Of a stretch of 64,000 bases of DNA, positions 1 through 64,000 are shown in pieces. The notes under the pieces are model-generated. The model searched no databases, had not been told where the DNA came from, and was given only the letters and a program-made list of their open reading frames with translations. Made by a program: the position numbers and the translations under genes. Every line of letters begins with the position of its first letter. The stretch's first letter is position 1. The stretch covers positions 1-64,000 of the forward strand of contig JAUTXP010000043.1 of the NCBI GenBank assembly GCA_030837965.1, written 5' to 3'. This stretch comes from Acidimicrobiaceae bacterium. GTDB taxonomy: Bacteria; Actinomycetota; Acidimicrobiia; Acidimicrobiales; JAUTXP01.

Positions 1-340
1 CGAAGGTGGCGCGTTAGTACTTCTCGGCTAAGCGCGCCCACCAGTCGATGACGAGCTGGTCGCCGAGGTCGTCTACGCCGTAGAGGCCGACCCGCCACGG
101 CCGGTCGTCGTCGATGCGACCGAACACGACGAGGTCGCGCTGGAGCGTCTCGATGGTGCCCTCGAGCACCGAGTCGATCCCCTCCTGGATGTAGGGATCC
201 GTGTACTCCGCGAACACGACGCCGGCCTTCGTGCGGGGTGTCTCGACGAGCCGCGTGATCTTGGCCTCGACGGCGGCACGGGCTCGCTCGAGCGCGGCTC
301 GCTCACCGGCGAGGTCAGGCGGCGGCGCCGTCGACGTCAC
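1..340 (-). pseudogene. HelD-like helicase N-terminal fragment with a nonsense codon, partial at window edge
   Basis: Read from a GTG at 338-340, this frame resembles the N-terminus of HelD, the UvrD-like helicase that recycles RNA polymerase: helical start, then FGRIDDD and VIDW. The second helD in this window (15509-17632) has VVDWRAPVAEPFYRAT at the same place. Here the frame reads DWWARLAEKY, then TAA (14-16), then RATF in the same frame to the window edge. So a Tyr codon appears to have become a stop, and several neighbouring codons are also changed, including a TTA that is rare in this GC-rich DNA. I infer a decaying gene; a genuinely short protein of about 108 aa is possible. It is divergent from the glucosidase at 383. 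Confidence 0.55.
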
Positions 341-382
341 GCCGTCGAACCTACGGCGCCGACTCGGTAGGTTGCCGCGCCT

Positions 383-1583
383 ATGCCTGCTTCCCGCTCC
401 GACGGCCGCTCGGGCCGCGCCTTCCCCGACGGGTTCTCCTGGAGCACCGCCACCGCCGCGCACCAGATCGAGGGCGGCAACTGGAACAACGACTGGTGGG
501 CGTGGGAGCACAACCCGCAGTCGCCTTGCGTGGAGCCGAGCGGCGACGCCTGCGACCACTACCACCGCTACGCGGACGACGTCGCGCTGCTGGCCCGACT
601 CGGCTTCAACACCTATCGCTTCTCGCTGGAGTGGAGCCGCATCGAGCCCGAGCAGGGCGAGTGGTTGCAGGCCGGCCTCGACCACTACCGCCGCGTCTGC
701 GACGCATGCCTGGCCTCGGGCATCACGCCCATGGTCACGTTCCATCACTTCACCACGCCCCGGTGGGCCGCCCATCTGGGGGGGCTGGGAGGAGCCGGAC
801 ACCGCGGGCCGCTTCGCCGAGTTCTGCGGCCGGGCGGGGGCGGGCCTCATCGAGGCGGGCCTGCGGTGGGCCTGCACCATCAACGAGCCCAACATGGTCG
901 CCCTGCACGGCTATCGAACGGGCGCCTTCCCGCCCGGCAGGCGCGACCCCGCGTTGCGACGGGCCGTGAACGACGTCCTGGCCGACGCCCATCGCCAAGC
1001 GGTGGCGGCGCTGCGAGCCGTTGCGTCGGGCCCGGACCTCAACGTCGGCCTGACGTTGGCCATGCAGGAGGCGGTGGCGGTGGAAGGCGGACAGTCCAAG
1101 GCCGAGGCCATCTTGCGAGACACCGAGGACGTCTTCTTGGACGCGGCGAGGGGCGACGACTTCCTCGGCGTGCAGACGTACACGCGCGTGCGAATCGGCC
1201 CCGACGGGATCTTGGGCCCGGAGGATGGCGTGGAGACGACGATGATGGGTTACGAGTTCAGGCCCAGCGCCTTGGAGGCCACTCTTCGACGGGCCTGGTC
1301 GTATCTGGGCGGCCAGGTGCCGCTGGTGGTGACGGAGAACGGAATCGCCACGGAGGACGACACCCGGCGAATCGCCTTCGTGGACGAGGCATTGGCGGGC
1401 GTGTCGCGCTGTCTGGCCGACGGCATCGACGTGCGCGGCTATGTGTACTGGTCGGCCCTCGACAACTTCGAGTGGGCGTACGGCTACCGGCCCACGTTCG
1501 GCTTGATCGCGGTGGACCGCACCACCTTCGCCCGCACCCCGAAGCCCTCGGCCGAGTGGCTGGGCCGCCGGGCCCAGGAGTAA
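383..1583 (+). CDS. GH1 family beta-glucosidase, interrupted by a +1 frameshift in a G run
   Basis: Glycoside hydrolase family 1 enzyme of about 400 aa, expected to cleave terminal beta-glucosides with retention. The N-terminal half (FPDGFSWSTATAAHQIEGG, then YRFSLEWSRIEP) is in the frame of the ATG at 383. From about 785 the protein continues in the next frame with the acid/base motif TINEPN and the nucleophile motif VTENG, ending at 1583. The switch lies at a run of seven G at 778-784. Removing one G restores AAHLGGWEEPDTAGRF. No residues are lost, so this is either a sequencing indel or a recent mutation. No signal peptide is visible. A short hairpin follows the stop. Confidence 0.85.
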
Positions 1584-1603
1584 AGGGCGGGCGGGCCGCC
1601 CTT
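1583..1603 (+). terminator. short hairpin after the GH1 gene
   Basis: AAGGGCGG (1583-1590) pairs with CCGCCCTT (1596-1603) around a 5-nt loop, starting inside the glucosidase stop codon. No clear U tract follows, so its role as a terminator is only suggested by position. Confidence 0.35.
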
Positions 1604-1618
1604 CTAGAATCCCGGTTG

Positions 1619-2116
1619 ATGCCCCGGCCGATCTCCACGTTGCTCGAACGCGCTCGATCGCCCGTAGGCCGCAGGGCCGTGCGCTACACGCTGGTGTCCG
1701 TGGTGTCCGTGGCCGTGTCGCAGGCCGCCTTCATCGGCGTGTTCGGGCTGCTGCGCTGGACCGCTCGGTCGTCGGCCATCTTCGCCACCACCGTGGGCAC
1801 CATCCCTTCGTACTACCTCAACCGCAACTGGGCCTGGGGCAAGTCGGGCCGGTCCCATCTGTGGCGTGAGCTGGTGCCGTTCTGGGTCATCGCCTTCATC
1901 GGACTGGCCTTTTCGACGTGGTCGTCGGACACGGCCGAGACCTACGTGGAGCACCACCCGATGAGCCACTTGGCCAAGACGGGCTTGGTGACGGGCGCGT
2001 TCTTCGGGGCCTTCGCCGTGCTGTGGGTGGGCAAGTTCATCATCTTCAACAAACTGTTGTTCGTGGTGAAGGACGAGGATCTGCGCGACGCGTTGGCCAA
2101 CGAGGTGGTGGGATGA
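1619..2116 (+). CDS. GtrA-like membrane protein
   Basis: A 165-aa integral membrane protein of the GtrA/DPMS family (PF04138), proposed to help translocate polyprenyl-linked sugars. It has four hydrophobic stretches and the family hallmark region between helices 2 and 3 (TTVGTIPSYYLNRNWAWGK), then a loop and two more membrane segments ending in FGAFAVLWVGKFIIFNKLLF. It begins at the ATG just after the hairpin that follows the glucosidase. Its stop overlaps the cobT start (ATGA), so the two are translationally coupled, though no shared function is obvious. The substrate cannot be inferred. Confidence 0.85.
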   Translation: MPRPISTLLERARSPVGRRAVRYTLVSVVSVAVSQAAFIGVFGLLRWTARSSAIFATTVGTIPSYYLNRNWAWGKSGRSHLWRELVPFWVIAFIGLAFSTWSSDTAETYVEHHPMSHLAKTGLVTGAFFGAFAVLWVGKFIIFNKLLFVVKDEDLRDALANEVVG

Positions 2117-3180
2117 CGTCTTTCTTCGAGGAGTGTGCGGCCGCGGCTGTGCCCGTGGACGAGCGTGCGGCCCGGGCTGCGGCCGAGTTGCATCTGCGGC
2201 TGACCAAGCCGCCTGGCGCGCTGGGCAGGCTGGAGACGGCGGGCGTGCAGTTGGCCGCCATCGCGGGCCAGTCGCCCCCGCCCGTTCCCGAGCCCGCGGC
2301 GGTGGCCGTGTTCGCGGGCGACCACGGCGTGCTGGTCGAAGGCGTGTCGCCGTGGCCCGCCGAGGTCACGGCCCAGATGCTGGCCAACTTCGCCGCGGGC
2401 GGGGCGGCCATCAACGTGCTGGCCCGCCATGCCGGCGCGCGGGTCGTTGTCGTGGACGTGGGGGTGGCCACGCCGTATGAGCCGCACCCCGGGATCGTCG
2501 ACGCCAACGTGCGCAAGGGCACCGGCAACATGGCGCGTGAGCCTGCCCTGACGGGCGACGAGGCGCGGGCCGCGCTGGACGTGGGCGCGTCGACGGCGGC
2601 CAGGCTGGTGGACGAGGGTGCTCGGGCTCTGATCACGGGGGAGATGGGGATCGGCAACACCACGCCCTCTGCGGCCCTCATCGCGGCCTTCACCGGCTCC
2701 CCCCCAGCCGACGTCACCGGCCGGGGAACGGGCATCGACGACCAGACCTTGGCCCACAAGGTGGCGGTCATCGAGCGGGCCCTGGCCCGGCATGCGGCGA
2801 CTCCTACAGCCGACGATCCCATCGACACGCTGGCCTCGTTGGGCGGACTGGAGCTGGCCGCGTTGGCCGGGTTCATCGTGGGCGGCGCGTCGAGACGCGT
2901 GCCCGTGATCATCGACGGCGTGATCGCCTGCGCCGCCCTCCTCGTGGCCCACGCCCTCGTCCCCGAGGCGTTGGGCTACTGCGTGGCCGGCCACCGCAGC
3001 ACCGAGCCCGGAGCGGCCGCGGCCTTGGCCCACGTCGGTCTCGTCCCCCTGCTCGACCTCGACCTGCGGTTGGGCGAGGGGAGCGGCGCCTGCCTGGCCC
3101 TGCCCGTGCTCCAGGCCGCGGCCAAGATCCTCAGGGAGATGGCGACCTTCGACGCCGCGGGCGTGACCGCCAAGCACTGA
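2113..3180 (+). CDS. cobT: nicotinate-nucleotide--dimethylbenzimidazole phosphoribosyltransferase
   Basis: CobT makes alpha-ribazole phosphate from nicotinate mononucleotide and dimethylbenzimidazole for the lower ligand of cobalamin. The 355-aa length is normal. Diagnostic segments are FAGDHGV near residue 75, GEMGIGNTT near 178, the GHRSTEPG segment, and the C-terminal GEGSGACLALPVLQAA region, whose Glu corresponds to the catalytic base of the family. No other cobalamin genes are adjacent. The last 50 nt overlap the 3' end of the convergent lnt gene, so the two transcripts can pair there. Confidence 0.95.
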   Translation: MTSFFEECAAAAVPVDERAARAAAELHLRLTKPPGALGRLETAGVQLAAIAGQSPPPVPEPAAVAVFAGDHGVLVEGVSPWPAEVTAQMLANFAAGGAAINVLARHAGARVVVVDVGVATPYEPHPGIVDANVRKGTGNMAREPALTGDEARAALDVGASTAARLVDEGARALITGEMGIGNTTPSAALIAAFTGSPPADVTGRGTGIDDQTLAHKVAVIERALARHAATPTADDPIDTLASLGGLELAALAGFIVGGASRRVPVIIDGVIACAALLVAHALVPEALGYCVAGHRSTEPGAAAALAHVGLVPLLDLDLRLGEGSGACLALPVLQAAAKILREMATFDAAGVTAKH

Positions 3181-4618
3181 GGAGGCCCAGCGCGGCCAAC
3201 AGCAGAACGGGCCAGTCGCCGGTCCGGCTGTAGAGGGTGCGTCCGGTGCGCTCGTGCAGCACACCCCGCACGACCTGCCTGCGACCCAACGTGGTGCGGG
3301 CGTCGACCCGGCCCCGGTGGTCGATGAGCGCGCCGTAGCCGGTGGGCGCGGCCTGGGCCACGTCCCTACCAGTCTCGATGGCGCGCAGCCGGGCTGCGGC
3401 CACCTCGGTGGTGGGGACCTGGCTGGTCTTGAACGACGCCGCGTTGGTGGGGACGAGCAGGACCCGTCCCCCCGCGTTGGCCGCGGCCCTGGCCCGGTCG
3501 GCGAAATAGACCTCGTAGGAGATGACCACCCCCAGCCTGCCCAGCACCACGCCCGGGCCGCGGCCGGGCACCGCGTCGCGGGGTATGACGCTGAGGTCGG
3601 CGACCTTCTCGATCAGCGAGCGGCCCGGGACGTACTCGCCGAACGGCACCCGGTGGACCTTGTCGTATCGGTCCACGATCTGTCCGTCGGACGACCACAC
3701 CACCGCCGCGTTGCGAAAGCGCTTCGGGCCTGCGTCCTCCACCACACCGGCCACGATGGGCGCGCCGGTGCGAAGGGCCAAGGCGGTGAGGGTCTTGGCC
3801 TCGGCCGCCTCGGCGATGGGCAAGTCGGTGTCGATCACGTCCTCCGGCCACAGCACGAGATCGACGGGCCGACGAATGGACAGGCTGGCTTGCACATGGG
3901 CGTCGAACACGCCTTGAGGATCGGAGTCAACCGCTCGAAAGCCGCGTCGCCCGCCGCCTTGCACCACGGCCATGCGCACGACGCGGGCCGAGTCGCCGCC
4001 GTCGGGCGCGACGAAGCCCGCGACCGTGCCCGCCACCGCGATGCCGAGCAGGATGGCGGCCGACAACCAACGACGACGGACGGCGGCGCCCAGACCGCAT
4101 CCGGCCGCGGCGGCCAGGCCCAGCACCAGCAGGGCGCCGCCGACCCTGGCCGCCTGCCCCATCGGGCCGCCCACCTGCCCGAGGGCCACGCCTGCCATCG
4201 GGAGACCGCCGAAAGGCACGTGGCCCCGGACGGACTCGGCCAGCACCAGCGCGGCGGGGGTGGCAAGAAGCGAGCGCCGAGACGACACGGCCCAAGCCGC
4301 CCCCACCATGGCCGACGTCTCCAAGGCCATGACCAACACGGAGCCGATGGCGTTGAACTCCTTCATCCACCACAGCCCCACCACGAACTGGCCCGCGCCA
4401 AAGGCCGCGCCCGCCAGCAGCCGGCGGCGGGGGCCGAGTCCTTCGAGGGTCAGCGCCAACAGGCCGAGCCCGATCCACGCCAGCGGCCACCAGCCCCACG
4501 GAGGCAGGGAGAAGGCCACCAACAGGCCCGCGGCCAGCGCGGGCGCGGCGATGGAGAGGCGAGGGTGTGTGTCGATGGCGGCCCAGGCTACGGTCGCCCG
4601 CATGGACGCCGCCGACAT
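3131..4618 (-). CDS. lnt: apolipoprotein N-acyltransferase (Lnt-like), active-site Cys replaced by Ser
   Basis: Membrane enzyme of about 495 aa. It has hydrophobic helices over the first ~200 residues, a nitrilase-fold domain (about 215-450) and a last C-terminal helix. Lnt acylates the N-terminal Cys of lipoproteins. The triad Glu (LVLWPEDV) and Lys (RYDKVHRVPFGEY) are present. The position of the acyl-accepting Cys, normally I-C-Y/F-E, reads VISYEVYF: residue 367 is Ser, encoded TCC at 3518-3520. It could have altered chemistry, or belong to a Lnt-like subgroup with another role. Two in-frame ATGs (4616-4618 and 4601-4603) both fall within or beside the start of the divergent gene at 4602. 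A later start is possible. Confidence 0.85.
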   Translation of the reverse strand: MSAASMRATVAWAAIDTHPRLSIAAPALAAGLLVAFSLPPWGWWPLAWIGLGLLALTLEGLGPRRRLLAGAAFGAGQFVVGLWWMKEFNAIGSVLVMALETSAMVGAAWAVSSRRSLLATPAALVLAESVRGHVPFGGLPMAGVALGQVGGPMGQAARVGGALLVLGLAAAAGCGLGAAVRRRWLSAAILLGIAVAGTVAGFVAPDGGDSARVVRMAVVQGGGRRGFRAVDSDPQGVFDAHVQASLSIRRPVDLVLWPEDVIDTDLPIAEAAEAKTLTALALRTGAPIVAGVVEDAGPKRFRNAAVVWSSDGQIVDRYDKVHRVPFGEYVPGRSLIEKVADLSVIPRDAVPGRGPGVVLGRLGVVISYEVYFADRARAAANAGGRVLLVPTNAASFKTSQVPTTEVAAARLRAIETGRDVAQAAPTGYGALIDHRGRVDARTTLGRRQVVRGVLHERTGRTLYSRTGDWPVLLLAALGLLSAWRSRPRRRRSPSP

Positions 4619-5288
4619 CTATGCAGAGTCCCGGGCCCGCATCCTCGAGTTGGCGGCCGAGGCACCCGCAGAGCACTTCGATCGGCCCGTGCCCGCCACC
4701 CCGGCGTGGTCGGGCCGGGACTTGCTGGCTCATCTGGCCGGCGTGCCCACCGACGTGTTGGAGGGCCGCCTCGAAGGGGCAGGCGGCAACGAGTGGACGG
4801 CCGCCCAGGTCGAGTTGCGCAAGGGTCGGTCGGTGGACGAGTTGGCCGAGGAGTGGCGGGCCACTGCCAACCAGTTCGACGCCATGGCCAAAGCCGCGCC
4901 GGAGGGTTTGGTGGGCGCGCTGGCGTCCGACGTGTTGCAGCACGAGCTCGACCTGCGCGGCGCCTTGGAGCGGCCGGCAGGCGAGTCGGCGTTGAGCGGG
5001 CTCGACTTCGGCCTCAACTTCATGGCCGGCTACCTGGACACAAGGGTCGGCAAGGCGGGCCTGCCCGCGTTGCACGTGGAGGCCGGGAACCAGGAGTGGA
5101 CGTTGGGTCCGGGCGAGGCCGCGGCCCGCCTGACCACCACGCCCATCGAGTTCTTCCGCGTCCTGGCTGGCCGGCGCAGCGAGGCCCAGGTGCGGGCCCT
5201 CGACTGGCAAGGCGACCCCGGCCCCTATCTCGGCGTGCTGTCCGCCTTCGGCCCCCTCGCCCCCGCCGACGTCACCGAGTCCCTCTGA
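4602..5288 (+). CDS. maleylpyruvate isomerase / DinB-like fold protein
   Basis: A 228-aa soluble protein of the actinobacterial TIGR03083-like maleylpyruvate isomerase family (DinB-like four-helix bundle). The N-terminal stretch TPAWSGRDLLAHLAGV is typical of the mycothiol-dependent isomerase N-terminal domain, and HELDLRGAL supplies a possible metal-ligand His. Members include mycothiol-dependent enzymes and many proteins of unknown function, so the exact reaction is not assigned. The start lies within the first codons of divergent lnt. The stop overlaps the first base of a perfect palindrome shared with the convergent polymerase gene. Confidence 0.7.
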   Translation: MDAADIYAESRARILELAAEAPAEHFDRPVPATPAWSGRDLLAHLAGVPTDVLEGRLEGAGGNEWTAAQVELRKGRSVDELAEEWRATANQFDAMAKAAPEGLVGALASDVLQHELDLRGALERPAGESALSGLDFGLNFMAGYLDTRVGKAGLPALHVEAGNQEWTLGPGEAAARLTTTPIEFFRVLAGRRSEAQVRALDWQGDPGPYLGVLSAFGPLAPADVTESL

Positions 5289-5322
5289 ACTTTTCCACAG
5301 CACCTGCTGCTGTGGAAAAGTT
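5288..5322. repeat. palindrome family 1, copy between convergent genes
   Basis: Perfect 15-bp arms AACTTTTCCACAGCA and TGCTGTGGAAAAGTT around the loop CCTGC. It starts on the last base of the upstream stop codon and ends 7 nt before the convergent ligD-polymerase stop. The U-rich part is 5' and the A-rich part 3' of the stem, the reverse of an intrinsic terminator, though the location suggests a transcript-end function on both strands. Confidence 0.9.
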
Positions 5323-5328
5323 GGGATG

Positions 5329-6237
5329 TCAGGTGGTGAGGGTGGGGAGTTCTTGTTGGAGGGTGGCGACCGGCGCGAAAAGGTCGCCGCGTTGCTCGAA
5401 GCGGGCGACCACGTCGTCGGCCTCGAAGCGCACCAGATCCGGGTCGCCCCGCTCGGCCACGTCGGACACCTCGTCCCACGTGATCGGCGTCGACACCGTC
5501 GGCCGCTCCCTGGCCCGGAGCGAGTAGACCGAGACCGTCGTCTTGTACTCGTCGTTCTGCGACCAGTCGATCAGGACCTTGCCCGGCCGCAGGGCCTTGG
5601 CCATCTGGTGCACGACCTCGTCCGGGAACTGCTTTTCGAACAACTGGGCCACAGCCAGGGCGAAGTCCTTGGTCCCGCCCTCATAGGTCGTGGGCGTGTT
5701 GATGGGCACGTAGATCTGGAGCCCCTTCGAGCCGGACGTCTTGGGGAACGACTCGAGCCCCATGTGCTCGAACAGTTCTCGCAGCCGCAGTCCGATGCGG
5801 GCGCAGTCGACCATGTCGGCGGGCGCGCCAGGGTCGAGGTCGAAGGCGACGACGGTGGGCGACGGCATGTCGTCGCACTTCGACAGCGACGGGTGGAGCT
5901 CAAGCGACGCGGTGTTGGCCACCCACACCAGCGCGGCCAGGTCGTCGACCACGCAGTAGTTGACGATGCCCTTGTTGCTGTCGCTCCAGATCTCGGCCGT
6001 GCGCATCCAGTCGGGCCGGTACGACGGGCAGCGCTTCTCGTAGAAGAAGTGGCCCTCGACACCGTTCGGATACCGCTTCAACGTCAGCGGCCTGCCCGCC
6101 AAGTGAGTGAGCAGCGCAGGCGCGATGCGTTGGTAGTAGGCGATCACCTGGCCCTTGGTGAAGCCCGCCTTCGGGTACAGCACCTTGTCGAGGTTGGAGA
6201 GGCTGAGTTGTCGCCCCTCCACGTCGACGATGGTCAA
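5329..6237 (-). CDS. ligD: NHEJ DNA polymerase LigD, polymerase/primase domain protein
   Basis: Stand-alone LigD polymerase domain (archaeo-eukaryotic primase fold, 302 aa). It fills gaps and adds nucleotides at double-strand breaks held by Ku. It opens with LSLSNLDKVLYPKAGFTKG. The catalytic acidic residues lie in VVAFDLDPG, and SGSKGLQIYVP and VLIDWSQN are further family motifs. The likely start is a TTG at 6235-6237 overlapping the Ku stop codon; a GTG at about 6222 is an alternative. It is the third gene after the ligase and Ku genes. No phosphoesterase domain is fused. Confidence 0.92.
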   Translation of the reverse strand: MTIVDVEGRQLSLSNLDKVLYPKAGFTKGQVIAYYQRIAPALLTHLAGRPLTLKRYPNGVEGHFFYEKRCPSYRPDWMRTAEIWSDSNKGIVNYCVVDDLAALVWVANTASLELHPSLSKCDDMPSPTVVAFDLDPGAPADMVDCARIGLRLRELFEHMGLESFPKTSGSKGLQIYVPINTPTTYEGGTKDFALAVAQLFEKQFPDEVVHQMAKALRPGKVLIDWSQNDEYKTTVSVYSLRARERPTVSTPITWDEVSDVAERGDPDLVRFEADDVVARFEQRGDLFAPVATLQQELPTLTT

Positions 6238-7133
6238 GAGGCCTTCTTCTTGGCTGCCTTCTTGGTCGACTTGGCCGCCTTGGCCGACTTCTTGGCGCCG
6301 GTCGCGGGCCCGCCACTGTCGTCGGCCTCGTCGTCCTCGTCGTCGTCGGCCGCGTCGCCTCGAGCCGCTTTGAGCGACGCCTCCAGGGCGGCCATCAGGT
6401 CCACCACCGGCGCGGGCTTGGCCGCCTCCGGCTGGGCCACGATCTCCTTGCCCTGGGCCTTCTGCTCGATGAGGTCGAGCACCCGCTCGCGATACGTGTC
6501 CTTGTACTGCGTCGGGTCCCACTCGGTGGCCAGCGAGTCGATCAACTGCTTGGCCATGCGCAGCTCGCGGTCGGATGCGCCGTGCTTGGAACCAGGCAGG
6601 TCGTCCAACTCCTCCTGGTCCACCACCTCGTCGGCGAAGTTCAGCATGGTCATCACCAGCGCGTCCCCGACAGGGCGCACGGCCACGAGGTACTGCTTGG
6701 TCCGCATCACCACTCGGGCCACGCCCACCTTGCCCGCGTCCCGCATGGCTTCGAGCAAGAGGCGATACGCCTTCTCGCCCCTGTTGTCGGGGATCATGTA
6801 GTAGTTCGTGTCGAAGTAGAGCGGGTCGATCTGTTCGAGGTCCACGAAGTCCTCGATGTCGATGGTGCGGGTGGCCTCGGGGTCCAGGGACTCGAGCTCC
6901 TCCGGCTCGACCAGCACGTACTGCCCGGAGCTGATCTCGTACCCCTTGACGATCTCGTCGTAGGGCACCTCCTCCTCCTCCTTCGGGCACCACCGCTTCT
7001 GCTGGATGCGCACGCCGTCCTTGGCATGAAGCTGATGGAAGCGCACGTCCTTCTTGCGCACGGCGGTGAACACCTTGACGGGCACGTTCACCAACCCGAA
7101 CGAGATGGCGCCACTCCAGATCGATCTGGCCAT
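6234..7133 (-). CDS. ku: NHEJ DNA end-binding protein Ku
   Basis: A 299-aa bacterial Ku homodimer subunit that threads onto broken DNA ends and recruits LigD. It starts MARSIWSGAISFGLVNVPVKV, the standard Ku opening, and has the beta-barrel core to about residue 250. The tail is bipartite: acidic (ADDDEDDEADD) then lysine/alanine-rich (KKSAKAAKSTKKAAKKKA), like the extended tails of actinobacterial Ku proteins that contact DNA. It starts 5 nt after the ligase stop and overlaps the polymerase start, so the three NHEJ genes form one transcription unit. Confidence 0.96.
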   Translation of the reverse strand: MARSIWSGAISFGLVNVPVKVFTAVRKKDVRFHQLHAKDGVRIQQKRWCPKEEEEVPYDEIVKGYEISSGQYVLVEPEELESLDPEATRTIDIEDFVDLEQIDPLYFDTNYYMIPDNRGEKAYRLLLEAMRDAGKVGVARVVMRTKQYLVAVRPVGDALVMTMLNFADEVVDQEELDDLPGSKHGASDRELRMAKQLIDSLATEWDPTQYKDTYRERVLDLIEQKAQGKEIVAQPEAAKPAPVVDLMAALEASLKAARGDAADDDEDDEADDSGGPATGAKKSAKAAKSTKKAAKKKAS

Positions 7134-7138
7134 GACGC

Positions 7139-8125
7139 TTATTGTCTCCCCGAAAGGGGTTCTCTCACCACCTCGCGTGGCGACTTGTCCGCGCGCAGGC
7201 CCTTGTAGGACGGGTGGCGCAGGGTCCCGTTGCCCGTCCACTCGGTGAACTCCACGTCCGCCACCAGCTCCGGCTGGACGTAACGGGCCTGCTTCCACGG
7301 CACCTTGTCGGCGAACGGACTCGTGTCCCGGGCCAAGGGTGCGAGGCGCTCGGCCATCTCCTGCAAGGTCTTGTCGTTGAAGCCGGTGCCGACCTTGCCT
7401 GCGAAGCGAAGGTCGTCGCCTTCGTAGTAGCCGATCAACAGCGCGCCCAGCCTGCCTGTGCGGTTGCCCTCGCCCGGCAGCCATCCGCCTATGACCATCT
7501 CCTGGCGGTTGACGTTCTTGATCTTGAGCCAGCAGCGCGACCGCCGACCGGGCTCGTACACCGAGTCCATGCGCTTGGCCATCACGCCCTCCAGGCCCCG
7601 TTCGCGCGACGCGGCGACCAGGCCCGCCCCCTCGCCCGGCCACGCGGTCGAGATGCGAAAAGCCGGGTCGTCGAGCGCCAGCCCGTCGAGGGCGGCTCGG
7701 CGCTCGGTCCACGGCAGGCCCATCAGCGACTCGCCGTCCAGCCACAGCAGGTCGAACAGCATCAGCACGACCGGCGTGTCGACCATGCGCTGACGCACGT
7801 CGGCCTGGTTGGCCAGGTGCATGCGCGATTGCAGCAGGCCGAAGCTGGGTCTGCCGTCTGCGTCGAAGGCGACGACCTCGCCGTCGAGGATGGCGTTTCG
7901 ACGAGCGAGCGCGGGGGTGGTCGCCAGGCCGGCCAGCTCGGGGTAGCGGGGTGTGATGTCGAGCAGGTTGCGCGACTCCATGCGCAACTCGCCGTCGGCC
8001 ACGTAGCAAAGGGCGCGCACGCCGTCCCACTTGATCTCGAAGGCCCAGTCGGCCTCGCGCCCGGGCAGCGAGCCGGTGGTGGCCAGCATGGGCTGGACCT
8101 GGGGCGGCTGACTCACCTGTTCCAC
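7139..8125 (-). CDS. ligD: ATP-dependent DNA ligase, LigD ligase domain protein
   Basis: A 328-aa ATP-dependent ligase with nucleotidyltransferase and OB domains, as in the ligase part of LigD. The adenylation motif is FEIKWDGVRAL (Lys near residue 33). Motif III is around MLFDLLWLDGE, motif IV is LEGVMAKR and motif V CWLKIKN; the OB part contains GKVGTGF. The start is GTG at 8123-8125, inside palindrome family 1 and immediately upstream of the hemY stop on this strand. With Ku and the separate polymerase it completes a split NHEJ set lacking the LigD 3'-phosphoesterase. Confidence 0.94.
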   Translation of the reverse strand: MEQVSQPPQVQPMLATTGSLPGREADWAFEIKWDGVRALCYVADGELRMESRNLLDITPRYPELAGLATTPALARRNAILDGEVVAFDADGRPSFGLLQSRMHLANQADVRQRMVDTPVVLMLFDLLWLDGESLMGLPWTERRAALDGLALDDPAFRISTAWPGEGAGLVAASRERGLEGVMAKRMDSVYEPGRRSRCWLKIKNVNRQEMVIGGWLPGEGNRTGRLGALLIGYYEGDDLRFAGKVGTGFNDKTLQEMAERLAPLARDTSPFADKVPWKQARYVQPELVADVEFTEWTGNGTLRHPSYKGLRADKSPREVVREPLSGRQ

Positions 8126-8144
8126 ATCACCTGCTGGTGTGGAA
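8120..8144. repeat. palindrome family 1, degenerate copy
   Basis: TTCCACATCA and TGGTGTGGAA flank the family loop CCTGC with one mismatched pair, a shorter version of the perfect copies. It covers the hemY stop codon and the ligase GTG start, so it codes at both gene edges and lies at the junction of the heme and NHEJ groups. Confidence 0.7.
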
Positions 8145-9440
8145 GAGGCGGGAGGCGGACGCGATGCAGGCGGGGATGCCCACGCCGTGCAGGGCGGCGC
8201 CGGCCAGTCGCACGTGCGCGGCGTCCCTGGCCAATGCCGCTTCGATGCGGGCCACGCGGGCCGCGTGGCCTGGCGCGTACTGCGGGAACCCGTCGACCCA
8301 TCGGCTGACCCGACGAGCCGTCGGGGGCGACATCACGCCCAAGGCTTGGCCCAGCTCGGTGTGCAGGGCCGCGACCACGTCGTCGTCCGACAGGGCCATG
8401 GCCCGCTCGTCCCCCGCTCGCCCGGCTGACACCCGGAGCACGACCTGCCCCGGCCTTGACCAGTGCGGCCACTTGTTCGACCCGAACGAGCATGCCGTCA
8501 TCAGCTTGCCATCCACCCGCGGCACCAGGAAGCCGCTGCCGGTGAGCGGCGCGGGGAAGGCGTGGGCTGGATAGGCCAACGTGACGAGGACGACCGACGC
8601 GTGAGGGATTCGGCGTAGTTCCGCGGCGGCGTCGGGCGAGACTGGGTCGAGCAAGGCGGCGGTGGCCCGCGCCGGCGTGGTGAGGACGACCATGTCGGCA
8701 TCGGGAGGCGTGGCGTCGGGGATGGCGGCGAGCGGGTGGCCGAGGTGGACGTCGACGCCCGCCTGTTCGATGAGCTCGGCCAGGCATGCGGCCAGCCTCC
8801 CCATCCCGCCTTGCAACGAGAGGAACACGGGGCCGTCGAGCGAAGGGCGCGTGCCTCGCAGGCCGAGCAACATGCTGCGGTGTTGGGACGCGGCCAACTG
8901 TGGTGCGGTCGAGGCCAGGCTCAAGCCGTCGGCCCGGCCCGCGTGGATGCCGCCCAGGAGCGGTTCGACCAGTCGTTCCGAAGCCTCGCGCCCGAACCGA
9001 GCGGTGACCACGGCCGCCACCGACGGATCATCGCCCAACCGGGACGGGGGCAGCACCAGGTCGAGGCCGGCGCGGGCCATCCCGGCCCACGACAAGATGC
9101 CGGACCGGGCCAAGGCGGGCAGGTCGGTGGGCACGCCGAGCACGAGCCCTTCGGGCAGCGGTCGCAGCCTGCCCCGCGTCCACACGAAGGCCTGGCCCGC
9201 GGCGGGCGCGACCAGCTCGTCGGCCAAGCCCAACTCTCGGCAGAGGTCGACGGCGTGAGGGACGCGGGCCAAGAAGGCGTCCGGCCCCTCGTCCACCGGG
9301 CGGCCGTCGAACTCGGACGTGATCAGCTTGCCGCCCAGCCTGTCGCCCGCCTCGAACAGCGTGACCCGATGGCCGGCCTGGGCCGCCCGATAGGCGGCGG
9401 TCAGGCCGGTGATGCCGCCGCCCACGACGGCGACGTTCAC
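8127..9440 (-). CDS. hemY: oxygen-dependent FAD protoporphyrinogen/coproporphyrinogen oxidase
   Basis: A 437-aa FAD amine-oxidase-fold enzyme. It begins [19 protein letters not shown] (dinucleotide motif), then RLGGKLITSEFDG, and ends with GVGIPACIASA, which contacts FAD. In actinobacteria this type (HemY/CgoX) usually oxidises coproporphyrinogen III to coproporphyrin III. The adjacent ferrochelatase supports that pathway, though the sequence alone does not fix the substrate. The GTG start overlaps the hemH stop (GTGA). Order on the minus strand is hemE-hemH-hemY. Confidence 0.92.
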   Translation of the reverse strand: MNVAVVGGGITGLTAAYRAAQAGHRVTLFEAGDRLGGKLITSEFDGRPVDEGPDAFLARVPHAVDLCRELGLADELVAPAAGQAFVWTRGRLRPLPEGLVLGVPTDLPALARSGILSWAGMARAGLDLVLPPSRLGDDPSVAAVVTARFGREASERLVEPLLGGIHAGRADGLSLASTAPQLAASQHRSMLLGLRGTRPSLDGPVFLSLQGGMGRLAACLAELIEQAGVDVHLGHPLAAIPDATPPDADMVVLTTPARATAALLDPVSPDAAAELRRIPHASVVLVTLAYPAHAFPAPLTGSGFLVPRVDGKLMTACSFGSNKWPHWSRPGQVVLRVSAGRAGDERAMALSDDDVVAALHTELGQALGVMSPPTARRVSRWVDGFPQYAPGHAARVARIEAALARDAAHVRLAGAALHGVGIPACIASASRLFHTSR

Positions 9441-10363
9441 GAAATCACCGCACCTTTGATGACGTGGGCCAGCAACTCGCACAGGGCCGGGTCGTCATTG
9501 AGCGACTCGGTGCGCTCCAGACGCAGCCCCACTTCATCGGCCACCCGTCGGGCCTCCACGTCCACGTCGTAAAGCACTTCGAGATGGTCCGAGGTGAAGC
9601 CCGCCGGGCACACGAGGACGCCGTCCAAACGCTCGGATCGTTCGTCAGCGAACGATCGGATCACGTCGAGGATGTCCGGCCCCAGCCACGGCTCGGGCGT
9701 TCGCCCCGCGCTCTGCCAGGCCAGTTGCCAGTCGGACGCGTCGACACCGGCCGCAGTCATCACCGCCTCGGCCGTCTCCTGCAACTGGGTCGGGTACGGG
9801 TCGCCCATGTCGAGCACACGGGACGGCAGCGAGTGGGCCGTCACCAGCGTGCGCACCCGTGCGTCGGCCGGGAAGCGGTCGAGCCCCCGCCGCACCCGTC
9901 CGGCCAGCAGGTCGATCAGCGCGGGCTCGACGTGCCATGAGTCGACGCCGGTGTAGACGGCTCGTCCCGACACCGCCTCCGACGCCCGGGCGTGGTACTC
10001 GCCCACACTCAAGGCCGAGAAGTGGGGGGCCAGCACGATGCCCACGATCGAGGTCACGCCCCGCGTCAGCAGGGCCGACACGGCGTCTTCGATGAAGGGC
10101 GCGGCGTGCTTTTGGCCCAGCTCGCAGACGAAGCCCTCGCCCAGCGCGGCCGCGGTGCCGGCCACTTGGGCGCGGGTGCGGGCCAGCAGGGGCGACACGC
10201 CGCCGATGGCGTCGTAACGGCGTTGGAGGTCGGCCAACTGCTCGGCGGCGGGTGGCCTGCCTCGGCGGATGTGGGTGTAGTAGCGCTCGACGTCGTCGGC
10301 CGAAGCGGGCGTGCCGTAGGCCATGAAGAGGACGCCGACGTCGGGTCGGGCCTCAGCCGCCAT
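9437..10363 (-). CDS. hemH: ferrochelatase (probably coproporphyrin ferrochelatase)
   Basis: A 308-aa ferrochelatase that inserts Fe2+ into the porphyrin made by the neighbouring oxidase. Visible family features are VLFMAYGTP at the N-terminus, [10 protein letters not shown], the metal-binding His in [16 protein letters not shown], and the Glu/Asp region in [16 protein letters not shown]. As in other actinobacterial enzymes, it probably acts in the coproporphyrin route (CpfC). It overlaps hemE by 11 nt and hemY by 4 nt, indicating a tightly coupled heme operon. Confidence 0.94.
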
Positions 10364-11378
10364 GCACCAGCTCCACCAGCCGGGCCAGTGTGTCCGGGTC
10401 GGTCTCGGGCAGCACGCCGTGGCCCAGGTTGAAGATGTGGCCCAGCCTGCCCGCGGCTGCGGCCTCGGCGAGGACCCGCTTGGCCTCGGCCGCGACCACG
10501 GGCCACGGGGCCAGGCAGACGGCCGGGTCCAGGTTGCCCTGCACGCCTTTGTCCGGGCCGACGCGCCGCCAGGCCTCGTCCAGCGGCACACGCCAGTCGA
10601 TCCCCACCACGTCGGCCCCGGCCCCGGCCATCAGGCCGAGCAGCTCGCCCGTGCCCACGCCGAAGTGGATGCGGGGCACGTCGAGGTCGGCCAGACCCTC
10701 GAAGATGCGCCGGGTGGCGGGCAGCACTCGGTCCCGGTAGTCGACGGGGGACAGGGCCCCGGCCCAACTGTCGAAGACCTGCACGGCCCGGGCCCCCGCC
10801 GACACTTGGGAGCGGAGGGAGGCGAGGGCGAGGTCGGCCAGACGGTCGACCAGCGCGTCCCACAGCGCAGGCTCGGCGTGCATCATCGACTTGGTCAGCG
10901 CATAGGTGCGCGACGGGCGCCCCTCGATCAGATAGCTGGCCACCGTGAAGGGCGCGCCCGCGAAGCCGATGAGGGGCACGGCGTCCGGCAGTTCCCTTGC
11001 CAGCGTGCGGATTGTTTCGAGGACGTAGGGCGTGTCCTCTTCGGGGACGAGCGGACGGAGGCGGGCCAGGTCGTCCTTGGAGCGGAAGGGCTCGGCGATG
11101 ACAGGGCCGATGCCGGGGGCCACGTCCACGCCGAAGCCGATGGCATGCACGGGGACGACGATGTCGGAGTAGAGGATGGCGGCGTCGACGCCGTAGCGAC
11201 GCACGGGCTGCAACGTGATCTCGGCGGCCAGGTCGGGCTCGGCGATGGCGGTCAGGATGCTGCCGGTGCCGCGGATGGCCCGGTACTCCGGCAGCGAGCG
11301 ACCGGCTTGGCGCATGAACCACACCGGCGTGTGGGGCGCGGGCTGTCGCTTGCACGCGAGCAGGAAGGGCGCGTCCAC
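10353..11378 (-). CDS. hemE: uroporphyrinogen decarboxylase
   Basis: A 341-aa HemE that decarboxylates the four acetate side chains of uroporphyrinogen III to give coproporphyrinogen III. Signatures are [16 protein letters not shown] (catalytic Arg), ILYSDIVVP (substrate-binding Asp), [16 protein letters not shown] and [14 protein letters not shown]. The start is set at GTG 11376-11378, which gives the usual spacing to the WFMRQAGR motif; the open frame runs upstream without family resemblance. It heads the heme group. The 242-bp region upstream is shared with the divergent subtilase gene. Confidence 0.95.
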
Positions 11379-11563
11379 GCGGCCGACGTTACCGAAACGC
11401 GTTCTCGTCGCCGCGCCCACGCCTGGAACCGGGACGCAGTGCGACGGGAAGGGAGGGGGCAGGGCACCGGCTCGGGCACGGGTGACCGCCAATGACTAGG
11501 CCGATCGGGCCACGTGGCAATCGGCCGGACGGGCTATTCGCGGCTCCAGGCGGCCTCACGCCT

Positions 11564-11591
11564 CAAGACGGGTGGGCTCGACCACCGATAG
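11564..11591 (+). promoter_or_regulatory. possible FliA-type promoter upstream of the subtilase operon
   Basis: ACCGATAG at 11584-11591 resembles the sigma-28 -10 box GCCGATAA. It lies 30 nt before the chosen ATG, leaving room for the AGGAG at 11608-11612. A TCAAGA element upstream is a weak -35 candidate with imperfect spacing. The rest of the 11379-11620 gap holds the palindrome GGCCGATCGGGCC near 11500-11511 and nothing else I can name. Confidence 0.25.
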
Positions 11592-11620
11592 CGCGAATGC
11601 GACCAGTCAGGAGCACGTGG

Positions 11621-13105
11621 ATGCGACGCCGGATGTTGGACAACAGGACGTGGATTGCGGCGATGGTCTTCATCGCCGCGCTCGGCACGCCTGCGGCGGC
11701 GGCAGCGGGACCGACCGAGCCTGTGGTGGTGCTCGCCGGTTCCAGCGCCGCCGCCGCGGCGGCCGTCACCGCGGCCGGCGGCAGTGTCGACCACGACCTC
11801 CCTGTCATCGGCGGCGTGGCCGCCCACCTCCCCGCCCGCCTGGCACACGTCGCAGCCCCGCACACTTTCGCCTCTCTGCCTGGCGTCACGGTTGTCCCTG
11901 ACGCACCCATGCACCTCACCGCCGCGGGCTTCGCGCCCACGTCCAGCACGCCGCAGTTCGGTGCCCTTCACACCGACCCGGCATGGGGCGACGAAGCGGG
12001 CGAAGGCGTGGGCGTGGCCTTGGTCGACACCGGCGTGGCTCAAGTGCCCGCGCTGGCCGGCCATGTCGTCAACGCGGCCGACTTCAGCGGTGAGAACGAC
12101 GGCGTCGACCACTACGGCCACGGCACGTTCATGGCCGGCCTCATCGCCACCGCCGCGCCCGCGGCTGACATCGTCAGCATCAAGGTGGCGGGCCGCGACG
12201 GCAGCACGTCGCTGGGCCAGGTCCTGGCCGGCATCGACTGGGCCGTCGAGCACGCGGACGAGCACGACCTGCGCGTCCTCAACCTTTCCTTCGGGGCCGA
12301 CCTGCCCGTGGCATGGCGGGCCGACCCCTTGTCCGCCGCGGTGGAGGCGGCGTGGGCGTCGGGGATCACGGTGGTGACGTCGTCTGGAAATGACGGGCCG
12401 GGGACGGTCACCACGCCCGGCCGTGACCCTTGGGTGCTCACCGTTGGCGCCACCGATGTGCACGGCACGGTGTCGACCGCCGACGACACTGTGCCGTCGT
12501 TCTCCGGCTCGGGCCGGGTCCCGCCGTTCGGGCTCAAGCCCGAGGTGGTGGCCCCCGGGGTCGACGTGGTCTCGGTTCGGGCACCGGGCTCGTACTTGGA
12601 CACGGCCTATCCGGCCGCCCGCATCGGTGACGACGGGTTCCGCGGCAGCGGGACCTCGATGGCCACCGCCCTCACCTCGGGCGCGGCCGCGGTGGTCACC
12701 TGGGCCCATCCCGATGCCACACCTGACGACGTGAAGGGCGCACTGGTCGCGGGCGGCGACCGCCTGGCGGGTGCTTGGTCCCGTGCCGTCGATGTGCAGG
12801 CCGCAGTGGCCGTCGACGCCGACGAGTGGGACCAGCGCCTGCCGGTGGCGGGGGGACGCGACGACGACGAGCGCACGGGCATGCCGTGGATGGCGACCCG
12901 TTGGAGTGCGACCCGTTGGTCGGCAACGAGATGGTCGGCGACGAGGTGGTCGGCGACGAGATGGAGCGCGACCCGCTGGTCCGCGACGCGCTGGAGTGCG
13001 ACGCGCTGGTCGGCCACGAGATGGAGCGCGACCCGCTGGTCGGGCACCCGCTGGTCGGGGACGCGCTGGTCCGGCACCCGCTGGAGCGCGGCGGAGTGGG
13101 GCTGA
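11621..13105 (+). CDS. secreted S8 subtilisin-like protease with W-S-A-T-R repeat tail
   Basis: A 494-aa subtilase. Start chosen at ATG 11621, preceded by AGGAG at good spacing; it is followed by a basic stretch, a hydrophobic segment and A-A-A-A-A-G, a Sec signal peptide. The triad is Asp136 (ALVDTGV), His167 (HYGHGTFMAG) and Ser346 (GTSMATALTSG); the oxyanion Asn is in TSSGNDG. After the domain, the last 70 residues are 14 pentapeptides: ten ATRWS, three GTRWS and a final AAEWG. The tail has evenly spaced Trp and Arg and may bind a surface polymer or a partner. The TGA overlaps the ATG of the downstream kinase, so protease and kinase are translationally coupled. Confidence 0.92.
   Translation: MRRRMLDNRTWIAAMVFIAALGTPAAAAAGPTEPVVVLAGSSAAAAAAVTAAGGSVDHDLPVIGGVAAHLPARLAHVAAPHTFASLPGVTVVPDAPMHLTAAGFAPTSSTPQFGALHTDPAWGDEAGEGVGVALVDTGVAQVPALAGHVVNAADFSGENDGVDHYGHGTFMAGLIATAAPAADIVSIKVAGRDGSTSLGQVLAGIDWAVEHADEHDLRVLNLSFGADLPVAWRADPLSAAVEAAWASGITVVTSSGNDGPGTVTTPGRDPWVLTVGATDVHGTVSTADDTVPSFSGSGRVPPFGLKPEVVAPGVDVVSVRAPGSYLDTAYPAARIGDDGFRGSGTSMATALTSGAAAVVTWAHPDATPDDVKGALVAGGDRLAGAWSRAVDVQAAVAVDADEWDQRLPVAGGRDDDERTGMPWMATRWSATRWSATRWSATRWSATRWSATRWSATRWSATRWSATRWSATRWSGTRWSGTRWSGTRWSAAEWG
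12893..13102 (+). repeat. 15-bp tandem coding repeats (14 units)
   Basis: Fourteen consecutive 15-nt units encode the pentapeptide tail of the subtilase. Codons vary between units (for example ACCCGTTGG, ACGAGATGG, ACGCGCTGG) while the peptide is conserved. This points to selection on the protein rather than recent slippage alone. Confidence 0.95.
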
Positions 13106-15027
13106 TGCGACGCTGGGTCCTTTTGATCGCGGGCGTGCACGTCGCCCTGACCGCAGCGCTGCTGACGGCCGTGGGCTCGTGGGGTCCCGGCGGCTCGACC
13201 GCCACCTTGGTGGGCTGCATCGCCGCCTTCGCCTTGGTGGGCCTGGCGCCCATGCACCTCGAACTGCGACGCCACGCCTGCACCGTCGTCGTCACCGAGG
13301 CCGTGCTCGTCGTGGCCTTGGTCGGGCTCGGCCCCGTGGGCGTGGTCGTGGCCGCCACCTTGGGCGAGGCCATGTCCTGCTTGGCCCAGCGCCAGTCCCG
13401 ACTCAAGCTCGTGTTCAACGTGGCCGCGGCCATGGGGGCCAGTGCCGTGGCCGCATCCCTCTATGCGGTGGTGGCCCAGCCCGGCTCTTCCGTCCTCAAC
13501 CTGGCGGGCTGGCTTCCCGTCGCCGTCGCCGTGGCCGCCTTCGCGGTGGCCAGCCTGGTGACCACCTCGGCCATCCTCGCCGTGGCCGAGCGCCGTCCCT
13601 TCCTCGACCTGCTGCTCGCATCGGCCGTCACCGTGGTCGTCTCGTCGTCCGCATCCGCCTCCCTCGGCCTGGCCGCCGTCGTGCTGGCCCAGGTCAGCGG
13701 CGTCGGTCCCGTCCTGCTCGCGCCTCTCCTTTCCATGGTGTTCGTCGGGACCCGGCGCATGGCCGTGCAGTCGGCCGAGCACCTGCGATTCCAACGCCTG
13801 TACGAGGCGTCGTCGCGCAGCGGCCGCCTGAAGAGCTTCGAGGACTCGTTGGCCGCGTTGGCCGCCGAGGCCCGTGGCCTGGTGACCGGCAGTGCCGCCG
13901 TGTGCCTGGCCCGCAGGGCCGACGGCACCTGGGCGGGAGCCCTGGTGGACGACGCGGGCGGACGGGCCGCGCCGCTGGACGTCGTGCAAGCCCTCTTGGA
14001 CCTGCCGGACGGCAAGCCGCTGGGCCCGGCCGATTGGCCCCGTGCCTTGCGCGACGCAGTGTCCGACGCAGCCGACCTCGTGTGGGCGCCGCCCCAGTCG
14101 GACAGTCGGGCCCGGGTCGGCTTGGCCGTGTTCCGCGAGATCGGGCGCGACGACCAGTCGAACGGCCGGGCCGAGGTGCTGGCCGCGTTCGCAGGCCATG
14201 CCGCGCTGACGGTGGCCAACGCCTTGCTGTACGAAGAGGTCGAAGAGGCCCTTCAGCACCAGATCGACTTGACCCGTCAGAAGGGCGACTTCCTCGCCAC
14301 CGTCTCCCACGAACTGCGCACGCCGCTGACCTGCGTGCTCGGCTCCGTCTCCACCATGCGCCGGTGCAGGGGCAGGCTGGACGAGGCCGACGAGGACCGT
14401 CTCCTGACCACCGCATTGGAGCAGGGCGACCGGTTGCGGCGGCTGATCGAGGACCTGTTGCAGGTGGCGTCGGCCGAGCACGGCGACATGCGCGCCGAGC
14501 GCAGCCCGGTGGACGTGGCCGCCCTGGTGGCCGGCGTGGTGGGCGACATGTCGGGCACGTCAGGGCATCGCCTGGCCGCCCACGTCGACCCCGGCTGTCG
14601 CGGTGTGAACTCGGACTCGAACCGAGTGCGCCAGATCCTCACCAACCTGGTGGAGAACGCCATCAAGTACGCGCCGAGCGGGCCCATCGAAGTGCTCGCT
14701 CGTCCCGCGCCCGCCGCGGTCGACCTCATGGTCGTGGACCATGGTCCCGGCATACCTGACGAGGTCGACCGCGAGCGGGTCTTCGAGCGCTTCGTGCAGC
14801 TCGACCAGTCGTCCACCCGCCGCCAAGGCGGCACCGGGCTCGGCCTGTACCTGTGCAGGCAACTGGCCGGTCTGCTCGACAGCACCTTGACCTTGGAGCA
14901 GACGCCCGGCGGCGGCTGCACCTTCAGACTGCGCCTGCCCGTCTCGGCTGTGCCCGCCGCGCCCGACTCCGCCGTGATGGCCGCGCCCCCCAATGCCGCC
15001 CCGGCGGTGCCTGCTGGGGTGGGTTGA
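13105..15027 (+). CDS. membrane sensor histidine kinase
   Basis: A 640-aa kinase. Residues ~5-220 are strongly hydrophobic with about seven or eight membrane segments. A GAF-like domain spans ~240-375, followed by a HisKA domain with His402 in VSHELRTPLT. The ATPase domain has the N box (NLVENAIKYAP), G1 (VVDHGPGIP), F (FERFVQLDQ) and G2 (GGTGLGLYLC). The integral-membrane N-terminus suggests sensing within the membrane or of a membrane-derived cue. It is coupled to the secreted protease upstream (TGATG) and abuts the response regulator at 15028. I infer that the protease and the kinase act in one pathway. Confidence 0.93.
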   Translation: MRRWVLLIAGVHVALTAALLTAVGSWGPGGSTATLVGCIAAFALVGLAPMHLELRRHACTVVVTEAVLVVALVGLGPVGVVVAATLGEAMSCLAQRQSRLKLVFNVAAAMGASAVAASLYAVVAQPGSSVLNLAGWLPVAVAVAAFAVASLVTTSAILAVAERRPFLDLLLASAVTVVVSSSASASLGLAAVVLAQVSGVGPVLLAPLLSMVFVGTRRMAVQSAEHLRFQRLYEASSRSGRLKSFEDSLAALAAEARGLVTGSAAVCLARRADGTWAGALVDDAGGRAAPLDVVQALLDLPDGKPLGPADWPRALRDAVSDAADLVWAPPQSDSRARVGLAVFREIGRDDQSNGRAEVLAAFAGHAALTVANALLYEEVEEALQHQIDLTRQKGDFLATVSHELRTPLTCVLGSVSTMRRCRGRLDEADEDRLLTTALEQGDRLRRLIEDLLQVASAEHGDMRAERSPVDVAALVAGVVGDMSGTSGHRLAAHVDPGCRGVNSDSNRVRQILTNLVENAIKYAPSGPIEVLARPAPAAVDLMVVDHGPGIPDEVDRERVFERFVQLDQSSTRRQGGTGLGLYLCRQLAGLLDSTLTLEQTPGGGCTFRLRLPVSAVPAAPDSAVMAAPPNAAPAVPAGVG

Positions 15028-15417
15028 ATGGAAGAGACGCGCCGAGTGCTGGTGGCCGACGACGATCCCGCCATCTTGGACCTGTTGACCTTCAACTTGA
15101 AGGCTGAGGGCTTCGACGTCCTGGCCGCAACCGATGGCGACCAGGCCTGGTCGTTGGCCCGCCATGCCGTGCCCGACCTGGTCGTGCTGGACGTGATGAT
15201 GCCCCAGCGCGACGGCCTCGACGTGCTGGGCTCGCTTAAGTCGCATCCCCGCACCCGGCACATCCCGGTGGTGCTGCTGACGGCCAAGGCCAGCGATGCC
15301 GAGGTGTGGGAGGGCTGGCGGGCGGGCGCCGACTACTACATCACCAAGCCGTTCAGCCTGGACGAGCTGCTGCACTTCGTGGAGTACCTGCTCCGCCCGG
15401 CGTCCACGACCGTCTAA
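15028..15417 (+). CDS. single-domain response regulator
   Basis: A 129-aa receiver domain with no output domain. The acidic pocket is ADDD (residues 10-13), the phosphoacceptor is Asp55 in VVLDVMMP, then comes the T/A-K region LLTAKA, and Lys107 is in YYITKPF. It begins one base after the kinase stop and is probably phosphorylated by that kinase. Its output must come through protein-protein interaction or a phosphorelay. A weak hairpin with a T run lies between this gene and helD. Confidence 0.93.
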   Translation: MEETRRVLVADDDPAILDLLTFNLKAEGFDVLAATDGDQAWSLARHAVPDLVVLDVMMPQRDGLDVLGSLKSHPRTRHIPVVLLTAKASDAEVWEGWRAGADYYITKPFSLDELLHFVEYLLRPASTTV

Positions 15418-15482
15418 CCGACTTTCCCACCCTTTTCGAGGAACCGTAGAGGGGCGGGCCGAAGGCGACTATCCTCGTCCAT

Positions 15483-15501
15483 CCCCCAAACGGGGGGTTT
15501 T
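15483..15501 (+). terminator. small hairpin plus T4 in the helD leader
   Basis: CCCCC (15483-15487), loop AAAC, GGGGG (15492-15496), one G, then TTTT. It could end the kinase/regulator transcript or act as an attenuator, because a TATCCT -10-like box lies upstream at 15470-15475 and the helD GTG follows at 15509. Confidence 0.4.
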
Positions 15502-15508
15502 GGGCAGA

Positions 15509-17632
15509 GTGACGGTGGGCGAACACCCCGAATTCCAGGCTGAGCAGGCATTCCTCGACGCCGCTTATGACCGCCTCGATGAGATGAGGACGGTCGTAGG
15601 CGAGCGCATTCAGGAGGTCCTGCAACAGCGCGGCGGCACCTTTCAATCGGTGACCGAGCGCGACATCGTCGTGCGCACCGGCCTGCAACGGCTCGAACAA
15701 CTGGACATCGGCCGCGAGTCGCTCATCTTCGGCCGCATCGACCAGGAGGAAGGCGACGTCTTCCACATCGGCAGACTGGCCGTGTCCGGCCGGGACCAGG
15801 AGCCCATGGTGGTGGACTGGCGGGCGCCCGTGGCCGAGCCCTTCTACCGCGCCACCGGACGGCATCCCATGGGCCTGCGCCGGCGTCGTCACTTCGCCAC
15901 CGAGGGCCGCCGCTTGGTGGGCATGGAGGACGAGGTCTTCGGCGAGGGGGCAGTGGCCGACGACGGCCTCGTCGGCACCGGCGCCTTGCTGGCTGCCTTG
16001 GAGCGCAGCCGGTCAGGCTCGATGCGCGACATCGTGGCCACGGTCCAAAAGGAGCAGGACGAGGTCATCAGGGCCGAGCTTCCCGGTGTCCTCGTCGTGC
16101 AGGGCGGGCCCGGCACGGGCAAGACCGCAGTGGCCCTCCACCGAGCGGCTTACCTCCTCTACACCCACCGTTTTCCCCTTGAAAGACAAGGGGTTTTGGT
16201 GGTCGGGCCCAATCCGCTGTTCCTGCGCTACATCGAGCAGGTGCTGCCCTCGTTGGGCGAGACCGGGGTCGCGTTGACGACGGTGGAGGGCTTGGTGTCG
16301 GACGTGCGCATGCGCGCCGCGGACACGCCTGCTGCGGCCCGGGTGAAAGGTGACGTTCGCATGTCGCGCGTGGTGGCCAAGGCCGTGCGAGACCGCCAGC
16401 GGGCCCTGCGCCAGCCGGTGGAGGTGGGCTACGGCGGCGTCCGCCTGGTCCTCAGTCCGCAGATGAGCGAGGAGGTCGTGGCCCTGGCCAAGCGCAGGGC
16501 GGGCGCGCACAACTCGCGGCGCCGGTTCGTGGAGGCCCAGCTTCGCAAGCGGCTGCACCAGCAGTACATCGAGGCCATCGAGCGGCAGCGTCGGACCGGC
16601 ATCAGGGCGGAGCGGGGCGAGGAGGAGACCGACGTCAGCGACGCCGAGCTTTGGCGCGATGTGCGGCGCTCGCCGGACGTGACCAGCGCCCTCGACCGCA
16701 TGTGGCCGGTGCTCACGCCCCAGGAGCTGTTGCACGACTTGTACGGGGCGCCCGCCCTGTTGGCGCTGGCGGGCCGGGGCGTGCTCGACCAGGCCGAGTG
16801 GCGGGCCTTGCACCGGCCCCGGGCCACGTCGTTGGACGAGGCCCCGTGGACGTCGGGGGACATCCCTTTGCTGGACGAGGCCAGGGTGGTGCTCGGCACC
16901 AAGCGGGCCAGCAGCGGCGAGGAGGGCGACATCCGCAACTACGGGCACATCGTGGTGGACGAGGCCCAGGATCTGACGCCGATGCAGTTGCGCATGCTGT
17001 CCCGGCGGTCGCTGTCGGGCTCGATGACGGTGGTGGGCGACATCGCCCAGGCCACCGGGCCGCGGGCGCCCGGCAGTTGGGACGACATCACCAGGCACCT
17101 GCCCGCCCGCCGCCCGCCGCGGGTCGTCGAGCTCACCATCAACTACCGCACGCCCGCCGAGATCATGGATGTGGCGGGCCGGGTGCTGGCCGTCGCCGCG
17201 CCCCACCTGCGCCAGCCCCGATCGGTCCGGTCGACGGAGACGCCCCCGCAACGAGTGCCCGCGGCGGCGGCGGACGTGCCCGCGCGGGTGGCCGAGGTGG
17301 CGGCGTCGGAACTGGAGAAGGTCGCGGGCGGCACCGTCGCCGTGATCGCGCCCGCCTCACTGGTGGCGTCGCTGGGGGCTGGTTTGGAGGCGCGGGGCGT
17401 GGCCTTCGGCGAGCCGGAACGCACCGGCCTGGAGGCGCCCATCACGTTGGTGCCGATCAGCGTGGTGAAGGGACTGGAGTTCGACTCGATCGTCGTGGTG
17501 GAGCCCGCCCGGATCGTGGCCGAGTCGGCTCAGGGCCTGCGGGCGTTGTATGTGGCGCTGACCCGGGCCACCAAGCGGGTGACCATCGTGCACGCCGAAC
17601 CCCTGCCCACGCCCCTGTCGACCCTCCCCTAA
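15509..17632 (+). CDS. helD: HelD-like UvrD/Rep superfamily helicase
   Basis: A 707-aa superfamily-1 ATPase of the HelD type, which binds RNA polymerase and removes it from DNA; actinobacterial forms can confer rifamycin tolerance. The N-terminal coiled-coil and FGRIDQEEGDVFHIGRL region precede VVDWRAPVAEPFYRAT. Walker A is GGPGTGKTAVALHR, Walker B VVDEAQDLTPMQ, with GDIAQATGP, INYRTPAEIM, VVKGLEFDSIVV and ALYVALTRATKRV. The start is GTG 15509 (another in-frame GTG lies at 15515). It converges on fliA with a family-1 palindrome between them. A decayed relative sits at the left edge of the window. Confidence 0.93.
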   Translation: MTVGEHPEFQAEQAFLDAAYDRLDEMRTVVGERIQEVLQQRGGTFQSVTERDIVVRTGLQRLEQLDIGRESLIFGRIDQEEGDVFHIGRLAVSGRDQEPMVVDWRAPVAEPFYRATGRHPMGLRRRRHFATEGRRLVGMEDEVFGEGAVADDGLVGTGALLAALERSRSGSMRDIVATVQKEQDEVIRAELPGVLVVQGGPGTGKTAVALHRAAYLLYTHRFPLERQGVLVVGPNPLFLRYIEQVLPSLGETGVALTTVEGLVSDVRMRAADTPAAARVKGDVRMSRVVAKAVRDRQRALRQPVEVGYGGVRLVLSPQMSEEVVALAKRRAGAHNSRRRFVEAQLRKRLHQQYIEAIERQRRTGIRAERGEEETDVSDAELWRDVRRSPDVTSALDRMWPVLTPQELLHDLYGAPALLALAGRGVLDQAEWRALHRPRATSLDEAPWTSGDIPLLDEARVVLGTKRASSGEEGDIRNYGHIVVDEAQDLTPMQLRMLSRRSLSGSMTVVGDIAQATGPRAPGSWDDITRHLPARRPPRVVELTINYRTPAEIMDVAGRVLAVAAPHLRQPRSVRSTETPPQRVPAAAADVPARVAEVAASELEKVAGGTVAVIAPASLVASLGAGLEARGVAFGEPERTGLEAPITLVPISVVKGLEFDSIVVVEPARIVAESAQGLRALYVALTRATKRVTIVHAEPLPTPLSTLP

Positions 17633-17645
17633 CGGCCCGCCCCAT

Positions 17646-17676
17646 CTTTTCCACAGCACCTGCTGCTGTGGAAAAG
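17646..17676. repeat. palindrome family 1, copy between helD and fliA
   Basis: CTTTTCCACAGCA, loop CCTGC, TGCTGTGGAAAAG: perfect 13-bp arms, 14 nt after the helD stop and 17 nt before the convergent fliA stop. The sequence matches the copies at 5288, 30282, 33076 and 51218. Confidence 0.9.
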
Positions 17677-17692
17677 TTTCAGGGGGGTGGGG

Positions 17693-18619
17693 TCAGGAGG
17701 GGGAGAGGGCGGCGCGGCGGGGCGTCGAGGCCGACAGGCGGGCCTTGAAGTCCGAGCCCGCGGCCACCGCGGCCACGTAGGCGGCCTTGCGCTTGGCCAC
17801 GCGGGGGCTCTCCTCGTCGGCCAGGTGGAAGGCGTCCGGGTCGAGCTGCGAGTTCATCCCGTCCTTGAGCATGGCCACGGCCTCGGCTCGCATCTGCGAG
17901 ATGCGCGAGGGCGACACGCCCAGCTCGTCGGCCAGCTCCTGCATGGGCCGCTCTTCGAAGAAGTACCCGACGACGACATGGCGCAGCCGCACCGGCAAGG
18001 CGGCGACGGCGTCGATCAGATAGGCCCGGCGCTCCCGCTCGAGCAGGACGCGGTCGGGGCTGTCCTCGTCGGCGGGCAGCAGCGTGTCGGCGCCTGCGTC
18101 GGCGATGACCGAGTCGTAGTTGAGGATGACCGAGCGGTGGACGTCGCCGCTGATGGCATCGACGGCCGAGGCCTCCATGCCGATCTTGTCGGCGACCTCA
18201 TCGGTGGTGGGCTGACGGCCGAGCGACGCAGTCAGCGCGTCGTGGGCGGCCAGGAGGCGGCGGGCCTTGGAGCGCACCGAGCGGCTGGCCCAGTCACGGC
18301 TGCGCAGCTCGTCCAGCAGCGCGCCGCGGATGCGGGCTTGGGCGTAGTGGTCGAAGCGGCAGTCCCTGCTCGAGTCGAAGCTGCGGGCGGCCTGGGCCAG
18401 TCCGGCCATGGCCGCGGACACCAGTTCGTCACGCGGGACGTGGCGGGGAAGGCGGGCCGCGATCTGGCTGACGGCGAAGTCGACGAGCGGCAGATGGTCG
18501 CGAACGAGGCGGTCCTCCCAGGCCCGTCGGTCAACCTCTTCGGTGGTCTCGTGGCCGCTCTTAGCCGCCCCCGTATTCGCCATGCGGAGAATGTCGGACA
18601 TTTCGCCGACCTGGCGCAT
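17693..18619 (-). CDS. fliA: FliA/WhiG-type RNA polymerase sigma factor (sigma-28 family)
   Basis: A 308-aa group 3 sigma factor. Region 2 spans about 35-110 (LPLVDFAVSQIAARLP, FDHYAQARIRGALLDELRSRDWASRSVR), which is typical of FliA/WhiG proteins. Region 3 follows (LGRQPTTDEVADKIG), and region 4 is near 205-255 (LPVRLRHVVVGYFFEERPM, LGVSPSRISQMRAEAV). About 50 extra C-terminal residues follow region 4. Two ATGs are possible (18617-18619 and six codons later). It is divergent from a LuxR-type regulator and close to flgN, so a motility role is likely, although no other flagellar genes lie in the window. Confidence 0.88.
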   Translation of the reverse strand: MRQVGEMSDILRMANTGAAKSGHETTEEVDRRAWEDRLVRDHLPLVDFAVSQIAARLPRHVPRDELVSAAMAGLAQAARSFDSSRDCRFDHYAQARIRGALLDELRSRDWASRSVRSKARRLLAAHDALTASLGRQPTTDEVADKIGMEASAVDAISGDVHRSVILNYDSVIADAGADTLLPADEDSPDRVLLERERRAYLIDAVAALPVRLRHVVVGYFFEERPMQELADELGVSPSRISQMRAEAVAMLKDGMNSQLDPDAFHLADEESPRVAKRKAAYVAAVAAGSDFKARLSASTPRRAALSPS

Positions 18620-18748
18620 CGGCCGCGCGGGTGATTTCGTCCCGCCTTGTCATCCCGATTGGCCATGACTCGGCTCCGCACCATGGACTAGTCACGAGGG
18701 CGCGGCGGGGCGCGTGACGCTGAAAGGGCTGGAAGTACCATCAACGGG

Positions 18749-19474
18749 GTGTCGCCCCGACCCCCGGCCACCGCGGTCGTCGTCGACGAGTGGCCGCTTG
18801 TCCGTCTTGGTATCGGCCAAGCGCTGCGGAGCCTGAGCATTCGGGTCGCGGTCGAGCTTTCTGGTGGTGCGGATGCGGCCCGCCGGGCGGCCGAGGAGGG
18901 CGTGGGGTGGGTGCTGCTGGGCACGTTTCGCGACGCGGCCGCGCCGGACGTGGTGCGTCGCCTGCGCGGGATAGACCCGCCGCCGCGTGTCGTCGTCCTG
19001 CTCGACCACGTGACGAGAGAGGTGCTGTCGAGCCTGTTGTCGTTGGGGGTCGACGCGCTGTTGGTGCGCTCGGTCGGTCCCGAGGAGTTGGCCGACGCGG
19101 TGAGCCGGGTGGACAAGGGCGAACGGGTGGTGGCGCCCGTGTTGTTGCCGCTGCTGGTCGGCGTCTTGGGCGCTGCCGCGGGGTCGGGCTTGGCGGGGGC
19201 CGGGGCTGGGGGCGGGTCGGGGGCAGGCGGTGGCACCGGTGCGGGCAACGGGTGGGCCGATGGGGGGACGGACGCCGACGGCGTGCTGACCCGCAAGGAG
19301 TTGGAGGTCCTGGCCCGACTGGCCGACGGCCGGTCCAACAAGCAGATCGCGGACGCCTTGTTCGTGACCCAGGCGACGGTCAAGACCCACCTGGCCCACA
19401 TCTACACCAAGCTCAACGTGACCGGCCGGCAAGCGGCAGTGGCCCGAGCCGTCGAGCTCGGCCTGTTGCGCTGA
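18749..19474 (+). CDS. LuxR/NarL-family regulator with degenerate receiver domain
   Basis: A 241-aa protein laid out like NarL: N-terminal receiver-like domain (1-125), glycine/alanine-rich linker (~140-175, many GGG/GAG), and C-terminal HTH (LTRKELEVLARLADGRSNKQIA, then ATVKTHLAHIYTKLNV). The receiver is degenerate. VVVDEWPL keeps one acidic residue, but the strand that should end in the phosphoacceptor Asp reads GWVLLGTFRD, with Gly at that place. I infer phosphorylation-independent control. Start is GTG 18749. It is divergent from fliA across 129 bp and upstream of flgN. Confidence 0.85.
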   Translation: MSPRPPATAVVVDEWPLVRLGIGQALRSLSIRVAVELSGGADAARRAAEEGVGWVLLGTFRDAAAPDVVRRLRGIDPPPRVVVLLDHVTREVLSSLLSLGVDALLVRSVGPEELADAVSRVDKGERVVAPVLLPLLVGVLGAAAGSGLAGAGAGGGSGAGGGTGAGNGWADGGTDADGVLTRKELEVLARLADGRSNKQIADALFVTQATVKTHLAHIYTKLNVTGRQAAVARAVELGLLR

Positions 19475-19564
19475 GTTTTGACGGCCGACCCGGGGTCGCC
19501 CGGGCGCGGGGAGTGGGCGGCGGAGTACGCGGTGTGATTGTTGGCTGATTGTTGGCACACCGGC

Positions 19565-19591
19565 TCATTCGAGGAAGCCCGCGGCCGATTC
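19565..19591 (+). promoter_or_regulatory. candidate sigma-28 promoter of flgN
   Basis: TCATTCGA (19565-19572), 11-nt spacer, GCCGATTC (19584-19591), compared with the FliA consensus TAAAGTTT-N11-GCCGATAA. The -10 box and the spacing match well; the -35 is weaker. It ends 10 nt before the flgN ATG, so the leader would be very short. Confidence 0.45.
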
Positions 19592-19601
19592 CTCCCAGTG
19601 A

Positions 19602-20006
19602 ATGAGCTTGCAGGCGTTCTCCGACGTGTTGTTCCAAGAGCGGCGGCTCTTGGAACTCCTGCTGTTCAAGCTGGAGACCGAGCGCCTGTTGTTGGATGCG
19701 GGGCGCACGCGGTGGCTTGCGCATGCCAGTCGGGAGATCGACACGCTGTTGGACGAGCTGAACAAGGTGGAGCTGGCCCGGTCGGTGACACTGGCCCAGG
19801 TCGCGCCCGAGTTGGGGCTGGGGCCGGACGCCACGCTGTCGACGGTGGCGTCGACCGTGCCCTCGCCATGGGGCGGGATCTTCGCCGAGCACCGCGACGA
19901 CTTGCAGTCCCTCATGGGTGACGTGTTGGCCGCGGCCGAGTCGAGCAGGCACTTGTTGCGCGAGGGCTACGACTCCATCCGCCAGGCCTTGGAGGCGACC
20001 GGGTGA
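19602..20006 (+). CDS. flgN: flagellar export chaperone FlgN-like protein
   Basis: A 134-aa all-helical protein resembling FlgN, the chaperone for the hook-filament junction proteins FlgK and FlgL. The opening FSDVLFQERRLLELLLFKLE, then LLLDAGRTRWLAHASREIDT, and a leucine-rich C-terminal helix are characteristic of actinobacterial FlgN. It carries a plausible sigma-28 promoter directly upstream and lies near fliA, which supports the assignment. Its stop overlaps the GTG of a 63-aa gene. The usual next genes, flgK and flgL, are absent. Confidence 0.72.
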   Translation: MSLQAFSDVLFQERRLLELLLFKLETERLLLDAGRTRWLAHASREIDTLLDELNKVELARSVTLAQVAPELGLGPDATLSTVASTVPSPWGGIFAEHRDDLQSLMGDVLAAAESSRHLLREGYDSIRQALEATG

Positions 20007-20194
20007 CGGCCGAGCCCGATCCCGTCCACGAGTTGGCCCGCCTCTGGCGGGACGCGGCCAGCAACGGCGAGCACATCGTTCTGCCTCCGGCTGTCACCGA
20101 GCAGCTCGAGCTGCGGGCCATCGCCTATCAGGCCGCGCTGGCGACGGGCGAGCGGGTCCTGCACCCCAGCCTCATCGCCTTCCTCGGCCAGTAA
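20003..20194 (+). CDS. small protein of unknown function coupled to flgN
   Basis: A 63-aa protein beginning at GTG 20003, overlapping the flgN stop (GTGA). It is predicted helical: an acidic N-terminus, HELARLWRDAASNGEHIVLP, then LELRAIAYQAALATGERVLH. I do not recognise the family, and it lacks the pattern of the anti-sigma factor FlgM. Coupling to flgN suggests a flagellar-related accessory role. The gene end is followed by the C-rich flank of palindrome family 2. Confidence 0.6.
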   Translation: MTAEPDPVHELARLWRDAASNGEHIVLPPAVTEQLELRAIAYQAALATGERVLHPSLIAFLGQ

Positions 20195-20243
20195 CCCCGC
20201 GCCCGCCCCCCCACGCGCCCGCCTCTTCACACCCTCCTCACCG

Positions 20244-20290
20244 TTCTGGGCACCTTTTCTTCGGCATACGACAAGAAAAGGTGCCCAGAA
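20244..20290. repeat. palindrome family 2, copy A, with C-rich and G-rich flanks
   Basis: TTCTGGGCACCTTTTCTT (20244-20261) pairs perfectly with AAGAAAAGGTGCCCAGAA (20273-20290) around the 11-nt loop CGGCATACGAC. It lies in the 187-bp gap 20195-20381. The left flank is C-rich (20197-20222) and the right flank (20291-20373) is a series of G runs that may form G-quadruplexes just upstream of pdxH. Confidence 0.92.
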
Positions 20291-20381
20291 GCGGGTGGGG
20301 GGCGCGGGCGCGGGCGAGGGTGGGGCGCGGGCGGGGAGGGTGGGGGGCGCGGGCGGGGGCGGACGTGCTTGCCTTGCGGGC

Positions 20382-20963
20382 ATGGACGACCCGCTGGCCC
20401 TGGCCCGGCAGTGGCTGGACGATGCCGCCGCTGCGGGCATCCACGAGCCCAACGCCATGTCCCTCGCCACCGGTCACGTGTCCCTGCGGACCGTCCTGCT
20501 CAAGGGGATCAGCGACGGCGGCTTCGTCTTCTTCACCAACTACCAGTCCCGAAAGGCGGCCGAGTTGGAGGCCGACCCGACCTGCGCCCTGTCGCTCACC
20601 TGGCCCACGCTGGGTCGCCAGATCAGGGCGACGGGCCGAGCGACGCGCACGTCGGCGCACGAGTCGGACGACTACTTCGCCACCCGACCGCGAGGCAGCC
20701 AGGTGGCGGCGTGGGCGTCGCCCCAGAGCGAGGTGCTGGCCGACCGGGCCGTCCTTGATGCCCTCGTGGCCGAGGTCGAGCAGCGCTTCGCGGGCGTCGA
20801 CCGGCTGCCCCGACCGCCGCACTGGGGCGGCTATCGGGTCACGCCCGACGAGATCGAGTTCTGGACCCGCAGGGACAACCGCCTGCACGACCGCCTGCGC
20901 TACCGCCGAGCCGACCACCAGGGTGAAGCCCAAACGTGGGCCGTCGATAGGCTCGCCCCGTGA
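20382..20963 (+). CDS. pdxH: pyridoxamine/pyridoxine 5'-phosphate oxidase
   Basis: A 193-aa FMN-dependent oxidase producing pyridoxal 5'-phosphate from PNP or PMP. Family features are MSLATGHVSLRTVLLKG, FFTNYQSRKAAELE, LGRQIRATGRA, the R-G-S-Q-V-A-A-W-A-S-P-Q segment, and the C-terminal YRVTPDEIEFWTRRDNRLHDR. Slightly shorter than the E. coli enzyme at the N-terminus, as in many actinobacteria. The start is the ATG directly after the G-rich tract. The stop overlaps the rhodanese GTG, forming a pdxH-rhodanese-echA string. Confidence 0.94.
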   Translation: MDDPLALARQWLDDAAAAGIHEPNAMSLATGHVSLRTVLLKGISDGGFVFFTNYQSRKAAELEADPTCALSLTWPTLGRQIRATGRATRTSAHESDDYFATRPRGSQVAAWASPQSEVLADRAVLDALVAEVEQRFAGVDRLPRPPHWGGYRVTPDEIEFWTRRDNRLHDRLRYRRADHQGEAQTWAVDRLAP

Positions 20964-21283
20964 CCGCGCCTGAAGTTGGATTCGACGAACTGGCCGCCGC
21001 CCTCGAGGCAGGCACGACCGTGATCGATGTCCGCAACCCCGACGAGTACGCCGAGGTCCGCATCCCCGGCGTGCGCCTCATCCCCTTGCCCGAGTTGGGC
21101 GATCGCCTCGACGAGGTGCCCAAGGGCGAGCGGGTCTTCGTCGTGTGCGCGGCCGGGGGACGCAGTCTGACCGCGGCCGAGACCCTCAACAACGCGGGCT
21201 ACGACACCGTCTCCGTCCGCGGCGGCACCAACGGGTGGGCGGCCGAGGGCAGGCTGGTCGAGTCCGGTCCGGCTCCGGCATGA
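20960..21283 (+). CDS. single-domain rhodanese-like protein
   Basis: A 107-aa rhodanese domain. It has VIDVRNPDEYAEVRIPGVRLIPL, then the active-site loop VVCAAGGRS with the sulfur-accepting Cys, and GGTNGWAAEG near the end. Cytoplasmic, with no export signal. It probably carries persulfide sulfur or acts as a generic sulfurtransferase; the acceptor is unknown. It starts at GTG overlapping the pdxH stop and ends overlapping the enoyl-CoA hydratase ATG. Confidence 0.92.
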   Translation: MTAPEVGFDELAAALEAGTTVIDVRNPDEYAEVRIPGVRLIPLPELGDRLDEVPKGERVFVVCAAGGRSLTAAETLNNAGYDTVSVRGGTNGWAAEGRLVESGPAPA

Positions 21284-22041
21284 CGGTTCGGATCGAGGAT
21301 GACGGGCCTGTTCGCATCGTCACCATCGACCGGCCCGAGACCCGCAACGCCATCGACGGGCCCACTGCAGCCGAACTGGCCCAGGCTTGGCGGGACGTCG
21401 ACGCCGACGACGCCGTGTCCGTCGGCGTCTTCACCGGCGCGGGCGGCACGTTCTGCTCGGGGGCCGACCTCAAGGCCGTCAGCGCGGGCCGGGGCAACCG
21501 CGTCAACCCGGAGGGCGACGGGCCGTTGGGGTGCACCCGCCTGCTGCTCACCAAGCCGGTCATCGCCGCGGTCGAGGGCTACGCGGTGGCGGGCGGGTTG
21601 GAGCTGGCCTTGTGGGCCGACCTGCGGGTGGCGGCCCGCGACGCCGTGTTCGGCGTGTTCTGCCGGCGTTGGGGCGTGCCCCTGGTCGACGGCGGCACCA
21701 TCCGCCTGCCCCGGCTCGTCGGCCACTCGCACGCGCTCGACCTGATCCTCACCGGCCGAGGGGTGTCGGGAGACGAGGCCGTGTCCATGGGGCTGGCCAA
21801 CCGACTGGCCGAACCGGGTCAGGCCTTGGCCGACGCCGTGGCCTTGGCCCATCAGGTCGCTGCCTTTCCTCAACTGTGCATGCGGGCCGACCGCCTGTCC
21901 TCCTACCGCCAGTGGGATCTCGACTTCGACGTCGCCCTCAGGGCCGAGGCCGAAGGCGGCATCGAGGTCATCCGCTCGGGCGAGACGGTCGAGGGCGCCA
22001 GCCGTTTCGCATCGGGCGAGGGCAGGCACGGCCGGTTCTGA
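21280..22041 (+). CDS. enoyl-CoA hydratase/isomerase family protein
   Basis: A 253-aa crotonase-fold protein. The oxyanion-hole segments are GAGGTFCSGADLKAVS and AAVEGYAVAGGLELAL, and the family region GRGVSGDEAVSMGLANRLAE is present. The usual catalytic Glu positions are not obviously both retained (RRWGVPLVDGGTIRLPRLVG), so it may be a hydratase, isomerase or related acyl-CoA enzyme. It is translationally coupled to the rhodanese gene (ATGA). The 72 bp downstream hold a near-perfect 24-bp palindrome. Confidence 0.88.
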   Translation: MTVRIEDDGPVRIVTIDRPETRNAIDGPTAAELAQAWRDVDADDAVSVGVFTGAGGTFCSGADLKAVSAGRGNRVNPEGDGPLGCTRLLLTKPVIAAVEGYAVAGGLELALWADLRVAARDAVFGVFCRRWGVPLVDGGTIRLPRLVGHSHALDLILTGRGVSGDEAVSMGLANRLAEPGQALADAVALAHQVAAFPQLCMRADRLSSYRQWDLDFDVALRAEAEGGIEVIRSGETVEGASRFASGEGRHGRF

Positions 22042-22057
22042 CTGGGGCCGCGACCTG

Positions 22058-22081
22058 GAAATGACCCGATCGGGCCATTTC
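22058..22081. promoter_or_regulatory. 24-bp near-perfect palindrome downstream of echA
   Basis: GAAATGACCCGA and TCGGGCCATTTC are inverted complements with one mismatch and contain CCCGATCGGG. It could form the 3' end of the echA transcript or be an operator for the PD40 gene whose GTG lies at 22114. A related GATCGGGCCA occurs upstream of the subtilase near 11503. Confidence 0.45.
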
Positions 22082-22113
22082 AGCCGAGGCGGCCAATCCG
22101 GCATCCTGACTAG

Positions 22114-23436
22114 GTGTACCAACGGCCCCGGATTGTCGGCGTCCTCATGGCCGTGGCCGTCGCTCTGGCCCTGACCGGCAGCGGGCTGGCCGGTCTGGTG
22201 GCCGTGGGCGACCGTCATCAGCCCGACCCTGACGGGCCGACCACGTTGGCCGCGGGCGACGGGCCCACGACCTCGACCTCGACTCCTACCTCGCCCGCGC
22301 CGCTCGGTGTCGTCGGCCCGCCCAGCGGCTCGTCGGCCGCCTCTTCCCGTCACATCGGGGCACGACCCAGGTCCACGACCGCTTCCCCCCCGCTGGCCGA
22401 CAGCACGACGACAACGACGACAACGACCCCTCCCGCGACCCCGCCTGTCCCGGTCGTCGCTGATGACCCCGCGCCGGTTGCCTACCCCGCGGGACCGGCC
22501 GACGACCTGGCCTTGGGCGGGGTGTACGTGGTCGGGCTGGGCGACGGCGTGCCCCATCGCATCGCGGCCGACGCCGCCGTCTTCGACCGCAGCGCCTGGT
22601 CGGCCGACGGGCACGAAGTCGTGTACGCCATCGACAACGAGGCCCACGACGTGTTCCGGGTGGGCGCCGACGGGAGGCACAGGACGCCACTGCCCGCGGG
22701 CGGGATCGAGACGCCGGCCTGGTCGGCCCAAGGGGGCCTGGCCTTCATCGCCTACGACGGTGTGGGCTACGACCTCGTGCTCATCCCCGCCGCGGGAGGG
22801 CCGACAGCGCGCATCACCCACGAACAGGTGGGCGCCGTCTCGGGCCGGGCCTGGTCACCGGACGGAAGCCGCATCGCGTTGGTGGCCGACGGGCGAGTGT
22901 GGGTGGCCGACGCCGACGGCCGCGGCGTGCAGGCCCTCACGCCCGCGGGCGGGCTGGCCTGGCGTTGGGTGCAGTGGTCGCCCGACGGCCGCCGCCTCGC
23001 CTACTACGAGTCCGAGCACGTCATGATCGTCGGCGCCGACGGGAGCAGCAGGCACGAGGTGGCGCCCGCCAACGGGGACCCGACCTTCGCCTGGTCGCCC
23101 GACTCGACGCAGCTCGCGGTCGGTGCCCCGTACTCGGCCAAGTTCGACATCGGCGTGGTGTCGGCCGACGGCGGGCCGGTGCACTCGCTGGGCGTGCAGG
23201 GGATCGAGCTGTCGTGGTCGCCGGACGGTTCGGCCATCGCCTACAAGCAGTGGCCGGTGCAGAACGGGGCACTGGCCCTCGGCCTCATCGCACCGGACGG
23301 GACCGGCGCCCGCACGCTGTTGTCGCCCCCTTCAGGGGTGTACTTCGGGCTGGGGCTGGCCTGGTCGCCGGACTCGTCGCACCTCTTGGTGAACACCGGC
23401 ACCAGCGGTGAAGGGGGCCCGCCCGAGCCCATGTGA
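22114..23436 (+). CDS. membrane-anchored or secreted PD40/TolB-like beta-propeller protein
   Basis: A 440-aa protein. A signal peptide or anchor (residues ~6-32) is followed by a Thr/Ser/Pro-rich linker with a run of threonines (to ~130). Then come repeated PD40 blades: AWSPDGSRIALVADGRVWVA, QWSPDGRRLAYYESEHVMIV, AWSPDSTQLAVG, SWSPDGSAIAYK and AWSPDSSHLLVN. These WSPDG repeats build a TolB-type propeller outside the cell. The ligand or partner is unknown. It starts at GTG directly after the motif GACTAG, and the downstream MFS gene begins 10 nt after its stop. Confidence 0.85.
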   Translation: MYQRPRIVGVLMAVAVALALTGSGLAGLVAVGDRHQPDPDGPTTLAAGDGPTTSTSTPTSPAPLGVVGPPSGSSAASSRHIGARPRSTTASPPLADSTTTTTTTTPPATPPVPVVADDPAPVAYPAGPADDLALGGVYVVGLGDGVPHRIAADAAVFDRSAWSADGHEVVYAIDNEAHDVFRVGADGRHRTPLPAGGIETPAWSAQGGLAFIAYDGVGYDLVLIPAAGGPTARITHEQVGAVSGRAWSPDGSRIALVADGRVWVADADGRGVQALTPAGGLAWRWVQWSPDGRRLAYYESEHVMIVGADGSSRHEVAPANGDPTFAWSPDSTQLAVGAPYSAKFDIGVVSADGGPVHSLGVQGIELSWSPDGSAIAYKQWPVQNGALALGLIAPDGTGARTLLSPPSGVYFGLGLAWSPDSSHLLVNTGTSGEGGPPEPM

Positions 23437-23446
23437 GAATCGGGCC

Positions 23447-24730
23447 ATGGCGAGGGCGCGGCGGGTCGACTGGTCGGTGGTCGCCCTGTTGGCCAGTGTG
23501 TTCTTCTCCTCGTCGGCCGCGCTGGCCCAAGAAGTGGTGCTGGGCAAGCTGGTGTACGACCTCACCGGCCGAGAGCTGGACCTGGGCTTGTTGGGATTGG
23601 CCGAGTTCGCGCCGGCGGCCTTGCTGGTATTGGTGACCGGCGCGGTGGCCGACCGCTTCGACCGCCGCCGAGTGGCCGCCCTGGGCGCGCTGGGCGAGGC
23701 CGTCGTGGCTGGCGTGCTGGCCTGGTACGTGAGCACCGACCCCACGTCCATCGGGCCCATCTTCTTGTTGGTGATCGCCTTTGGCGTCGCCCGCGCCTTC
23801 GCCGCGCCGGCGTCGCGGTCGCTCCCCGCCGACATCGTCTCGCCCGAGCGACTGCCGCGCGTCGTGCCCCGCTATGCGGCGGCGTGGCAGGCGGCCATCA
23901 TCGCCGGACCGGTGCTGGGCGGCTTCCTGTACGCGGCCGACGTGCGCCTGCCCTTCGTCGCGGTGATGGCGTTGCTGGTGGCCTCGGCGGCGGCCTTGCT
24001 GTCGATCAGGGTCGCGCCCATGCGCGCCCCCGCCGCGGTGGTGATGGACCCGGCCTTGGAGGCCGCGGTCGCGCCCGCAGTCCCGCACGGCCAGGCAGTC
24101 GCGGAGGCGGAGCGGCCGGGCTGGCGCGACGCGCTCGAAGGACTGCGCTTCATCCGGGGCAGGCCGTTGCTGCTGGGCGCCATCTCCCTCGACCTGTTCG
24201 CGGTGCTGTTCGGCGGGGCCGTGGCCCTGCTGCCCGCCATCGCCGAGGACCGCCTGCACGTGGGGGCGGTCGGCCTGGGATGGCTGCGGGCCGCGGGCGG
24301 GATCGGGGCCGCGCTGACCACCGTGGCCCTGGCCGTGCGGCCGGTGACCCGCAAGGTGGGCCGCAGGCTGTTGGCCGCGGTGGCCGTGTTCGGTGTGGCC
24401 ACCATCGTGTTGGGACTGACCCGCTCGTTCGTGTTGGCCTTCGCCGCCCTCGCGGTCCTGTCCGGCGCCGACGCCATCAGCGTCTTCATCCGGGCCACCC
24501 TCGTCCCGTTGGTGACCCCGCAGGAAAAGCGGGGCCGAGTGCTGGCCGTGGAGAACGTGTTCATCGGCGCGTCCAACGAACTGGGCGCATTCGAATCGGG
24601 CGTGGTCGGGCAACTGCTCGGCCCCGCGGCCGCAGTGGTGCTGGGCGGGGCGGGCACCTTGGCCGTGGCCGCGGGCTGGTGGTTCTTGTTTCCCGACCTG
24701 CGCCAGGTCGACGGATTCCCGACGACCTGA
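23447..24730 (+). CDS. MFS transporter (EntS-like exporter)
   Basis: A 427-aa major facilitator protein with about twelve hydrophobic segments and the motif GAVADRFDRRRVAALG between helices 2 and 3. The organisation resembles EntS/MFS_3 exporters, including the conserved P-A-S-R-S-L-P region after helix 4 and EKRGRVLAVENVFIGASNELGAFESG in the second half. The substrate is unknown; such proteins export siderophores, drugs or small metabolites. It lies directly downstream of the PD40 propeller gene. Confidence 0.87.
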   Translation: MARARRVDWSVVALLASVFFSSSAALAQEVVLGKLVYDLTGRELDLGLLGLAEFAPAALLVLVTGAVADRFDRRRVAALGALGEAVVAGVLAWYVSTDPTSIGPIFLLVIAFGVARAFAAPASRSLPADIVSPERLPRVVPRYAAAWQAAIIAGPVLGGFLYAADVRLPFVAVMALLVASAAALLSIRVAPMRAPAAVVMDPALEAAVAPAVPHGQAVAEAERPGWRDALEGLRFIRGRPLLLGAISLDLFAVLFGGAVALLPAIAEDRLHVGAVGLGWLRAAGGIGAALTTVALAVRPVTRKVGRRLLAAVAVFGVATIVLGLTRSFVLAFAALAVLSGADAISVFIRATLVPLVTPQEKRGRVLAVENVFIGASNELGAFESGVVGQLLGPAAAVVLGGAGTLAVAAGWWFLFPDLRQVDGFPTT

Positions 24731-24756
24731 CCTGCTCCACCGGCCAAGCTGGTGTG

Positions 24757-25404
24757 ATGCCCAGCCCTTCCACGCTGCTCGTGTTCGCGGGCGCGGCCGC
24801 CTTTTTGTTGGTGATCCCGGGGCCCGCCGTGCTCTACATCACGACGAGGAGCGTGTCGCAAGGCCGGGCCGCGGGGCTGGCCTCGGTGCTGGGTGTGCAC
24901 ACCGGGAGCCTGGTGCACATCGCGGCCGCGACCGCGGGCCTGTCGGCCGTGCTGGTGTCGTCGGCCGCGGCCTATCACATGGTGAAGTACGCGGGCGCGG
25001 CCTACTTGTTGTGGCTGGGCGGCCGGCGTCTCCTACGACGCGACGACAGCGCCCGCGGGGCGGTCGGCGCTGTCCAGGCGCAGTCGCTCAAACGCATCTA
25101 TGGGCAGGGGATCGTGGTCAACGTCCTCAACCCGAAGACAGCGCTGTTCTTCTTCGCTTTCCTGCCCCAGTTCGTGGACCCGGCCCGCGGTTCGGTGGCG
25201 GCCCAGGCCCTTGTCCTCGGCCTGCTGTTCATGGCCTTGGGCATGGCCAGCGACAGCGCTTACGCATTGGCGTCGGCCGCCCTGGCCCAGCGGCTGCGAG
25301 CACGGGAGCGCCGCATTCGCATCGTGTCCGGCTGGATCTACATCGGACTGGGGCTGGCCGCGGCCACGGGCTCGTACCGGGCTGCGTCGCCGTCGGCGTC
25401 CTGA
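24757..25404 (+). CDS. LysE family translocator
   Basis: A 215-aa LysE/RhtB-type amino-acid exporter with about six membrane segments. The hallmark VIPGPAVLYITTRSVSQGRAAG is at residues ~19-42. It is followed by KYAGAAYLLWLGGRRL and by GIVVNVLNPKTALFFFAFLPQF. Members export lysine, threonine, homoserine lactones or other solutes; the substrate here is not inferable. It starts at an ATG 27 nt after the MFS gene and may share its transcript. Confidence 0.92.
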   Translation: MPSPSTLLVFAGAAAFLLVIPGPAVLYITTRSVSQGRAAGLASVLGVHTGSLVHIAAATAGLSAVLVSSAAAYHMVKYAGAAYLLWLGGRRLLRRDDSARGAVGAVQAQSLKRIYGQGIVVNVLNPKTALFFFAFLPQFVDPARGSVAAQALVLGLLFMALGMASDSAYALASAALAQRLRARERRIRIVSGWIYIGLGLAAATGSYRAASPSAS

Positions 25405-25443
25405 GCGTCGGGGCGGCACAACCGGGCGGGTAGCGTTCGGGCG

Positions 25444-28400
25444 ATGGTGAAGAAGCTGCTCGCCTCCTTCCCGGCCTGGCCCGCGCTGCGCCAGCTCACC
25501 ACGGACGATCGCAGCGGCCATCGGCACGCGGCCATGTCGACCGCCACCGCTGCCCTGCACCCGCGCACCATCGACGCCGACTCGGTCGTGTCCAGCATCT
25601 GTCCCTACTGCGCGGTGGGCTGCGGGCAGCGGGTGTACGTGCAGGACGGGCGCATCACCCAGATCGAGGGCGACCCCGACAGCCCGGTGTCGCGGGGCAG
25701 GCTGTGCCCGAAGGGGGCGGCGACCAAGAGCCTGGTCACCGGGCCTGGCCGCGAGAAGAAGGTGAAGTACCGCCCGCCGTACGCGACCGAATGGCAGGAC
25801 CTCGACTTGGACGAGGCCATGGACCGCATCGCCGAGCGGGTCATCGCCACTCGCAACGAGACGTGGGACCCCGTCCACAAGCGAACCCTCGGCTTTGCCA
25901 GCCTCGGAGGAGCGACCCTCGACAACGAGGAGAACTACCTCATGAAGAAGCTGTATACGGCCTTGGGCGCCATCCAGATCGAGAACCAGGCCCGCATCTG
26001 ACACTCGTCCACCGTGCCCGGTCTGGGCACCTCGTTCGGAAGAGGCGGCGCCACCACGTTCCAGCAGGACCTGGCCAACGCCGACTGCATCGTCATCATG
26101 GGGTCGAACACGGCCGAGTGCCATCCGGTCGGGTTCCAGTGGGTGATGGAGGCCAAGGACCGCGGCGCCAAGGTCATCCACATCGACCCCCGCTTCACTC
26201 GCACCAGCGCGGTGAGCGACCTGCACGTGCCGCTCCGGGCGGGCAGCGACATCGTCTTTTTGGGCGCCATCGTCAACCACATCCTCAGCAACGAGCGGGA
26301 CTTCCGCGAGTACGTCGTGAGCTACACGAACGCGGCGGCCATCATCGACGAGGGGTTCCAGGACACCGACGATCTCGACGGGCTCTTCTCCGGTTGGGAT
26401 GCGGAGTCGGCGGCCTATGACCCGGCCACATGGCAGTACGCGGGCAACTCCGGTAGCGGCGACGGGCCGGGCGGGCAAGGCAGCACCGATGTGGGCGCCG
26501 ACACCCACGGCGGTCACGGGCCGCCCACCGGCGGCCATCCCGAGATGACCGACCCGACCCTGCAGCACCCCCGCTGCGTCTACCAACTGCTCAAGCGCCA
26601 CTTCGCCCGCTACACGCCCGAGCTGGTCGAGGAGCTGTGCGGCGTGCCCCCGCACCTGTTCGCCCAGGTGGCCGACGCGCTGTGCGAGAACTCGGGCCGG
26701 GAGCGCACGTCGGCCTTTTGCTACGCGGTGGGCTGGACCCAGCACACGGTGGGCGTGCAGTACATCCGCACCGCGTCGATCGTCCAGCTCCTGCTGGGCA
26801 ACATCGGCCGACCCGGCGGCGGGATCATGGCCCTGCGGGGCCACGCCAGCATCCAAGGCTCAACCGACATCCCCACCCTCTACAACATCCTCCCCGGCTA
26901 TCTCCCCATGCCCGACGCCGAGACCGCCGACCTCGACGACTACGTCGAGCGCAACGCGGCCAAGACCGGCTTCTGGGGCAACATGCGCGCCTACATGGTC
27001 AGCCTGCTCAAGGCCTATTGGGGCGACGCGGCCAGGTCCGACAACGACTTCTGCTTCGACTGGCTGCCCCGTCTGACGGGTGACCACTCGACCTACCAGA
27101 CGATGCTCGACATGCTCGACGGCAAGGTGCGGGGCATGTTCGTGATGGGCGAGAACCCGGCCGTCGGGTCGGCCAACTCCAAGCTGCATCGCATGGCCAT
27201 GGCCAAGCTCGACTGGCTCGTCGTGCGCGACTTCTCCGAGATCGAGTCGGCGTCGTTCTGGTACGACGGGCCCGAGATCGAGACCGGGGAGATGACGACC
27301 GAGCAAATCCCTACCGAGGTCTTCCTGCTTCCCGCCGCTTCTCACACCGAGAAGGACGGGAGCTTCACCAACACCCAGCGCATGCTCCAGTGGCACCACA
27401 AGGCGGTGGAGCCGGAAGGCGACGCCCGGTCCGAGCTGTGGTTCTCCTTCCACCTGGGCCGCATCATCCGCGACAAGCTCCGCTCGTCGGCCGACATTGA
27501 CAACGCCAAGGACAGGCCCGTGCTGGATTTGGCATGGGACTACCCGACCGAGGGCGCGTTGGACGAGCCGTCGGCCGCGGCCGTGCTGCGCGAGATCAAC
27601 GGGTGGGGCGCAGACGGCAAGGCGCTGGGCGGGTTCGCCGACTTGGCCGACGACGGGTCGACTGCATGCGGCTGTTGGATCTACTGCGGCTGCTACGCGG
27701 ACGAGGTCAACCAGACGGCCCGTCGCAAGCCGGGCCAGGACCAGAACTGGGTCGCGCCCGAATGGGGGTGGGCCTGGCCCGCCAACCGGCGCATCCTCTA
27801 CAACCGGGCCTCGGCCGACCCGGACGGCAAGCCGTGGTCGGAGCGCAAGCGCTACGTCTGGTGGGACGAGGGCGCGGGGGAGTGGACCGGCTTCGACGTG
27901 CCTGACTTCGAGAAGACGAAGCGCCCCGATTACCAACCGCCCGAAGGGGCTGTGGCCCAGCACGCGCTGGCGGGTGACGACCCGTTCATCATGCAGGCCG
28001 ACGGCAAGGGCTGGCTGTTCGTGCCCAACGGCTTGAAGGACGGGCCGTTGCCCGCGCACTACGAGCCCGACGAGTCGCCGTTCCACAACCCGCTGTATTC
28101 GCAACAGGCCAACCCAGCCCGGCAGCGGTACCCGCGACCGGGCAACGAGCACAACGACCCCGATCTGTTCCCGTACGTGATGACCACCTACCGGCTCACC
28201 GAGCACCACACCGCGGGTGGCATGTCCCGCTTCGTCGACGTGCTGTCCGAGTTGCAGCCCGAGTTCTTCTGCGAGGTCTCGCCCGAACTGGCCGCCGAGA
28301 GGGGGCTCGAGCACGGCGGGTGGGCCACCATCATCTCGTCCCGAACGGCCATCGAGGCGCGCGTCCTGGTGACCGACCGCATCCCGCCGCTGCGGGTGCA

Positions 28401-28620
28401 GGGCCGGGTCATGCATCAAGTGGGGCTGCCCTACCACTGGGGCCAGCGCGGCCTGTCCACGGGCGACTCGGCCAACGACTTGTTCCCCCTGACCCTCGAC
28501 CCCAACGTGCACATCCAAGAGGTGAAGGCGGCCACCTGCGACATCCGGCCCGGGCGCAGGCCGCGCGGCCCGGCGCTGCCCGCGATGGTGGCCGAGTACC
28601 GCGAGGGCAGACATGGCTGA
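25444..28620 (+). CDS. fdhA: formate dehydrogenase catalytic subunit, selenocysteine-containing (UGA at 25999-26001)
   Basis: A 1058-aa Mo/W-bisMGD formate dehydrogenase (FdnG type), oxidising formate to CO2. The N-terminal [4Fe-4S] ligands are C53, C56, C60 and C88 (CPYCAVGC, LCPKG). The frame crosses an in-frame TGA at 25999-26001 (codon 186) within ENQARI-U-HSSTVPGLGTSFGRGG, the place where FdnG/FdhF enzymes carry selenocysteine bound to Mo. The frame stays open with family sequence up to 28620. A SECIS hairpin follows directly. No Tat signal is visible at the N-terminus, so the active site is probably cytoplasmic. It overlaps fdhB by 8 nt. Splitting this gene at the UGA would give two false ORFs. 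Confidence 0.95.
25999..26040 (+). promoter_or_regulatory. Sec UGA codon and SECIS element
   Basis: TGA at 25999-26001 is followed, 18 nt after its end, by the loop GGTCT (26020-26024). The loop is closed by GTGCCC (26014-26019) and GGGCAC (26025-26030). The E. coli fdhF SECIS has the same GGUCU apical loop at the same 18-nt distance from its UGA. SelB-dependent decoding is therefore expected. Confidence 0.88.
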
Positions 28621-29407
28621 GCCAGTGGCCGAGCGGGTCGGCTTCTTCACGGACACGTCGGTCTGCATCGGATGCAAGGCGTGCGAGGTGGCGTGCAAGG
28701 AGTGGAACGGCGTCCCCGAGGACGGCCTGCAATGGCTGGGCACGTCGTACGACAACACCGGCGCGCTGGGGGCGAGCACATGGCGGCACGTGGCCTTCAT
28801 TGAGCGCCCGCCCGCGGGCGGTGTTGCGGATGGGGCGCCCGGTGTGGAGTGGCTCATGTCGTCCGACGTGTGCAAGCACTGCACCCACGCGGCCTGCCTC
28901 GACGTGTGCCCGACCGGCTCGCTGTTCCGAACCGAGTTCGGGACCGTGGTGGTGCAGGCCGACATCTGCAACGGCTGCGGCTACTGCGTGCCCGCGTGCC
29001 CGTTCGGCGTCATCGACAAGCGCGAGGACGACGGGCGGGCCTGGAAGTGCACGCTTTGCTACGACCGGCTCAAGGACGGCATGACGCCCGCCTGTGCGCA
29101 AGCGTGCCCGACCACGTCGATCCAGTTCGGGCCGCTGGACGAGTTGCGGGCCCGCGCCCGCCAACGAGTGGCGTCGTTGCATTCGGCCGGTCGCACTGAT
29201 GCCCGGCTGTATGGCGACGACCCCGACGACGGCGTGGGCGGGGCCGCCGCCTTCTTCTTGCTGCTCGACCAGCCCGAGGTCTACGGCCTCCCGTCCGATC
29301 CCGTGGTGACGACTCGCGACCTGCCCCAGATGTGGAAGGCCGCGGGCCGGGCCGCGGCCGTGTTCGCGGTGGGCGTAGCCGCGGCCTTCGCCGGACGGCG
29401 CCGATGA
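28613..29407 (+). CDS. fdhB: formate dehydrogenase iron-sulfur (beta) subunit
   Basis: A 264-aa ferredoxin-type electron-transfer subunit with four [4Fe-4S] cluster motifs: CIGCKACEVACKEW, CKHCTHAACLDVCP, CNGCGYCVPACP and CTLCYDRL with CAQACP. A single hydrophobic C-terminal segment (RAAAVFAVGVAAAFAG) should anchor it to the membrane, as in FdnH. It passes electrons from the catalytic subunit to the NrfD-like partner. Its ATG overlaps the end of fdhA and its stop overlaps the next ATG (ATGA). Confidence 0.95.
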   Translation: MAEPVAERVGFFTDTSVCIGCKACEVACKEWNGVPEDGLQWLGTSYDNTGALGASTWRHVAFIERPPAGGVADGAPGVEWLMSSDVCKHCTHAACLDVCPTGSLFRTEFGTVVVQADICNGCGYCVPACPFGVIDKREDDGRAWKCTLCYDRLKDGMTPACAQACPTTSIQFGPLDELRARARQRVASLHSAGRTDARLYGDDPDDGVGGAAAFFLLLDQPEVYGLPSDPVVTTRDLPQMWKAAGRAAAVFAVGVAAAFAGRRR

Positions 29408-30282
29408 GGGAGCGGGCCGTCGTCCCCAAGGCCGACTTCCGCTCCTACTACGGCAAGCCCATCCTCAAGCGCCCGGTGTGGAAGTGGCAGATCCCGGCCT
29501 ACTTCTTCGCGGGCGGGCTGGCCGCGGGCTCGTCCGCGTTGGCCGCGGGCGCGGGGTGGACGGGTCGACCTGTGTTGCGGCGACGGGCCCGGCTCACTGC
29601 GTTGGGCGCCATCGCGGCCAGCACCGTCTTCTTGATCGACGACCTGGGCCGGCCGGAGCGCTTCTACAACATGCTTCGGGTGGCCAAGCCCAGCAGCCCG
29701 ATGAGCATGGGCAGTTGGCTGTTGGCCGGGTACGGGCCCGCGGTGGGCGCGGCCGCGGCCAGCGAGGTGACCGGCCTGTTGCCGGGCGTGGGCCGGGCCG
29801 CGGGCGTGGCCGCGGCGGCAATGGCCCCGGGCGTGGCCACGTACACGGCGGTGATCCTGGCCGACACGGCCATCCCCGTGTGGCATCAGGCCAAGGACGA
29901 TCTGCCCTGGCTGTTCGCATCGGGCGCGGCGGCGTCGGCCGGCGGTGTGGCCGCGGCGTTGGCGCCGGTGGCCGAGTCCGGCCCGGCCCGTCGACTGGCC
30001 ATCGTCGGCGCGTGCGTTGAGCTGGTCGTGGCCAAGCGCATGGAGGAAGGGTTGGGGTACGTCGGACGCGTCTACGGCGAGGGCTGGGCCGGCCGGCTGT
30101 CGGCCCTGTCGCGTCGGTTGACGGCATCAGGCGCGGCCGTGTTGGTGCTGACCGGCCGGCGTCGATCGGGCGCGGTGGCGGGCGGCCTGCTGGTGGCCGC
30201 GGGCGCCGCCGTCGAGCGCTTCGCGGTGGCCGAGGCGGGCAACCAGTCCGCCGCCGACCCCACCTTCCTCTCACCCCCCTGA
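29404..30282 (+). CDS. nrfD: NrfD-like membrane subunit of formate dehydrogenase
   Basis: A 292-aa polytopic protein of the NrfD/PsrC family, the quinone-reactive membrane subunit replacing a cytochrome b gamma subunit. The N-terminal YYGKPILKRPVWKWQIPAYF is typical. It is followed by about eight hydrophobic helices and LIDDLGRPERFYNMLRVAKP. It ends the fdhA-fdhB-nrfD operon, which should transfer electrons from formate to menaquinone. A family-1 palindrome begins at its stop codon. Confidence 0.9.
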   Translation: MRERAVVPKADFRSYYGKPILKRPVWKWQIPAYFFAGGLAAGSSALAAGAGWTGRPVLRRRARLTALGAIAASTVFLIDDLGRPERFYNMLRVAKPSSPMSMGSWLLAGYGPAVGAAAASEVTGLLPGVGRAAGVAAAAMAPGVATYTAVILADTAIPVWHQAKDDLPWLFASGAAASAGGVAAALAPVAESGPARRLAIVGACVELVVAKRMEEGLGYVGRVYGEGWAGRLSALSRRLTASGAAVLVLTGRRRSGAVAGGLLVAAGAAVERFAVAEAGNQSAADPTFLSPP

Positions 30283-30314
30283 ACTTTTCCACAGCACCTG
30301 TTGCTGTGGAAAAG
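30282..30314. repeat. palindrome family 1, copy after the formate dehydrogenase operon
   Basis: AACTTTTCCACAGCA, loop CCTGT, TGCTGTGGAAAAG. It begins on the last base of the nrfD stop codon. The next gene reads the same way, so this copy is at an operon end rather than between convergent genes. The loop variant CCTGT is shared with the copy at 51218. Confidence 0.9.
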
Positions 30315-30377
30315 ATGAGGGCGGGGCGGACGGGGCGGGCGGGGGCGCAGGGGCGGGGCGCTCGTAGGCTGACGGGA

Positions 30378-31697
30378 ATGGCTCGGAGTCCGCTGTGGCG
30401 GCACCGCGACTTCATGAAGCTGTGGGCGGGCGAGACGGTGAGCCAGTTCGGCACCGCCGTCACCATGCTGGCCTTGCCCTTGGTGGCCATCACCTACCTG
30501 CACGCCAGCGCGCCCCAGGTCGGCGCCCTTACCGCGGTCGAGTTCTCGCCCTTCATCCTCGTCGGCCTGCCTGCGGGCGTGTGGGTCGACCGGCTGCGGC
30601 GTCGGCCCGTCCTGCTGGCGGGCGACATCGGGCGGGCCTTGGTGCTGGCGTCCATCCCCATCGCCTACGCCTTCGACCACCTCACCATCTGGCAGCTCTA
30701 CGGCGTGGCCTTCGCCGCCGGCATCCTGACCGTCTTCTTCGACGTGGCCTACCAGTCGTATCTGCCCTCGTTGGTCGACCGGTCTCTGCTGGCCGACGGG
30801 AACTCCAAGCTCGAAGTGAGCCGGTCCGCGGCGCAGATCGCGGGGCCGGGCGTGGCGGGCGCGCTGATCAGCCTGCTCAGCGCGCCGGGCGCCATCGTCA
30901 TCGACTCGGTGAGCTACGTCCTGTCCGCGGGCGCGGTGTCGTTGATCAGGGGCACCGAGCAGCGCGAGCGGGTGGCCAAGGCGGACCGGCCCAGGATGCG
31001 CACCGAGATCGCCGAGGGCCTGCGCTACGTGCTGGGCCACCGCCTGCTGCGGCCCATCGCCATGGCCACGGCCACGTCGAACCTGTTCTCGTCCATGGGC
31101 CAGGCCGTGGCCATCTTGTTCATGGTCCGCCGCCTGGGCCTGTCGGCGGGCACCATCGGCCTGGTCTACGGCATCGGCAACGTGGGGTTCTTGTTGGGGG
31201 CCATGACCACGGGCTGGATCAACAGCCGGATCGGTGTGGGCCGCACCATCGTGTTGTCGATGGCCGCGTGCGGGCCGACCTTGTTCCTCATCCCGCTGGC
31301 CACGTTGGGGGCGCCGTTCGCGTGGCTGGTGGCGGCCATGCTCGGGACCGCGTTCGGGGGGCCCGTCTACAACATCTCGCAGGTGAGTCTGCGCCAGGCC
31401 ATCTGCCCCGACCGCCTGCTCGGTCGGATGAACGCCAGCATGCGCTTCATGGTGTGGGGGACGATGCCGGTGGGCGCGGCGGTGGGCGGCGTCCTCGGCG
31501 GGTCGCTGGGCCTGCGCCCCACGTTGTTCATCTCGGCCGCGGGCGCGTGTTTGGCGTGGATTCCGCCCGCCCTTTCGCCGGTGTGGCGACTGCGCTCGAT
31601 CGCGGTGGCCGAGGAGGAGGAGGCGGCCATGGCCGCGGCACGCGAGGGCGTTGTCCCGCCTGGCGCGGCCGTGTCCGGGCTGGCGTCCGACCCGTAG
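30378..31697 (+). CDS. MFS transporter
   Basis: A 439-aa major facilitator of the EntS/MFS_3 kind. It starts MARSPLWRHRDFMKLWAGETVSQFGT and has about twelve membrane helices; VGLPAGVWVDRLRRRPVLLAGD carries the motif-A loop, with FDVAYQSYLPSLV and GRMNASMRFMVWGTMPVG in the second half. It is probably a drug or siderophore exporter; the substrate is unknown. It is separate in sequence from the MFS gene at 23447. A short inverted repeat follows its stop. Confidence 0.9.
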   Translation: MARSPLWRHRDFMKLWAGETVSQFGTAVTMLALPLVAITYLHASAPQVGALTAVEFSPFILVGLPAGVWVDRLRRRPVLLAGDIGRALVLASIPIAYAFDHLTIWQLYGVAFAAGILTVFFDVAYQSYLPSLVDRSLLADGNSKLEVSRSAAQIAGPGVAGALISLLSAPGAIVIDSVSYVLSAGAVSLIRGTEQRERVAKADRPRMRTEIAEGLRYVLGHRLLRPIAMATATSNLFSSMGQAVAILFMVRRLGLSAGTIGLVYGIGNVGFLLGAMTTGWINSRIGVGRTIVLSMAACGPTLFLIPLATLGAPFAWLVAAMLGTAFGGPVYNISQVSLRQAICPDRLLGRMNASMRFMVWGTMPVGAAVGGVLGGSLGLRPTLFISAAGACLAWIPPALSPVWRLRSIAVAEEEEAAMAAAREGVVPPGAAVSGLASDP

Positions 31698-31700
31698 TAG

Positions 31701-31717
31701 ACGGGCAGGCCGCCCGT
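31701..31717 (+). terminator. short hairpin after the MFS gene
   Basis: ACGGGC (31701-31706), loop AGGCC, GCCCGT (31712-31717), immediately after the stop and 11 nt before the next ATG. There is no T run, so the assignment is weak. Confidence 0.3.
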
Positions 31718-31728
31718 AGGATGCGGCG

Positions 31729-33069
31729 ATGGCGAGCGCCCACGTCCTCGACATGGCCAGTACGGGGACGTTGGTCATGGCTGCCGCGGCCGCCACCGTG
31801 TGCGTGGCTCGATGGCGCGCCGGCGCCGAGGCGGCCGTGCTGTTCATGGCGACCGCAGTGCTCGTCTACGGCGTGATGGTCAAGGGCATGGCCGCGCTGT
31901 TGCTGCCGAGGTTGCTCGACGGCCGGGGCCAGTTGGCCGGGGTCGCCGCAGCGCGGGGCGCGGGGCTGTTGGCGACGGGCGCGTTGGTTGTACTGGCCGT
32001 GACCCGACCTGACGCGGACGCGGCCCGTCGGGCCACTGGGGTGGCGGGCGCGGCTGTCGTCGCCAGCGTTGCGCTCGGCCTTGTCTTGGACCGCGTGCCC
32101 GGCGTGGCGTCGGTGCTCGCCTTCGGCCGACGGGGCTTGGTGGGCGGCGCCATGCCGACTGTGGCGCACCGGTTGGTGTGGGCCGCGGTGTGGACCGTGC
32201 CTGGTGTGGTGCTGTTGGCACGCGGGTTGCGCAGACCGAGCGCGGTGACGGCCTGGTCGGGCGGGCTCCTGGTGACGCTCGCTGCGGGCCACGTGGTCGC
32301 CGCCGGCGCGACCCGGGTCGACGGACGGGTGGTGGGGGGCGAGGTCGTGGAGGCACTGGCCTTCGGCCTGCTGCTGGTCGGCGTCACCATCGACTTCGAG
32401 CGCGCCCTGCTCGACCAGCGGGCCCGCTTGTTCGACAGCATGGTGGCCGTCCGGGCCGAGCGGACGCGGGCCCAGGTCGGAAGCGTGGTGCACGGCCGCC
32501 GGCGCCACGACCTGGCCAACGCGGTGATGGGGCTGGAGGGATCGGCCGCGACGTTGGACCGGCATTACGACAGGCTCGACGCCGAGGACCGGCGGCGGCT
32601 GGCCAAGATGATGGCCACCAGCGTGGAGCGGTTGCGCGAGCTGTCGCTCGAGGACCCGGTGGTGCCCACCGTCTACCCGGTGGCCGACGCCACCGAGGCC
32701 CTGTGCGCGGCGCTGGCCGAGGCGGGTATGGACGTGGCCTTCGACGCCGACGGGCCCAGCGATCTGGTGGTGCGGGCCCTGCCCGAGGAGATGGCCGAGG
32801 TGCTGGGACAGGTGGTGACCGCCGTGCAGGACGAGCGTCCGTCCGGTCCGGTGCGGGTGGTCGCGGCCGGGCATGGCCGCGGGGCCCGGCTGTCGGTCGA
32901 GTTCCGCCCCGGTGGCCGGCGGGTGCGCGGGCGCAACGGGCGCAATGGCGGTGGCGTCAACCTGTCGGTGGCGGCCCGGCTGTTGGAGGAGCGCGACGGC
33001 AGGCTGCTGGTCGAGGGCATCGGCGCCGACGAGGTCGCCATCCGCATGGAGCTCCCCGAGCCCGCCTGA
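31729..33069 (+). CDS. membrane protein with kinase-like DHp region and degenerate ATPase domain
   Basis: A 446-aa protein. About six or seven hydrophobic segments fill residues 10-230. A helical region then has a His260 in RRRHDLANAVMGLEGSAATL, resembling the phosphoacceptor helix of HDLxN-type histidine kinases. The C-terminal ~150 residues look like an HATPase fold but show no clear N box or D-x-G-x-G, so ATP binding is doubtful. The end faces the LuxR-type regulator at 33120-33782 across a palindrome. I infer a sensor that may need a partner kinase or act through protein contacts. Confidence 0.65.
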   Translation: MASAHVLDMASTGTLVMAAAAATVCVARWRAGAEAAVLFMATAVLVYGVMVKGMAALLLPRLLDGRGQLAGVAAARGAGLLATGALVVLAVTRPDADAARRATGVAGAAVVASVALGLVLDRVPGVASVLAFGRRGLVGGAMPTVAHRLVWAAVWTVPGVVLLARGLRRPSAVTAWSGGLLVTLAAGHVVAAGATRVDGRVVGGEVVEALAFGLLLVGVTIDFERALLDQRARLFDSMVAVRAERTRAQVGSVVHGRRRHDLANAVMGLEGSAATLDRHYDRLDAEDRRRLAKMMATSVERLRELSLEDPVVPTVYPVADATEALCAALAEAGMDVAFDADGPSDLVVRALPEEMAEVLGQVVTAVQDERPSGPVRVVAAGHGRGARLSVEFRPGGRRVRGRNGRNGGGVNLSVAARLLEERDGRLLVEGIGADEVAIRMELPEPA

Positions 33070-33075
33070 TATCCC

Positions 33076-33110
33076 AACTTTTCCACAGCACCTGCTGCTG
33101 TGGAAAAGTT
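33076..33110. repeat. palindrome family 1, copy between convergent sensor and regulator
   Basis: Perfect 15-bp arms AACTTTTCCACAGCA / TGCTGTGGAAAAGTT with loop CCTGC, identical to the copy at 5288-5322. It is 6 nt after the sensor stop and 9 nt before the convergent regulator stop. Confidence 0.92.
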
Positions 33111-33119
33111 GAGAGGGGG

Positions 33120-33782
33120 TCAGGTGGGCGGGTCTTGGGGCGTGTCGGGGGACCAGTGGTGCTGCTTGGCCAACGCCACTGCGGCCAGTTGCGAGTTGAC
33201 CTGAAGCTTGCGCAGCACGGCTTGAATCTGCGAGCGGACGGTGGCCATGGACACGAACTCCGCCGTCGCGATCTCCTCGGCCGAGTGCCCGTCCACGAGG
33301 TGCCCGAGCACAGACCGCTCCCTGCGGGTCAAGCCCGCGAACGGGGCCAGTCGCGCCAGCTCGGTTCGGCGCCAGCGGGCGGCCGCCTCCAACAGCGCGA
33401 CTCTGTCCGACTCAGGCATCACGTTGCGACCCGACACCGCGTCGAGCACCGCCTGTTGCAGCCTGGCGAATGGCAGGTGCTTGGACACGACTCCCAGTGC
33501 GCCGTGCTCGAGGCAGCGTCCGAGGGCGACAGGGTCGCGTTCGCCGGTCACCATCACCACCCGCGCCCCCGCCCCCGTGATGGGGCCGATGAGGGGCAGG
33601 CTGTTTGCGCCGCCGAGGTCCAAGTCGAGCAGCACGACGTCGGGCGCGGCCTGGCCGACCAGGTCGAGGATGGCGGGCGGGTCGAGGCTGGGCGCCACGT
33701 GCACGTCGAGCCCTTCGAGACGCAGCCCCATGGCCAGGGTGTCCACCACGATGGGGTGGTCGTCGATGAGCAGGACGCGCAC
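33120..33782 (-). CDS. LuxR-family response regulator
   Basis: A 220-aa NarL-type regulator. The receiver has the acidic pair in LLIDDHPIVVD, the phosphoacceptor Asp in VVLLDLDLGG, and the conserved Lys in GVVSKHLPF. The C-terminal HTH is LTRRERSVLGHLVDGHSAEEIATAE and ATVRSQIQAVLRKLQVNS. Start is GTG 33780-33782. Unlike the regulator at 18749, its receiver looks phosphorylatable. It converges on the kinase-like membrane protein, a plausible but unproven partner. Confidence 0.9.
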   Translation of the reverse strand: MRVLLIDDHPIVVDTLAMGLRLEGLDVHVAPSLDPPAILDLVGQAAPDVVLLDLDLGGANSLPLIGPITGAGARVVMVTGERDPVALGRCLEHGALGVVSKHLPFARLQQAVLDAVSGRNVMPESDRVALLEAAARWRRTELARLAPFAGLTRRERSVLGHLVDGHSAEEIATAEFVSMATVRSQIQAVLRKLQVNSQLAAVALAKQHHWSPDTPQDPPT

Positions 33783-33805
33783 GGTGGAAAGCTTGCCCGC
33801 CCGGC

Positions 33806-34312
33806 TCAGGCGCCGGGGCTGTAGGCGATGGTCAGCTCGCTCTTGGTCCCGTCGCAGTAGACGGAGCGGACCTTGAATCCGCCGTAGGCGGGCGGTCTGG
33901 TCATGCGGTTCTCGGCCTCGAAGCCCTCCGACTCGGGGCGGCCCAGCCGCCAGCCCTCGGCCGCCCAGGCCTGTCCCACGAAGGCGGCGAACCCGTCGGG
34001 CGTGGCGGGCACGACGAGCACCGCTCGACGGGCCGACTGCTCAGGGGCCAGTTCGTTGACCGCGTAGGTGCCGGGCGGCAAGGGCAGGTCCTTGGGCAGC
34101 CAGTCGATGGCGGACGCGGGGCCGGGCGCGGCGGGCGGCGTCACGCACGGGCCGGGGGGTTGGGCCGAGCCGCGCTGCCGGGCGGGCAGGGGCGCGGCGG
34201 CTGCTGTGGTGGTGGTCGGGGCCGCGTTGCCGTTGGTGTTGCCTCCGCAGCCGGCGAGAGAGAACAGGGCGAGCAGCGCGACGGCGATTGTCGCGCTGCG
34301 CACCCTGCGCAT
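33806..34312 (-). CDS. putative lipoprotein of unknown function
   Basis: A 168-aa protein starting MRRVRSATIAVALLALFSLAGCGG: a signal peptide with lipobox L-A-G-C, so it is predicted to be acylated and membrane-anchored. A Thr/Ala-rich linker precedes a compact domain of about 110 residues with two Cys (GPCVTPP and SVYCDG) that could form a disulfide. I do not recognise the domain. It lies 20 nt downstream of the BNR-repeat gene in the same direction and may be cotranscribed with it. Confidence 0.78.
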   Translation of the reverse strand: MRRVRSATIAVALLALFSLAGCGGNTNGNAAPTTTTAAAAPLPARQRGSAQPPGPCVTPPAAPGPASAIDWLPKDLPLPPGTYAVNELAPEQSARRAVLVVPATPDGFAAFVGQAWAAEGWRLGRPESEGFEAENRMTRPPAYGGFKVRSVYCDGTKSELTIAYSPGA

Positions 34313-34332
34313 CCCGGTGTCGGTGCTGTGGC

Positions 34333-35712
34333 TTACGGCGTGATCCCGTCGTACGCGGCCAGCAGTCCGGTGCCGCCTTCTTGGCGGGCGATGGTGGCCA
34401 GGTCCGAGTAGGTGTTCTTGCCGCCGCTCGGGCAGGTGGCCGTGCACCCGTCGGCGTAACCCACCAGGATGTGGCCGTGGGCGTCGGTGGTCACGTCCAT
34501 GAAGTCGAGCAGGTTGCGGCACGTGTTGGAGCCGCCGCCCAGCCAGATGCAGCCCCGCTGGACCGGATCGGTGGGCGTGGCGTCGACCGTGGTCCACGTG
34601 GCGCCGCGGTCGTAGGTGGTGGCCACGTAGAGGTGCCACACGCCGGGGAAGGTGGCGGCCTGGTCGTTGCCCGCACTCGACGTGCCCAGGAAGGCGAACG
34701 CGGCCCGGTCGCCGTCACCGGCCACCACGGCCGGGAACTGTGTGTTCTGGATGTTGAACGACTTGCCCACGTCCACCGGCGCCGTCCACGTGGCGCCCTT
34801 GGTGCGCGACACCGAGACCAGGGGATGGCCGTCGCCGTTCTGCATCCCCATGTAGACGGTGCCGTCCGAGCCCACCCCGACCGAAGGGTCGGACTCGTCC
34901 TGCGTGGTCGTGCCCGGCACCTTGCGGATGGTCCATGTGTTGCCGTTGTCGCTCGACGCGATGACGGCCTGCTTGCCGCCACAGTCGGCGTTGGGGACGT
35001 AGACGGTGCCGTCGAGCGGCGAGGCCTTGATGTGGCCGTGCAGTCCGCCGCACTGGGCGGCCGAGTAGATGGGCACGGCCGGTCCGAAGGTGAGTCCGCC
35101 GGTGGTGCTCAACGAGCACTGGGCCGTGGCCACCGCTTGGGCGCAGTAGTAGACGGTGTCGGGATAGCTCGACGACGGGCCGAGCAGCCCACTGGCGAAG
35201 CGGCCGCCGCCGACCGTCTGGTGATCGACACCCGCGCCCGCCCCGCAGCCGAACGGATTCTCGGTCCAACTGGCGCCGTCGTTGTCGCTATAGGCCATCA
35301 GCGAGCAGTCGCCCGCGAGCTGCGACACGAAGGTGCGGCCGGTGCGTTGGTCCGTGAAGAGGATGGGGTCGAGCGACGCGCTCGAGGTGATGGCCGAGCC
35401 CACGTCGCGCCACGCGACGGGCGACTTGGTGAAGTCGACCCGCAGCGTCTCGTAGCCCGCCTGCATCATGGCCACGCCCGTCTTGGGATTGAGGCCGATC
35501 GACGGCTCGGCCGCGTCCGCGCCCAGGCCCGACGTGGGCGCGTAGTTCTTGAAGCTGGGCGATGTGGCCGCGCCCGCAAAGTCGGTGCGCACGGCGCCGG
35601 TGAGGAAGGCGGCGACCATGGCCATGGCCACGATGGCGACGGCGATCACGCTTGTGCGCCTGCGTGTGCCTGTCCGTTCGCGACCGCGGCGGGTCGGGAG
35701 GGCGAGGGACAT
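34333..35712 (-). CDS. secreted BNR/Asp-box beta-propeller protein (sialidase superfamily)
   Basis: A 459-aa exported protein. The ATG at 35710-35712 is preceded by a strong AAGGAGGA; the signal segment is SVIAVAIVAMAMVAAFLTGA. The mature part carries several Asp boxes (SDNDGASW, SSDNGNTW, RTKGATW, YDRGATW), the repeats of sialidase-fold propellers. Cysteine pairs are scattered through the blades, as expected for an extracellular protein. The arginine triad and catalytic residues of true sialidases cannot be confirmed by eye, so the activity is open. The strong SD suggests high expression. Confidence 0.85.
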   Translation of the reverse strand: MSLALPTRRGRERTGTRRRTSVIAVAIVAMAMVAAFLTGAVRTDFAGAATSPSFKNYAPTSGLGADAAEPSIGLNPKTGVAMMQAGYETLRVDFTKSPVAWRDVGSAITSSASLDPILFTDQRTGRTFVSQLAGDCSLMAYSDNDGASWTENPFGCGAGAGVDHQTVGGGRFASGLLGPSSSYPDTVYYCAQAVATAQCSLSTTGGLTFGPAVPIYSAAQCGGLHGHIKASPLDGTVYVPNADCGGKQAVIASSDNGNTWTIRKVPGTTTQDESDPSVGVGSDGTVYMGMQNGDGHPLVSVSRTKGATWTAPVDVGKSFNIQNTQFPAVVAGDGDRAAFAFLGTSSAGNDQAATFPGVWHLYVATTYDRGATWTTVDATPTDPVQRGCIWLGGGSNTCRNLLDFMDVTTDAHGHILVGYADGCTATCPSGGKNTYSDLATIARQEGGTGLLAAYDGITP

Positions 35713-35856
35713 GGGGGTCCTCCTTGGATTGGCTTTCGTGAGCCGAAGAGGGAACGTCGGGGGGTGGCGTTCCTTGCGGCCCAAGCGGAAAAGCGGCCCA
35801 AGTCCCAAGGTATCGGCGATGACTAGTCATCTCGAACAGCGGGGAGAACGGTGGGC

Positions 35857-36063
35857 ATGAGCGAACAGAGCGAGTTCGGTTCGGACAGTGGCCAAGGTGC
35901 GGACGAGTCGGGTCAGCCGCGCTCGGATGTGTCCGCCAACCCCCAGGACACCACCTTCGGGGCCGAGGCGGCCGAGGATCTGGAGCGGGTCGACCGGTGC
36001 GAGCAGCCCGCGCACGACGGCGAGCCCGAACCCCATGCGGCGGGCAAAGCCGACTCCGCCTAA
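35857..36063 (+). CDS. small acidic disordered protein
   Basis: A 68-aa reading frame with GGGGAG upstream of ATG 35857. It is rich in Asp, Glu, Ser, Gly and Gln with one Cys and almost no hydrophobic residues, so it is probably disordered. I recognise no family and cannot exclude a chance frame. In the 193 bp that follow (36064-36256) I see a short inverted repeat CCACCG-CCA-CGGTGG near 36153 and nothing else. Confidence 0.4.
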   Translation: MSEQSEFGSDSGQGADESGQPRSDVSANPQDTTFGAEAAEDLERVDRCEQPAHDGEPEPHAAGKADSA

Positions 36064-36256
36064 GCCCTAAGAACCCCCACACGTTTCGAGGCCGGCCCGC
36101 ACCGACGCCCGGGCGTGGTGGCCTTTCGCATTTGGGCGCACTTCGCCACCGCCACGGTGGCCGGCTGCACCCAGATGGCGAGCGCGAGGGCGCGGGCGGC
36201 GGCGATGTGGCTACCAACCACTGCACCCTCGAGCGGCACGCCCGAGAGTTCGACCG

Positions 36257-36415
36257 TCAGCGCGCCGCGCCGGCCGCCGTTTCCAAGTCGGCCCGACGAC
36301 AGGCCTGCTCGGCCTTGCGGGAGAAGTCCTCGATGATCGGTCGCATCTCGGTGACGATGCGGCGGACCTCATCGGGCGTGGGCTTCCACGCCCCGGCCGA
36401 TTTCAGCGCGCCCAT
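36257..36415 (-). CDS. small helical protein, second gene of a microprotein pair
   Basis: A 52-aa protein starting MGALKSAGAWKPTPDEVRRI at an ATG that overlaps the stop of the upstream microprotein gene (TGATG). It is amphipathic helical with one Cys (KAEQACRRADLE). The family is unknown. Coupling to the 58-aa gene and the clear charge pattern argue that it is real. Confidence 0.5.
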   Translation of the reverse strand: MGALKSAGAWKPTPDEVRRIVTEMRPIIEDFSRKAEQACRRADLETAAGAAR

Positions 36416-36591
36416 CACTGCGCCCCTCCAGCCAGCACCAGGGGTCCGACTGCCTCGACGGGCTCGACGTGGTAACCGGCCAACCGCCATTCTTCGGCCG
36501 CCGCATGAGCGTCTTCGCCGGAGAAGATGACGACGACCCGGCCGCTCTCGTCAAGGACGGCCACGGCCGATCGCTTCAACGTTGCTTGCAT
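36415..36591 (-). CDS. 58-aa microprotein, paralogue of the 54-aa protein at 39588-39752
   Basis: ATG 36589-36591 with AGGGAG upstream encodes 58 residues. The core AVLDESGRVVVIFSG, AAEEWRLAGYHVEPV aligns with AVLGPDGRVVLVLLG, AAEVWRAEGYTVQAV of the microprotein at 39588-39752, 3 kb away on the same strand. The pattern, a beta hairpin then a helix and a strand, looks like a small compact domain. Function unknown. It is followed without a gap by the 52-aa gene. Confidence 0.7.
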   Translation of the reverse strand: MQATLKRSAVAVLDESGRVVVIFSGEDAHAAAEEWRLAGYHVEPVEAVGPLVLAGGAQ

Positions 36592-36656
36592 GGGTGTCTC
36601 CCTTCCACCAGATGTATCGGCAGGTGCGCCAGGAGACCTTTGGGGAATCGCGGGGT

Positions 36657-38114
36657 TTATGGGAGGGAAACGGGCGTGGTGACCGCAATGGTCGGGACGG
36701 TGAGCGGCGGGACGGTCACTGGCGGCAAGGTGGTGGGGGGCACCGTCGGCACCGTCGGCACAGTCGGCAAAGTGGGCACGGTCGGCGCCGTCGTCACCAC
36801 GCTCACCAACGTGGTGGTCGTGGTCGACGTGCTCGACGGGGCCTGGCCGTGGTCGGCCACCGAACCGTCCTGCACCGACCGAGCAACCGGCAGCAAGGGC
36901 GACCCGGCGGGCGTCACCCGAAACTGCGTTCCCGCGCTTCGCACCGGCACCGGCACGCGCACTGGCACCCGAGCCGACCCGGTCACCGGAGCCGGCCGCT
37001 CATACGTGCGTCCCAGCACCTGCACATTGGGCATGGCCCCGGCCACGTTGGCCGCCACGGCCACGCCGACGACCGCCGCGCCCGCCCGCACACTGGCTCC
37101 CACCGCCGGGGCCAGCTTGCCGATGGCCAACAGCGCGGGCGCCTCCGCGGCCCAGGCCACCGGGCCATACGCCCATCGAAGCTTGCCCATCGACACGGCG
37201 AGGAAGGCCCGCACCGCGACCGGGTCGAACTGCGTCCCCGCCAACGAGGCCAGCCGCGCCCTCGCCGCCTCCATGGGCATCGGCTCTTGATACGAGCGTC
37301 GGGCGGTCATGGCCTCGAAGCTGTCGGCCACGGCCACGATGCGCGCCCCCAAGCAGATCTCGTCGCCCTTCAATCCCCTCGGATACCCGCCGCCGTCGAA
37401 GCGCTCGTGGTGCTGTTCGACAGTGGGCGCCCAAGGCCCCAGCCATTCCCGTAGCGGGGCGATCAGCCGAGCCCCCTCGCGCGGATGGCGCTGGATGACG
37501 GCCCAGCCCTCTTCGCTCAGCGCGCCGGTCCCTTCCAAGATGTCCAGCGGGACCGACACCTTGCCCACGTCGTGCAGCAGCGACGCCCAGCGAAGGCGGT
37601 GCCTGTCCCTGGCTGACAGGCCCAGTTCGTCGGCCACCAACTCGGTGTAGGCCCGCACCCGTTCGGAGTGCTGCCGGGAAGGCCGGTGGTGGCTGCCCAA
37701 GCCCGCCACCAACGACAGGATGGCCTCGGCCGCCATGGTCGGGTCGCCCTCCACACCGGCCCGCTGGGCCGCGGCCACGTGGTCGTGCAGATGCTTGGTC
37801 GACCCGCTCGTGAGGGCCACTCGAAATCGCGATGGGGCCTGTTCGGGGAAGAGCAGGGACAGCTCCAGCAGCACGGCCAGTGGCAGCAGGCGACGGGCCA
37901 GTCGGTCGCACAGGCGCAGGCCGATGACGGACACGCCCAGCACGATCAGCCACCACCCGGCCAGCGCGGGCGCGGTGTGCGGATCGGGAAGGAGAACGGC
38001 GACGCCGAGGCCCGCGAGTGCGCCCATCAGCAGCGGCCCCAACGCCGCGGCCACCCGCACGAGCGCGGCGAAGGCCCGGTGATCGCGCCAATGTCCTTCG
38101 GGCGGTGCCCCCAC
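36657..38114 (-). CDS. membrane HD-GYP domain protein
   Basis: A 485-aa protein. Two N-terminal membrane helices (~15-75) and a linker precede the HD-GYP domain (about 140-330), with the metal motif LLHDVGKVSVP and EQHHERFDGGGYPRGLKGDEI. These are hallmarks of c-di-GMP phosphodiesterases. A further hydrophobic stretch (~355-385) is followed by about 100 residues rich in Thr, Pro and Val, with repeated T-V-P-T units, probably outside the cell. Start is GTG 38112-38114, preceded by GAAGGAG at good spacing. An external Pro/Thr tail on a cytoplasmic signalling enzyme is unusual. Confidence 0.88.
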   Translation of the reverse strand: MGAPPEGHWRDHRAFAALVRVAAALGPLLMGALAGLGVAVLLPDPHTAPALAGWWLIVLGVSVIGLRLCDRLARRLLPLAVLLELSLLFPEQAPSRFRVALTSGSTKHLHDHVAAAQRAGVEGDPTMAAEAILSLVAGLGSHHRPSRQHSERVRAYTELVADELGLSARDRHRLRWASLLHDVGKVSVPLDILEGTGALSEEGWAVIQRHPREGARLIAPLREWLGPWAPTVEQHHERFDGGGYPRGLKGDEICLGARIVAVADSFEAMTARRSYQEPMPMEAARARLASLAGTQFDPVAVRAFLAVSMGKLRWAYGPVAWAAEAPALLAIGKLAPAVGASVRAGAAVVGVAVAANVAGAMPNVQVLGRTYERPAPVTGSARVPVRVPVPVRSAGTQFRVTPAGSPLLPVARSVQDGSVADHGQAPSSTSTTTTTLVSVVTTAPTVPTLPTVPTVPTVPPTTLPPVTVPPLTVPTIAVTTPVSLP

Positions 38115-38152
38115 ACTGGCTCCTTCGGCACGCAGCGGGCAAAGGTGAGGAG

Positions 38153-38932
38153 TCAGGCGGTGCCGGACAGACCTCCGTCGACAGGGATCACCGTGCCGGT
38201 GAGGTACGACCCGGCCCGCGAGGACAAGAAGATGGCGGTACCGGCCATGTCGTCCGGCCTGCCGATGCGGCGCAGCGGCACGGCGTTGACGAGCATGTCC
38301 CTGCCCGCTTCGTCGTCCAGCATGAAGGCGGTCATCTTCGACTCGAACGGGCCTGGCGCGATGGCGTTGACGGTGATGTTGTCGGCCGCCAGTTGTCGGG
38401 CCAACTGCCGGGTCAGCATGTGCACCGCGGCCTTGCTCGCCGCATACGAGTAGTTCTCCGTCCACGGCACCTTGATGCCGTCGATGGAGCCGATGTTGAT
38501 GACCCGAGCAGGGTCCTCGGCCGACGCGGCCGCCCGCAGACGGGGCAGCAGCAGGCGGGTGAGGTGGAACACGCCCTTCACGTTGACGGCCAGCACCTTG
38601 TCGAACCCGCTGTCCGGGAACTGCTCGAGCGGCGCGCCCCACGTGGCCCCTGCGTTGTTGACGAGCACGTGCACGGCGGGCTCGCGTTCGCCCACCGCCG
38701 CGGCCAGGTGCTCCACCCCTTCGAGGGTGGACAGGTCGGCGGGCAGCGACACGCACTTGCCGTCCTCGGACAGCTCGGTCGCGGTCTGGTCGCACGCCTC
38801 GGCCTTGCGGGCCGAGATGTAGACGCGGGCCCCTGCACGCACGAAGCCGTGGGCGATCATGCGGCCGATGCCACGCGACCCGCCCGTCACCACCACGGCC
38901 TTGTCGCTCACACCGAAGAGGTCAGATGCCAC
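38153..38932 (-). CDS. SDR family oxidoreductase
   Basis: A 259-aa classical short-chain dehydrogenase/reductase. The cofactor motif is TGGSRGIG with the ISAR segment after beta-2, suggesting NADP(H). Further features are LVNNAGATWGAPLE, the catalytic Tyr/Lys in YSYAASKAA, and GPFESKMT followed by DGGLSGTA. The substrate is not inferable; 3-oxoacyl or alcohol substrates are common. Start is GTG. It lies 11 nt after the CMD-family gene, so the two probably share a transcript. Confidence 0.92.
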   Translation of the reverse strand: MASDLFGVSDKAVVVTGGSRGIGRMIAHGFVRAGARVYISARKAEACDQTATELSEDGKCVSLPADLSTLEGVEHLAAAVGEREPAVHVLVNNAGATWGAPLEQFPDSGFDKVLAVNVKGVFHLTRLLLPRLRAAASAEDPARVINIGSIDGIKVPWTENYSYAASKAAVHMLTRQLARQLAADNITVNAIAPGPFESKMTAFMLDDEAGRDMLVNAVPLRRIGRPDDMAGTAIFLSSRAGSYLTGTVIPVDGGLSGTA

Positions 38933-38943
38933 GCCCGCCTCCT

Positions 38944-39516
38944 TTACGACGAGGCCTGGGGCCGTGTGGCCTGGGCTTCGGGCGGGCCGGGCACGCCGTC
39001 CTCGCGCTCAACGCCGAAGCTGTTCAAGACGAAGGCGACCATGTGGTAGTGGCCGACGAGGAACGGCACCTCCATGAGCTGGGGCTCGGTGTAGCGGGCC
39101 GACAGCGCGGCCCACGTGTCGTCTCCCAGGACGGCGTTGGCGTGCAGCTCGTCGGCCGCCCGCAACAACAGCGCGTCCTCGTCCGACCAGCCGTCGGTCG
39201 ACGGCACGACCGTGCGCTCGATCTCGTCGGGCTTCAGGCCCGCGTGGGCCGCGAGCAGCGCGTGCTGTCCCCATTCGTAATGCGTGTGGCAGTTGGCCGC
39301 GGTGCGCAGGATGAGCAGCTCCCGATCGCGGGCGGGCAGCTTGCCGGACAACAGCTTTCCGCCGAACGGGAGCCAGCGCCGGAACAGGCCGGGGTGGCGG
39401 ACCAAGGTGGCGAAGAGGTTCCCGGCCTGGCCGGACAAGTCGACGCCGCCGACCAGCTCGCGCTGTTCATCGGTGAGGTCGGACTCGGCCAGCGGCGGGA
39501 TGCGGGGTGCGGGCAT
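38944..39516 (-). CDS. carboxymuconolactone decarboxylase/AhpD-fold protein
   Basis: A 190-aa CMD-family helical protein. The signature region is LLILRTAANCHTHYEWGQH with a single Cys and a His three residues later. The peroxidatic Cys pair of AhpD (C-x-x-C) is therefore not complete, and the protein fits the CMD-like subgroup of unknown or decarboxylase/lactonase function. The C-terminal VGHYHMVAFVLNSFGVE is typical of this subgroup. It is probably cotranscribed with the SDR gene downstream. Confidence 0.87.
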   Translation of the reverse strand: MPAPRIPPLAESDLTDEQRELVGGVDLSGQAGNLFATLVRHPGLFRRWLPFGGKLLSGKLPARDRELLILRTAANCHTHYEWGQHALLAAHAGLKPDEIERTVVPSTDGWSDEDALLLRAADELHANAVLGDDTWAALSARYTEPQLMEVPFLVGHYHMVAFVLNSFGVEREDGVPGPPEAQATRPQASS

Positions 39517-39587
39517 GCCGCACGATAGAGCGGCAGGCGACCCGTCAGACGGGGTCGGGCGGCCGGCCTTCGGTCAGACGCTGTGGT

Positions 39588-39752
39588 TCAGCCGTGGTCG
39601 GCGTCGATGGCGACGGCCTGAACCGTGTAGCCCTCGGCCCGCCAGACCTCGGCTGCGTCTGGCGCGTCGCGGCCGAGCAGGACGAGCACGACTCGGCCGT
39701 CGGGTCCGAGGACGGCGAGCCCGGTGTGGAGCACAGTGTCGATGGCGGCCAT
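39588..39752 (-). CDS. 54-aa microprotein, paralogue of the protein at 36415-36591
   Basis: ATG 39750-39752 opens a 54-aa frame beginning MAAIDTVLHTGLAVLGPDG. It shares with the 36415-36591 protein the pattern AVL-x-x-x-GRVV, G-x-DA-x-x-AAE-x-WR, GY-x-V. Its frame also extends upstream, but similarity starts only near this ATG. Function unknown. A long hairpin lies upstream at 39826-39868. Confidence 0.62.
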   Translation of the reverse strand: MAAIDTVLHTGLAVLGPDGRVVLVLLGRDAPDAAEVWRAEGYTVQAVAIDADHG

Positions 39753-39825
39753 GGTGGTGTTCTCGGCACTCGTCGGCCGGGGCTGGAGCCATCCCGCCCC
39801 ACCTTCAGGCCACCTTCCGGCCCGT

Positions 39826-39868
39826 CTGGAGGACATAGCTACACCTATCGGGTAGCTATGTCCTCCAG
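39826..39868. repeat. perfect hairpin with 17-bp arms, single copy
   Basis: CTGGAGGACATAGCTAC (39826-39842) and GTAGCTATGTCCTCCAG (39852-39868) around the 9-nt loop ACCTATCGG. It ends 16 nt before the stop of the molybdenum hydroxylase gene, so it probably marks that transcript's 3' end. It is unrelated in sequence to families 1 and 2. Confidence 0.9.
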
Positions 39869-39884
39869 TCGGCGAAATGTGCGG

Positions 39885-42284
39885 TCAGACCTCGACCCGC
39901 TCGGCTTGGGTGGCGGGCGCCCGGCCCCGCGTGGGCAGGTCGTTGAACGCGGCGGGCGGGTCGTGCCACGGCGACGGCAAGGTGCCAGCCCGCGCGTCTT
40001 GCATGGCCCGCCACACCCGCTCCGGCGTGCACGGCATGTCCAGGTGACGCACGCCCAAGTGGCTGAGCCCGTCGACCACCGCGTTGTGCACCGACGCCAG
40101 CGCGCCGATGGTGCCCGACTCGCCGATCCCCTTGGCCCCCAACGGATTGTGAGGCGTGGGCGTCTCCGTGTTGGCCGTCTCGAACGAAGGCAGGTCGGCG
40201 GCGCTGGGCATGGCGTAGTCGGCCAGCGTGGTGGTGAGCGGATTGCCGTCGGGGTCGTAGACGACCTGCTCCCACAAGGCCTGGGCCATCCCTTGGGCGA
40301 TGCCGCCGTGCTGTTGGCCGGTGACGATCATCGGGTTGAGGATGCGCCCGCAGTCGTCCACGGCCACGTGCCGAAGGGGCGTGACCGCGCCGGTCTCCAT
40401 GTCGATCTCCACCACCGCGACATGGGCCCCGAACGGGAACGTGGGGCCGGGCTGTTCGGAGTCGAGCTCGACGGCCAGCCGCTCGCCTTGGGTCGAGGCG
40501 GCCGACGCCACTTCGGCCCACGACAGCGCCCGCGCGGGCACGCCCGCCACTCCGAGCCTGCCATCGTCGGTGAGCACGATGTCCTCGACCCCTGCCTCCA
40601 ACGCCTCGGCCACCACATGACGAGCCTTGTCCAACACGCCCTCCGCGGCGCGTAACACAGCGGTGCCGCCCATCTGCAACGAGCGGGAGCCGCCGGTGCC
40701 GAAGCCCGAGCGGACTTCGGCCGTGTCGGACTGCACGAAGCGAATGGCGTCCATGGGGATGCCAAGCCGGTCCGACACCACCATGGCGAACGAGGTGGCG
40801 TGCCCTTGGCCGTGGGCCGACGTGCCCACGCGAATGGTGGCGGTGCCGTCCTCGTGGACCTCGACCGCGCCGAACTCGCTGCTCTGTCCGCCCGCGGTGA
40901 TCTCGACGTAGACGCCTACACCAATGCCCAACTGCTTGACGTCGCCGCGTGCCCTGCGGTCCGCCTGCTCCGAGCGCAGCTCGTCATAACCCGCCAGTCG
41001 GAGGGCCTCGGTCAAGGCCCGGTCGTAGTCGCCACTGTCGTACGGCATCTTGGTCACCGTCGTCAGCGGGAACTGGTCGGCGGTGAGCAGGTTGCGCCTG
41101 CGCATGTCGACCGGGTCGATGCCCAACTCGGCCGCGGCCATGTCCATGATCCGTTCGAGCATGGCGGCCGCCTCCGGTCGGCCCGCGCCGCGGAACGCGC
41201 CCATCGGCGTGGTGTTGGTGAGGGCCACGGCCACGCTGTAGGAGATGGCCGGGATGCGGTAGACGCCTTGCGACATGAAGCGGGTGGGGCCCATGGCCAG
41301 CGCGCCGCCGAATCCGGCATAGGCGCCCGCGTCGCCCACCACATGGCACCGCAGTCCGGTGATGACGCCCGCGCGCGTGCAGGCCAGTTCGACGTACTGC
41401 ACCTGGCCCCGGCCGTGGGGCATGGCCACCATGTTCTCCGAGCGGGCCTCGATCCACTTGATGGGCCGGCCCAGGCGGCGGGCGGCGCCGATGACGACGG
41501 TGTGCTCGGCCGTGAGGCCGGCCTTGCCGCCGAAGCCGCCGCCGACGTGGGGGGCGACGACGCGCACGTCGGCCGGTTCGAGGTCGAACGTGGTGGCCAC
41601 CGCGTCCCGAAGGACGTGCGGCATCTGGGTGGAGACGTACACGGTGAGGGGCTCGTCGGGGGTCGGCGCGCCCTCGGGCGCCGGTCTGGGCGGGATCACG
41701 GCAATGGCGTTGCCCTCCATGGGCACCACCGCGATGCGCTGGTTCACGAAGCGGCCCTTGACCACGACCTCGGCCCCGTTCCCGTCGAGCGGGTTTCCCC
41801 GTCCGTCGCGAAAGCCCGCGGCCACGTTGGAGCCCAGGGCCTCGAACTGCCTGGGCGCGTCCGGCGCGAGTGCCGCTTCGGGGTCGGTCACCGCGGGCAA
41901 CGGGTCGTACTCGACGATGACGGACTCGGCCCCGTCGACGGCCGCCTCCCGCGACTCGGCCATCACCGCGGCCACGCAGTCGCCCACGAAGCGCACCTTG
42001 TCCTCGGCCAGCGGCGGGCGGCCGCAGGCCTCGTTCAAGATGGCGAACCCGAAATGGGGGGCCAGGCCCAGGTCAGCCGCGGTGAGCACGGCGACCACTC
42101 CGGGCTGGGCCGCGGCCTCGGTGACGTCGATCGACTCGATGCGGGCGTGGGCCATGGGCGAGCGCACGAAGACGAGGTGGAGCATCCCGTCCACCACCAG
42201 GTTGTCCACGAAGGTCCCCTGGCCGAGCAGCAGCTCGGGGTCCTCGACGCGGGTGACGGCGGTTCCAAGGATCGATCCGGGCAT
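39885..42284 (-). CDS. xanthine dehydrogenase/CO dehydrogenase family molybdopterin-binding (large) subunit
   Basis: A 799-aa molybdenum hydroxylase large subunit (aldehyde oxidase/xanthine dehydrogenase a/b hammerhead plus Mo-binding domains). Visible segments are GQGTFVDN, VRSPMAHARI, VRFVGDCVAAV, HVGGGFGGKAG, PMGAFRGAGRPEA, TSAHGQGHATSFA, and the catalytic Glu motif KGIGESGTIG. The active-site loop GAFRGAGR lacks the C-S-F-R of form I CO dehydrogenase, so it is a form II-like or other hydroxylase. The medium (FAD) and small (2Fe-2S) subunit genes are not next to it. Substrate unknown. Confidence 0.92.
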   Translation of the reverse strand: MPGSILGTAVTRVEDPELLLGQGTFVDNLVVDGMLHLVFVRSPMAHARIESIDVTEAAAQPGVVAVLTAADLGLAPHFGFAILNEACGRPPLAEDKVRFVGDCVAAVMAESREAAVDGAESVIVEYDPLPAVTDPEAALAPDAPRQFEALGSNVAAGFRDGRGNPLDGNGAEVVVKGRFVNQRIAVVPMEGNAIAVIPPRPAPEGAPTPDEPLTVYVSTQMPHVLRDAVATTFDLEPADVRVVAPHVGGGFGGKAGLTAEHTVVIGAARRLGRPIKWIEARSENMVAMPHGRGQVQYVELACTRAGVITGLRCHVVGDAGAYAGFGGALAMGPTRFMSQGVYRIPAISYSVAVALTNTTPMGAFRGAGRPEAAAMLERIMDMAAAELGIDPVDMRRRNLLTADQFPLTTVTKMPYDSGDYDRALTEALRLAGYDELRSEQADRRARGDVKQLGIGVGVYVEITAGGQSSEFGAVEVHEDGTATIRVGTSAHGQGHATSFAMVVSDRLGIPMDAIRFVQSDTAEVRSGFGTGGSRSLQMGGTAVLRAAEGVLDKARHVVAEALEAGVEDIVLTDDGRLGVAGVPARALSWAEVASAASTQGERLAVELDSEQPGPTFPFGAHVAVVEIDMETGAVTPLRHVAVDDCGRILNPMIVTGQQHGGIAQGMAQALWEQVVYDPDGNPLTTTLADYAMPSAADLPSFETANTETPTPHNPLGAKGIGESGTIGALASVHNAVVDGLSHLGVRHLDMPCTPERVWRAMQDARAGTLPSPWHDPPAAFNDLPTRGRAPATQAERVEV

Positions 42285-42381
42285 CACTCGCCTGTCTAGC
42301 GCGCCCACCCGCGCGCCCGCTCGCCCCCCTACCCGCCCTCCCACCCGCCCCGCGGCGCCCCGGCACCTCGCGCTCTTCCGC

Positions 42382-42428
42382 TTCTGGGCACCTTTTCTTG
42401 CCTATGGCCGAAGAAAAGGTGCCCAGAA
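42382..42428. repeat. palindrome family 2, copy B
   Basis: TTCTGGGCACCTTTTCTT (42382-42399), loop GCCTATGGCCG, AAGAAAAGGTGCCCAGAA (42411-42428): arms identical to the copy at 20244-20290, loop different but also 11 nt. It lies in the 241-bp gap 42285-42525, with a C-rich left flank (42301-42360). Confidence 0.92.
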
Positions 42429-42525
42429 CGGGAAGGCGGCGCGGGTGGGGGGCGACGGGGCGGGTCTGGTGGGGGCTGCGGGTGGGGGGGTGGCAGGGGC
42501 GGGGCGGGTGGGGGTGGGGGGGGGG
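42429..42525. other. G-run tract beside palindrome family 2
   Basis: The plus strand carries many runs of three to ten G up to the stop codon of the small membrane protein gene, the longest near 42516-42525. It has strong G-quadruplex potential and mirrors the G-rich flank right of copy A (20291-20373). Confidence 0.7.
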
Positions 42526-42897
42526 TTAGCGGCGGCGGGCGATGACGGCGAGGGCGGTGTTCACCGACGACACCACCGTCCCGGTCACCGCGGCGCGCAC
42601 GGGCAACTGACCGCCGAAGCCGGCCATGGCCGCGGACAGCGCGTCGCTGGCATGGATGGGCACGGCGTAGCGAAGGGCGTCGTCGAGCGAGTCCTCGTCG
42701 GCCAGCAGCAGTTGCAGGCCGATGACGACAGTGCGCACGCCGAACAGCCGCAGGGCATACACGGCCGGTCCGTTGGTCTCGGGATCGGCACCGAACGTCT
42801 TCACCAGTCGCTTGGGCGCGGCCAGGGCCAGCACGCCGTTGACCAGTCGGATGGCGCCCAAGGCCTTGCGGGCCCGCACCGGCGTGAGCGCGCTCAC
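42526..42897 (-). CDS. small membrane protein, DUF4267-like
   Basis: A 123-aa protein with about four short hydrophobic segments and the pattern RLVNGVLALAAPKRLVKTFG, ALRLFGVRTVVIGLQLLL, SDALSAAMAG, as in DUF4267-like proteins. Start is GTG 42895-42897, overlapping the stop of the alpha-dioxygenase-like gene (GTGA). It is the third gene of the GMC / heme dioxygenase operon and may be a membrane accessory of that pathway. No activity is known to me. Confidence 0.68.
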   Translation of the reverse strand: MSALTPVRARKALGAIRLVNGVLALAAPKRLVKTFGADPETNGPAVYALRLFGVRTVVIGLQLLLADEDSLDDALRYAVPIHASDALSAAMAGFGGQLPVRAAVTGTVVSSVNTALAVIARRR

Positions 42898-44828
42898 TTC
42901 GACCCCACCGCCACCGACCCCGCCGACGCCGACGCCGACGCCACCGACGCCACCGACGCCACCGACGACCAGGGCTGGAACGCGTTGGCGACTCCCCGCA
43001 GCGCGGGCCGCAGTTCGGGATGGTGGCGCAACAGCACGTCGATCATGCTCGTGCTCTGCACCCACTCGTACCCGACTGGCGTATACACCTCGGGGCTGAA
43101 GTCGTCGGTGAAGAAGCGGTCGCTGTTGAGCCGCCGCGACGCCATCAGGATGAAGATGCGAAACGCGGTGTCGCTGAACCCGAAGCCCTTTGGCGGCTTC
43201 TCGGCGAACATGCCGACCATCAGGTCGACCCGCTCGATGTCGTCGCCGTAGATCGTGCTGATCCGCTTGGCCAGGTCCTTGTCCCCCGTCAGCTCCTCGA
43301 ACGACGAAGCGGGCTTCAAGTGCAGCAGCCTTCGGAACTCGTTGTACCGGGGCACGCCGAACTCCCTGGCTCGCAGGATGTCGATGGCGGCCAGGTCCAT
43401 GAAGACGTCTTCTTTGTCCGGGCGCTGGAACTCCTGGAGCAGCTTGGGGTAGTTGTTCAGCACCAAGGCGCCTGGGTTCATCCGCCCGAAGCTGTACCAA
43501 AGGTCGGCCAGCGAGTGCTTGGCCGTCACGTCTTGGGCATGCCGTCCGGCCAGGGCGCGGAAGTCGGCGTTCAACAGCACGTGGTCGTCGGCGACCGAGC
43601 GGAACTCGTAGTCGTCGCGCGTCAGGGGGTGCATGCGGTACACGACGGTGAACTCCTCGGTCAGCGAGTAGGGCACGCCGTAGTGGTCGACGGTGCCGCC
43701 CGCGATGCCGCTGATGACCTCGCTCTTGCTGATGCGCCCGAACGTCCGCCGCACCCGCTCGGTGGCCACGCCCCACCAGTTGGCCCGCAGGGCGACGACG
43801 GTGGTCGGGTGGGCGATGATGGCGGGCGTCCACTCGACGGTGTGGATCTTGGCCACCAGGGCCGACACCACCAGCCGGGCCCGTTGGAACAGCTCCTCGT
43901 CGGACGAGTCCGGGTACGCGGCCTTCAGCGCGTCGCACACCGCGTTGTGCTCCTTGATGAACAACGTCGACATGAGGTTCAGCCCGAGCCACCAGCCGGG
44001 CACGAAGGCCGGGCTGTGGGTAGGGTCGTCGGGCAGCTTGAGCCTGCCGTCGTCGCCGATGACCAGCTTGCCGTCCACCCCGCTGCGACGCAGGGCCTGG
44101 CCCTCCTTGGTGGTGCCGTAGATCTGCGACGTGTCCCACCAATGCGTCTCGGTGTTGATGAACGTGGGCGGCCGCGTGCTGTCCGACGCGGTCGTGTCCG
44201 TCAGCGTCTTCAAGATCTTCATGGGCCGCTCGAACCAGTTGTCGTCCGCGGCCAGCGGGATCTCGTAGTGCTTGGCCGGGTCGCCCTCGCCATGGCTGAA
44301 CCAGTCCTTCACCATGAACTGGATCCACGACGAGGCCAATACGTTGATCGACGTGGCCGGGATGAACTCGTGCCGGGTGAGCAGCTCCCTGCTGACGTCT
44401 CGCGGGTTGGGCTCGAGCAGGTCGGGCTCGGCGTCGGGCCACGTCGACTCGATGGGCACGTTGCGGCCGAACCGGGTGTGCCGGGCCCCCATGGTCGGCG
44501 CCGACAAGTCGTTGTACGAGCCGTCGACGGTGCGGCTGGTGAGGAACGAGGCGTCGTAGGGGAGTGGCTCCGTGGGCGACGACGTCGGGTTGGATGTGGT
44601 GTCGTGCAGGTTCTCCCGTCGCAGGATGTTGCGCAGGCCCGCCAGCACGGCCAACCCCGCGGGCGTCGGCAGCTTGTCCCATCCCACCTTGTGGTCCAGC
44701 CACTGGGCGATGACCTCGTGGGCCCTCGACCAAAACCCCTTCTTGCGGGACCCGGCAACCAGCGCACCGGTCAGGACGAGCAGCAGCCACCACCGCTTCT
44801 TGGTGGGCCTGTCGTGATGTGCCGTCAT
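42894..44828 (-). CDS. alpha-dioxygenase-like heme peroxidase superfamily protein
   Basis: A 644-aa protein close to fatty-acid alpha-dioxygenases, which add O2 at C-2 of fatty acids. Matching segments are THWWDTSQIYG, LFIKEHNAVCDALK, VAKIHTVEWTPAI, YSLTEEFTVVYRMHPL (catalytic Tyr397 and proximal heme ligand His400), GVPRYNEFRRLL and LNSDRFFTDDFSPEVY. An N-terminal hydrophobic stretch (RWWLLLVLTGALVAG) may anchor it. In WIQFMVKDWFSHG, Lys174 occupies the place where plant enzymes have the distal heme His (F-M-I-H-D-W). It is coupled to the GMC gene upstream (ATGA) and the small membrane protein downstream. The C-terminus is an Ala/Ser/Val-rich repeat. Confidence 0.87.
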   Translation of the reverse strand: MTAHHDRPTKKRWWLLLVLTGALVAGSRKKGFWSRAHEVIAQWLDHKVGWDKLPTPAGLAVLAGLRNILRRENLHDTTSNPTSSPTEPLPYDASFLTSRTVDGSYNDLSAPTMGARHTRFGRNVPIESTWPDAEPDLLEPNPRDVSRELLTRHEFIPATSINVLASSWIQFMVKDWFSHGEGDPAKHYEIPLAADDNWFERPMKILKTLTDTTASDSTRPPTFINTETHWWDTSQIYGTTKEGQALRRSGVDGKLVIGDDGRLKLPDDPTHSPAFVPGWWLGLNLMSTLFIKEHNAVCDALKAAYPDSSDEELFQRARLVVSALVAKIHTVEWTPAIIAHPTTVVALRANWWGVATERVRRTFGRISKSEVISGIAGGTVDHYGVPYSLTEEFTVVYRMHPLTRDDYEFRSVADDHVLLNADFRALAGRHAQDVTAKHSLADLWYSFGRMNPGALVLNNYPKLLQEFQRPDKEDVFMDLAAIDILRAREFGVPRYNEFRRLLHLKPASSFEELTGDKDLAKRISTIYGDDIERVDLMVGMFAEKPPKGFGFSDTAFRIFILMASRRLNSDRFFTDDFSPEVYTPVGYEWVQSTSMIDVLLRHHPELRPALRGVANAFQPWSSVASVASVASASASAGSVAVGSK

Positions 44829-46780
44829 TGCGATCCTGCCTTTCCTGCGGCCTGGCGGCTCGCCTTGAGGTGCTTGACGATGGTCGTGACACGGCCGGTC
44901 ATCCGCTTGGGGCGGGGCACGTCGGCGAGGATGGCGTCTGTGGCCTTCTCGCTGATCATGTAGACGGCGGCGACGATGAAGAACCCGGGGATGCGGGGGA
45001 AGACGGACGCGTCCACGATCCGAAGGCCCTTGGTCCCGCGCACTCGGAAGCGGCTGTCGACCACGGCCATGGCGTCGTCGTCCGGCCCCATCCGGCACGT
45101 GCAGGATGCGTGGTGACCCCATGCCTCGCGCTTGACGAACTCGGCGATCTGCTCACGCGTCTTGACCTCGGGACCGGGGACCAGCTCGCGCGTGACGGCC
45201 TGGCCCGCGTGGGCCATGAGCCGACGGGCGAAGGACACGCCTTCGACCACGGCGTCGAGGTCCCGGCCCTCGGCGTCGGTGCCTTCGTCGAAGTAGTGGA
45301 AGTTGACATCAGGCACGTCGCACGGATTGGCCGATCGCAAGGTGACCCGACCGCCCGTGTTCTCGGTGTGGGCCTTGAGCACGGCCCAGGTGAAGCAGTT
45401 CCTGTGGTGTTCGAGTTCAGTGGAATAACCGGGGTAGTAGCCCTTGAACGTGGCCGGCAGTCCGAAGACGAACAGGTCGGGTGTGGGCCGCTCGGCGTTG
45501 GACTTCTTGATGATCCCGAGCACGGCCCCATTGGTGCAGTACAGCCCTTGGCCTTGCTGCCATTCGACGAAATACCTGTCAGGGTCGACGCCCGCGAGAG
45601 GCGGGGCGAACGTGGCTCCTTGCAGCGACGTGAAGTCCTTGCTGAGTTCGGTGACCACGCCGACCTCGTAGCGGTCTTGGAGCCCCTCGCCCACACCGGG
45701 AAGGTCCACCACCGTGTCGATGCCGAACCGGGCCAACTCCTCGTGTGGCCCCACTCCCGACAGCTTCAGGAGCTGCGGGGTGTTGAACGCGCCGCCTGAC
45801 AACACCACCTCGCGGCTGGCCGTTGCCGTGCGAACAGGAACCTGACCGGCATCAGGGTCGTGGGCCGGATCGGCCGCGTAGGCATGGGGCGCTTGCAGGT
45901 ACTCCACGCCGACGGCCCGCTTGTCGCCATCGAACAGCACTCGGGTGACGAGGCAGCCGGTGCGCACCACGAGGTTCTCCGGCAGGCGCGCCTGCGTCTC
46001 CTTCACGTACTCGCGGGTGCCGTTGCGCCGGCCCTTCCTGGTGGCCAGCGGGATGAACCACAGGCCCTCGCGTCGGGTGGCCCGATAGTGCCAGTCGTTG
46101 GGGTCGACGGCCGCGTTCGGGTCGCCCACGGCGATGTCCTCGATCCGGTCGAGTGCCCGATGCAGCGTGCTCGACAGCTCTTGGCGGGCGGCCGAGAGGA
46201 TGACCTCGACCAGTTCCGAGTCCGGCAGCACCAGTCGAGGGTCCGCGGTGGTAGTCGACAGCCAGCCGTCGAAGCCGTGACGGGCCCGGTTGCCGAAGAG
46301 GGCGGACAGAACGGGGACCCTGCGGACGATGGCGGCCAGCACCCGGTTGTGGGGATAGCACCAAGGCCTGCGCCGGTAGTGGCACTGCTCCAGGCGTTCG
46401 AAGTAGGCCCGCATGCGGTCGGCCCGCCAAGACTGGTCGCCGGTCAGCGCGGCGATGCCGTCCCAATCCTCGTCGTGCGGGTACACGGTGATCATGGCGT
46501 TGTGGGCCGTGCACCCGCCCAGCGTCCCCGCCCTCGGGTAGAGCACACCGCCCTTGTCAGCGCGGAACTTGGTGTCCTGGGCCTGGCGCTGGTCGTCGCC
46601 GTAATGGCGGACGAAGAAGTTCCACGAATAATCGGGGTCCTCGCTGGCCAATCCGTGAAAGCACGGCACCTGATAGGTGAAGCCCTCGCTGTCGCCGCCC
46701 GCCTCCAACAGCAGCACCTTCATCCCGGCCCGAGCCAAGTTGGCCGCCAATGGCCCGCCGCCTGCGCCCGAACCCACCAC
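44825..46780 (-). CDS. GMC family FAD-dependent oxidoreductase (start uncertain)
   Basis: A GMC oxidoreductase of about 650 aa. VVGSGAGGGPLAANLARAG is the FAD motif, followed by LYPRAGTLGGCTAHNAMI, LSGGAFNTPQLLKLSGVGP and the catalytic C-terminal region WGHHASCTCRMG, then FFIVAAVYMISEKATDAIL. It probably oxidises an alcohol or sterol-like substrate. The first standard start in frame is GTG 46778-46780, inside the first Rossmann strand. Family-like sequence (A-F-D-Y-I) extends upstream, and between it and the in-frame TGA there is no ATG, GTG or TTG, only ATT at 46850-46852. First gene of the operon with the alpha-dioxygenase-like protein. Confidence 0.88.
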   Translation of the reverse strand: MVGSGAGGGPLAANLARAGMKVLLLEAGGDSEGFTYQVPCFHGLASEDPDYSWNFFVRHYGDDQRQAQDTKFRADKGGVLYPRAGTLGGCTAHNAMITVYPHDEDWDGIAALTGDQSWRADRMRAYFERLEQCHYRRRPWCYPHNRVLAAIVRRVPVLSALFGNRARHGFDGWLSTTTADPRLVLPDSELVEVILSAARQELSSTLHRALDRIEDIAVGDPNAAVDPNDWHYRATRREGLWFIPLATRKGRRNGTREYVKETQARLPENLVVRTGCLVTRVLFDGDKRAVGVEYLQAPHAYAADPAHDPDAGQVPVRTATASREVVLSGGAFNTPQLLKLSGVGPHEELARFGIDTVVDLPGVGEGLQDRYEVGVVTELSKDFTSLQGATFAPPLAGVDPDRYFVEWQQGQGLYCTNGAVLGIIKKSNAERPTPDLFVFGLPATFKGYYPGYSTELEHHRNCFTWAVLKAHTENTGGRVTLRSANPCDVPDVNFHYFDEGTDAEGRDLDAVVEGVSFARRLMAHAGQAVTRELVPGPEVKTREQIAEFVKREAWGHHASCTCRMGPDDDAMAVVDSRFRVRGTKGLRIVDASVFPRIPGFFIVAAVYMISEKATDAILADVPRPKRMTGRVTTIVKHLKASRQAAGKAGSQ

Positions 46781-46921
46781 GATGTAGTCGAAGGCGTCGT
46801 CCAGTCCGCCGTCGTTGGGCTTTTCCGCAGTCGCTGTGGTGGTCGCCGGAATGCCGCAACGTATCGCGTCTCAATACATGGCGGACGGGCGCAATGGGCG
46901 GACCGCGTGACAAAGTGGGCC

Positions 46922-47407
46922 ATGGACCTTTACGACATCCCGCTCAAGACCCTCCAGGGCGAGGACGCCACGCTGGGCCAGCACGCGGGCAAGGCGCTGC
47001 TGATCGTGAACGTGGCCTCGCGCTGCGGGCTCACCCCGCAGTACGCCCAGCTCGAGGAACTCCAGAAGCGCTACGCCGACCGCAACTTCACCGTGCTCGG
47101 CTTCCCGTGCAACCAGTTCGGCGCCCAGGAGCCGGGCACGGCCGACGAGATCGAGACCTTCTGCTCCACGACCTACGGCGTGACCTTCCCGCTCTACGAG
47201 AAGATCGACGTCAACGGCGAGCAGCGGCACCCCGTCTATTCGCTGCTCACCCAGACGGCCGACGACGAAGGCCACGACGGCGACATCCGGTGGAACTTCG
47301 AGAAGTTCCTCGTGTCTCCCGAAGGCCAAGTGGTGGCCCGCTTCAACCCGATGACCACGCCGGACGATCCCAAGGTGGTCGACGCCATCGAGGCCGCCCT
47401 GCCGTAA
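46922..47407 (+). CDS. glutathione peroxidase family protein (Cys type)
   Basis: A 161-aa thioredoxin-fold peroxidase. The peroxidatic Cys35 lies in NVASRCGLTPQY (codon TGC, so Cys and not Sec). Gln/Trp partners are in FPCNQFGAQEPG and WNFEKFLV. Actinobacterial members usually use thioredoxin and reduce lipid or organic hydroperoxides. The position, divergent from an operon predicted to make fatty-acid hydroperoxides, is suggestive but unproven. A strong hairpin follows. Confidence 0.94.
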   Translation: MDLYDIPLKTLQGEDATLGQHAGKALLIVNVASRCGLTPQYAQLEELQKRYADRNFTVLGFPCNQFGAQEPGTADEIETFCSTTYGVTFPLYEKIDVNGEQRHPVYSLLTQTADDEGHDGDIRWNFEKFLVSPEGQVVARFNPMTTPDDPKVVDAIEAALP

Positions 47408-47417
47408 CCGGGCTGTC

Positions 47418-47445
47418 GGGCCGGCGACGGGTCCCGCGCCGGCCC
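47418..47445 (+). terminator. GC-rich hairpin after the glutathione peroxidase gene
   Basis: GGGCCGGCG (47418-47426) pairs with CGCCGGCCC (47437-47445), and the loop can pair further (CGGG/CCCG). It lies 11 nt past the stop and 20 nt before the next start. It is a strong stem without a T run, a type common in actinobacteria. Confidence 0.55.
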
Positions 47446-47465
47446 GGCCTGCGTACTGTGGCCGG

Positions 47466-49061
47466 GTGACTCTGACGACGTCGTACTGGCCTGCGGACAC
47501 GTCCGAGCCGGTGCTGGAAGCCACCGTCGGCGAGATCCTCAGGGATGCGGCGGCAACGGTGCCGGACCGCATTGCCTTGGTGGCGGGCGGGCCTGGTCCG
47601 GCCCCGCGCCGGCGATGGACCTACGCGGAGATGCTGGCCCAGTCGGAGGCCGTCGCCCACGCCCTGTTGGCCCGCTTCCAGCCCGGGGAGCGGGTCGCGG
47701 TGTGGGCGCCCAACCTTCCCGAGTGGGTGCTGCTCGAATTCGGCGCCGCGCTGGCGGGCGTCGTGCTCGTCACCGTCAACCCCGCCTATCGGGCCAAGGA
47801 GTTGGCCTACGTGCTGCGCCAGTCGCGCGCCTCGGGCATCTTCCTGGTCGACGAGTTCAGGGGCAACCCCATGGCCGCGTCGCTGGCCGAGGTCCACGCC
47901 GACCTGCCCGATCTTGGCCACGTCGTGCGCTTCGCCGAGTGGGACGACTTCATGGACGGCGGTGCCGCGGGCGACCTGCCCATGGTGCGTCCCGAGGACC
48001 CGGCGCAGATCCAGTACACGTCGGGAACGACGGGGTTCCCCAAGGGCGCCTTGCTCCACCACCGCGGCATCGTCAACAACGCCCGCCTCACCGCGTTGCG
48101 CTTCGAGGTGGGCGACGGCGATGTGTGGCTCAACCCCATGCCCCTCTTCCACACCGGCGGCTGCGTGCTGGCCGCGCTGGGAACGGTATGGGGTCGAGCC
48201 ACCCACATCCCGCTGCTGGCCTTCGACCCCGGACTCGTCCTCGAGTTGATCGAGACCGAGCGGATCGACTTGATGGGCGGGGTGCCCACCATGCTCATCG
48301 CCATGATGGAGCACCCGGACTTCGCGACCCGCGACTTGTCCAGCCTGCGGGCCGTCCTGAGCGGCGGGTCGACCGTGCCCGCCGAGTTGGTGCGTCGGAT
48401 CGAGGCGGGCGTCGGCGTGCGCTTCGGGATCGTCTTCGGCCAGACCGAGGCGTCCCCGGTCATCACTCAGACCTGTCTGGACGACACGCCCGAGGACAAG
48501 GCCGAGACCATTGGCAGGCCCCAGCCCCAGCAAGACGTGAAGATCGTCGATCCCGAGTCGGGCCAGACGGTGCCGGTCGACGCCATCGGCGAGATCTGCG
48601 CTCGGGGCTACAACGTGATGCTCGGCTACTTCGACATGCCCGAGGCGACGGCCGAGACGGTCGACGCCGATGGCTGGCTGCACACCGGCGACCTGGCCAC
48701 CATGGACGAGCGGGGCTACTGCCGCATCGTCGGACGGCTGAAGGACATGATCATCCGGGGCGGCGAGAACATCTATCCCCGCGAGGTGGAGGAACTGCTG
48801 TTCACCCACCCGGCCGTGGCCGACGTCGCCGTACTCGGCATCCCCGACCCGCTGATGGGCGAGGAGGTGGCCTGCGTCGTGCGTCTGGCGCCGGGCCATG
48901 ACCACGTGACCGCCATCGACCTGCGCAGCTTCGTGCGCGAGCGGCTGGCCCCGCAGAAGGCGCCCCGACGATGGGCGTTCGTGGACGAGTTCCCACAGAC
49001 GCCGTCCGGCAAGATCCAGAAGTTCGTGCTGCGGGACCGGTTCGTGGCCGGTGATCTCTGA
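47466..49061 (+). CDS. AMP-dependent acyl-CoA synthetase
   Basis: A 531-aa ANL-superfamily ligase that activates a carboxylic acid via acyl-AMP. The P-loop is YTSGTTGFPKGALL, followed by FGQTEASPVI (A5), GWLHTGDLATMD (A7), GRLKDMIIRGGENIYPREVE (A8) and the catalytic Lys in PSGKIQK (A10). The ICARGYNVMLGYF and N-terminal features resemble medium- or long-chain fatty acyl-CoA ligases. Start is GTG. It precedes the acyl-ACP desaturase, so a fatty-acid role is likely, but the operator between them suggests separate control. Confidence 0.93.
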   Translation: MTLTTSYWPADTSEPVLEATVGEILRDAAATVPDRIALVAGGPGPAPRRRWTYAEMLAQSEAVAHALLARFQPGERVAVWAPNLPEWVLLEFGAALAGVVLVTVNPAYRAKELAYVLRQSRASGIFLVDEFRGNPMAASLAEVHADLPDLGHVVRFAEWDDFMDGGAAGDLPMVRPEDPAQIQYTSGTTGFPKGALLHHRGIVNNARLTALRFEVGDGDVWLNPMPLFHTGGCVLAALGTVWGRATHIPLLAFDPGLVLELIETERIDLMGGVPTMLIAMMEHPDFATRDLSSLRAVLSGGSTVPAELVRRIEAGVGVRFGIVFGQTEASPVITQTCLDDTPEDKAETIGRPQPQQDVKIVDPESGQTVPVDAIGEICARGYNVMLGYFDMPEATAETVDADGWLHTGDLATMDERGYCRIVGRLKDMIIRGGENIYPREVEELLFTHPAVADVAVLGIPDPLMGEEVACVVRLAPGHDHVTAIDLRSFVRERLAPQKAPRRWAFVDEFPQTPSGKIQKFVLRDRFVAGDL

Positions 49062-49094
49062 GTTCTTCCGGGCGGGTCCGGCCCGTTGGCTTGG

Positions 49095-49114
49095 CCTACC
49101 TACTGGTCGGTAGG
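49095..49114. promoter_or_regulatory. TetR-type operator upstream of the desaturase
   Basis: CCTACCTACTGGTCGGTAGG is an imperfect 20-bp palindrome (TACC-N-AC-NN-GT-N-GGTA core at 49097-49112) ending 9 nt before the desaturase ATG. Its shape fits the TACNNAC-type sites of TetR-family repressors of lipid genes. No tetR gene lies in the window. Confidence 0.6.
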
Positions 49115-49123
49115 CTGAGGGCC

Positions 49124-50074
49124 ATGGATGACGCAGCCTTTCTCGCCGACTTGGGGCCCACCGTCGAGCGCCTGTTCGAGCGGCATGTGGCCACCTCCAA
49201 GGAGTGGTTCCCGCACCAATTGGTCCCGTGGTCGCAGGGCGAGGACTTCGCCGACGACTGGACGTGGGACGAGGATGCATCGCCCCTGCCCAAGCCGGTG
49301 CGCAGCGCCTTGTTCGTCAACCTGCTGACCGAGGACAACCTGCCGTATTACTTCGCCACCATCTCCCGGGTCTTCGGCGCAGGCGGGGCGTGGGGGGAGT
49401 GGTCGCGGCGCTGGACGGCCGAGGAGCACCGCCACTCAATCGTCATCCGCGACTGGCTCACCGTCACCCGGGCCATCGACCCGGTGGCCTTGGAGCGGGC
49501 CCGCATGCGGCAGGTGTCGGGCGGCCAGGTGCCCGAGCCCCAGTCGGTGGCCGACGGCATGGTGTATGTCGCTTTGCAAGAGCTGGCCACGCGCATCAGC
49601 CATCGCAACACTGGCAAGCTGCTCGACGGCGAGCACGCCCACGGCTATCAGGTGATGGCGCGGGTCGCGGCCGACGAGAACCTGCACTACCTCTTCTACA
49701 AGGACCTGTGCGCGGCGGCCATCGAGGTCGACCCTTCAACCATGGTCGAGGCCATCGACCGGCAGGTGTCGGAGTTCGAGATGCCCGGCACGGGCATCCC
49801 CGGTTTCGTGCGCCACGCCGCCGCGATCGCCAAGGCGGGCATCTACGACGTGGCCGTGCACCACGACGGCATTCTGGTGCCGGTCGTGCTGCGCCAATGG
49901 GGCCTGGAGTCGCTGACCGGCCTGACCCCCGCGGCCGAGCGGGCGCGGGACAGGACGCTGGCGACCATGGCCGAGCTGAACGCCATGGCACGCAAGCACG
50001 AGGCCAAGCGCGAGGCCAAGCGCGGGGGTGGCGGCGGCGCGTCGGTCGACTCGTTGGAGGCGGCGGCCCGATAG
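49124..50074 (+). CDS. acyl-ACP desaturase (soluble diiron type)
   Basis: A 316-aa ferritin-like diiron desaturase (FA_desaturase_2, DesA family) introducing a double bond into acyl-ACP. The iron ligands are in NLLTEDNLPYYFA, TAEEHRHSIVIRDW, ALQELATRISHRN and AADENLHYLFYKDL, the two E-x-x-H sets. The C-terminus is basic (KREAKR) and glycine-rich. The ATG follows the TetR-type palindrome, indicating repression by a lipid-responsive regulator. The DUF1345 gene begins directly after its stop. Confidence 0.93.
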   Translation: MDDAAFLADLGPTVERLFERHVATSKEWFPHQLVPWSQGEDFADDWTWDEDASPLPKPVRSALFVNLLTEDNLPYYFATISRVFGAGGAWGEWSRRWTAEEHRHSIVIRDWLTVTRAIDPVALERARMRQVSGGQVPEPQSVADGMVYVALQELATRISHRNTGKLLDGEHAHGYQVMARVAADENLHYLFYKDLCAAAIEVDPSTMVEAIDRQVSEFEMPGTGIPGFVRHAAAIAKAGIYDVAVHHDGILVPVVLRQWGLESLTGLTPAAERARDRTLATMAELNAMARKHEAKREAKRGGGGGASVDSLEAAAR

Positions 50075-50839
50075 ATGGCGCCGAAGTCGGACGGCGGAAG
50101 TAGGCGCGGGCGCGGGCCGGGTCGAGCGGGTCGAGCGGGTCGAACGACAGGGCCGAGCCAGGCCAGTTCCGCGAGCCCGGCGAGCCACCGTCTGGCCCGA
50201 GCGGGCACGCGCACCCTCGTGGCCGTGGGGGTCGGGCTGGCCGCGTTCGCCGCGGCCATGGCCGTCACGTCGTGGCAGGTGGCGGCCTTGCTGGGCTGGG
50301 ACGCCATGGCCCTCGTCGCCGTGGTGTGGGTGCTGGCCGTGGTGATGGGCAAGTCAGGACAGGAGACGGCGGCCATGGCCAAACGCGAGGACGACTCGCG
50401 CGCCGCCGCGGACGTGCTGTTGGTCTCGGCCTGCGTGGCCAGCCTCTTGGGCGTGGGCGCGGGCCTGCTCAAAGCGGCCCAGCAGCACGGCTTGGCCAAG
50501 GCGGGCACCACCGGCGTCGCCGTGTTGAGCGTGGCCTTGGCCTGGGCCGCGGTCCACACCGTGTTCACCCTCCACTACGCCAGCATCTACTTCACCGAGG
50601 GCAGGGGCATCCAGTTCGACGAGGGCGACGGCGTGCTGGCCGAGGGCGACGAGCCGCCCGACTACCACGACTTCCTCTACGTGGCCTTCACCATCGGCAT
50701 GACCTACCAGGTCTCAGACACGGACTTGCTGACCAAGCCCATGCGCCGACTGGCCTTGCGCCACGCGCTGTTGTCCTACCTGTTCGGCACCGTGGTCGTG
50801 GCCATGATGATCAACGTGATCGCCGGTCTTCTCCGCTAA
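50075..50839 (+). CDS. DUF1345 family membrane protein
   Basis: A 254-aa polytopic protein with a basic, Gly/Arg-rich N-terminus (~45 residues) followed by about five membrane helices. The family region YHDFLYVAFTIGMTYQVSDTDL is clear. Function of the family is unknown to me; members are inner-membrane proteins. The ATG abuts the desaturase stop, so it is probably cotranscribed and under the same operator. Confidence 0.88.
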   Translation: MAPKSDGGSRRGRGPGRAGRAGRTTGPSQASSASPASHRLARAGTRTLVAVGVGLAAFAAAMAVTSWQVAALLGWDAMALVAVVWVLAVVMGKSGQETAAMAKREDDSRAAADVLLVSACVASLLGVGAGLLKAAQQHGLAKAGTTGVAVLSVALAWAAVHTVFTLHYASIYFTEGRGIQFDEGDGVLAEGDEPPDYHDFLYVAFTIGMTYQVSDTDLLTKPMRRLALRHALLSYLFGTVVVAMMINVIAGLLR

Positions 50840-50847
50840 ACCAGCCG

Positions 50848-50861
50848 ACGCCCGCGGGCGT
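50848..50861. terminator. short palindrome after the DUF1345 gene
   Basis: ACGCCCGCGGGCGT, a 14-bp perfect palindrome 8 nt after the stop. The gap 50840-50964 also holds GGCCG-CAAA-CGGCC at 50912-50925 in the leader of the giant gene. Neither has a T run. Confidence 0.3.
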
Positions 50862-50964
50862 GACGATGGCAGGCATGCCCCGTTGTGCCCAGTCCTGAAT
50901 TGTGCATTGTCGGCCGCAAACGGCCCCACCACACTGCGCATGGAGTTCTGAGGGGAGCGGGCGT

Positions 50965-53900
50965 ATGCGCGGGTGGACCAAGCACGTCGGGTCGTCATGT
51001 CTGGCCGCCTCGTTGGCCTCATTCGGGATGGCCGCCTTTCCTGCGCCGCCAGCCGCGGCCGCGGTCGTCAAGGCCCCGACGGCGCGCGACGCCCCCGCCC
51101 TGACGCAGGCCTTCGCCGCCGCCATCGCACCCATCCCCGCCCCCAGGATCACGGCCGCCGCACCCGCCGCAGCCCGCGCACCCGCCGCAACCGCCGCGTC
51201 CACCACCCCCACCCCGTACTTTTCCACAGCACCTGTTGCTGTGGAAAAGTTCGAGAGGGCAGGGCCGGCGGCTGCGGCACTGGCCAGTACGCCGCCGGCC
51301 TGCACCACCACCTTCACCGGCGCCCAAGACCTGAGCTGGGGCAACCTCAACAACTGGACCGGCGGCGCCGTCCCCGGCTCGGGCGACGTGGTCTGCGTCA
51401 CCGGCTCGGCCGTCCCCTCCTACAACGCCACGTCCAGCATCGTCGCCCTCAACGCGCCCAGCGGCTTGACGCTGGTCGGCGGCCAGCTCATCTTGAGTGA
51501 CACCACGCCGGGCGAGGGCTCGACCGTCACCGGACTCTCGATGAGCGCGGGCCGCCTCAGCGCGGCGGGCGCCCTCATCATCACGGGCACGTCGAGCGCC
51601 AACGGCATCATCGACGCCGCCACCCTCGACCTGCCCACCGGCTCGTCGCTGAGCGCGCCGAACCTCACCATCAACCCGGCGTCGACCACGCTGGTCGTCG
51701 ACAGCCATGGCGCGCTCACCGTTCCCGACGCCGGGACCCTCACCGTCAACGGCACCTTCAAGAACGGCACTGGTTCGAGCATCGCGGGCGCGGGCACGGG
51801 CGCCGCCACTGTGTCCGTGTTCGACGAGACGACAGGCACCACCACCGGCACGCCGGTCAACGTGGTCGACCAACTGCACCTCACCGGGCTGGGCGCGTCG
51901 AGCTTCGCCGTGCCGCCGAACCACACCGTCGCCCTGACCGGCAACATCGGCCCGAACCAGACCGTCAGCGTGATCGGCCTCGACGGTTGCGGCGGCAGCT
52001 TCCCGGCCACGCTGACCGCCACCAGCTTCACCGTGCACGGCCACCTCAACCTCGTCCACTCCAGCACGTGTGGCGGGGGGACGGCGGCGCTACAGGTGAG
52101 CGGCATCGCAACCATCGCATCGGACGGCACCTTCACCTCCACCGGCCCGAACCCGGCGGTGCCGATGGCCGTCTTGGGCAACGTGGTCAACCAGGGCACC
52201 GCGCACTTCGACGGCGCCACCACCACCTTCGGCACGTCCGGGGCCACGTGGACCAACGCGGGCTCACTCGACCTGACGGCAGGGTCGACGCTGATCTTCA
52301 GCCCCGGCACCTTCCTCGTCAACGCCGCGGGCGGCACCGTGAGCAACCACGGCACCTTCTATGTCGACGGCGACCTCACGCAAGGCGACGGCACCGCGCC
52401 GGGCGAGGGCCAGACGGCGCTCGACCAGCCCGGCCCTTACAACGACCTCCAACTTCGCAGCGGCTCGGTGGTCCACTTCACCGGAACCGGCGTGGCCGGG
52501 CTGGCCGTCCCGCCCAACAACGGCACCACATTCACGGGGGCCATCGCGCCGGGGCAGCGGCTGACCGCCATCGGCTTGGACGGGTGCGGTGGAAGCTTTC
52601 CCGCCAGCGTCACGTCCGACCCGAATGCCGACGTGTCGTCCGCGGGCACCATCGAGCTGCGCCACTCCTCGACCTGCGGCGGCGGGAATGCCGGCCTCGT
52701 GGTGGCGTCGGGCCACACCCTCACCAGCACCGGCCTGATCAAGGTCGACGGGGAGAACGGCCCGCACTCCATGGCCGGGACGATCATCTCGTCGGGCCAG
52801 TACGTGCAGACGGTGGGGGCGCTGTCGCAGACAGGCGACTTCACCAACCAGGGCACCTTCACCATGGCCGCGGGCACCACGTTCACCGGTGTGAACGGCT
52901 CGACCTTCCGCAACGGGCAAGGCGGGTCGATGGCCTTGGCCAAGGCAGCGGACCAAGGCCCGGCCGCGGCCGACTTCACCCACGCGGGCACGTTCCTGCA
53001 AGGCGCGGGCACCACCGACCCGGCCTTGCAGCCGGTCAACGTGGTGAACACGCTGACGTTCACTGGCGAAGGACATTCCAGCTTCGTCGTGCCGCCCAAC
53101 CACGCCATCACCCTGTCGGGCGACATGGTCGCAGGACAGGTCCTCACCGTCGTGGGACTCGACAGTTGCGGCGGCAGCTTCCCGGGCACGGCCAACGTGG
53201 TCGAGGACATGGTGAGCGCGGGCGACGTCCACCTGACCCACTCGTCCACGTGCGGCGGGGGCACGTCGTTCCTCAATGTGGCCGCGGGCAAGACGTTCAC
53301 CAACGTGGGCCACCTCTTCCTCGACGGCGAGCCCAGCGACCTCGCCCACCTCCTGGGCGGAACCGTGGTCAACGAGGGGACGATGAACGTCGTCTCCGGC
53401 AAGTCGGCGCTGGCTCAGGCGGCCAATGGCGTGGCTGCCGGCTCGCTGATCAACCTCGGCTCTCTCACGGTCGCGTCTCCGGCCACGCTGTCCGTGCCCG
53501 CCGGCACCTCCTTCACCAACGGCCAGACCACGGCCAACGGGCCGACGGGGACGCCGATCTCCGTGCAGAACGACGGCATCCTGGCGTCCGCAGGCACGGT
53601 GTGGCAGGGCGCGGGCACCACCGCAGGCAACCCGGTCATGGTCAGCGGCACCATGGCCTACACGGGCTCAGGTGCGTCGCACTACGAGGTCCCCGCCAAC
53701 AGCACGCTTGCCCTGTCGGGCAACGTGTCGCCCAACCAGACCCTCACCATCGTGGGCCACGACAGTTGCGGCGGAAGCTTCCCGGGCACCGTCAACGCCA
53801 CGGGCAGCTTCACCAACGCGGGAACGGTGGAGCTGTTCCACAGCAGCACGTGTGCCGGAGGCCAGTCCACGCTGGTCATCCCCACGGGCGCCACCTTCAC

Positions 53901-56900
53901 CAACCTGCCCGCGGGCGTGGTCGTCTTCGGCGGCAACGGCGCGGGCCCGCACGAGCTGATCGGCGACTTCACCAACCAAGGCACGGTCTCCGCACTCGTC
54001 GGCGAGAGCTTCTACCGCACGGCCGGTACGACGTGGCACAACGCGGGCGTCTTCGAGGTCGGGCCCTCGGCGGGCTTCACGTTCGGCCCGGGCGCCAATT
54101 GGTCGATGGACCAGGGCGGGTCGGTGCGCAACCTGGGCGTGTTGACCTCGTCTGCCGACATCGTGCAGGGCAAGGGCACGGCGCTGGGAGCGGCCCAGAC
54201 GCTGCCCGGCCAGCCAGGTCCGTACAACGACATCCGGCTGGTCGGCGGGTCGATCGACTACACCGACGACGGGGCCGGCGCCTTCGCCGTGCAGCCGGGC
54301 AAGGGCGTCGACCTCTCCGGCGACATGCATCCTGGGCAGCGACTCACCGCCGTCGGCCTCGACAGTTGCGGCGGCAGCTTCCCGGCCACCATCACGACCG
54401 CAGGCAGCGTGACCGCGGGCGGGGTCATCGAGCTGTACCACTCGTCGACCTGCATCGGCGGCCCCCCCACGCTGGTGGTGTCGCCGGGCACCGTGCTTAA
54501 CAACACGGGCACCCTGCTGGTGGACGGCGAGGGCGGGATCGACGGACCGCCCCACGTCATCAGCGGCTCCATCACCAACCTGGGCCTGTTCGACCTCAAG
54601 TCGGGCCAGACCCACTTCAACGGGCCGGGCTCGCTGGTCAACGGCGGCAGCGTGGTGGTCGAGCCCAACGCCCGGCTGTTCGTCCACAACGGCGTGTCCA
54701 TCGCCAACGTCCACGGCAACATGGCGGTCGACGGCACGTTGCAATCCGAGTCGAGCTTCACCGAGGGCGCGGGCTCCACGTCCGGCCTTCATCCGGTGAC
54801 GGTGTCGTCCGGGTCGTTGAACTACACGGGCGCAGGCCCGTCGGAGTTCTTCGTGCCTGCCAACACTTCGATCACCCTCACCGGCGACCTCTCGCCCGGC
54901 CAGCATCTGAAGATCAACGGCCTGGACAGTTGCGGCGGCGGCTTCCCGGCAACGGCCACCGGCGCGTCCAGCTTCACCAACGGCGGGACCATCACCATCC
55001 ACCACGAGTCGAGCTGCGCCGGCGGCGTGGCCACCCTCGCGGTCGCGCCCGGCGGCGTCATCACCAACACCGGCACCATCGAGGCCGACACCGAGGGCGG
55101 GCCGACGGCCCTGACCGGCGACGTGGACAACCAAGGCGCGCTGAACGTGCTGTCCGGCGTGTTCACCATGAACGGGGTCATCACCAACGCGGGCACCGTC
55201 AACGTGGCCGCCGCGGCCACGCTCAACGCCACCAGCCTCACGCAGACGCCCACCGGCAGGTTCAACGTCAACATCAACGGGGCGCCCAACACCAACGCCT
55301 TCTCCCACTTGAACTTCACCGACCCGGTGGTGCTCGATGGGTTCGTCAACGTCCTGCAAGCCAGCAACTACGCGGCTGTCGATGGCGACGCCTTCCCGTT
55401 CCTGACCCATCCGTCGGAGACCGGGACATTCCGAAGGGTGCACGGCCAAGTCACGCCGACGCAGGCCTTCGCCGCGGCCTACGCGCCGACGCATGACGAC
55501 TTGGTGGTCGGCCCGTCCGACCTGCACGTGGCCCTCTCCGCGCATGACGTGACCGCGCCGGCCGCCGCGGTCGGACCGGGCCATCAGGTCACGGCCGACT
55601 TCCAAGTGACCAGCAGCGGGCCTGACACCGCGCCCAACCCGTGGACCGACTCCATCTACATCAGCTCGGACACCGTCTTCGACCCGGCCGACGTGCTGTT
55701 GCAGCGCGTCGAGCACCAGACCGACCTCGACGCCAACGCCTCGTACGCGGTACCGATCGGCGCCTTCCTGCCCGCATTGGCGCCCGGGCAGTACCACCTC
55801 ATCGTCGTGCCGGACAGCGGTGGGCGGGTCTCGTTCTCCGCTCTCAACACCAACGGCGTCTCGCCCGCCTTCGACGTGATCGAGCCGCCGTTGCTCACGC
55901 CGGGCACGCCCATCTCCACCACCGTGGCCAAGGGCCAAGACGCCTACTACCGCCTCAACGTCACGTCGATAGACGACATCACCGTCACTCTCACGCCCTC
56001 GGTCGACGGGTCGGTCGACCTGCTCGCCGCGGCAGCCCGGTTCGCCACGCCCGCCGACCACGACCGGCTGTCGTCGAAGGCGGTCGGCCCTGAGTCGTTC
56101 ATCGCCACCCAGTCCAAGGCGGGCGTGTGGTTCATCGACCTGCACGGCAACGCCTCGGCGGGCGCAATTCCCGGATCGAATGTCGTGCTCTCGGCCGCCG
56201 AGTCGGGGCTCACCGTCTCGCGTACCACGCCTTCGTCGGGGTCGAACAAGGGCCAGGTCACCATCGACCTCGAAGGGTCTGACTTCGGGCCCGACCTGGT
56301 GCTGAAGCTGGCCCAGTCGGGTACGCCGATGCGCACGGCCACGTCCGTGGCCCGAACCGACTCGACCATCGCCTTCGGCACCTTCGACCTTCAGGGCCTG
56401 GCCGTCGGCGTGTACGACCTGGTGCTGGCGTCGGAGGGCCGCACATTCACCAAGCCCAGCGCGTTCACGGTGAACGACGGTCCTGGGGGCCAGTTGCGGC
56501 TGAATGCCACCGCCCCCGACTCGATCAGGTTCGGCTGGCCCGGCAGCGTGGACGTCACCCTGACCAACACCGGCGGCACCGACGTGCTCGTGCCCATCGT
56601 GCGACTGACGGCCACGCTGAACGACGTCGTCGCCGCGCCCGGCAGCACCGAGTTCGGTCCGAGTGCCGACGTGGTCGATCCCGACTTCGCCTCGGGCTCG
56701 TCCAGCCCGCTGCCTCGCAGTGTGTTGCCGCCGGGGCAGTCGAGCACCCTGCACTTCCAGGTCAAGTCGACGTCGAACGAGGCCCACTCCCGGCTCAACA
56801 CCCAGGCCCAGGCCGTGTCCACCGCGGCCACCACGCCCATCGACTGGCCGTCGCAACTGGCTTCGGCCCAGCCCACCGGCCTGTCCAACAGCGCGTGGTC

Positions 56901-59900
56901 GACGGTCGTGGCCAGCCTGGCGTCGTTGCTGGGCCCGACCCAGGACGCGTATGCCAAGCGGCTGGTGCAGACGATCACCGAGGCCGACCAGTTCGGCGTG
57001 GCCTTCAAGAACGAGGCCCAGGTCCTCGACTACATCGTGCAGCGCCAGTTGGCGACCGACCCGGCCGCGCCGGTGTCGGGCACGCTGTACCTCGACGACA
57101 CCAGCCATCCGTTGAGCCGGGTCGCGATGAGCCTGGGCGACCCGGGCGGGGACTCGCTGCTGAATGCGATCAGTTGGTATGACGGCCGCTTCGCCTTCTG
57201 GGACGTGCCCGCATCGCCCCAGCCCTTGCACGCGGCGGGCTATCTGCCTCGGCCCGCGGTCGTGGTCGATCCCTCGCCGACGGCAACCGGGTTGAGCGTC
57301 GTCGTCGACCCCGGCGCCACCTTGACCGGCACGGTGTTGGGCAGCGGCGCGCCAGTGGCCGACGCGGTCGTGTCCGTGGCCGACGGAGCCGGCTCCGTGC
57401 AGAGCGCGCCGACCGGAGCAGACGGCGTCTACACCGTGGCGGGCTTGGCCCCGGGCAGCGTGACCGCGCAAGCCACCGGTCCTGGGTTCCTGGCGTCGGG
57501 CCCGGCGTCGGCATCGGTCACCCTCGTGGGCCCCAACGCCCTGGACCTGTCGCTCACCACAGGCGGCACCATCACCGGGACCATCACGGACGTGGGCGGC
57601 ACGGACCCGCCGCCCGCCGGGACCACGGTGAAGGCCAACCCCACTGACCACAGCGGCCCGCCCATCGCAGGCACGGTGAAGGCGGACGGGACCTACACCA
57701 TCGCGGGCCTGCCCGCCTTGGCCGGCCCGGACCCGCACAGCTACACGGTCACGGCCGAGGCCCCCGACCACGGCAGCGCCAGCCACAGCGGCGTCCTCGC
57801 CGCGCTGGATGCCACCACCTCTGGCGTGGACATCGAACTGGCCACCGCGGGCTCGCTCGCGGGCCACGTGACCGACGCCGAGACGGGCCTGCCCATCCAG
57901 GGCGTCGTCGTGTCCACCGACGGTCCCGGCACCCACAAGCCCACCACCACCAACCTCACCGGCGACTACACGCTGGCGGGCCTGCCCGCAGGACCTCAGC
58001 ACGTTCTGTTCTCGCCGCCCGACCGCGAGCACATCCCGCTCAACCTTCCCGTCACTGTCAATGGCGGCGCCCCGCCCACCGTCCAGGACGCGGCCATCGC
58101 CCCGTCGGGCACGGTGGCCATCAACGTGCAGAACACGGCGGGCGACCCGCTGCCCCAGCAGGCCTTGGCCTTGATCTCGCCCGTCCACACCAACGCGGAC
58201 GGCGAGTACGTGCAGGGGCTGGCCACCGACGCGGGCGGGCACGCCACCGCGTCGCGCCTGCTGCCCGGCAGCTACGAAGTGCAGGTGCTGGGTGCCGACG
58301 TGCACGTCCCGTTCAGCATCAGTGGCGGCGCGCCCCACCCGGCCGTCACCGTCACCGTGCCTGCGGGTCTGCTGCAAGGCACCGTGCGCCACACGGACAA
58401 CAGTCCGGCCGCGGGAGTAGCCGTGGCCGTGTCCGACGCGCAGCGCCAGGTCATGACCACCACGACTGACGCCGACGGCCACTACGCCTTGCGCGTCAAC
58501 GGGGCCCAGACTCTCGATGTGGTGGCAACGGGCAAAGGCTTCGGCTTGACGATGGCCCTGGCCCAGACTGTCCCGGCCGATGGGACCAAGACGGTGGATC
58601 TGTCGCCGGGCACGGGCTCGCTGACCGTGACGGTCACGTCGGGGGGCAATCCGGTGAAGGACGCGTGGGTCAGCGCCTTCAGCGGGCCCGCCAACGTGCA
58701 GCCCGCCGCGGTCGACGCCGAGAGCGGGGCCGACGGCGTGGCCGTGCTCAACGGCCTGTCGCCCGGCACCTATCGGGTGACGGTGGCCACGCCGGGCCGG
58801 GGCACGACATCGCAGTCGGTCGTGGTGAACGCGGGCAACAACCCGCTGCCCGTGAGCATGGGCCTGGCCGGCTCCATTGCGGGCCGGGTCACTCATGCGG
58901 GCGGCGACGTGTCCAACGCCATCGTGCGCGTCGGCTCGGCGTCCGGTCTGGCCAAGTCCGCCGTCACCGACGGGACAGGCCACTACACGGTCAACGACCT
59001 GGCTCCAGGCGACTACGACGTGTCTGTGGTGGACGGTGCCGACGCGCCTGCGCGCTTCACCGGCGTGGCCGTGTTGGCGGGCGGGACCACTGTTCGCGAC
59101 GCCACCTTGTCCACCGCAGGATCGACGCTCACCGTCGTGCTCCAATCTGGGCCGGGTGGATTCCCCGGACGCGAGCTGGCCGTGTTCGACGCGTCCGGCG
59201 CGCAAGTGGCAGGCGGCGCGTTGGGGCCGGCCGCGTCGAGCGCCTCACCGGCCACCACTGTGGTGGCAGGCCCGTTGGCCGACGGGACGTACACGGTCGT
59301 CGTCAGCGGGCCGGGCGCAGCCACGGTCAAGCAAGTCGTCGTGCTGCCCGCGGCAGGCCCGGTCGCGGTGGCCGCGCCCGCGGGCGAAGTGCTGTTCGCC
59401 GGTCCGCAAGTGGCGTCTCAGTTCCCGAGCGCGGCGTCTGTCGCCGGCGCGCTGAAGGCGTTGGGCGCGGTCAGGCCGCGGGCCGCGGCGGACACGCCGC
59501 AGATCACGGTCAGCGGTGCCGACCTGGTGGCCTCGTGGTTGGGCGGCGACCTGTTCCCGCCGCCCCGACAGTCCGTCCTCGAGCCCTTCGAGACGCAGCG
59601 CTTCCATCACGCGCTGGCCATGAGCATCGATCCCAAGTGCCCCGACTACGCCCGGCTCAAGGCCATGCAGGATCAGCTCAAGCACCTGTTCCGGGCCATG
59701 GTCGAGTCCTTCGACGCGTGGCTGTTGGCCTACCAGTCGATGAAGGAGACCGGCAGCGCCGACCTGATCATCGCGGCCAACAACATCATCCAAGTGGCCA
59801 ACGCCGGCATTCAGACGGCGGTGTCCCTGAGCGGCCCGGCCGCTTCGATGCTGGCCCAACTCGACAATGCAGTGACGAGCCGGGCCACGGCCGTGTTGAG

Positions 59901-62319
59901 CAACGCGTCCTTGGCCTTGAGCGACGTGACAAATGCCATCGGCGCGCTGACCGGCATCCCTTATGCCATCGTCGGCGCCGTCTCCAACGCCATCTCCAGC
60001 CCGAGCACGGCCTTCGACTTCGTGCTGTCCAACCTGAACATCTTGAACAACGCGGCGGCGCCGTTCATCGCCTTGGCCGGGGAGTCGTGGCCGGGCGCAG
60101 GCATCGCCAGCTCGATCCTGAACCTGATCGCCAACATGCGGTCGGCGTGGAATGACCTGCAAACCGCGTTCGGGAACGCCAACGCGGCGCTGCACGCGGC
60201 CCTCCAGGCCGAGTCCACCTACAAGCGGGCCATCGACGGGCTGGACCGGGCCCTCACCGCCTTCGAGCAGGCCAAGTTCGACTCGTACTGCCCGCCGCCC
60301 CCGCCTCCGCCGGACCCGCCCCCGCCGCCGCCGGGGCCCGACACCAGCAGTGACAACCACCTGCCTGGCGACCCCAACGACATCCTCGGTCCGGGCGGCT
60401 TCGGGGCCGAGCGGTGGCTGGCGGGCGCCCCGCCGCTGTCCTATCTGGTCGAGTTCCAGAACGACCCCAAGATCGCCAATGCCCCGGCCGTGGAGGTCAC
60501 CGTGCAGGAGATCGTGCCCGACACGGTCGACCCTGACTCGGTCGAGCTCACCGGTTTCGGCTTCGGCCAGACCGTCGTCACCATTCCCTCGCCGGGCCAG
60601 TCGTTCTCGCAACGGCTGGACCTGCGATCGACCATCGGCGACTTCGTCGATGCCACGGGCACGTTCGACAAGTCGACCCGAACCATCACGTGGGTCATCA
60701 CCACCATCAACCCGGAGACGGGCGACATCGACACCGCGCCGGACGCGGGATTCCTGCCCGTCGACAACGCGGAAGGCGACGGCGAGGGCTTCGTTTCCTG
60801 GCGGGGACAGGCCGTGTCCGGGCTGGCCCAGGGGACGACCATCCCGGCCGTGGCCGACATCGTCTTCGACCGCAACCCCGCCATCTCCACCCCGACGTGG
60901 TCGAACAGCATCGACCCCACCGGTCCCAGCGCCACCGTCGCGGCCCTGCCTGTGTCCAGCCCCATCGACCCGCTGTCGGTGACGTGGTCGGGCGATGACG
61001 GCGAAGGGTCGGGCGTGGCCACGTTCGACGTCTACTCCTCGGTCGACGGAGCCGCCTTCACGTTGTGGAAGTCGGCCACCACGGCCACGACCGACACGTT
61101 CGCCGTGGCCGCAGGACACACTTACGGCTTCACCGCGCGCGCCGTGGACAATGTGGCCAACGCCGATCCCGGCGCGGTCCCACCGACGGTGGCCCAGGCC
61201 TCAACGCATGTGGTCGCGGCATCGGCCACCGGGCTGACGTCGACCGCGAACCCGTCCGTGCCGGGCCAGGCCGTGGTGTTCACCGCCACCGTGACCGCCG
61301 CGGGCGGCGATGCCACGCCGACAGGCACGGTCACCTTCACCGATGGCCTGGCCGTCCTGTGCGCGGCCGTGCCTTTGGTCGGGGGCCAGGCCGCGTGCTC
61401 GACCGCCGCGCTGGTCGCCGGACCGCACGTTGTCGGTGCTGCCTACAGCGGCGACAACACCTTCGGCTCCAGCGCGTCGACGCCGTTGACCCAAGTGGTG
61501 TTGGCCGGGCCTGGCTCGGGCGGCGGGGCGGGCGCGGGCCAACCGGCCTTGGGCTACTGGCTGCTCGGGCTGGACGGCGGCGTGTTCGCCTTCGGCCAGG
61601 CCGGCTATCTCGGCTCCACGCTGGGCAAGGGCCTGGTCGCGCCGGTGGCGGGCATGGCCTCCACGCCCAGCGGCCGCGGGTACTGGGTGGTGGCCAAGGA
61701 CGGCGGCGTGTTCGCCTTCGGCGACGCGGGCTTCTTCGGCTCCATCGGCGGCGTGCGGCTCAACGGCCCCATCGTGGGCATGGCCGCGGCGCCGGACGGG
61801 CTGGGCTACTGGCTGGTCGGTGCGGACGGCGGCGTGTTCGCCTTCGGCTCAGCCCGCTTCTTCGGCTCGGCCCTGCCCACGGCATTGGGCGCGCCGCTGA
61901 AGGGCCGCATCGTGGGCATGGCGGCCAGCCCGAGCGGATTGGGCTACTGGCTGGTCGGGTCCGACGGCGGCGTGTTCGCCTTCGGCGACGCGGGCTTCTT
62001 CGGCTCCATCGGCGGACTGGTGCTGCGCTCGCCCATCGTGGGCATGGCCGCGGCGCCGGGCGGGCTGGGCTACTGGCTGGCCGGCGCGGACGGCGGCGTG
62101 TTCGCCATCGGCCCCGCGGGCTACTTCGGCAACGCCGTGGGCCGCTCTTTGAAGGGCTCGGTCGTGGGCATGGCCTCGTCGCCCACTGGGCGGGGCTACT
62201 GGCTGCTCGGGTCCGACGGCGGCGTGTTCGCCCAAGGCGACGCGGGCTTCTTCGGCTCCTTCGGAGGCGGCGGCCTCAATGCCCCGGCCCTGGCCATCGT
62301 TCCTCGGCCCCAGACCTGA
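50965..62319 (+). CDS. giant secreted multidomain surface protein (3784 aa)
   Basis: ATG 50965 follows GAGGGGAG and gives a signal peptide (~1-35), then an Ala/Pro-rich linker. The modules in order are as follows. A beta-helix-like region carries six copies of a ~190-200-aa unit with G-L-D-S-C-G-G-S-F-P. A CARDB-like Ig domain (~1510-1640) and PPC/IPT-like domains follow. About seven carboxypeptidase-regulatory/Cna-B-like repeats come next (~2110-2800), then a helical segment (~2880-3110), a proline stretch, and a domain of the LDPNEK/'PGGFGAE' kind. Ig-like domains precede six C-terminal repeats of the GYWLVGSDGGVFAFGDAGFFGS type. It has no sortase motif or final membrane helix. Probably an adhesin or matrix protein. 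A family-1 palindrome lies in frame at residues 85-96. Confidence 0.9.
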   Translation: MRGWTKHVGSSCLAASLASFGMAAFPAPPAAAAVVKAPTARDAPALTQAFAAAIAPIPAPRITAAAPAAARAPAATAASTTPTPYFSTAPVAVEKFERAGPAAAALASTPPACTTTFTGAQDLSWGNLNNWTGGAVPGSGDVVCVTGSAVPSYNATSSIVALNAPSGLTLVGGQLILSDTTPGEGSTVTGLSMSAGRLSAAGALIITGTSSANGIIDAATLDLPTGSSLSAPNLTINPASTTLVVDSHGALTVPDAGTLTVNGTFKNGTGSSIAGAGTGAATVSVFDETTGTTTGTPVNVVDQLHLTGLGASSFAVPPNHTVALTGNIGPNQTVSVIGLDGCGGSFPATLTATSFTVHGHLNLVHSSTCGGGTAALQVSGIATIASDGTFTSTGPNPAVPMAVLGNVVNQGTAHFDGATTTFGTSGATWTNAGSLDLTAGSTLIFSPGTFLVNAAGGTVSNHGTFYVDGDLTQGDGTAPGEGQTALDQPGPYNDLQLRSGSVVHFTGTGVAGLAVPPNNGTTFTGAIAPGQRLTAIGLDGCGGSFPASVTSDPNADVSSAGTIELRHSSTCGGGNAGLVVASGHTLTSTGLIKVDGENGPHSMAGTIISSGQYVQTVGALSQTGDFTNQGTFTMAAGTTFTGVNGSTFRNGQGGSMALAKAADQGPAAADFTHAGTFLQGAGTTDPALQPVNVVNTLTFTGEGHSSFVVPPNHAITLSGDMVAGQVLTVVGLDSCGGSFPGTANVVEDMVSAGDVHLTHSSTCGGGTSFLNVAAGKTFTNVGHLFLDGEPSDLAHLLGGTVVNEGTMNVVSGKSALAQAANGVAAGSLINLGSLTVASPATLSVPAGTSFTNGQTTANGPTGTPISVQNDGILASAGTVWQGAGTTAGNPVMVSGTMAYTGSGASHYEVPANSTLALSGNVSPNQTLTIVGHDSCGGSFPGTVNATGSFTNAGTVELFHSSTCAGGQSTLVIPTGATFTNLPAGVVVFGGNGAGPHELIGDFTNQGTVSALVGESFYRTAGTTWHNAGVFEVGPSAGFTFGPGANWSMDQGGSVRNLGVLTSSADIVQGKGTALGAAQTLPGQPGPYNDIRLVGGSIDYTDDGAGAFAVQPGKGVDLSGDMHPGQRLTAVGLDSCGGSFPATITTAGSVTAGGVIELYHSSTCIGGPPTLVVSPGTVLNNTGTLLVDGEGGIDGPPHVISGSITNLGLFDLKSGQTHFNGPGSLVNGGSVVVEPNARLFVHNGVSIANVHGNMAVDGTLQSESSFTEGAGSTSGLHPVTVSSGSLNYTGAGPSEFFVPANTSITLTGDLSPGQHLKINGLDSCGGGFPATATGASSFTNGGTITIHHESSCAGGVATLAVAPGGVITNTGTIEADTEGGPTALTGDVDNQGALNVLSGVFTMNGVITNAGTVNVAAAATLNATSLTQTPTGRFNVNINGAPNTNAFSHLNFTDPVVLDGFVNVLQASNYAAVDGDAFPFLTHPSETGTFRRVHGQVTPTQAFAAAYAPTHDDLVVGPSDLHVALSAHDVTAPAAAVGPGHQVTADFQVTSSGPDTAPNPWTDSIYISSDTVFDPADVLLQRVEHQTDLDANASYAVPIGAFLPALAPGQYHLIVVPDSGGRVSFSALNTNGVSPAFDVIEPPLLTPGTPISTTVAKGQDAYYRLNVTSIDDITVTLTPSVDGSVDLLAAAARFATPADHDRLSSKAVGPESFIATQSKAGVWFIDLHGNASAGAIPGSNVVLSAAESGLTVSRTTPSSGSNKGQVTIDLEGSDFGPDLVLKLAQSGTPMRTATSVARTDSTIAFGTFDLQGLAVGVYDLVLASEGRTFTKPSAFTVNDGPGGQLRLNATAPDSIRFGWPGSVDVTLTNTGGTDVLVPIVRLTATLNDVVAAPGSTEFGPSADVVDPDFASGSSSPLPRSVLPPGQSSTLHFQVKSTSNEAHSRLNTQAQAVSTAATTPIDWPSQLASAQPTGLSNSAWSTVVASLASLLGPTQDAYAKRLVQTITEADQFGVAFKNEAQVLDYIVQRQLATDPAAPVSGTLYLDDTSHPLSRVAMSLGDPGGDSLLNAISWYDGRFAFWDVPASPQPLHAAGYLPRPAVVVDPSPTATGLSVVVDPGATLTGTVLGSGAPVADAVVSVADGAGSVQSAPTGADGVYTVAGLAPGSVTAQATGPGFLASGPASASVTLVGPNALDLSLTTGGTITGTITDVGGTDPPPAGTTVKANPTDHSGPPIAGTVKADGTYTIAGLPALAGPDPHSYTVTAEAPDHGSASHSGVLAALDATTSGVDIELATAGSLAGHVTDAETGLPIQGVVVSTDGPGTHKPTTTNLTGDYTLAGLPAGPQHVLFSPPDREHIPLNLPVTVNGGAPPTVQDAAIAPSGTVAINVQNTAGDPLPQQALALISPVHTNADGEYVQGLATDAGGHATASRLLPGSYEVQVLGADVHVPFSISGGAPHPAVTVTVPAGLLQGTVRHTDNSPAAGVAVAVSDAQRQVMTTTTDADGHYALRVNGAQTLDVVATGKGFGLTMALAQTVPADGTKTVDLSPGTGSLTVTVTSGGNPVKDAWVSAFSGPANVQPAAVDAESGADGVAVLNGLSPGTYRVTVATPGRGTTSQSVVVNAGNNPLPVSMGLAGSIAGRVTHAGGDVSNAIVRVGSASGLAKSAVTDGTGHYTVNDLAPGDYDVSVVDGADAPARFTGVAVLAGGTTVRDATLSTAGSTLTVVLQSGPGGFPGRELAVFDASGAQVAGGALGPAASSASPATTVVAGPLADGTYTVVVSGPGAATVKQVVVLPAAGPVAVAAPAGEVLFAGPQVASQFPSAASVAGALKALGAVRPRAAADTPQITVSGADLVASWLGGDLFPPPRQSVLEPFETQRFHHALAMSIDPKCPDYARLKAMQDQLKHLFRAMVESFDAWLLAYQSMKETGSADLIIAANNIIQVANAGIQTAVSLSGPAASMLAQLDNAVTSRATAVLSNASLALSDVTNAIGALTGIPYAIVGAVSNAISSPSTAFDFVLSNLNILNNAAAPFIALAGESWPGAGIASSILNLIANMRSAWNDLQTAFGNANAALHAALQAESTYKRAIDGLDRALTAFEQAKFDSYCPPPPPPPDPPPPPPGPDTSSDNHLPGDPNDILGPGGFGAERWLAGAPPLSYLVEFQNDPKIANAPAVEVTVQEIVPDTVDPDSVELTGFGFGQTVVTIPSPGQSFSQRLDLRSTIGDFVDATGTFDKSTRTITWVITTINPETGDIDTAPDAGFLPVDNAEGDGEGFVSWRGQAVSGLAQGTTIPAVADIVFDRNPAISTPTWSNSIDPTGPSATVAALPVSSPIDPLSVTWSGDDGEGSGVATFDVYSSVDGAAFTLWKSATTATTDTFAVAAGHTYGFTARAVDNVANADPGAVPPTVAQASTHVVAASATGLTSTANPSVPGQAVVFTATVTAAGGDATPTGTVTFTDGLAVLCAAVPLVGGQAACSTAALVAGPHVVGAAYSGDNTFGSSASTPLTQVVLAGPGSGGGAGAGQPALGYWLLGLDGGVFAFGQAGYLGSTLGKGLVAPVAGMASTPSGRGYWVVAKDGGVFAFGDAGFFGSIGGVRLNGPIVGMAAAPDGLGYWLVGADGGVFAFGSARFFGSALPTALGAPLKGRIVGMAASPSGLGYWLVGSDGGVFAFGDAGFFGSIGGLVLRSPIVGMAAAPGGLGYWLAGADGGVFAIGPAGYFGNAVGRSLKGSVVGMASSPTGRGYWLLGSDGGVFAQGDAGFFGSFGGGGLNAPALAIVPRPQT
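51218..51251. repeat. palindrome family 1, copy inside a coding sequence
   Basis: ACTTTTCCACAGCA, loop CCTGT, TGCTGTGGAAAAGT lies in the Ala/Pro-rich linker of the giant protein and is read as YFSTAPVAVEKF. It is the only copy inside a gene and sits about 250 nt after the start codon. It breaks an otherwise Ala/Pro/Thr stretch, consistent with insertion of a mobile palindrome. Confidence 0.9.
51850..55000 (+). repeat. six tandem ~590-bp coding repeats
   Basis: The motif encoding D-(S/G)-C-G-G-(S/G)-F-P recurs at 51982, 52579, 53161, 53761, 54361 and 54925 (spacing 597, 582, 600, 600 and 564 nt, all multiples of 3). Each unit also contains F-x-VPPN-x-x-(V/I)-x-L-(T/S)-G and H-(S/E)-S-(T/S)-C-x-G-G. 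The nucleotide sequences are diverged but recognisable. Confidence 0.88.
61552..62300 (+). repeat. six C-terminal GYW(L/V)-DGGVFAFG repeats
   Basis: Units of about 40-48 aa with GYWLVG, DGGVFAFG, (D/S)A(G/R)(F/Y)FGS and IVGMA(A/S)(A/S)P repeat six times. The pattern suggests a beta-propeller-like or cell-wall-associated domain and is a feature I associate with Acidimicrobiia secreted proteins. Confidence 0.88.
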
Positions 62320-62407
62320 GCCGGTTGACGCCCGTCCCCGCCGCCGCTTTGAACCATCCGGCACCACATGGCGGAATCCGTCCCCAGCAAGGGGTGTTGG
62401 CCGGACC

Positions 62408-62950
62408 ATGAGCACCACCGACACCTCCCACCCCCAGTCACAGCCCGACCAGTCACAGGCCGCCGAGCCGTCACAGCCCGCCGAGCCCGCTGTCGCGGTC
62501 AAGGGCTTGGGCCACATCGTCTTGTACGTCTCCAGCCTCGAGCGCTCGGTGGCGTTCTATCGGGATGTGTTGGGCTGGCCCTTGGTTCTCGGCGGGTCGA
62601 GCGAGCTCCCGGCTGCGGGCTTCTCCGCGGGCACGACCCATCACGACCTCCTGTTGATCGAGGTCGGCCCGGGCGCCACGCCCATCCCGAGGGGACGCAG
62701 GGTGGGCATGTACCACTTCGGCGTGAAGATGGGCGACACCGACGACGAGCTGCGCGCCGTGCTGGCCCGGTTGCAAGCCCATCCCGACCTGGTGCGCGTC
62801 GTCGGTGCCACCGACCACGGCGTGACCCACAGCCTGTACGTGCTGGACCCGGACGGGAATGAGGTCGAGCTCTACATCGATGTCGCCGACGTGGACTGGC
62901 GGGCCGACCCGAGCCTCATCGCCAGCCCGCCCCGTCCCCTCACCCTCTGA
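62408..62950 (+). CDS. VOC superfamily (glyoxalase/extradiol dioxygenase-like) protein
   Basis: A 180-aa protein. A disordered Pro/Gln/Ser N-terminus (~30 aa) is followed by one vicinal-oxygen-chelate domain: GLGHIVLYVSSLERSVAFYRDVLGW (first metal His), MYHFGVKMG (second His) and YVLDPDGNEVELYID (Glu). The arrangement matches catechol 2,3-dioxygenase-like or glyoxalase-like metalloproteins. The substrate is unknown. It is short for a two-domain extradiol enzyme. Confidence 0.85.
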   Translation: MSTTDTSHPQSQPDQSQAAEPSQPAEPAVAVKGLGHIVLYVSSLERSVAFYRDVLGWPLVLGGSSELPAAGFSAGTTHHDLLLIEVGPGATPIPRGRRVGMYHFGVKMGDTDDELRAVLARLQAHPDLVRVVGATDHGVTHSLYVLDPDGNEVELYIDVADVDWRADPSLIASPPRPLTL

Positions 62951-62969
62951 CGAACTGGCCCCCTGAATA

Positions 62970-64000
62970 TCAGCCGAGGGAGGCGAGCGAGGCGAGGGAG
63001 TGGAGGATGGCCCGCTCCACCTCGACCAGGGCCATGGGGTCGGTGAGCTTCTTGCCGTCGGCGTCGCGCACGTAGAACGCGTCGACCACCTGGCTGCCTA
63101 GGGTCTGGACCTTGGCCGAGCGGATGTCGAGGTCGAGGTCGGCCAGGGCTCGGGTGATGGCGTAGAGCACGCCCACCGCGTCATGGGCATGCACGTCGAT
63201 CACGGTGGCGTCGGCCGACACCTCGTTGTCGAACGCCACCGACGCCTCGGCCAGCGGCCCCGCGTGCCTGCCTCGATAGGTGCGGGCCCGCTCGGCCACG
63301 CGGGCCTGCACAGCCAGCCTGCCGCTCAACGCCTGCTCGATGTCGGCCTGCACCTTGGACCACGGCGTCTCGGTGCGGAAGGGGTCGATGACGCGGAACT
63401 CGTTCAAGGCCCGTCCGTCCTCGCTCGAATAGGCGGCCGCGGCCAGCACGTCCAGCCCGTTCAAGGCCAGCACGCCCGCCACTCGGCTGAACAGACCGGG
63501 CCGGTCGTTGGTCATCACCGACACCACGTCGTCGTGGGCGCTCACCACCTGGTCGCCGACGGCCAGCCGGGCCAGTTGCGACGGCGTCGGAAAGCCGTTG
63601 CGTCCCGGCCCGACCGGACCGCCGCCGTCCAGCAGCGCGGCCACCCGTTCGACCAACTGGGCCACGGCCTTTGCCTTCCACTGGCCCCACGCCGAGGGCC
63701 CGGTGGCCAGCGAGTCGGCTTCGGTCAGCGCCGCGAGCAGGTGCAACCGCTCGATGGTGCCGAGCGCGCCCGCGACCCGCCCGATCGTCGCGGGATCGTC
63801 CAAGTCCCTGCGGGTGGCCACGTCGGCCAGCAGGAGGTGGTGCTCGACCAGGCAGGCCAATGTGTCGACGTCGCCTGCGCCAAAGCCCATCCGCGCTGCC
63901 GTCGACCTGGTCGTGCTCACGCTCGCCCCGAGGTGGTCACCGGCCCGGCCCTTGTCCTTGCCAGTGCCCTTGCCGTTGCCGTTGCCGATGCCGATGTCGT
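62970..64000 (-). CDS. glnD: [protein-PII] uridylyltransferase, C-terminal part (partial at window edge)
   Basis: The visible 343 codons match the end of GlnD, which uridylylates PII in response to glutamine. There is an HD-domain remnant (D-I-G, then G-D-H), ARMGFGAGDVDTLACLVEHHLLLADVATRRDL, and two ACT domains (VVSVMTNDRPGLFSRVAGVLALNG and VIDVHAHDAVGVLYAITRALADLDLDI) that bind glutamine. The N-terminal nucleotidyltransferase domain is beyond the window. Between H-D-I-G and K-G-R-A-G-D-H there is a glycine-rich insertion made of GN/GK repeats that I have not seen in ordinary GlnD. Confidence 0.88.
   Translation of the reverse strand, partial: DIGIGNGNGKGTGKDKGRAGDHLGASVSTTRSTAARMGFGAGDVDTLACLVEHHLLLADVATRRDLDDPATIGRVAGALGTIERLHLLAALTEADSLATGPSAWGQWKAKAVAQLVERVAALLDGGGPVGPGRNGFPTPSQLARLAVGDQVVSAHDDVVSVMTNDRPGLFSRVAGVLALNGLDVLAAAAYSSEDGRALNEFRVIDPFRTETPWSKVQADIEQALSGRLAVQARVAERARTYRGRHAGPLAEASVAFDNEVSADATVIDVHAHDAVGVLYAITRALADLDLDIRSAKVQTLGSQVVDAFYVRDADGKKLTDPMALVEVERAILHSLASLASLG

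Follow-up and report, generated by a model that had tools for sequence, protein, structure and literature searches.

The fdhABC locus

The window analysed here, a 64,000-nt stretch from an Acidimicrobiaceae bacterium, contains a three-gene operon, fdhABC, whose first gene is interrupted by an in-frame TGA, almost certainly the selenocysteine (Sec) codon of a membrane-bound formate dehydrogenase. The features of the locus are as follows.

25444–28620, + strand: fdhA, FdnG-type catalytic (alpha) subunit, 1058 aa with Sec186, NCBIfam NF041513 formate_DH_Act
25999–26001, + strand: UGA, predicted to be read as selenocysteine 186, with the conserved active-site His187 next; found at the same place in 14 orthologs from the order and in 67 named genomes
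26014–26030, + strand: putative SECIS hairpin GUGCCC-GGUCU-GGGCAC, stem 26014–26019 with 26025–26030 (6 bp), loop GGUCU at 26020–26024
28613–29407, + strand: fdhB, beta subunit; carries four Fe-S cysteine motifs, is hydrophobic over a C-terminal stretch and overlaps the fdhA stop
29404–30282, + strand: fdhC, NrfD-type membrane subunit (PF03916), presumed quinone site
30284–30314, no strand assigned: palindrome CTTTTCCACAGCACCTGTTGCTGTGGAAAAG, which follows immediately on the fdhC stop and may mark where the operon ends (3')

The TGA at 25999–26001 is codon 186 of the frame 25444–28620 and its sole interruption before the final TGA at 28618–28620. Under the standard code the region yields a product of 185 aa and a separate open frame (26014–28620) of 868 aa, so that default gene callers would split the gene, as had been anticipated. 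When read through, the alpha subunit matches NF041513 over its whole length (1905 bits, cut-off 1400), with no difference found from other members of that family, and also matches TIGR01553 (948 bits, cut-off 814). In the alignment, the UGA sits on the X (Sec) of E. coli FdnG (1kqf), and likewise on that of 1h0h and 8cm4, i.e. at the Mo/W-ligand position and immediately before a His, in the sequence NQARI-U-HSSTV. The original prediction had placed it at the Sec position of FdnG/FdhF, and this alignment, in which the codon falls on the metal ligand rather than away from it, agrees. The Fe4S4 motif, the cofactor-binding domains, the Lys after LCP and the Arg of ALRGH are likewise present, as judged by Pfam, motif positions and alignment. 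Family profile and ligand position thus identify the protein as a probable Sec formate dehydrogenase with predicted formate-oxidising activity. The 14 orthologs found in other families of the order each have one TGA, and always at this codon. The named orthologs considered below are the best 80 of at least 579 related stretches and were chosen as the nearest relatives of a Sec-type query, and Cys forms may be under-sampled among them.

The fdhB product is FdnH-like, scoring under the TIGR01582 cut-off, and the fdhC start overlaps the fdhB stop (ATGA). No Tat signal was found on the window's alpha protein, and an RR-like match occurs in only four of 92 related alpha N-termini, none of the four being convincing on inspection. 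When held against the periplasmic Fdn enzyme of the E. coli type, the locus therefore differs in two respects, the alpha subunit having no Tat signal and the gamma subunit being NrfD (PF03916) rather than a cytochrome b. Because of these two features the complex, although FdnG-like in its catalytic subunit, is predicted to lack both the export and the cytochrome b link of the E. coli enzyme.

The palindrome after fdhC belongs to a set of near-identical 29-bp copies of CTTTTCCACAGCACCTGYTGCTGTGGAAAAG, found in the window at 5291–5319, 17647–17675, 30285–30313, 33079–33107 and 51220–51248. The pattern gives these five copies in the window and none in shuffles, 168 copies in the 3.55-Mb genome, and a hit in just one of 58 other genomes of the order, as one copy of a loose pattern. 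Of the 20 copies that were read, many sit no more than about 30 nt from the 3' end of a gene, commonly in a gap flanked by convergent genes, and have a C-rich 5' flank and a G-rich 3' flank; one copy lies just before selD. The palindrome may be a genome-specific repeated terminator or REP-like element. Elsewhere in the window, an FlgN-like protein (PF05130, 48.9 bits; 19602–20006, + strand) is encoded about 5 kb upstream of the operon and suggests flagellar genes nearby, and a match to Rfam RF01781 (ASdes sRNA; 49424–49491, − strand; 46.7 bits, gathering threshold 40) could just reflect desaturase coding sequence.

Conservation of the hairpin downstream of the UGA

A stem–loop with apical GGUCU 18 nt downstream of the TGA had been predicted, and it was recovered at 26014–26030: the distance from TGA to loop is exactly 18 nt (26002–26019), the loop reads GGTCT, and all six stem pairs form in 88 of 88 TGA genes of two formate dehydrogenase families, a set that takes in the named orthologs from the best 80 of at least 579 related stretches. 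The bSECIS model specifies a loop of 3–9 nt, a stem of 4–16 bp, a G in the first two loop positions, a distance of 16–37 nt from the UGA and a minimum free energy (MFE) of at most −7.5 kcal/mol (PMC13188914, section 5). The hairpin falls within these limits, with its 5-nt GGUCU loop, 6-bp stem and 18-nt spacing, and its MFE of −13.2 kcal/mol for 42 nt does so too, although such a value is weak evidence in GC-rich DNA. Indeed, single-sequence folding was rejected as proof of the hairpin, as the region gave z = −0.11 and 84 of 200 shuffles folded as well; Rfam models, applied to the window with their gathering thresholds, gave no SECIS-type match.

Comparison between genes was more informative than energy. 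Across 21 sequences the covariation score was 0.339, against 0.132 ± 0.027 for shuffles, none of 500 of which reached it, and at most 0.123 for controls with slid partners. In these sequences every one of the six pairs is formed in 100% of cells, and ten cells have changed on both sides (shuffles, 2.3 ± 1.2). In the 58 distinct sequences from the main family, mutual information peaks at pair 18–30 (0.63, against 0.34 for the second-ranked column pair), which joins the third codon positions of a Val and a Gly codon and is paired in 100% of them; the best-varying pair of the stem thus lies at silent codon positions and shows compensatory changes. The loop Gly/Ser codon ends in T in 82 of 82 genes (GGT in 59, AGT in 23), while these genes as a whole use GGT for 7.2% of their Gly codons and AGT for 3% of their Ser codons, and the stem Val codon is GTT in 39 of 82 genes, in which GTT accounts for only 1.9% of Val codons. 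Pairing in all 88 TGA genes, covariation above that of shuffles and codon bias at silent sites together indicate that the hairpin is not a chance structure. A covariance model of the SECIS, which was trained on formate dehydrogenases and whose result covers selenoproteins of that SECIS type, found only the fdhA site in the genome (E = 3.5e-13; next, E = 2.56).

Natural variants of the Sec codon were also present among the best 80 of at least 579 related stretches. Orthologs from Streptomyces sp. WMMB 322 and Plantactinospora mayteni (L117, L123) have Cys (TGC) at this site, and in both the hairpin is in decay, with an altered loop and four of the six pairs left. A further 11, labelled Blastococcus, Modestobacter or Geodermatophilus (L067, L073, L089, L098, L101, L105, L106, L112, L114, L119 and L126), have TAG at the Sec codon and keep the hairpin; Sec encoded by UAG with a CUA tRNA-Sec is known for Geodermatophilaceae (PMC5330540). 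UGA with hairpin, UAG with hairpin and Cys without hairpin constitute a three-way natural experiment and, on comparative grounds, a demonstration that selection acts on the hairpin as well as on the protein sequence.

A second formate dehydrogenase family was seen at six loci (L041, L044, L046, L047, L048 and L050) in other families of the order. Its members are about 635 aa long, with an in-frame TGA in the motif CNRT-U-HAPSVVGLAT and a hairpin of the same shape; their best NCBIfam match is TIGR01591, just under cut-off in the two tested. In size they resemble the 640-aa alpha subunit of the cytoplasmic FDH3 of Actinomycetospora.

Selenocysteine machinery and alternative readings of the UGA

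A Sec codon implies selA, selB, selC and selD elsewhere in the genome, as the original prediction pointed out, and a search found all four. The tRNA-Sec scores 65.6 bits (gathering threshold 47) and was given the anticodon tca (UCA) by ARAGORN; selA (392 bits, cut-off 268) adjoins selB (262 bits, cut-off 242) on contig C26, and both selD (335 bits, cut-off 125) and fdhD (173 bits, cut-off 141) are present. The assembly is a draft (88 contigs, contamination estimated at 4.2%) that places the formate dehydrogenase, selAB, selC and selD on four separate contigs; the GC content of these (0.685–0.729) is consistent with a single genome. The sel genes are not clustered with fdhABC here, unlike in other actinobacteria, in which selA or selB occurs in the flanks of 32 loci. 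The SelB protein has a clear family match only over positions 2–373 and a short C-terminal piece, so that its binding of the SECIS is a prediction.

Across 59 genomes of the order, a strong tRNA-Sec was found in 39 and selB in 36 (35 above cut-off and one at 231 bits). Each of the 31 genomes in which a TGA formate dehydrogenase occurs, from one family or the other, also has tRNA-Sec or selB, and such an enzyme is absent from all 18 genomes that have neither (Fisher p = 2e-8), the second family being tallied by 'one TGA' flags, with the TGA position read in six of 17 such genomes. Four of the 31 gave no match for one of the two (G046 the tRNA-Sec; G017, G049 and G054 selB), and all four assemblies comprise at least 150 contigs. 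The further suggestion that Sec machinery is unusual in this lineage did not hold: about two thirds of the sampled families have it, and at least 579 related stretches appear in the named survey. What the locus adds is one selenoprotein, clean and well supported, from an actinobacterial order of high GC content in which such machinery is widespread.

With very high confidence, we take fdhABC to encode a membrane-bound, Mo- or W-dependent formate dehydrogenase whose metal ligand is selenocysteine; the NF041513 match and the UGA at the ligand position thus uphold the enzyme assignment made at the outset. The standard code does stop at TGA, and the codon might be a nonsense mutation in a pseudogene, or a sequencing error for TGG or TGC. 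That explanation has practically no probability, since 81 other orthologs, drawn from many families, have their TGA at that very codon, coding is conserved on both sides of it and the hairpin is under silent-site constraint. The open downstream frame, taken alone, would also fit a UGA read as another amino acid without selenium, through a suppressor tRNA or a changed code; however, TGA does serve as a stop for genes here (as for fdhA, at 28618–28620), the genome has a UCA tRNA-Sec together with selA, selB and selD, and the hairpin is gone where the codon is Cys and retained where it is TAG, and we consider such readthrough very improbable.

It could also be that the UGA does specify Sec but that termination after 185 aa dominates, leaving the gene mostly silent or acting as a selenium switch. 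In E. coli, recoding is 30–40% efficient and selenium-dependent (PMC4513850), and the formate dehydrogenase proteins of Actinomycetospora are low in abundance (PMC7176365). Among the long named loci (from the best 80 of at least 579 related stretches), however, the beta subunit is conserved alongside alpha in 55 of 66 and the gamma subunit in 56 of 66, which indicates that the full complex is used, and we regard a mostly silent gene as improbable.

Proposed function and comparison with known systems

In our reading of the Sec formate dehydrogenase, SelD would provide selenophosphate and SelA would convert Ser-tRNA-Sec (UCA anticodon) to Sec-tRNA-Sec. SelB would carry the latter and bind the hairpin that follows the UGA at 18 nt, and the ribosome would thereby insert Sec instead of terminating. 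The cofactor would be sulfurated by FdhD, and the enzyme is predicted to convert formate to CO2, whose electrons would travel along the alpha and beta Fe-S clusters to reach the NrfD subunit and then, probably, menaquinone. Given the alpha subunit without a Tat signal, formate oxidation would probably take place on the inner (cytoplasmic) face, feeding electrons to the quinone pool.

E. coli FdnGHI is alike in that its alpha and beta subunits are homologous, its Sec is at the same position and 18 nt separate the UGA from the loop, AGUCU. E. coli FdnG, however, bears a Tat signal that the window's alpha subunit lacks, and the gamma subunit here is NrfD, unlike E. coli FdnI, which is a cytochrome b. 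The description of the SECIS as E. coli-like therefore stands for the spacing and the apical loop but not for the bulge or the lower helix: E. coli fdnG (taken from the genome) and fdhF (in what we take to be its sequence) fold with a bulge in the upper stem, whereas the window and its actinobacterial relatives have an uninterrupted 6-bp helix in 88 of 88 genes. A lower helix as in E. coli was unsupported, alifold finding none conserved in the alignment. The bulge-less 6-bp stem and RGUYU loop are common to the two formate dehydrogenase families and retained where the codon is UAG. It is conceivable, though doubtful, that bulge-less stem, five-base RGUYU loop and a SelB with a divergent C-terminus define an actinobacterial SECIS class of their own; if so, the SelB–SECIS recognition code would differ from that of the E. 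coli type.

Among bacterial selenoprotein families, formate dehydrogenase alpha has the widest distribution (PMC5029168), and close parallels to the present locus are known. Actinomycetospora chiangmaiensis has three Sec formate dehydrogenases and needs selenite for formate removal; its FDH1 likewise combines a Sec FdhA (1078 aa) with a beta and a gamma subunit, but its cluster holds selA and selB, which are here on another contig (PMC7176365). Corynebacterium aurimucosum, also an actinobacterium with selABCD, has an internal UGA in fdnG, which is clustered with sel genes, unlike the window's fdhA (PMC2830990). The locus is thus an ordinary one, a Sec formate dehydrogenase as in many other actinobacteria, whose alpha subunit is already modelled by NF041513.
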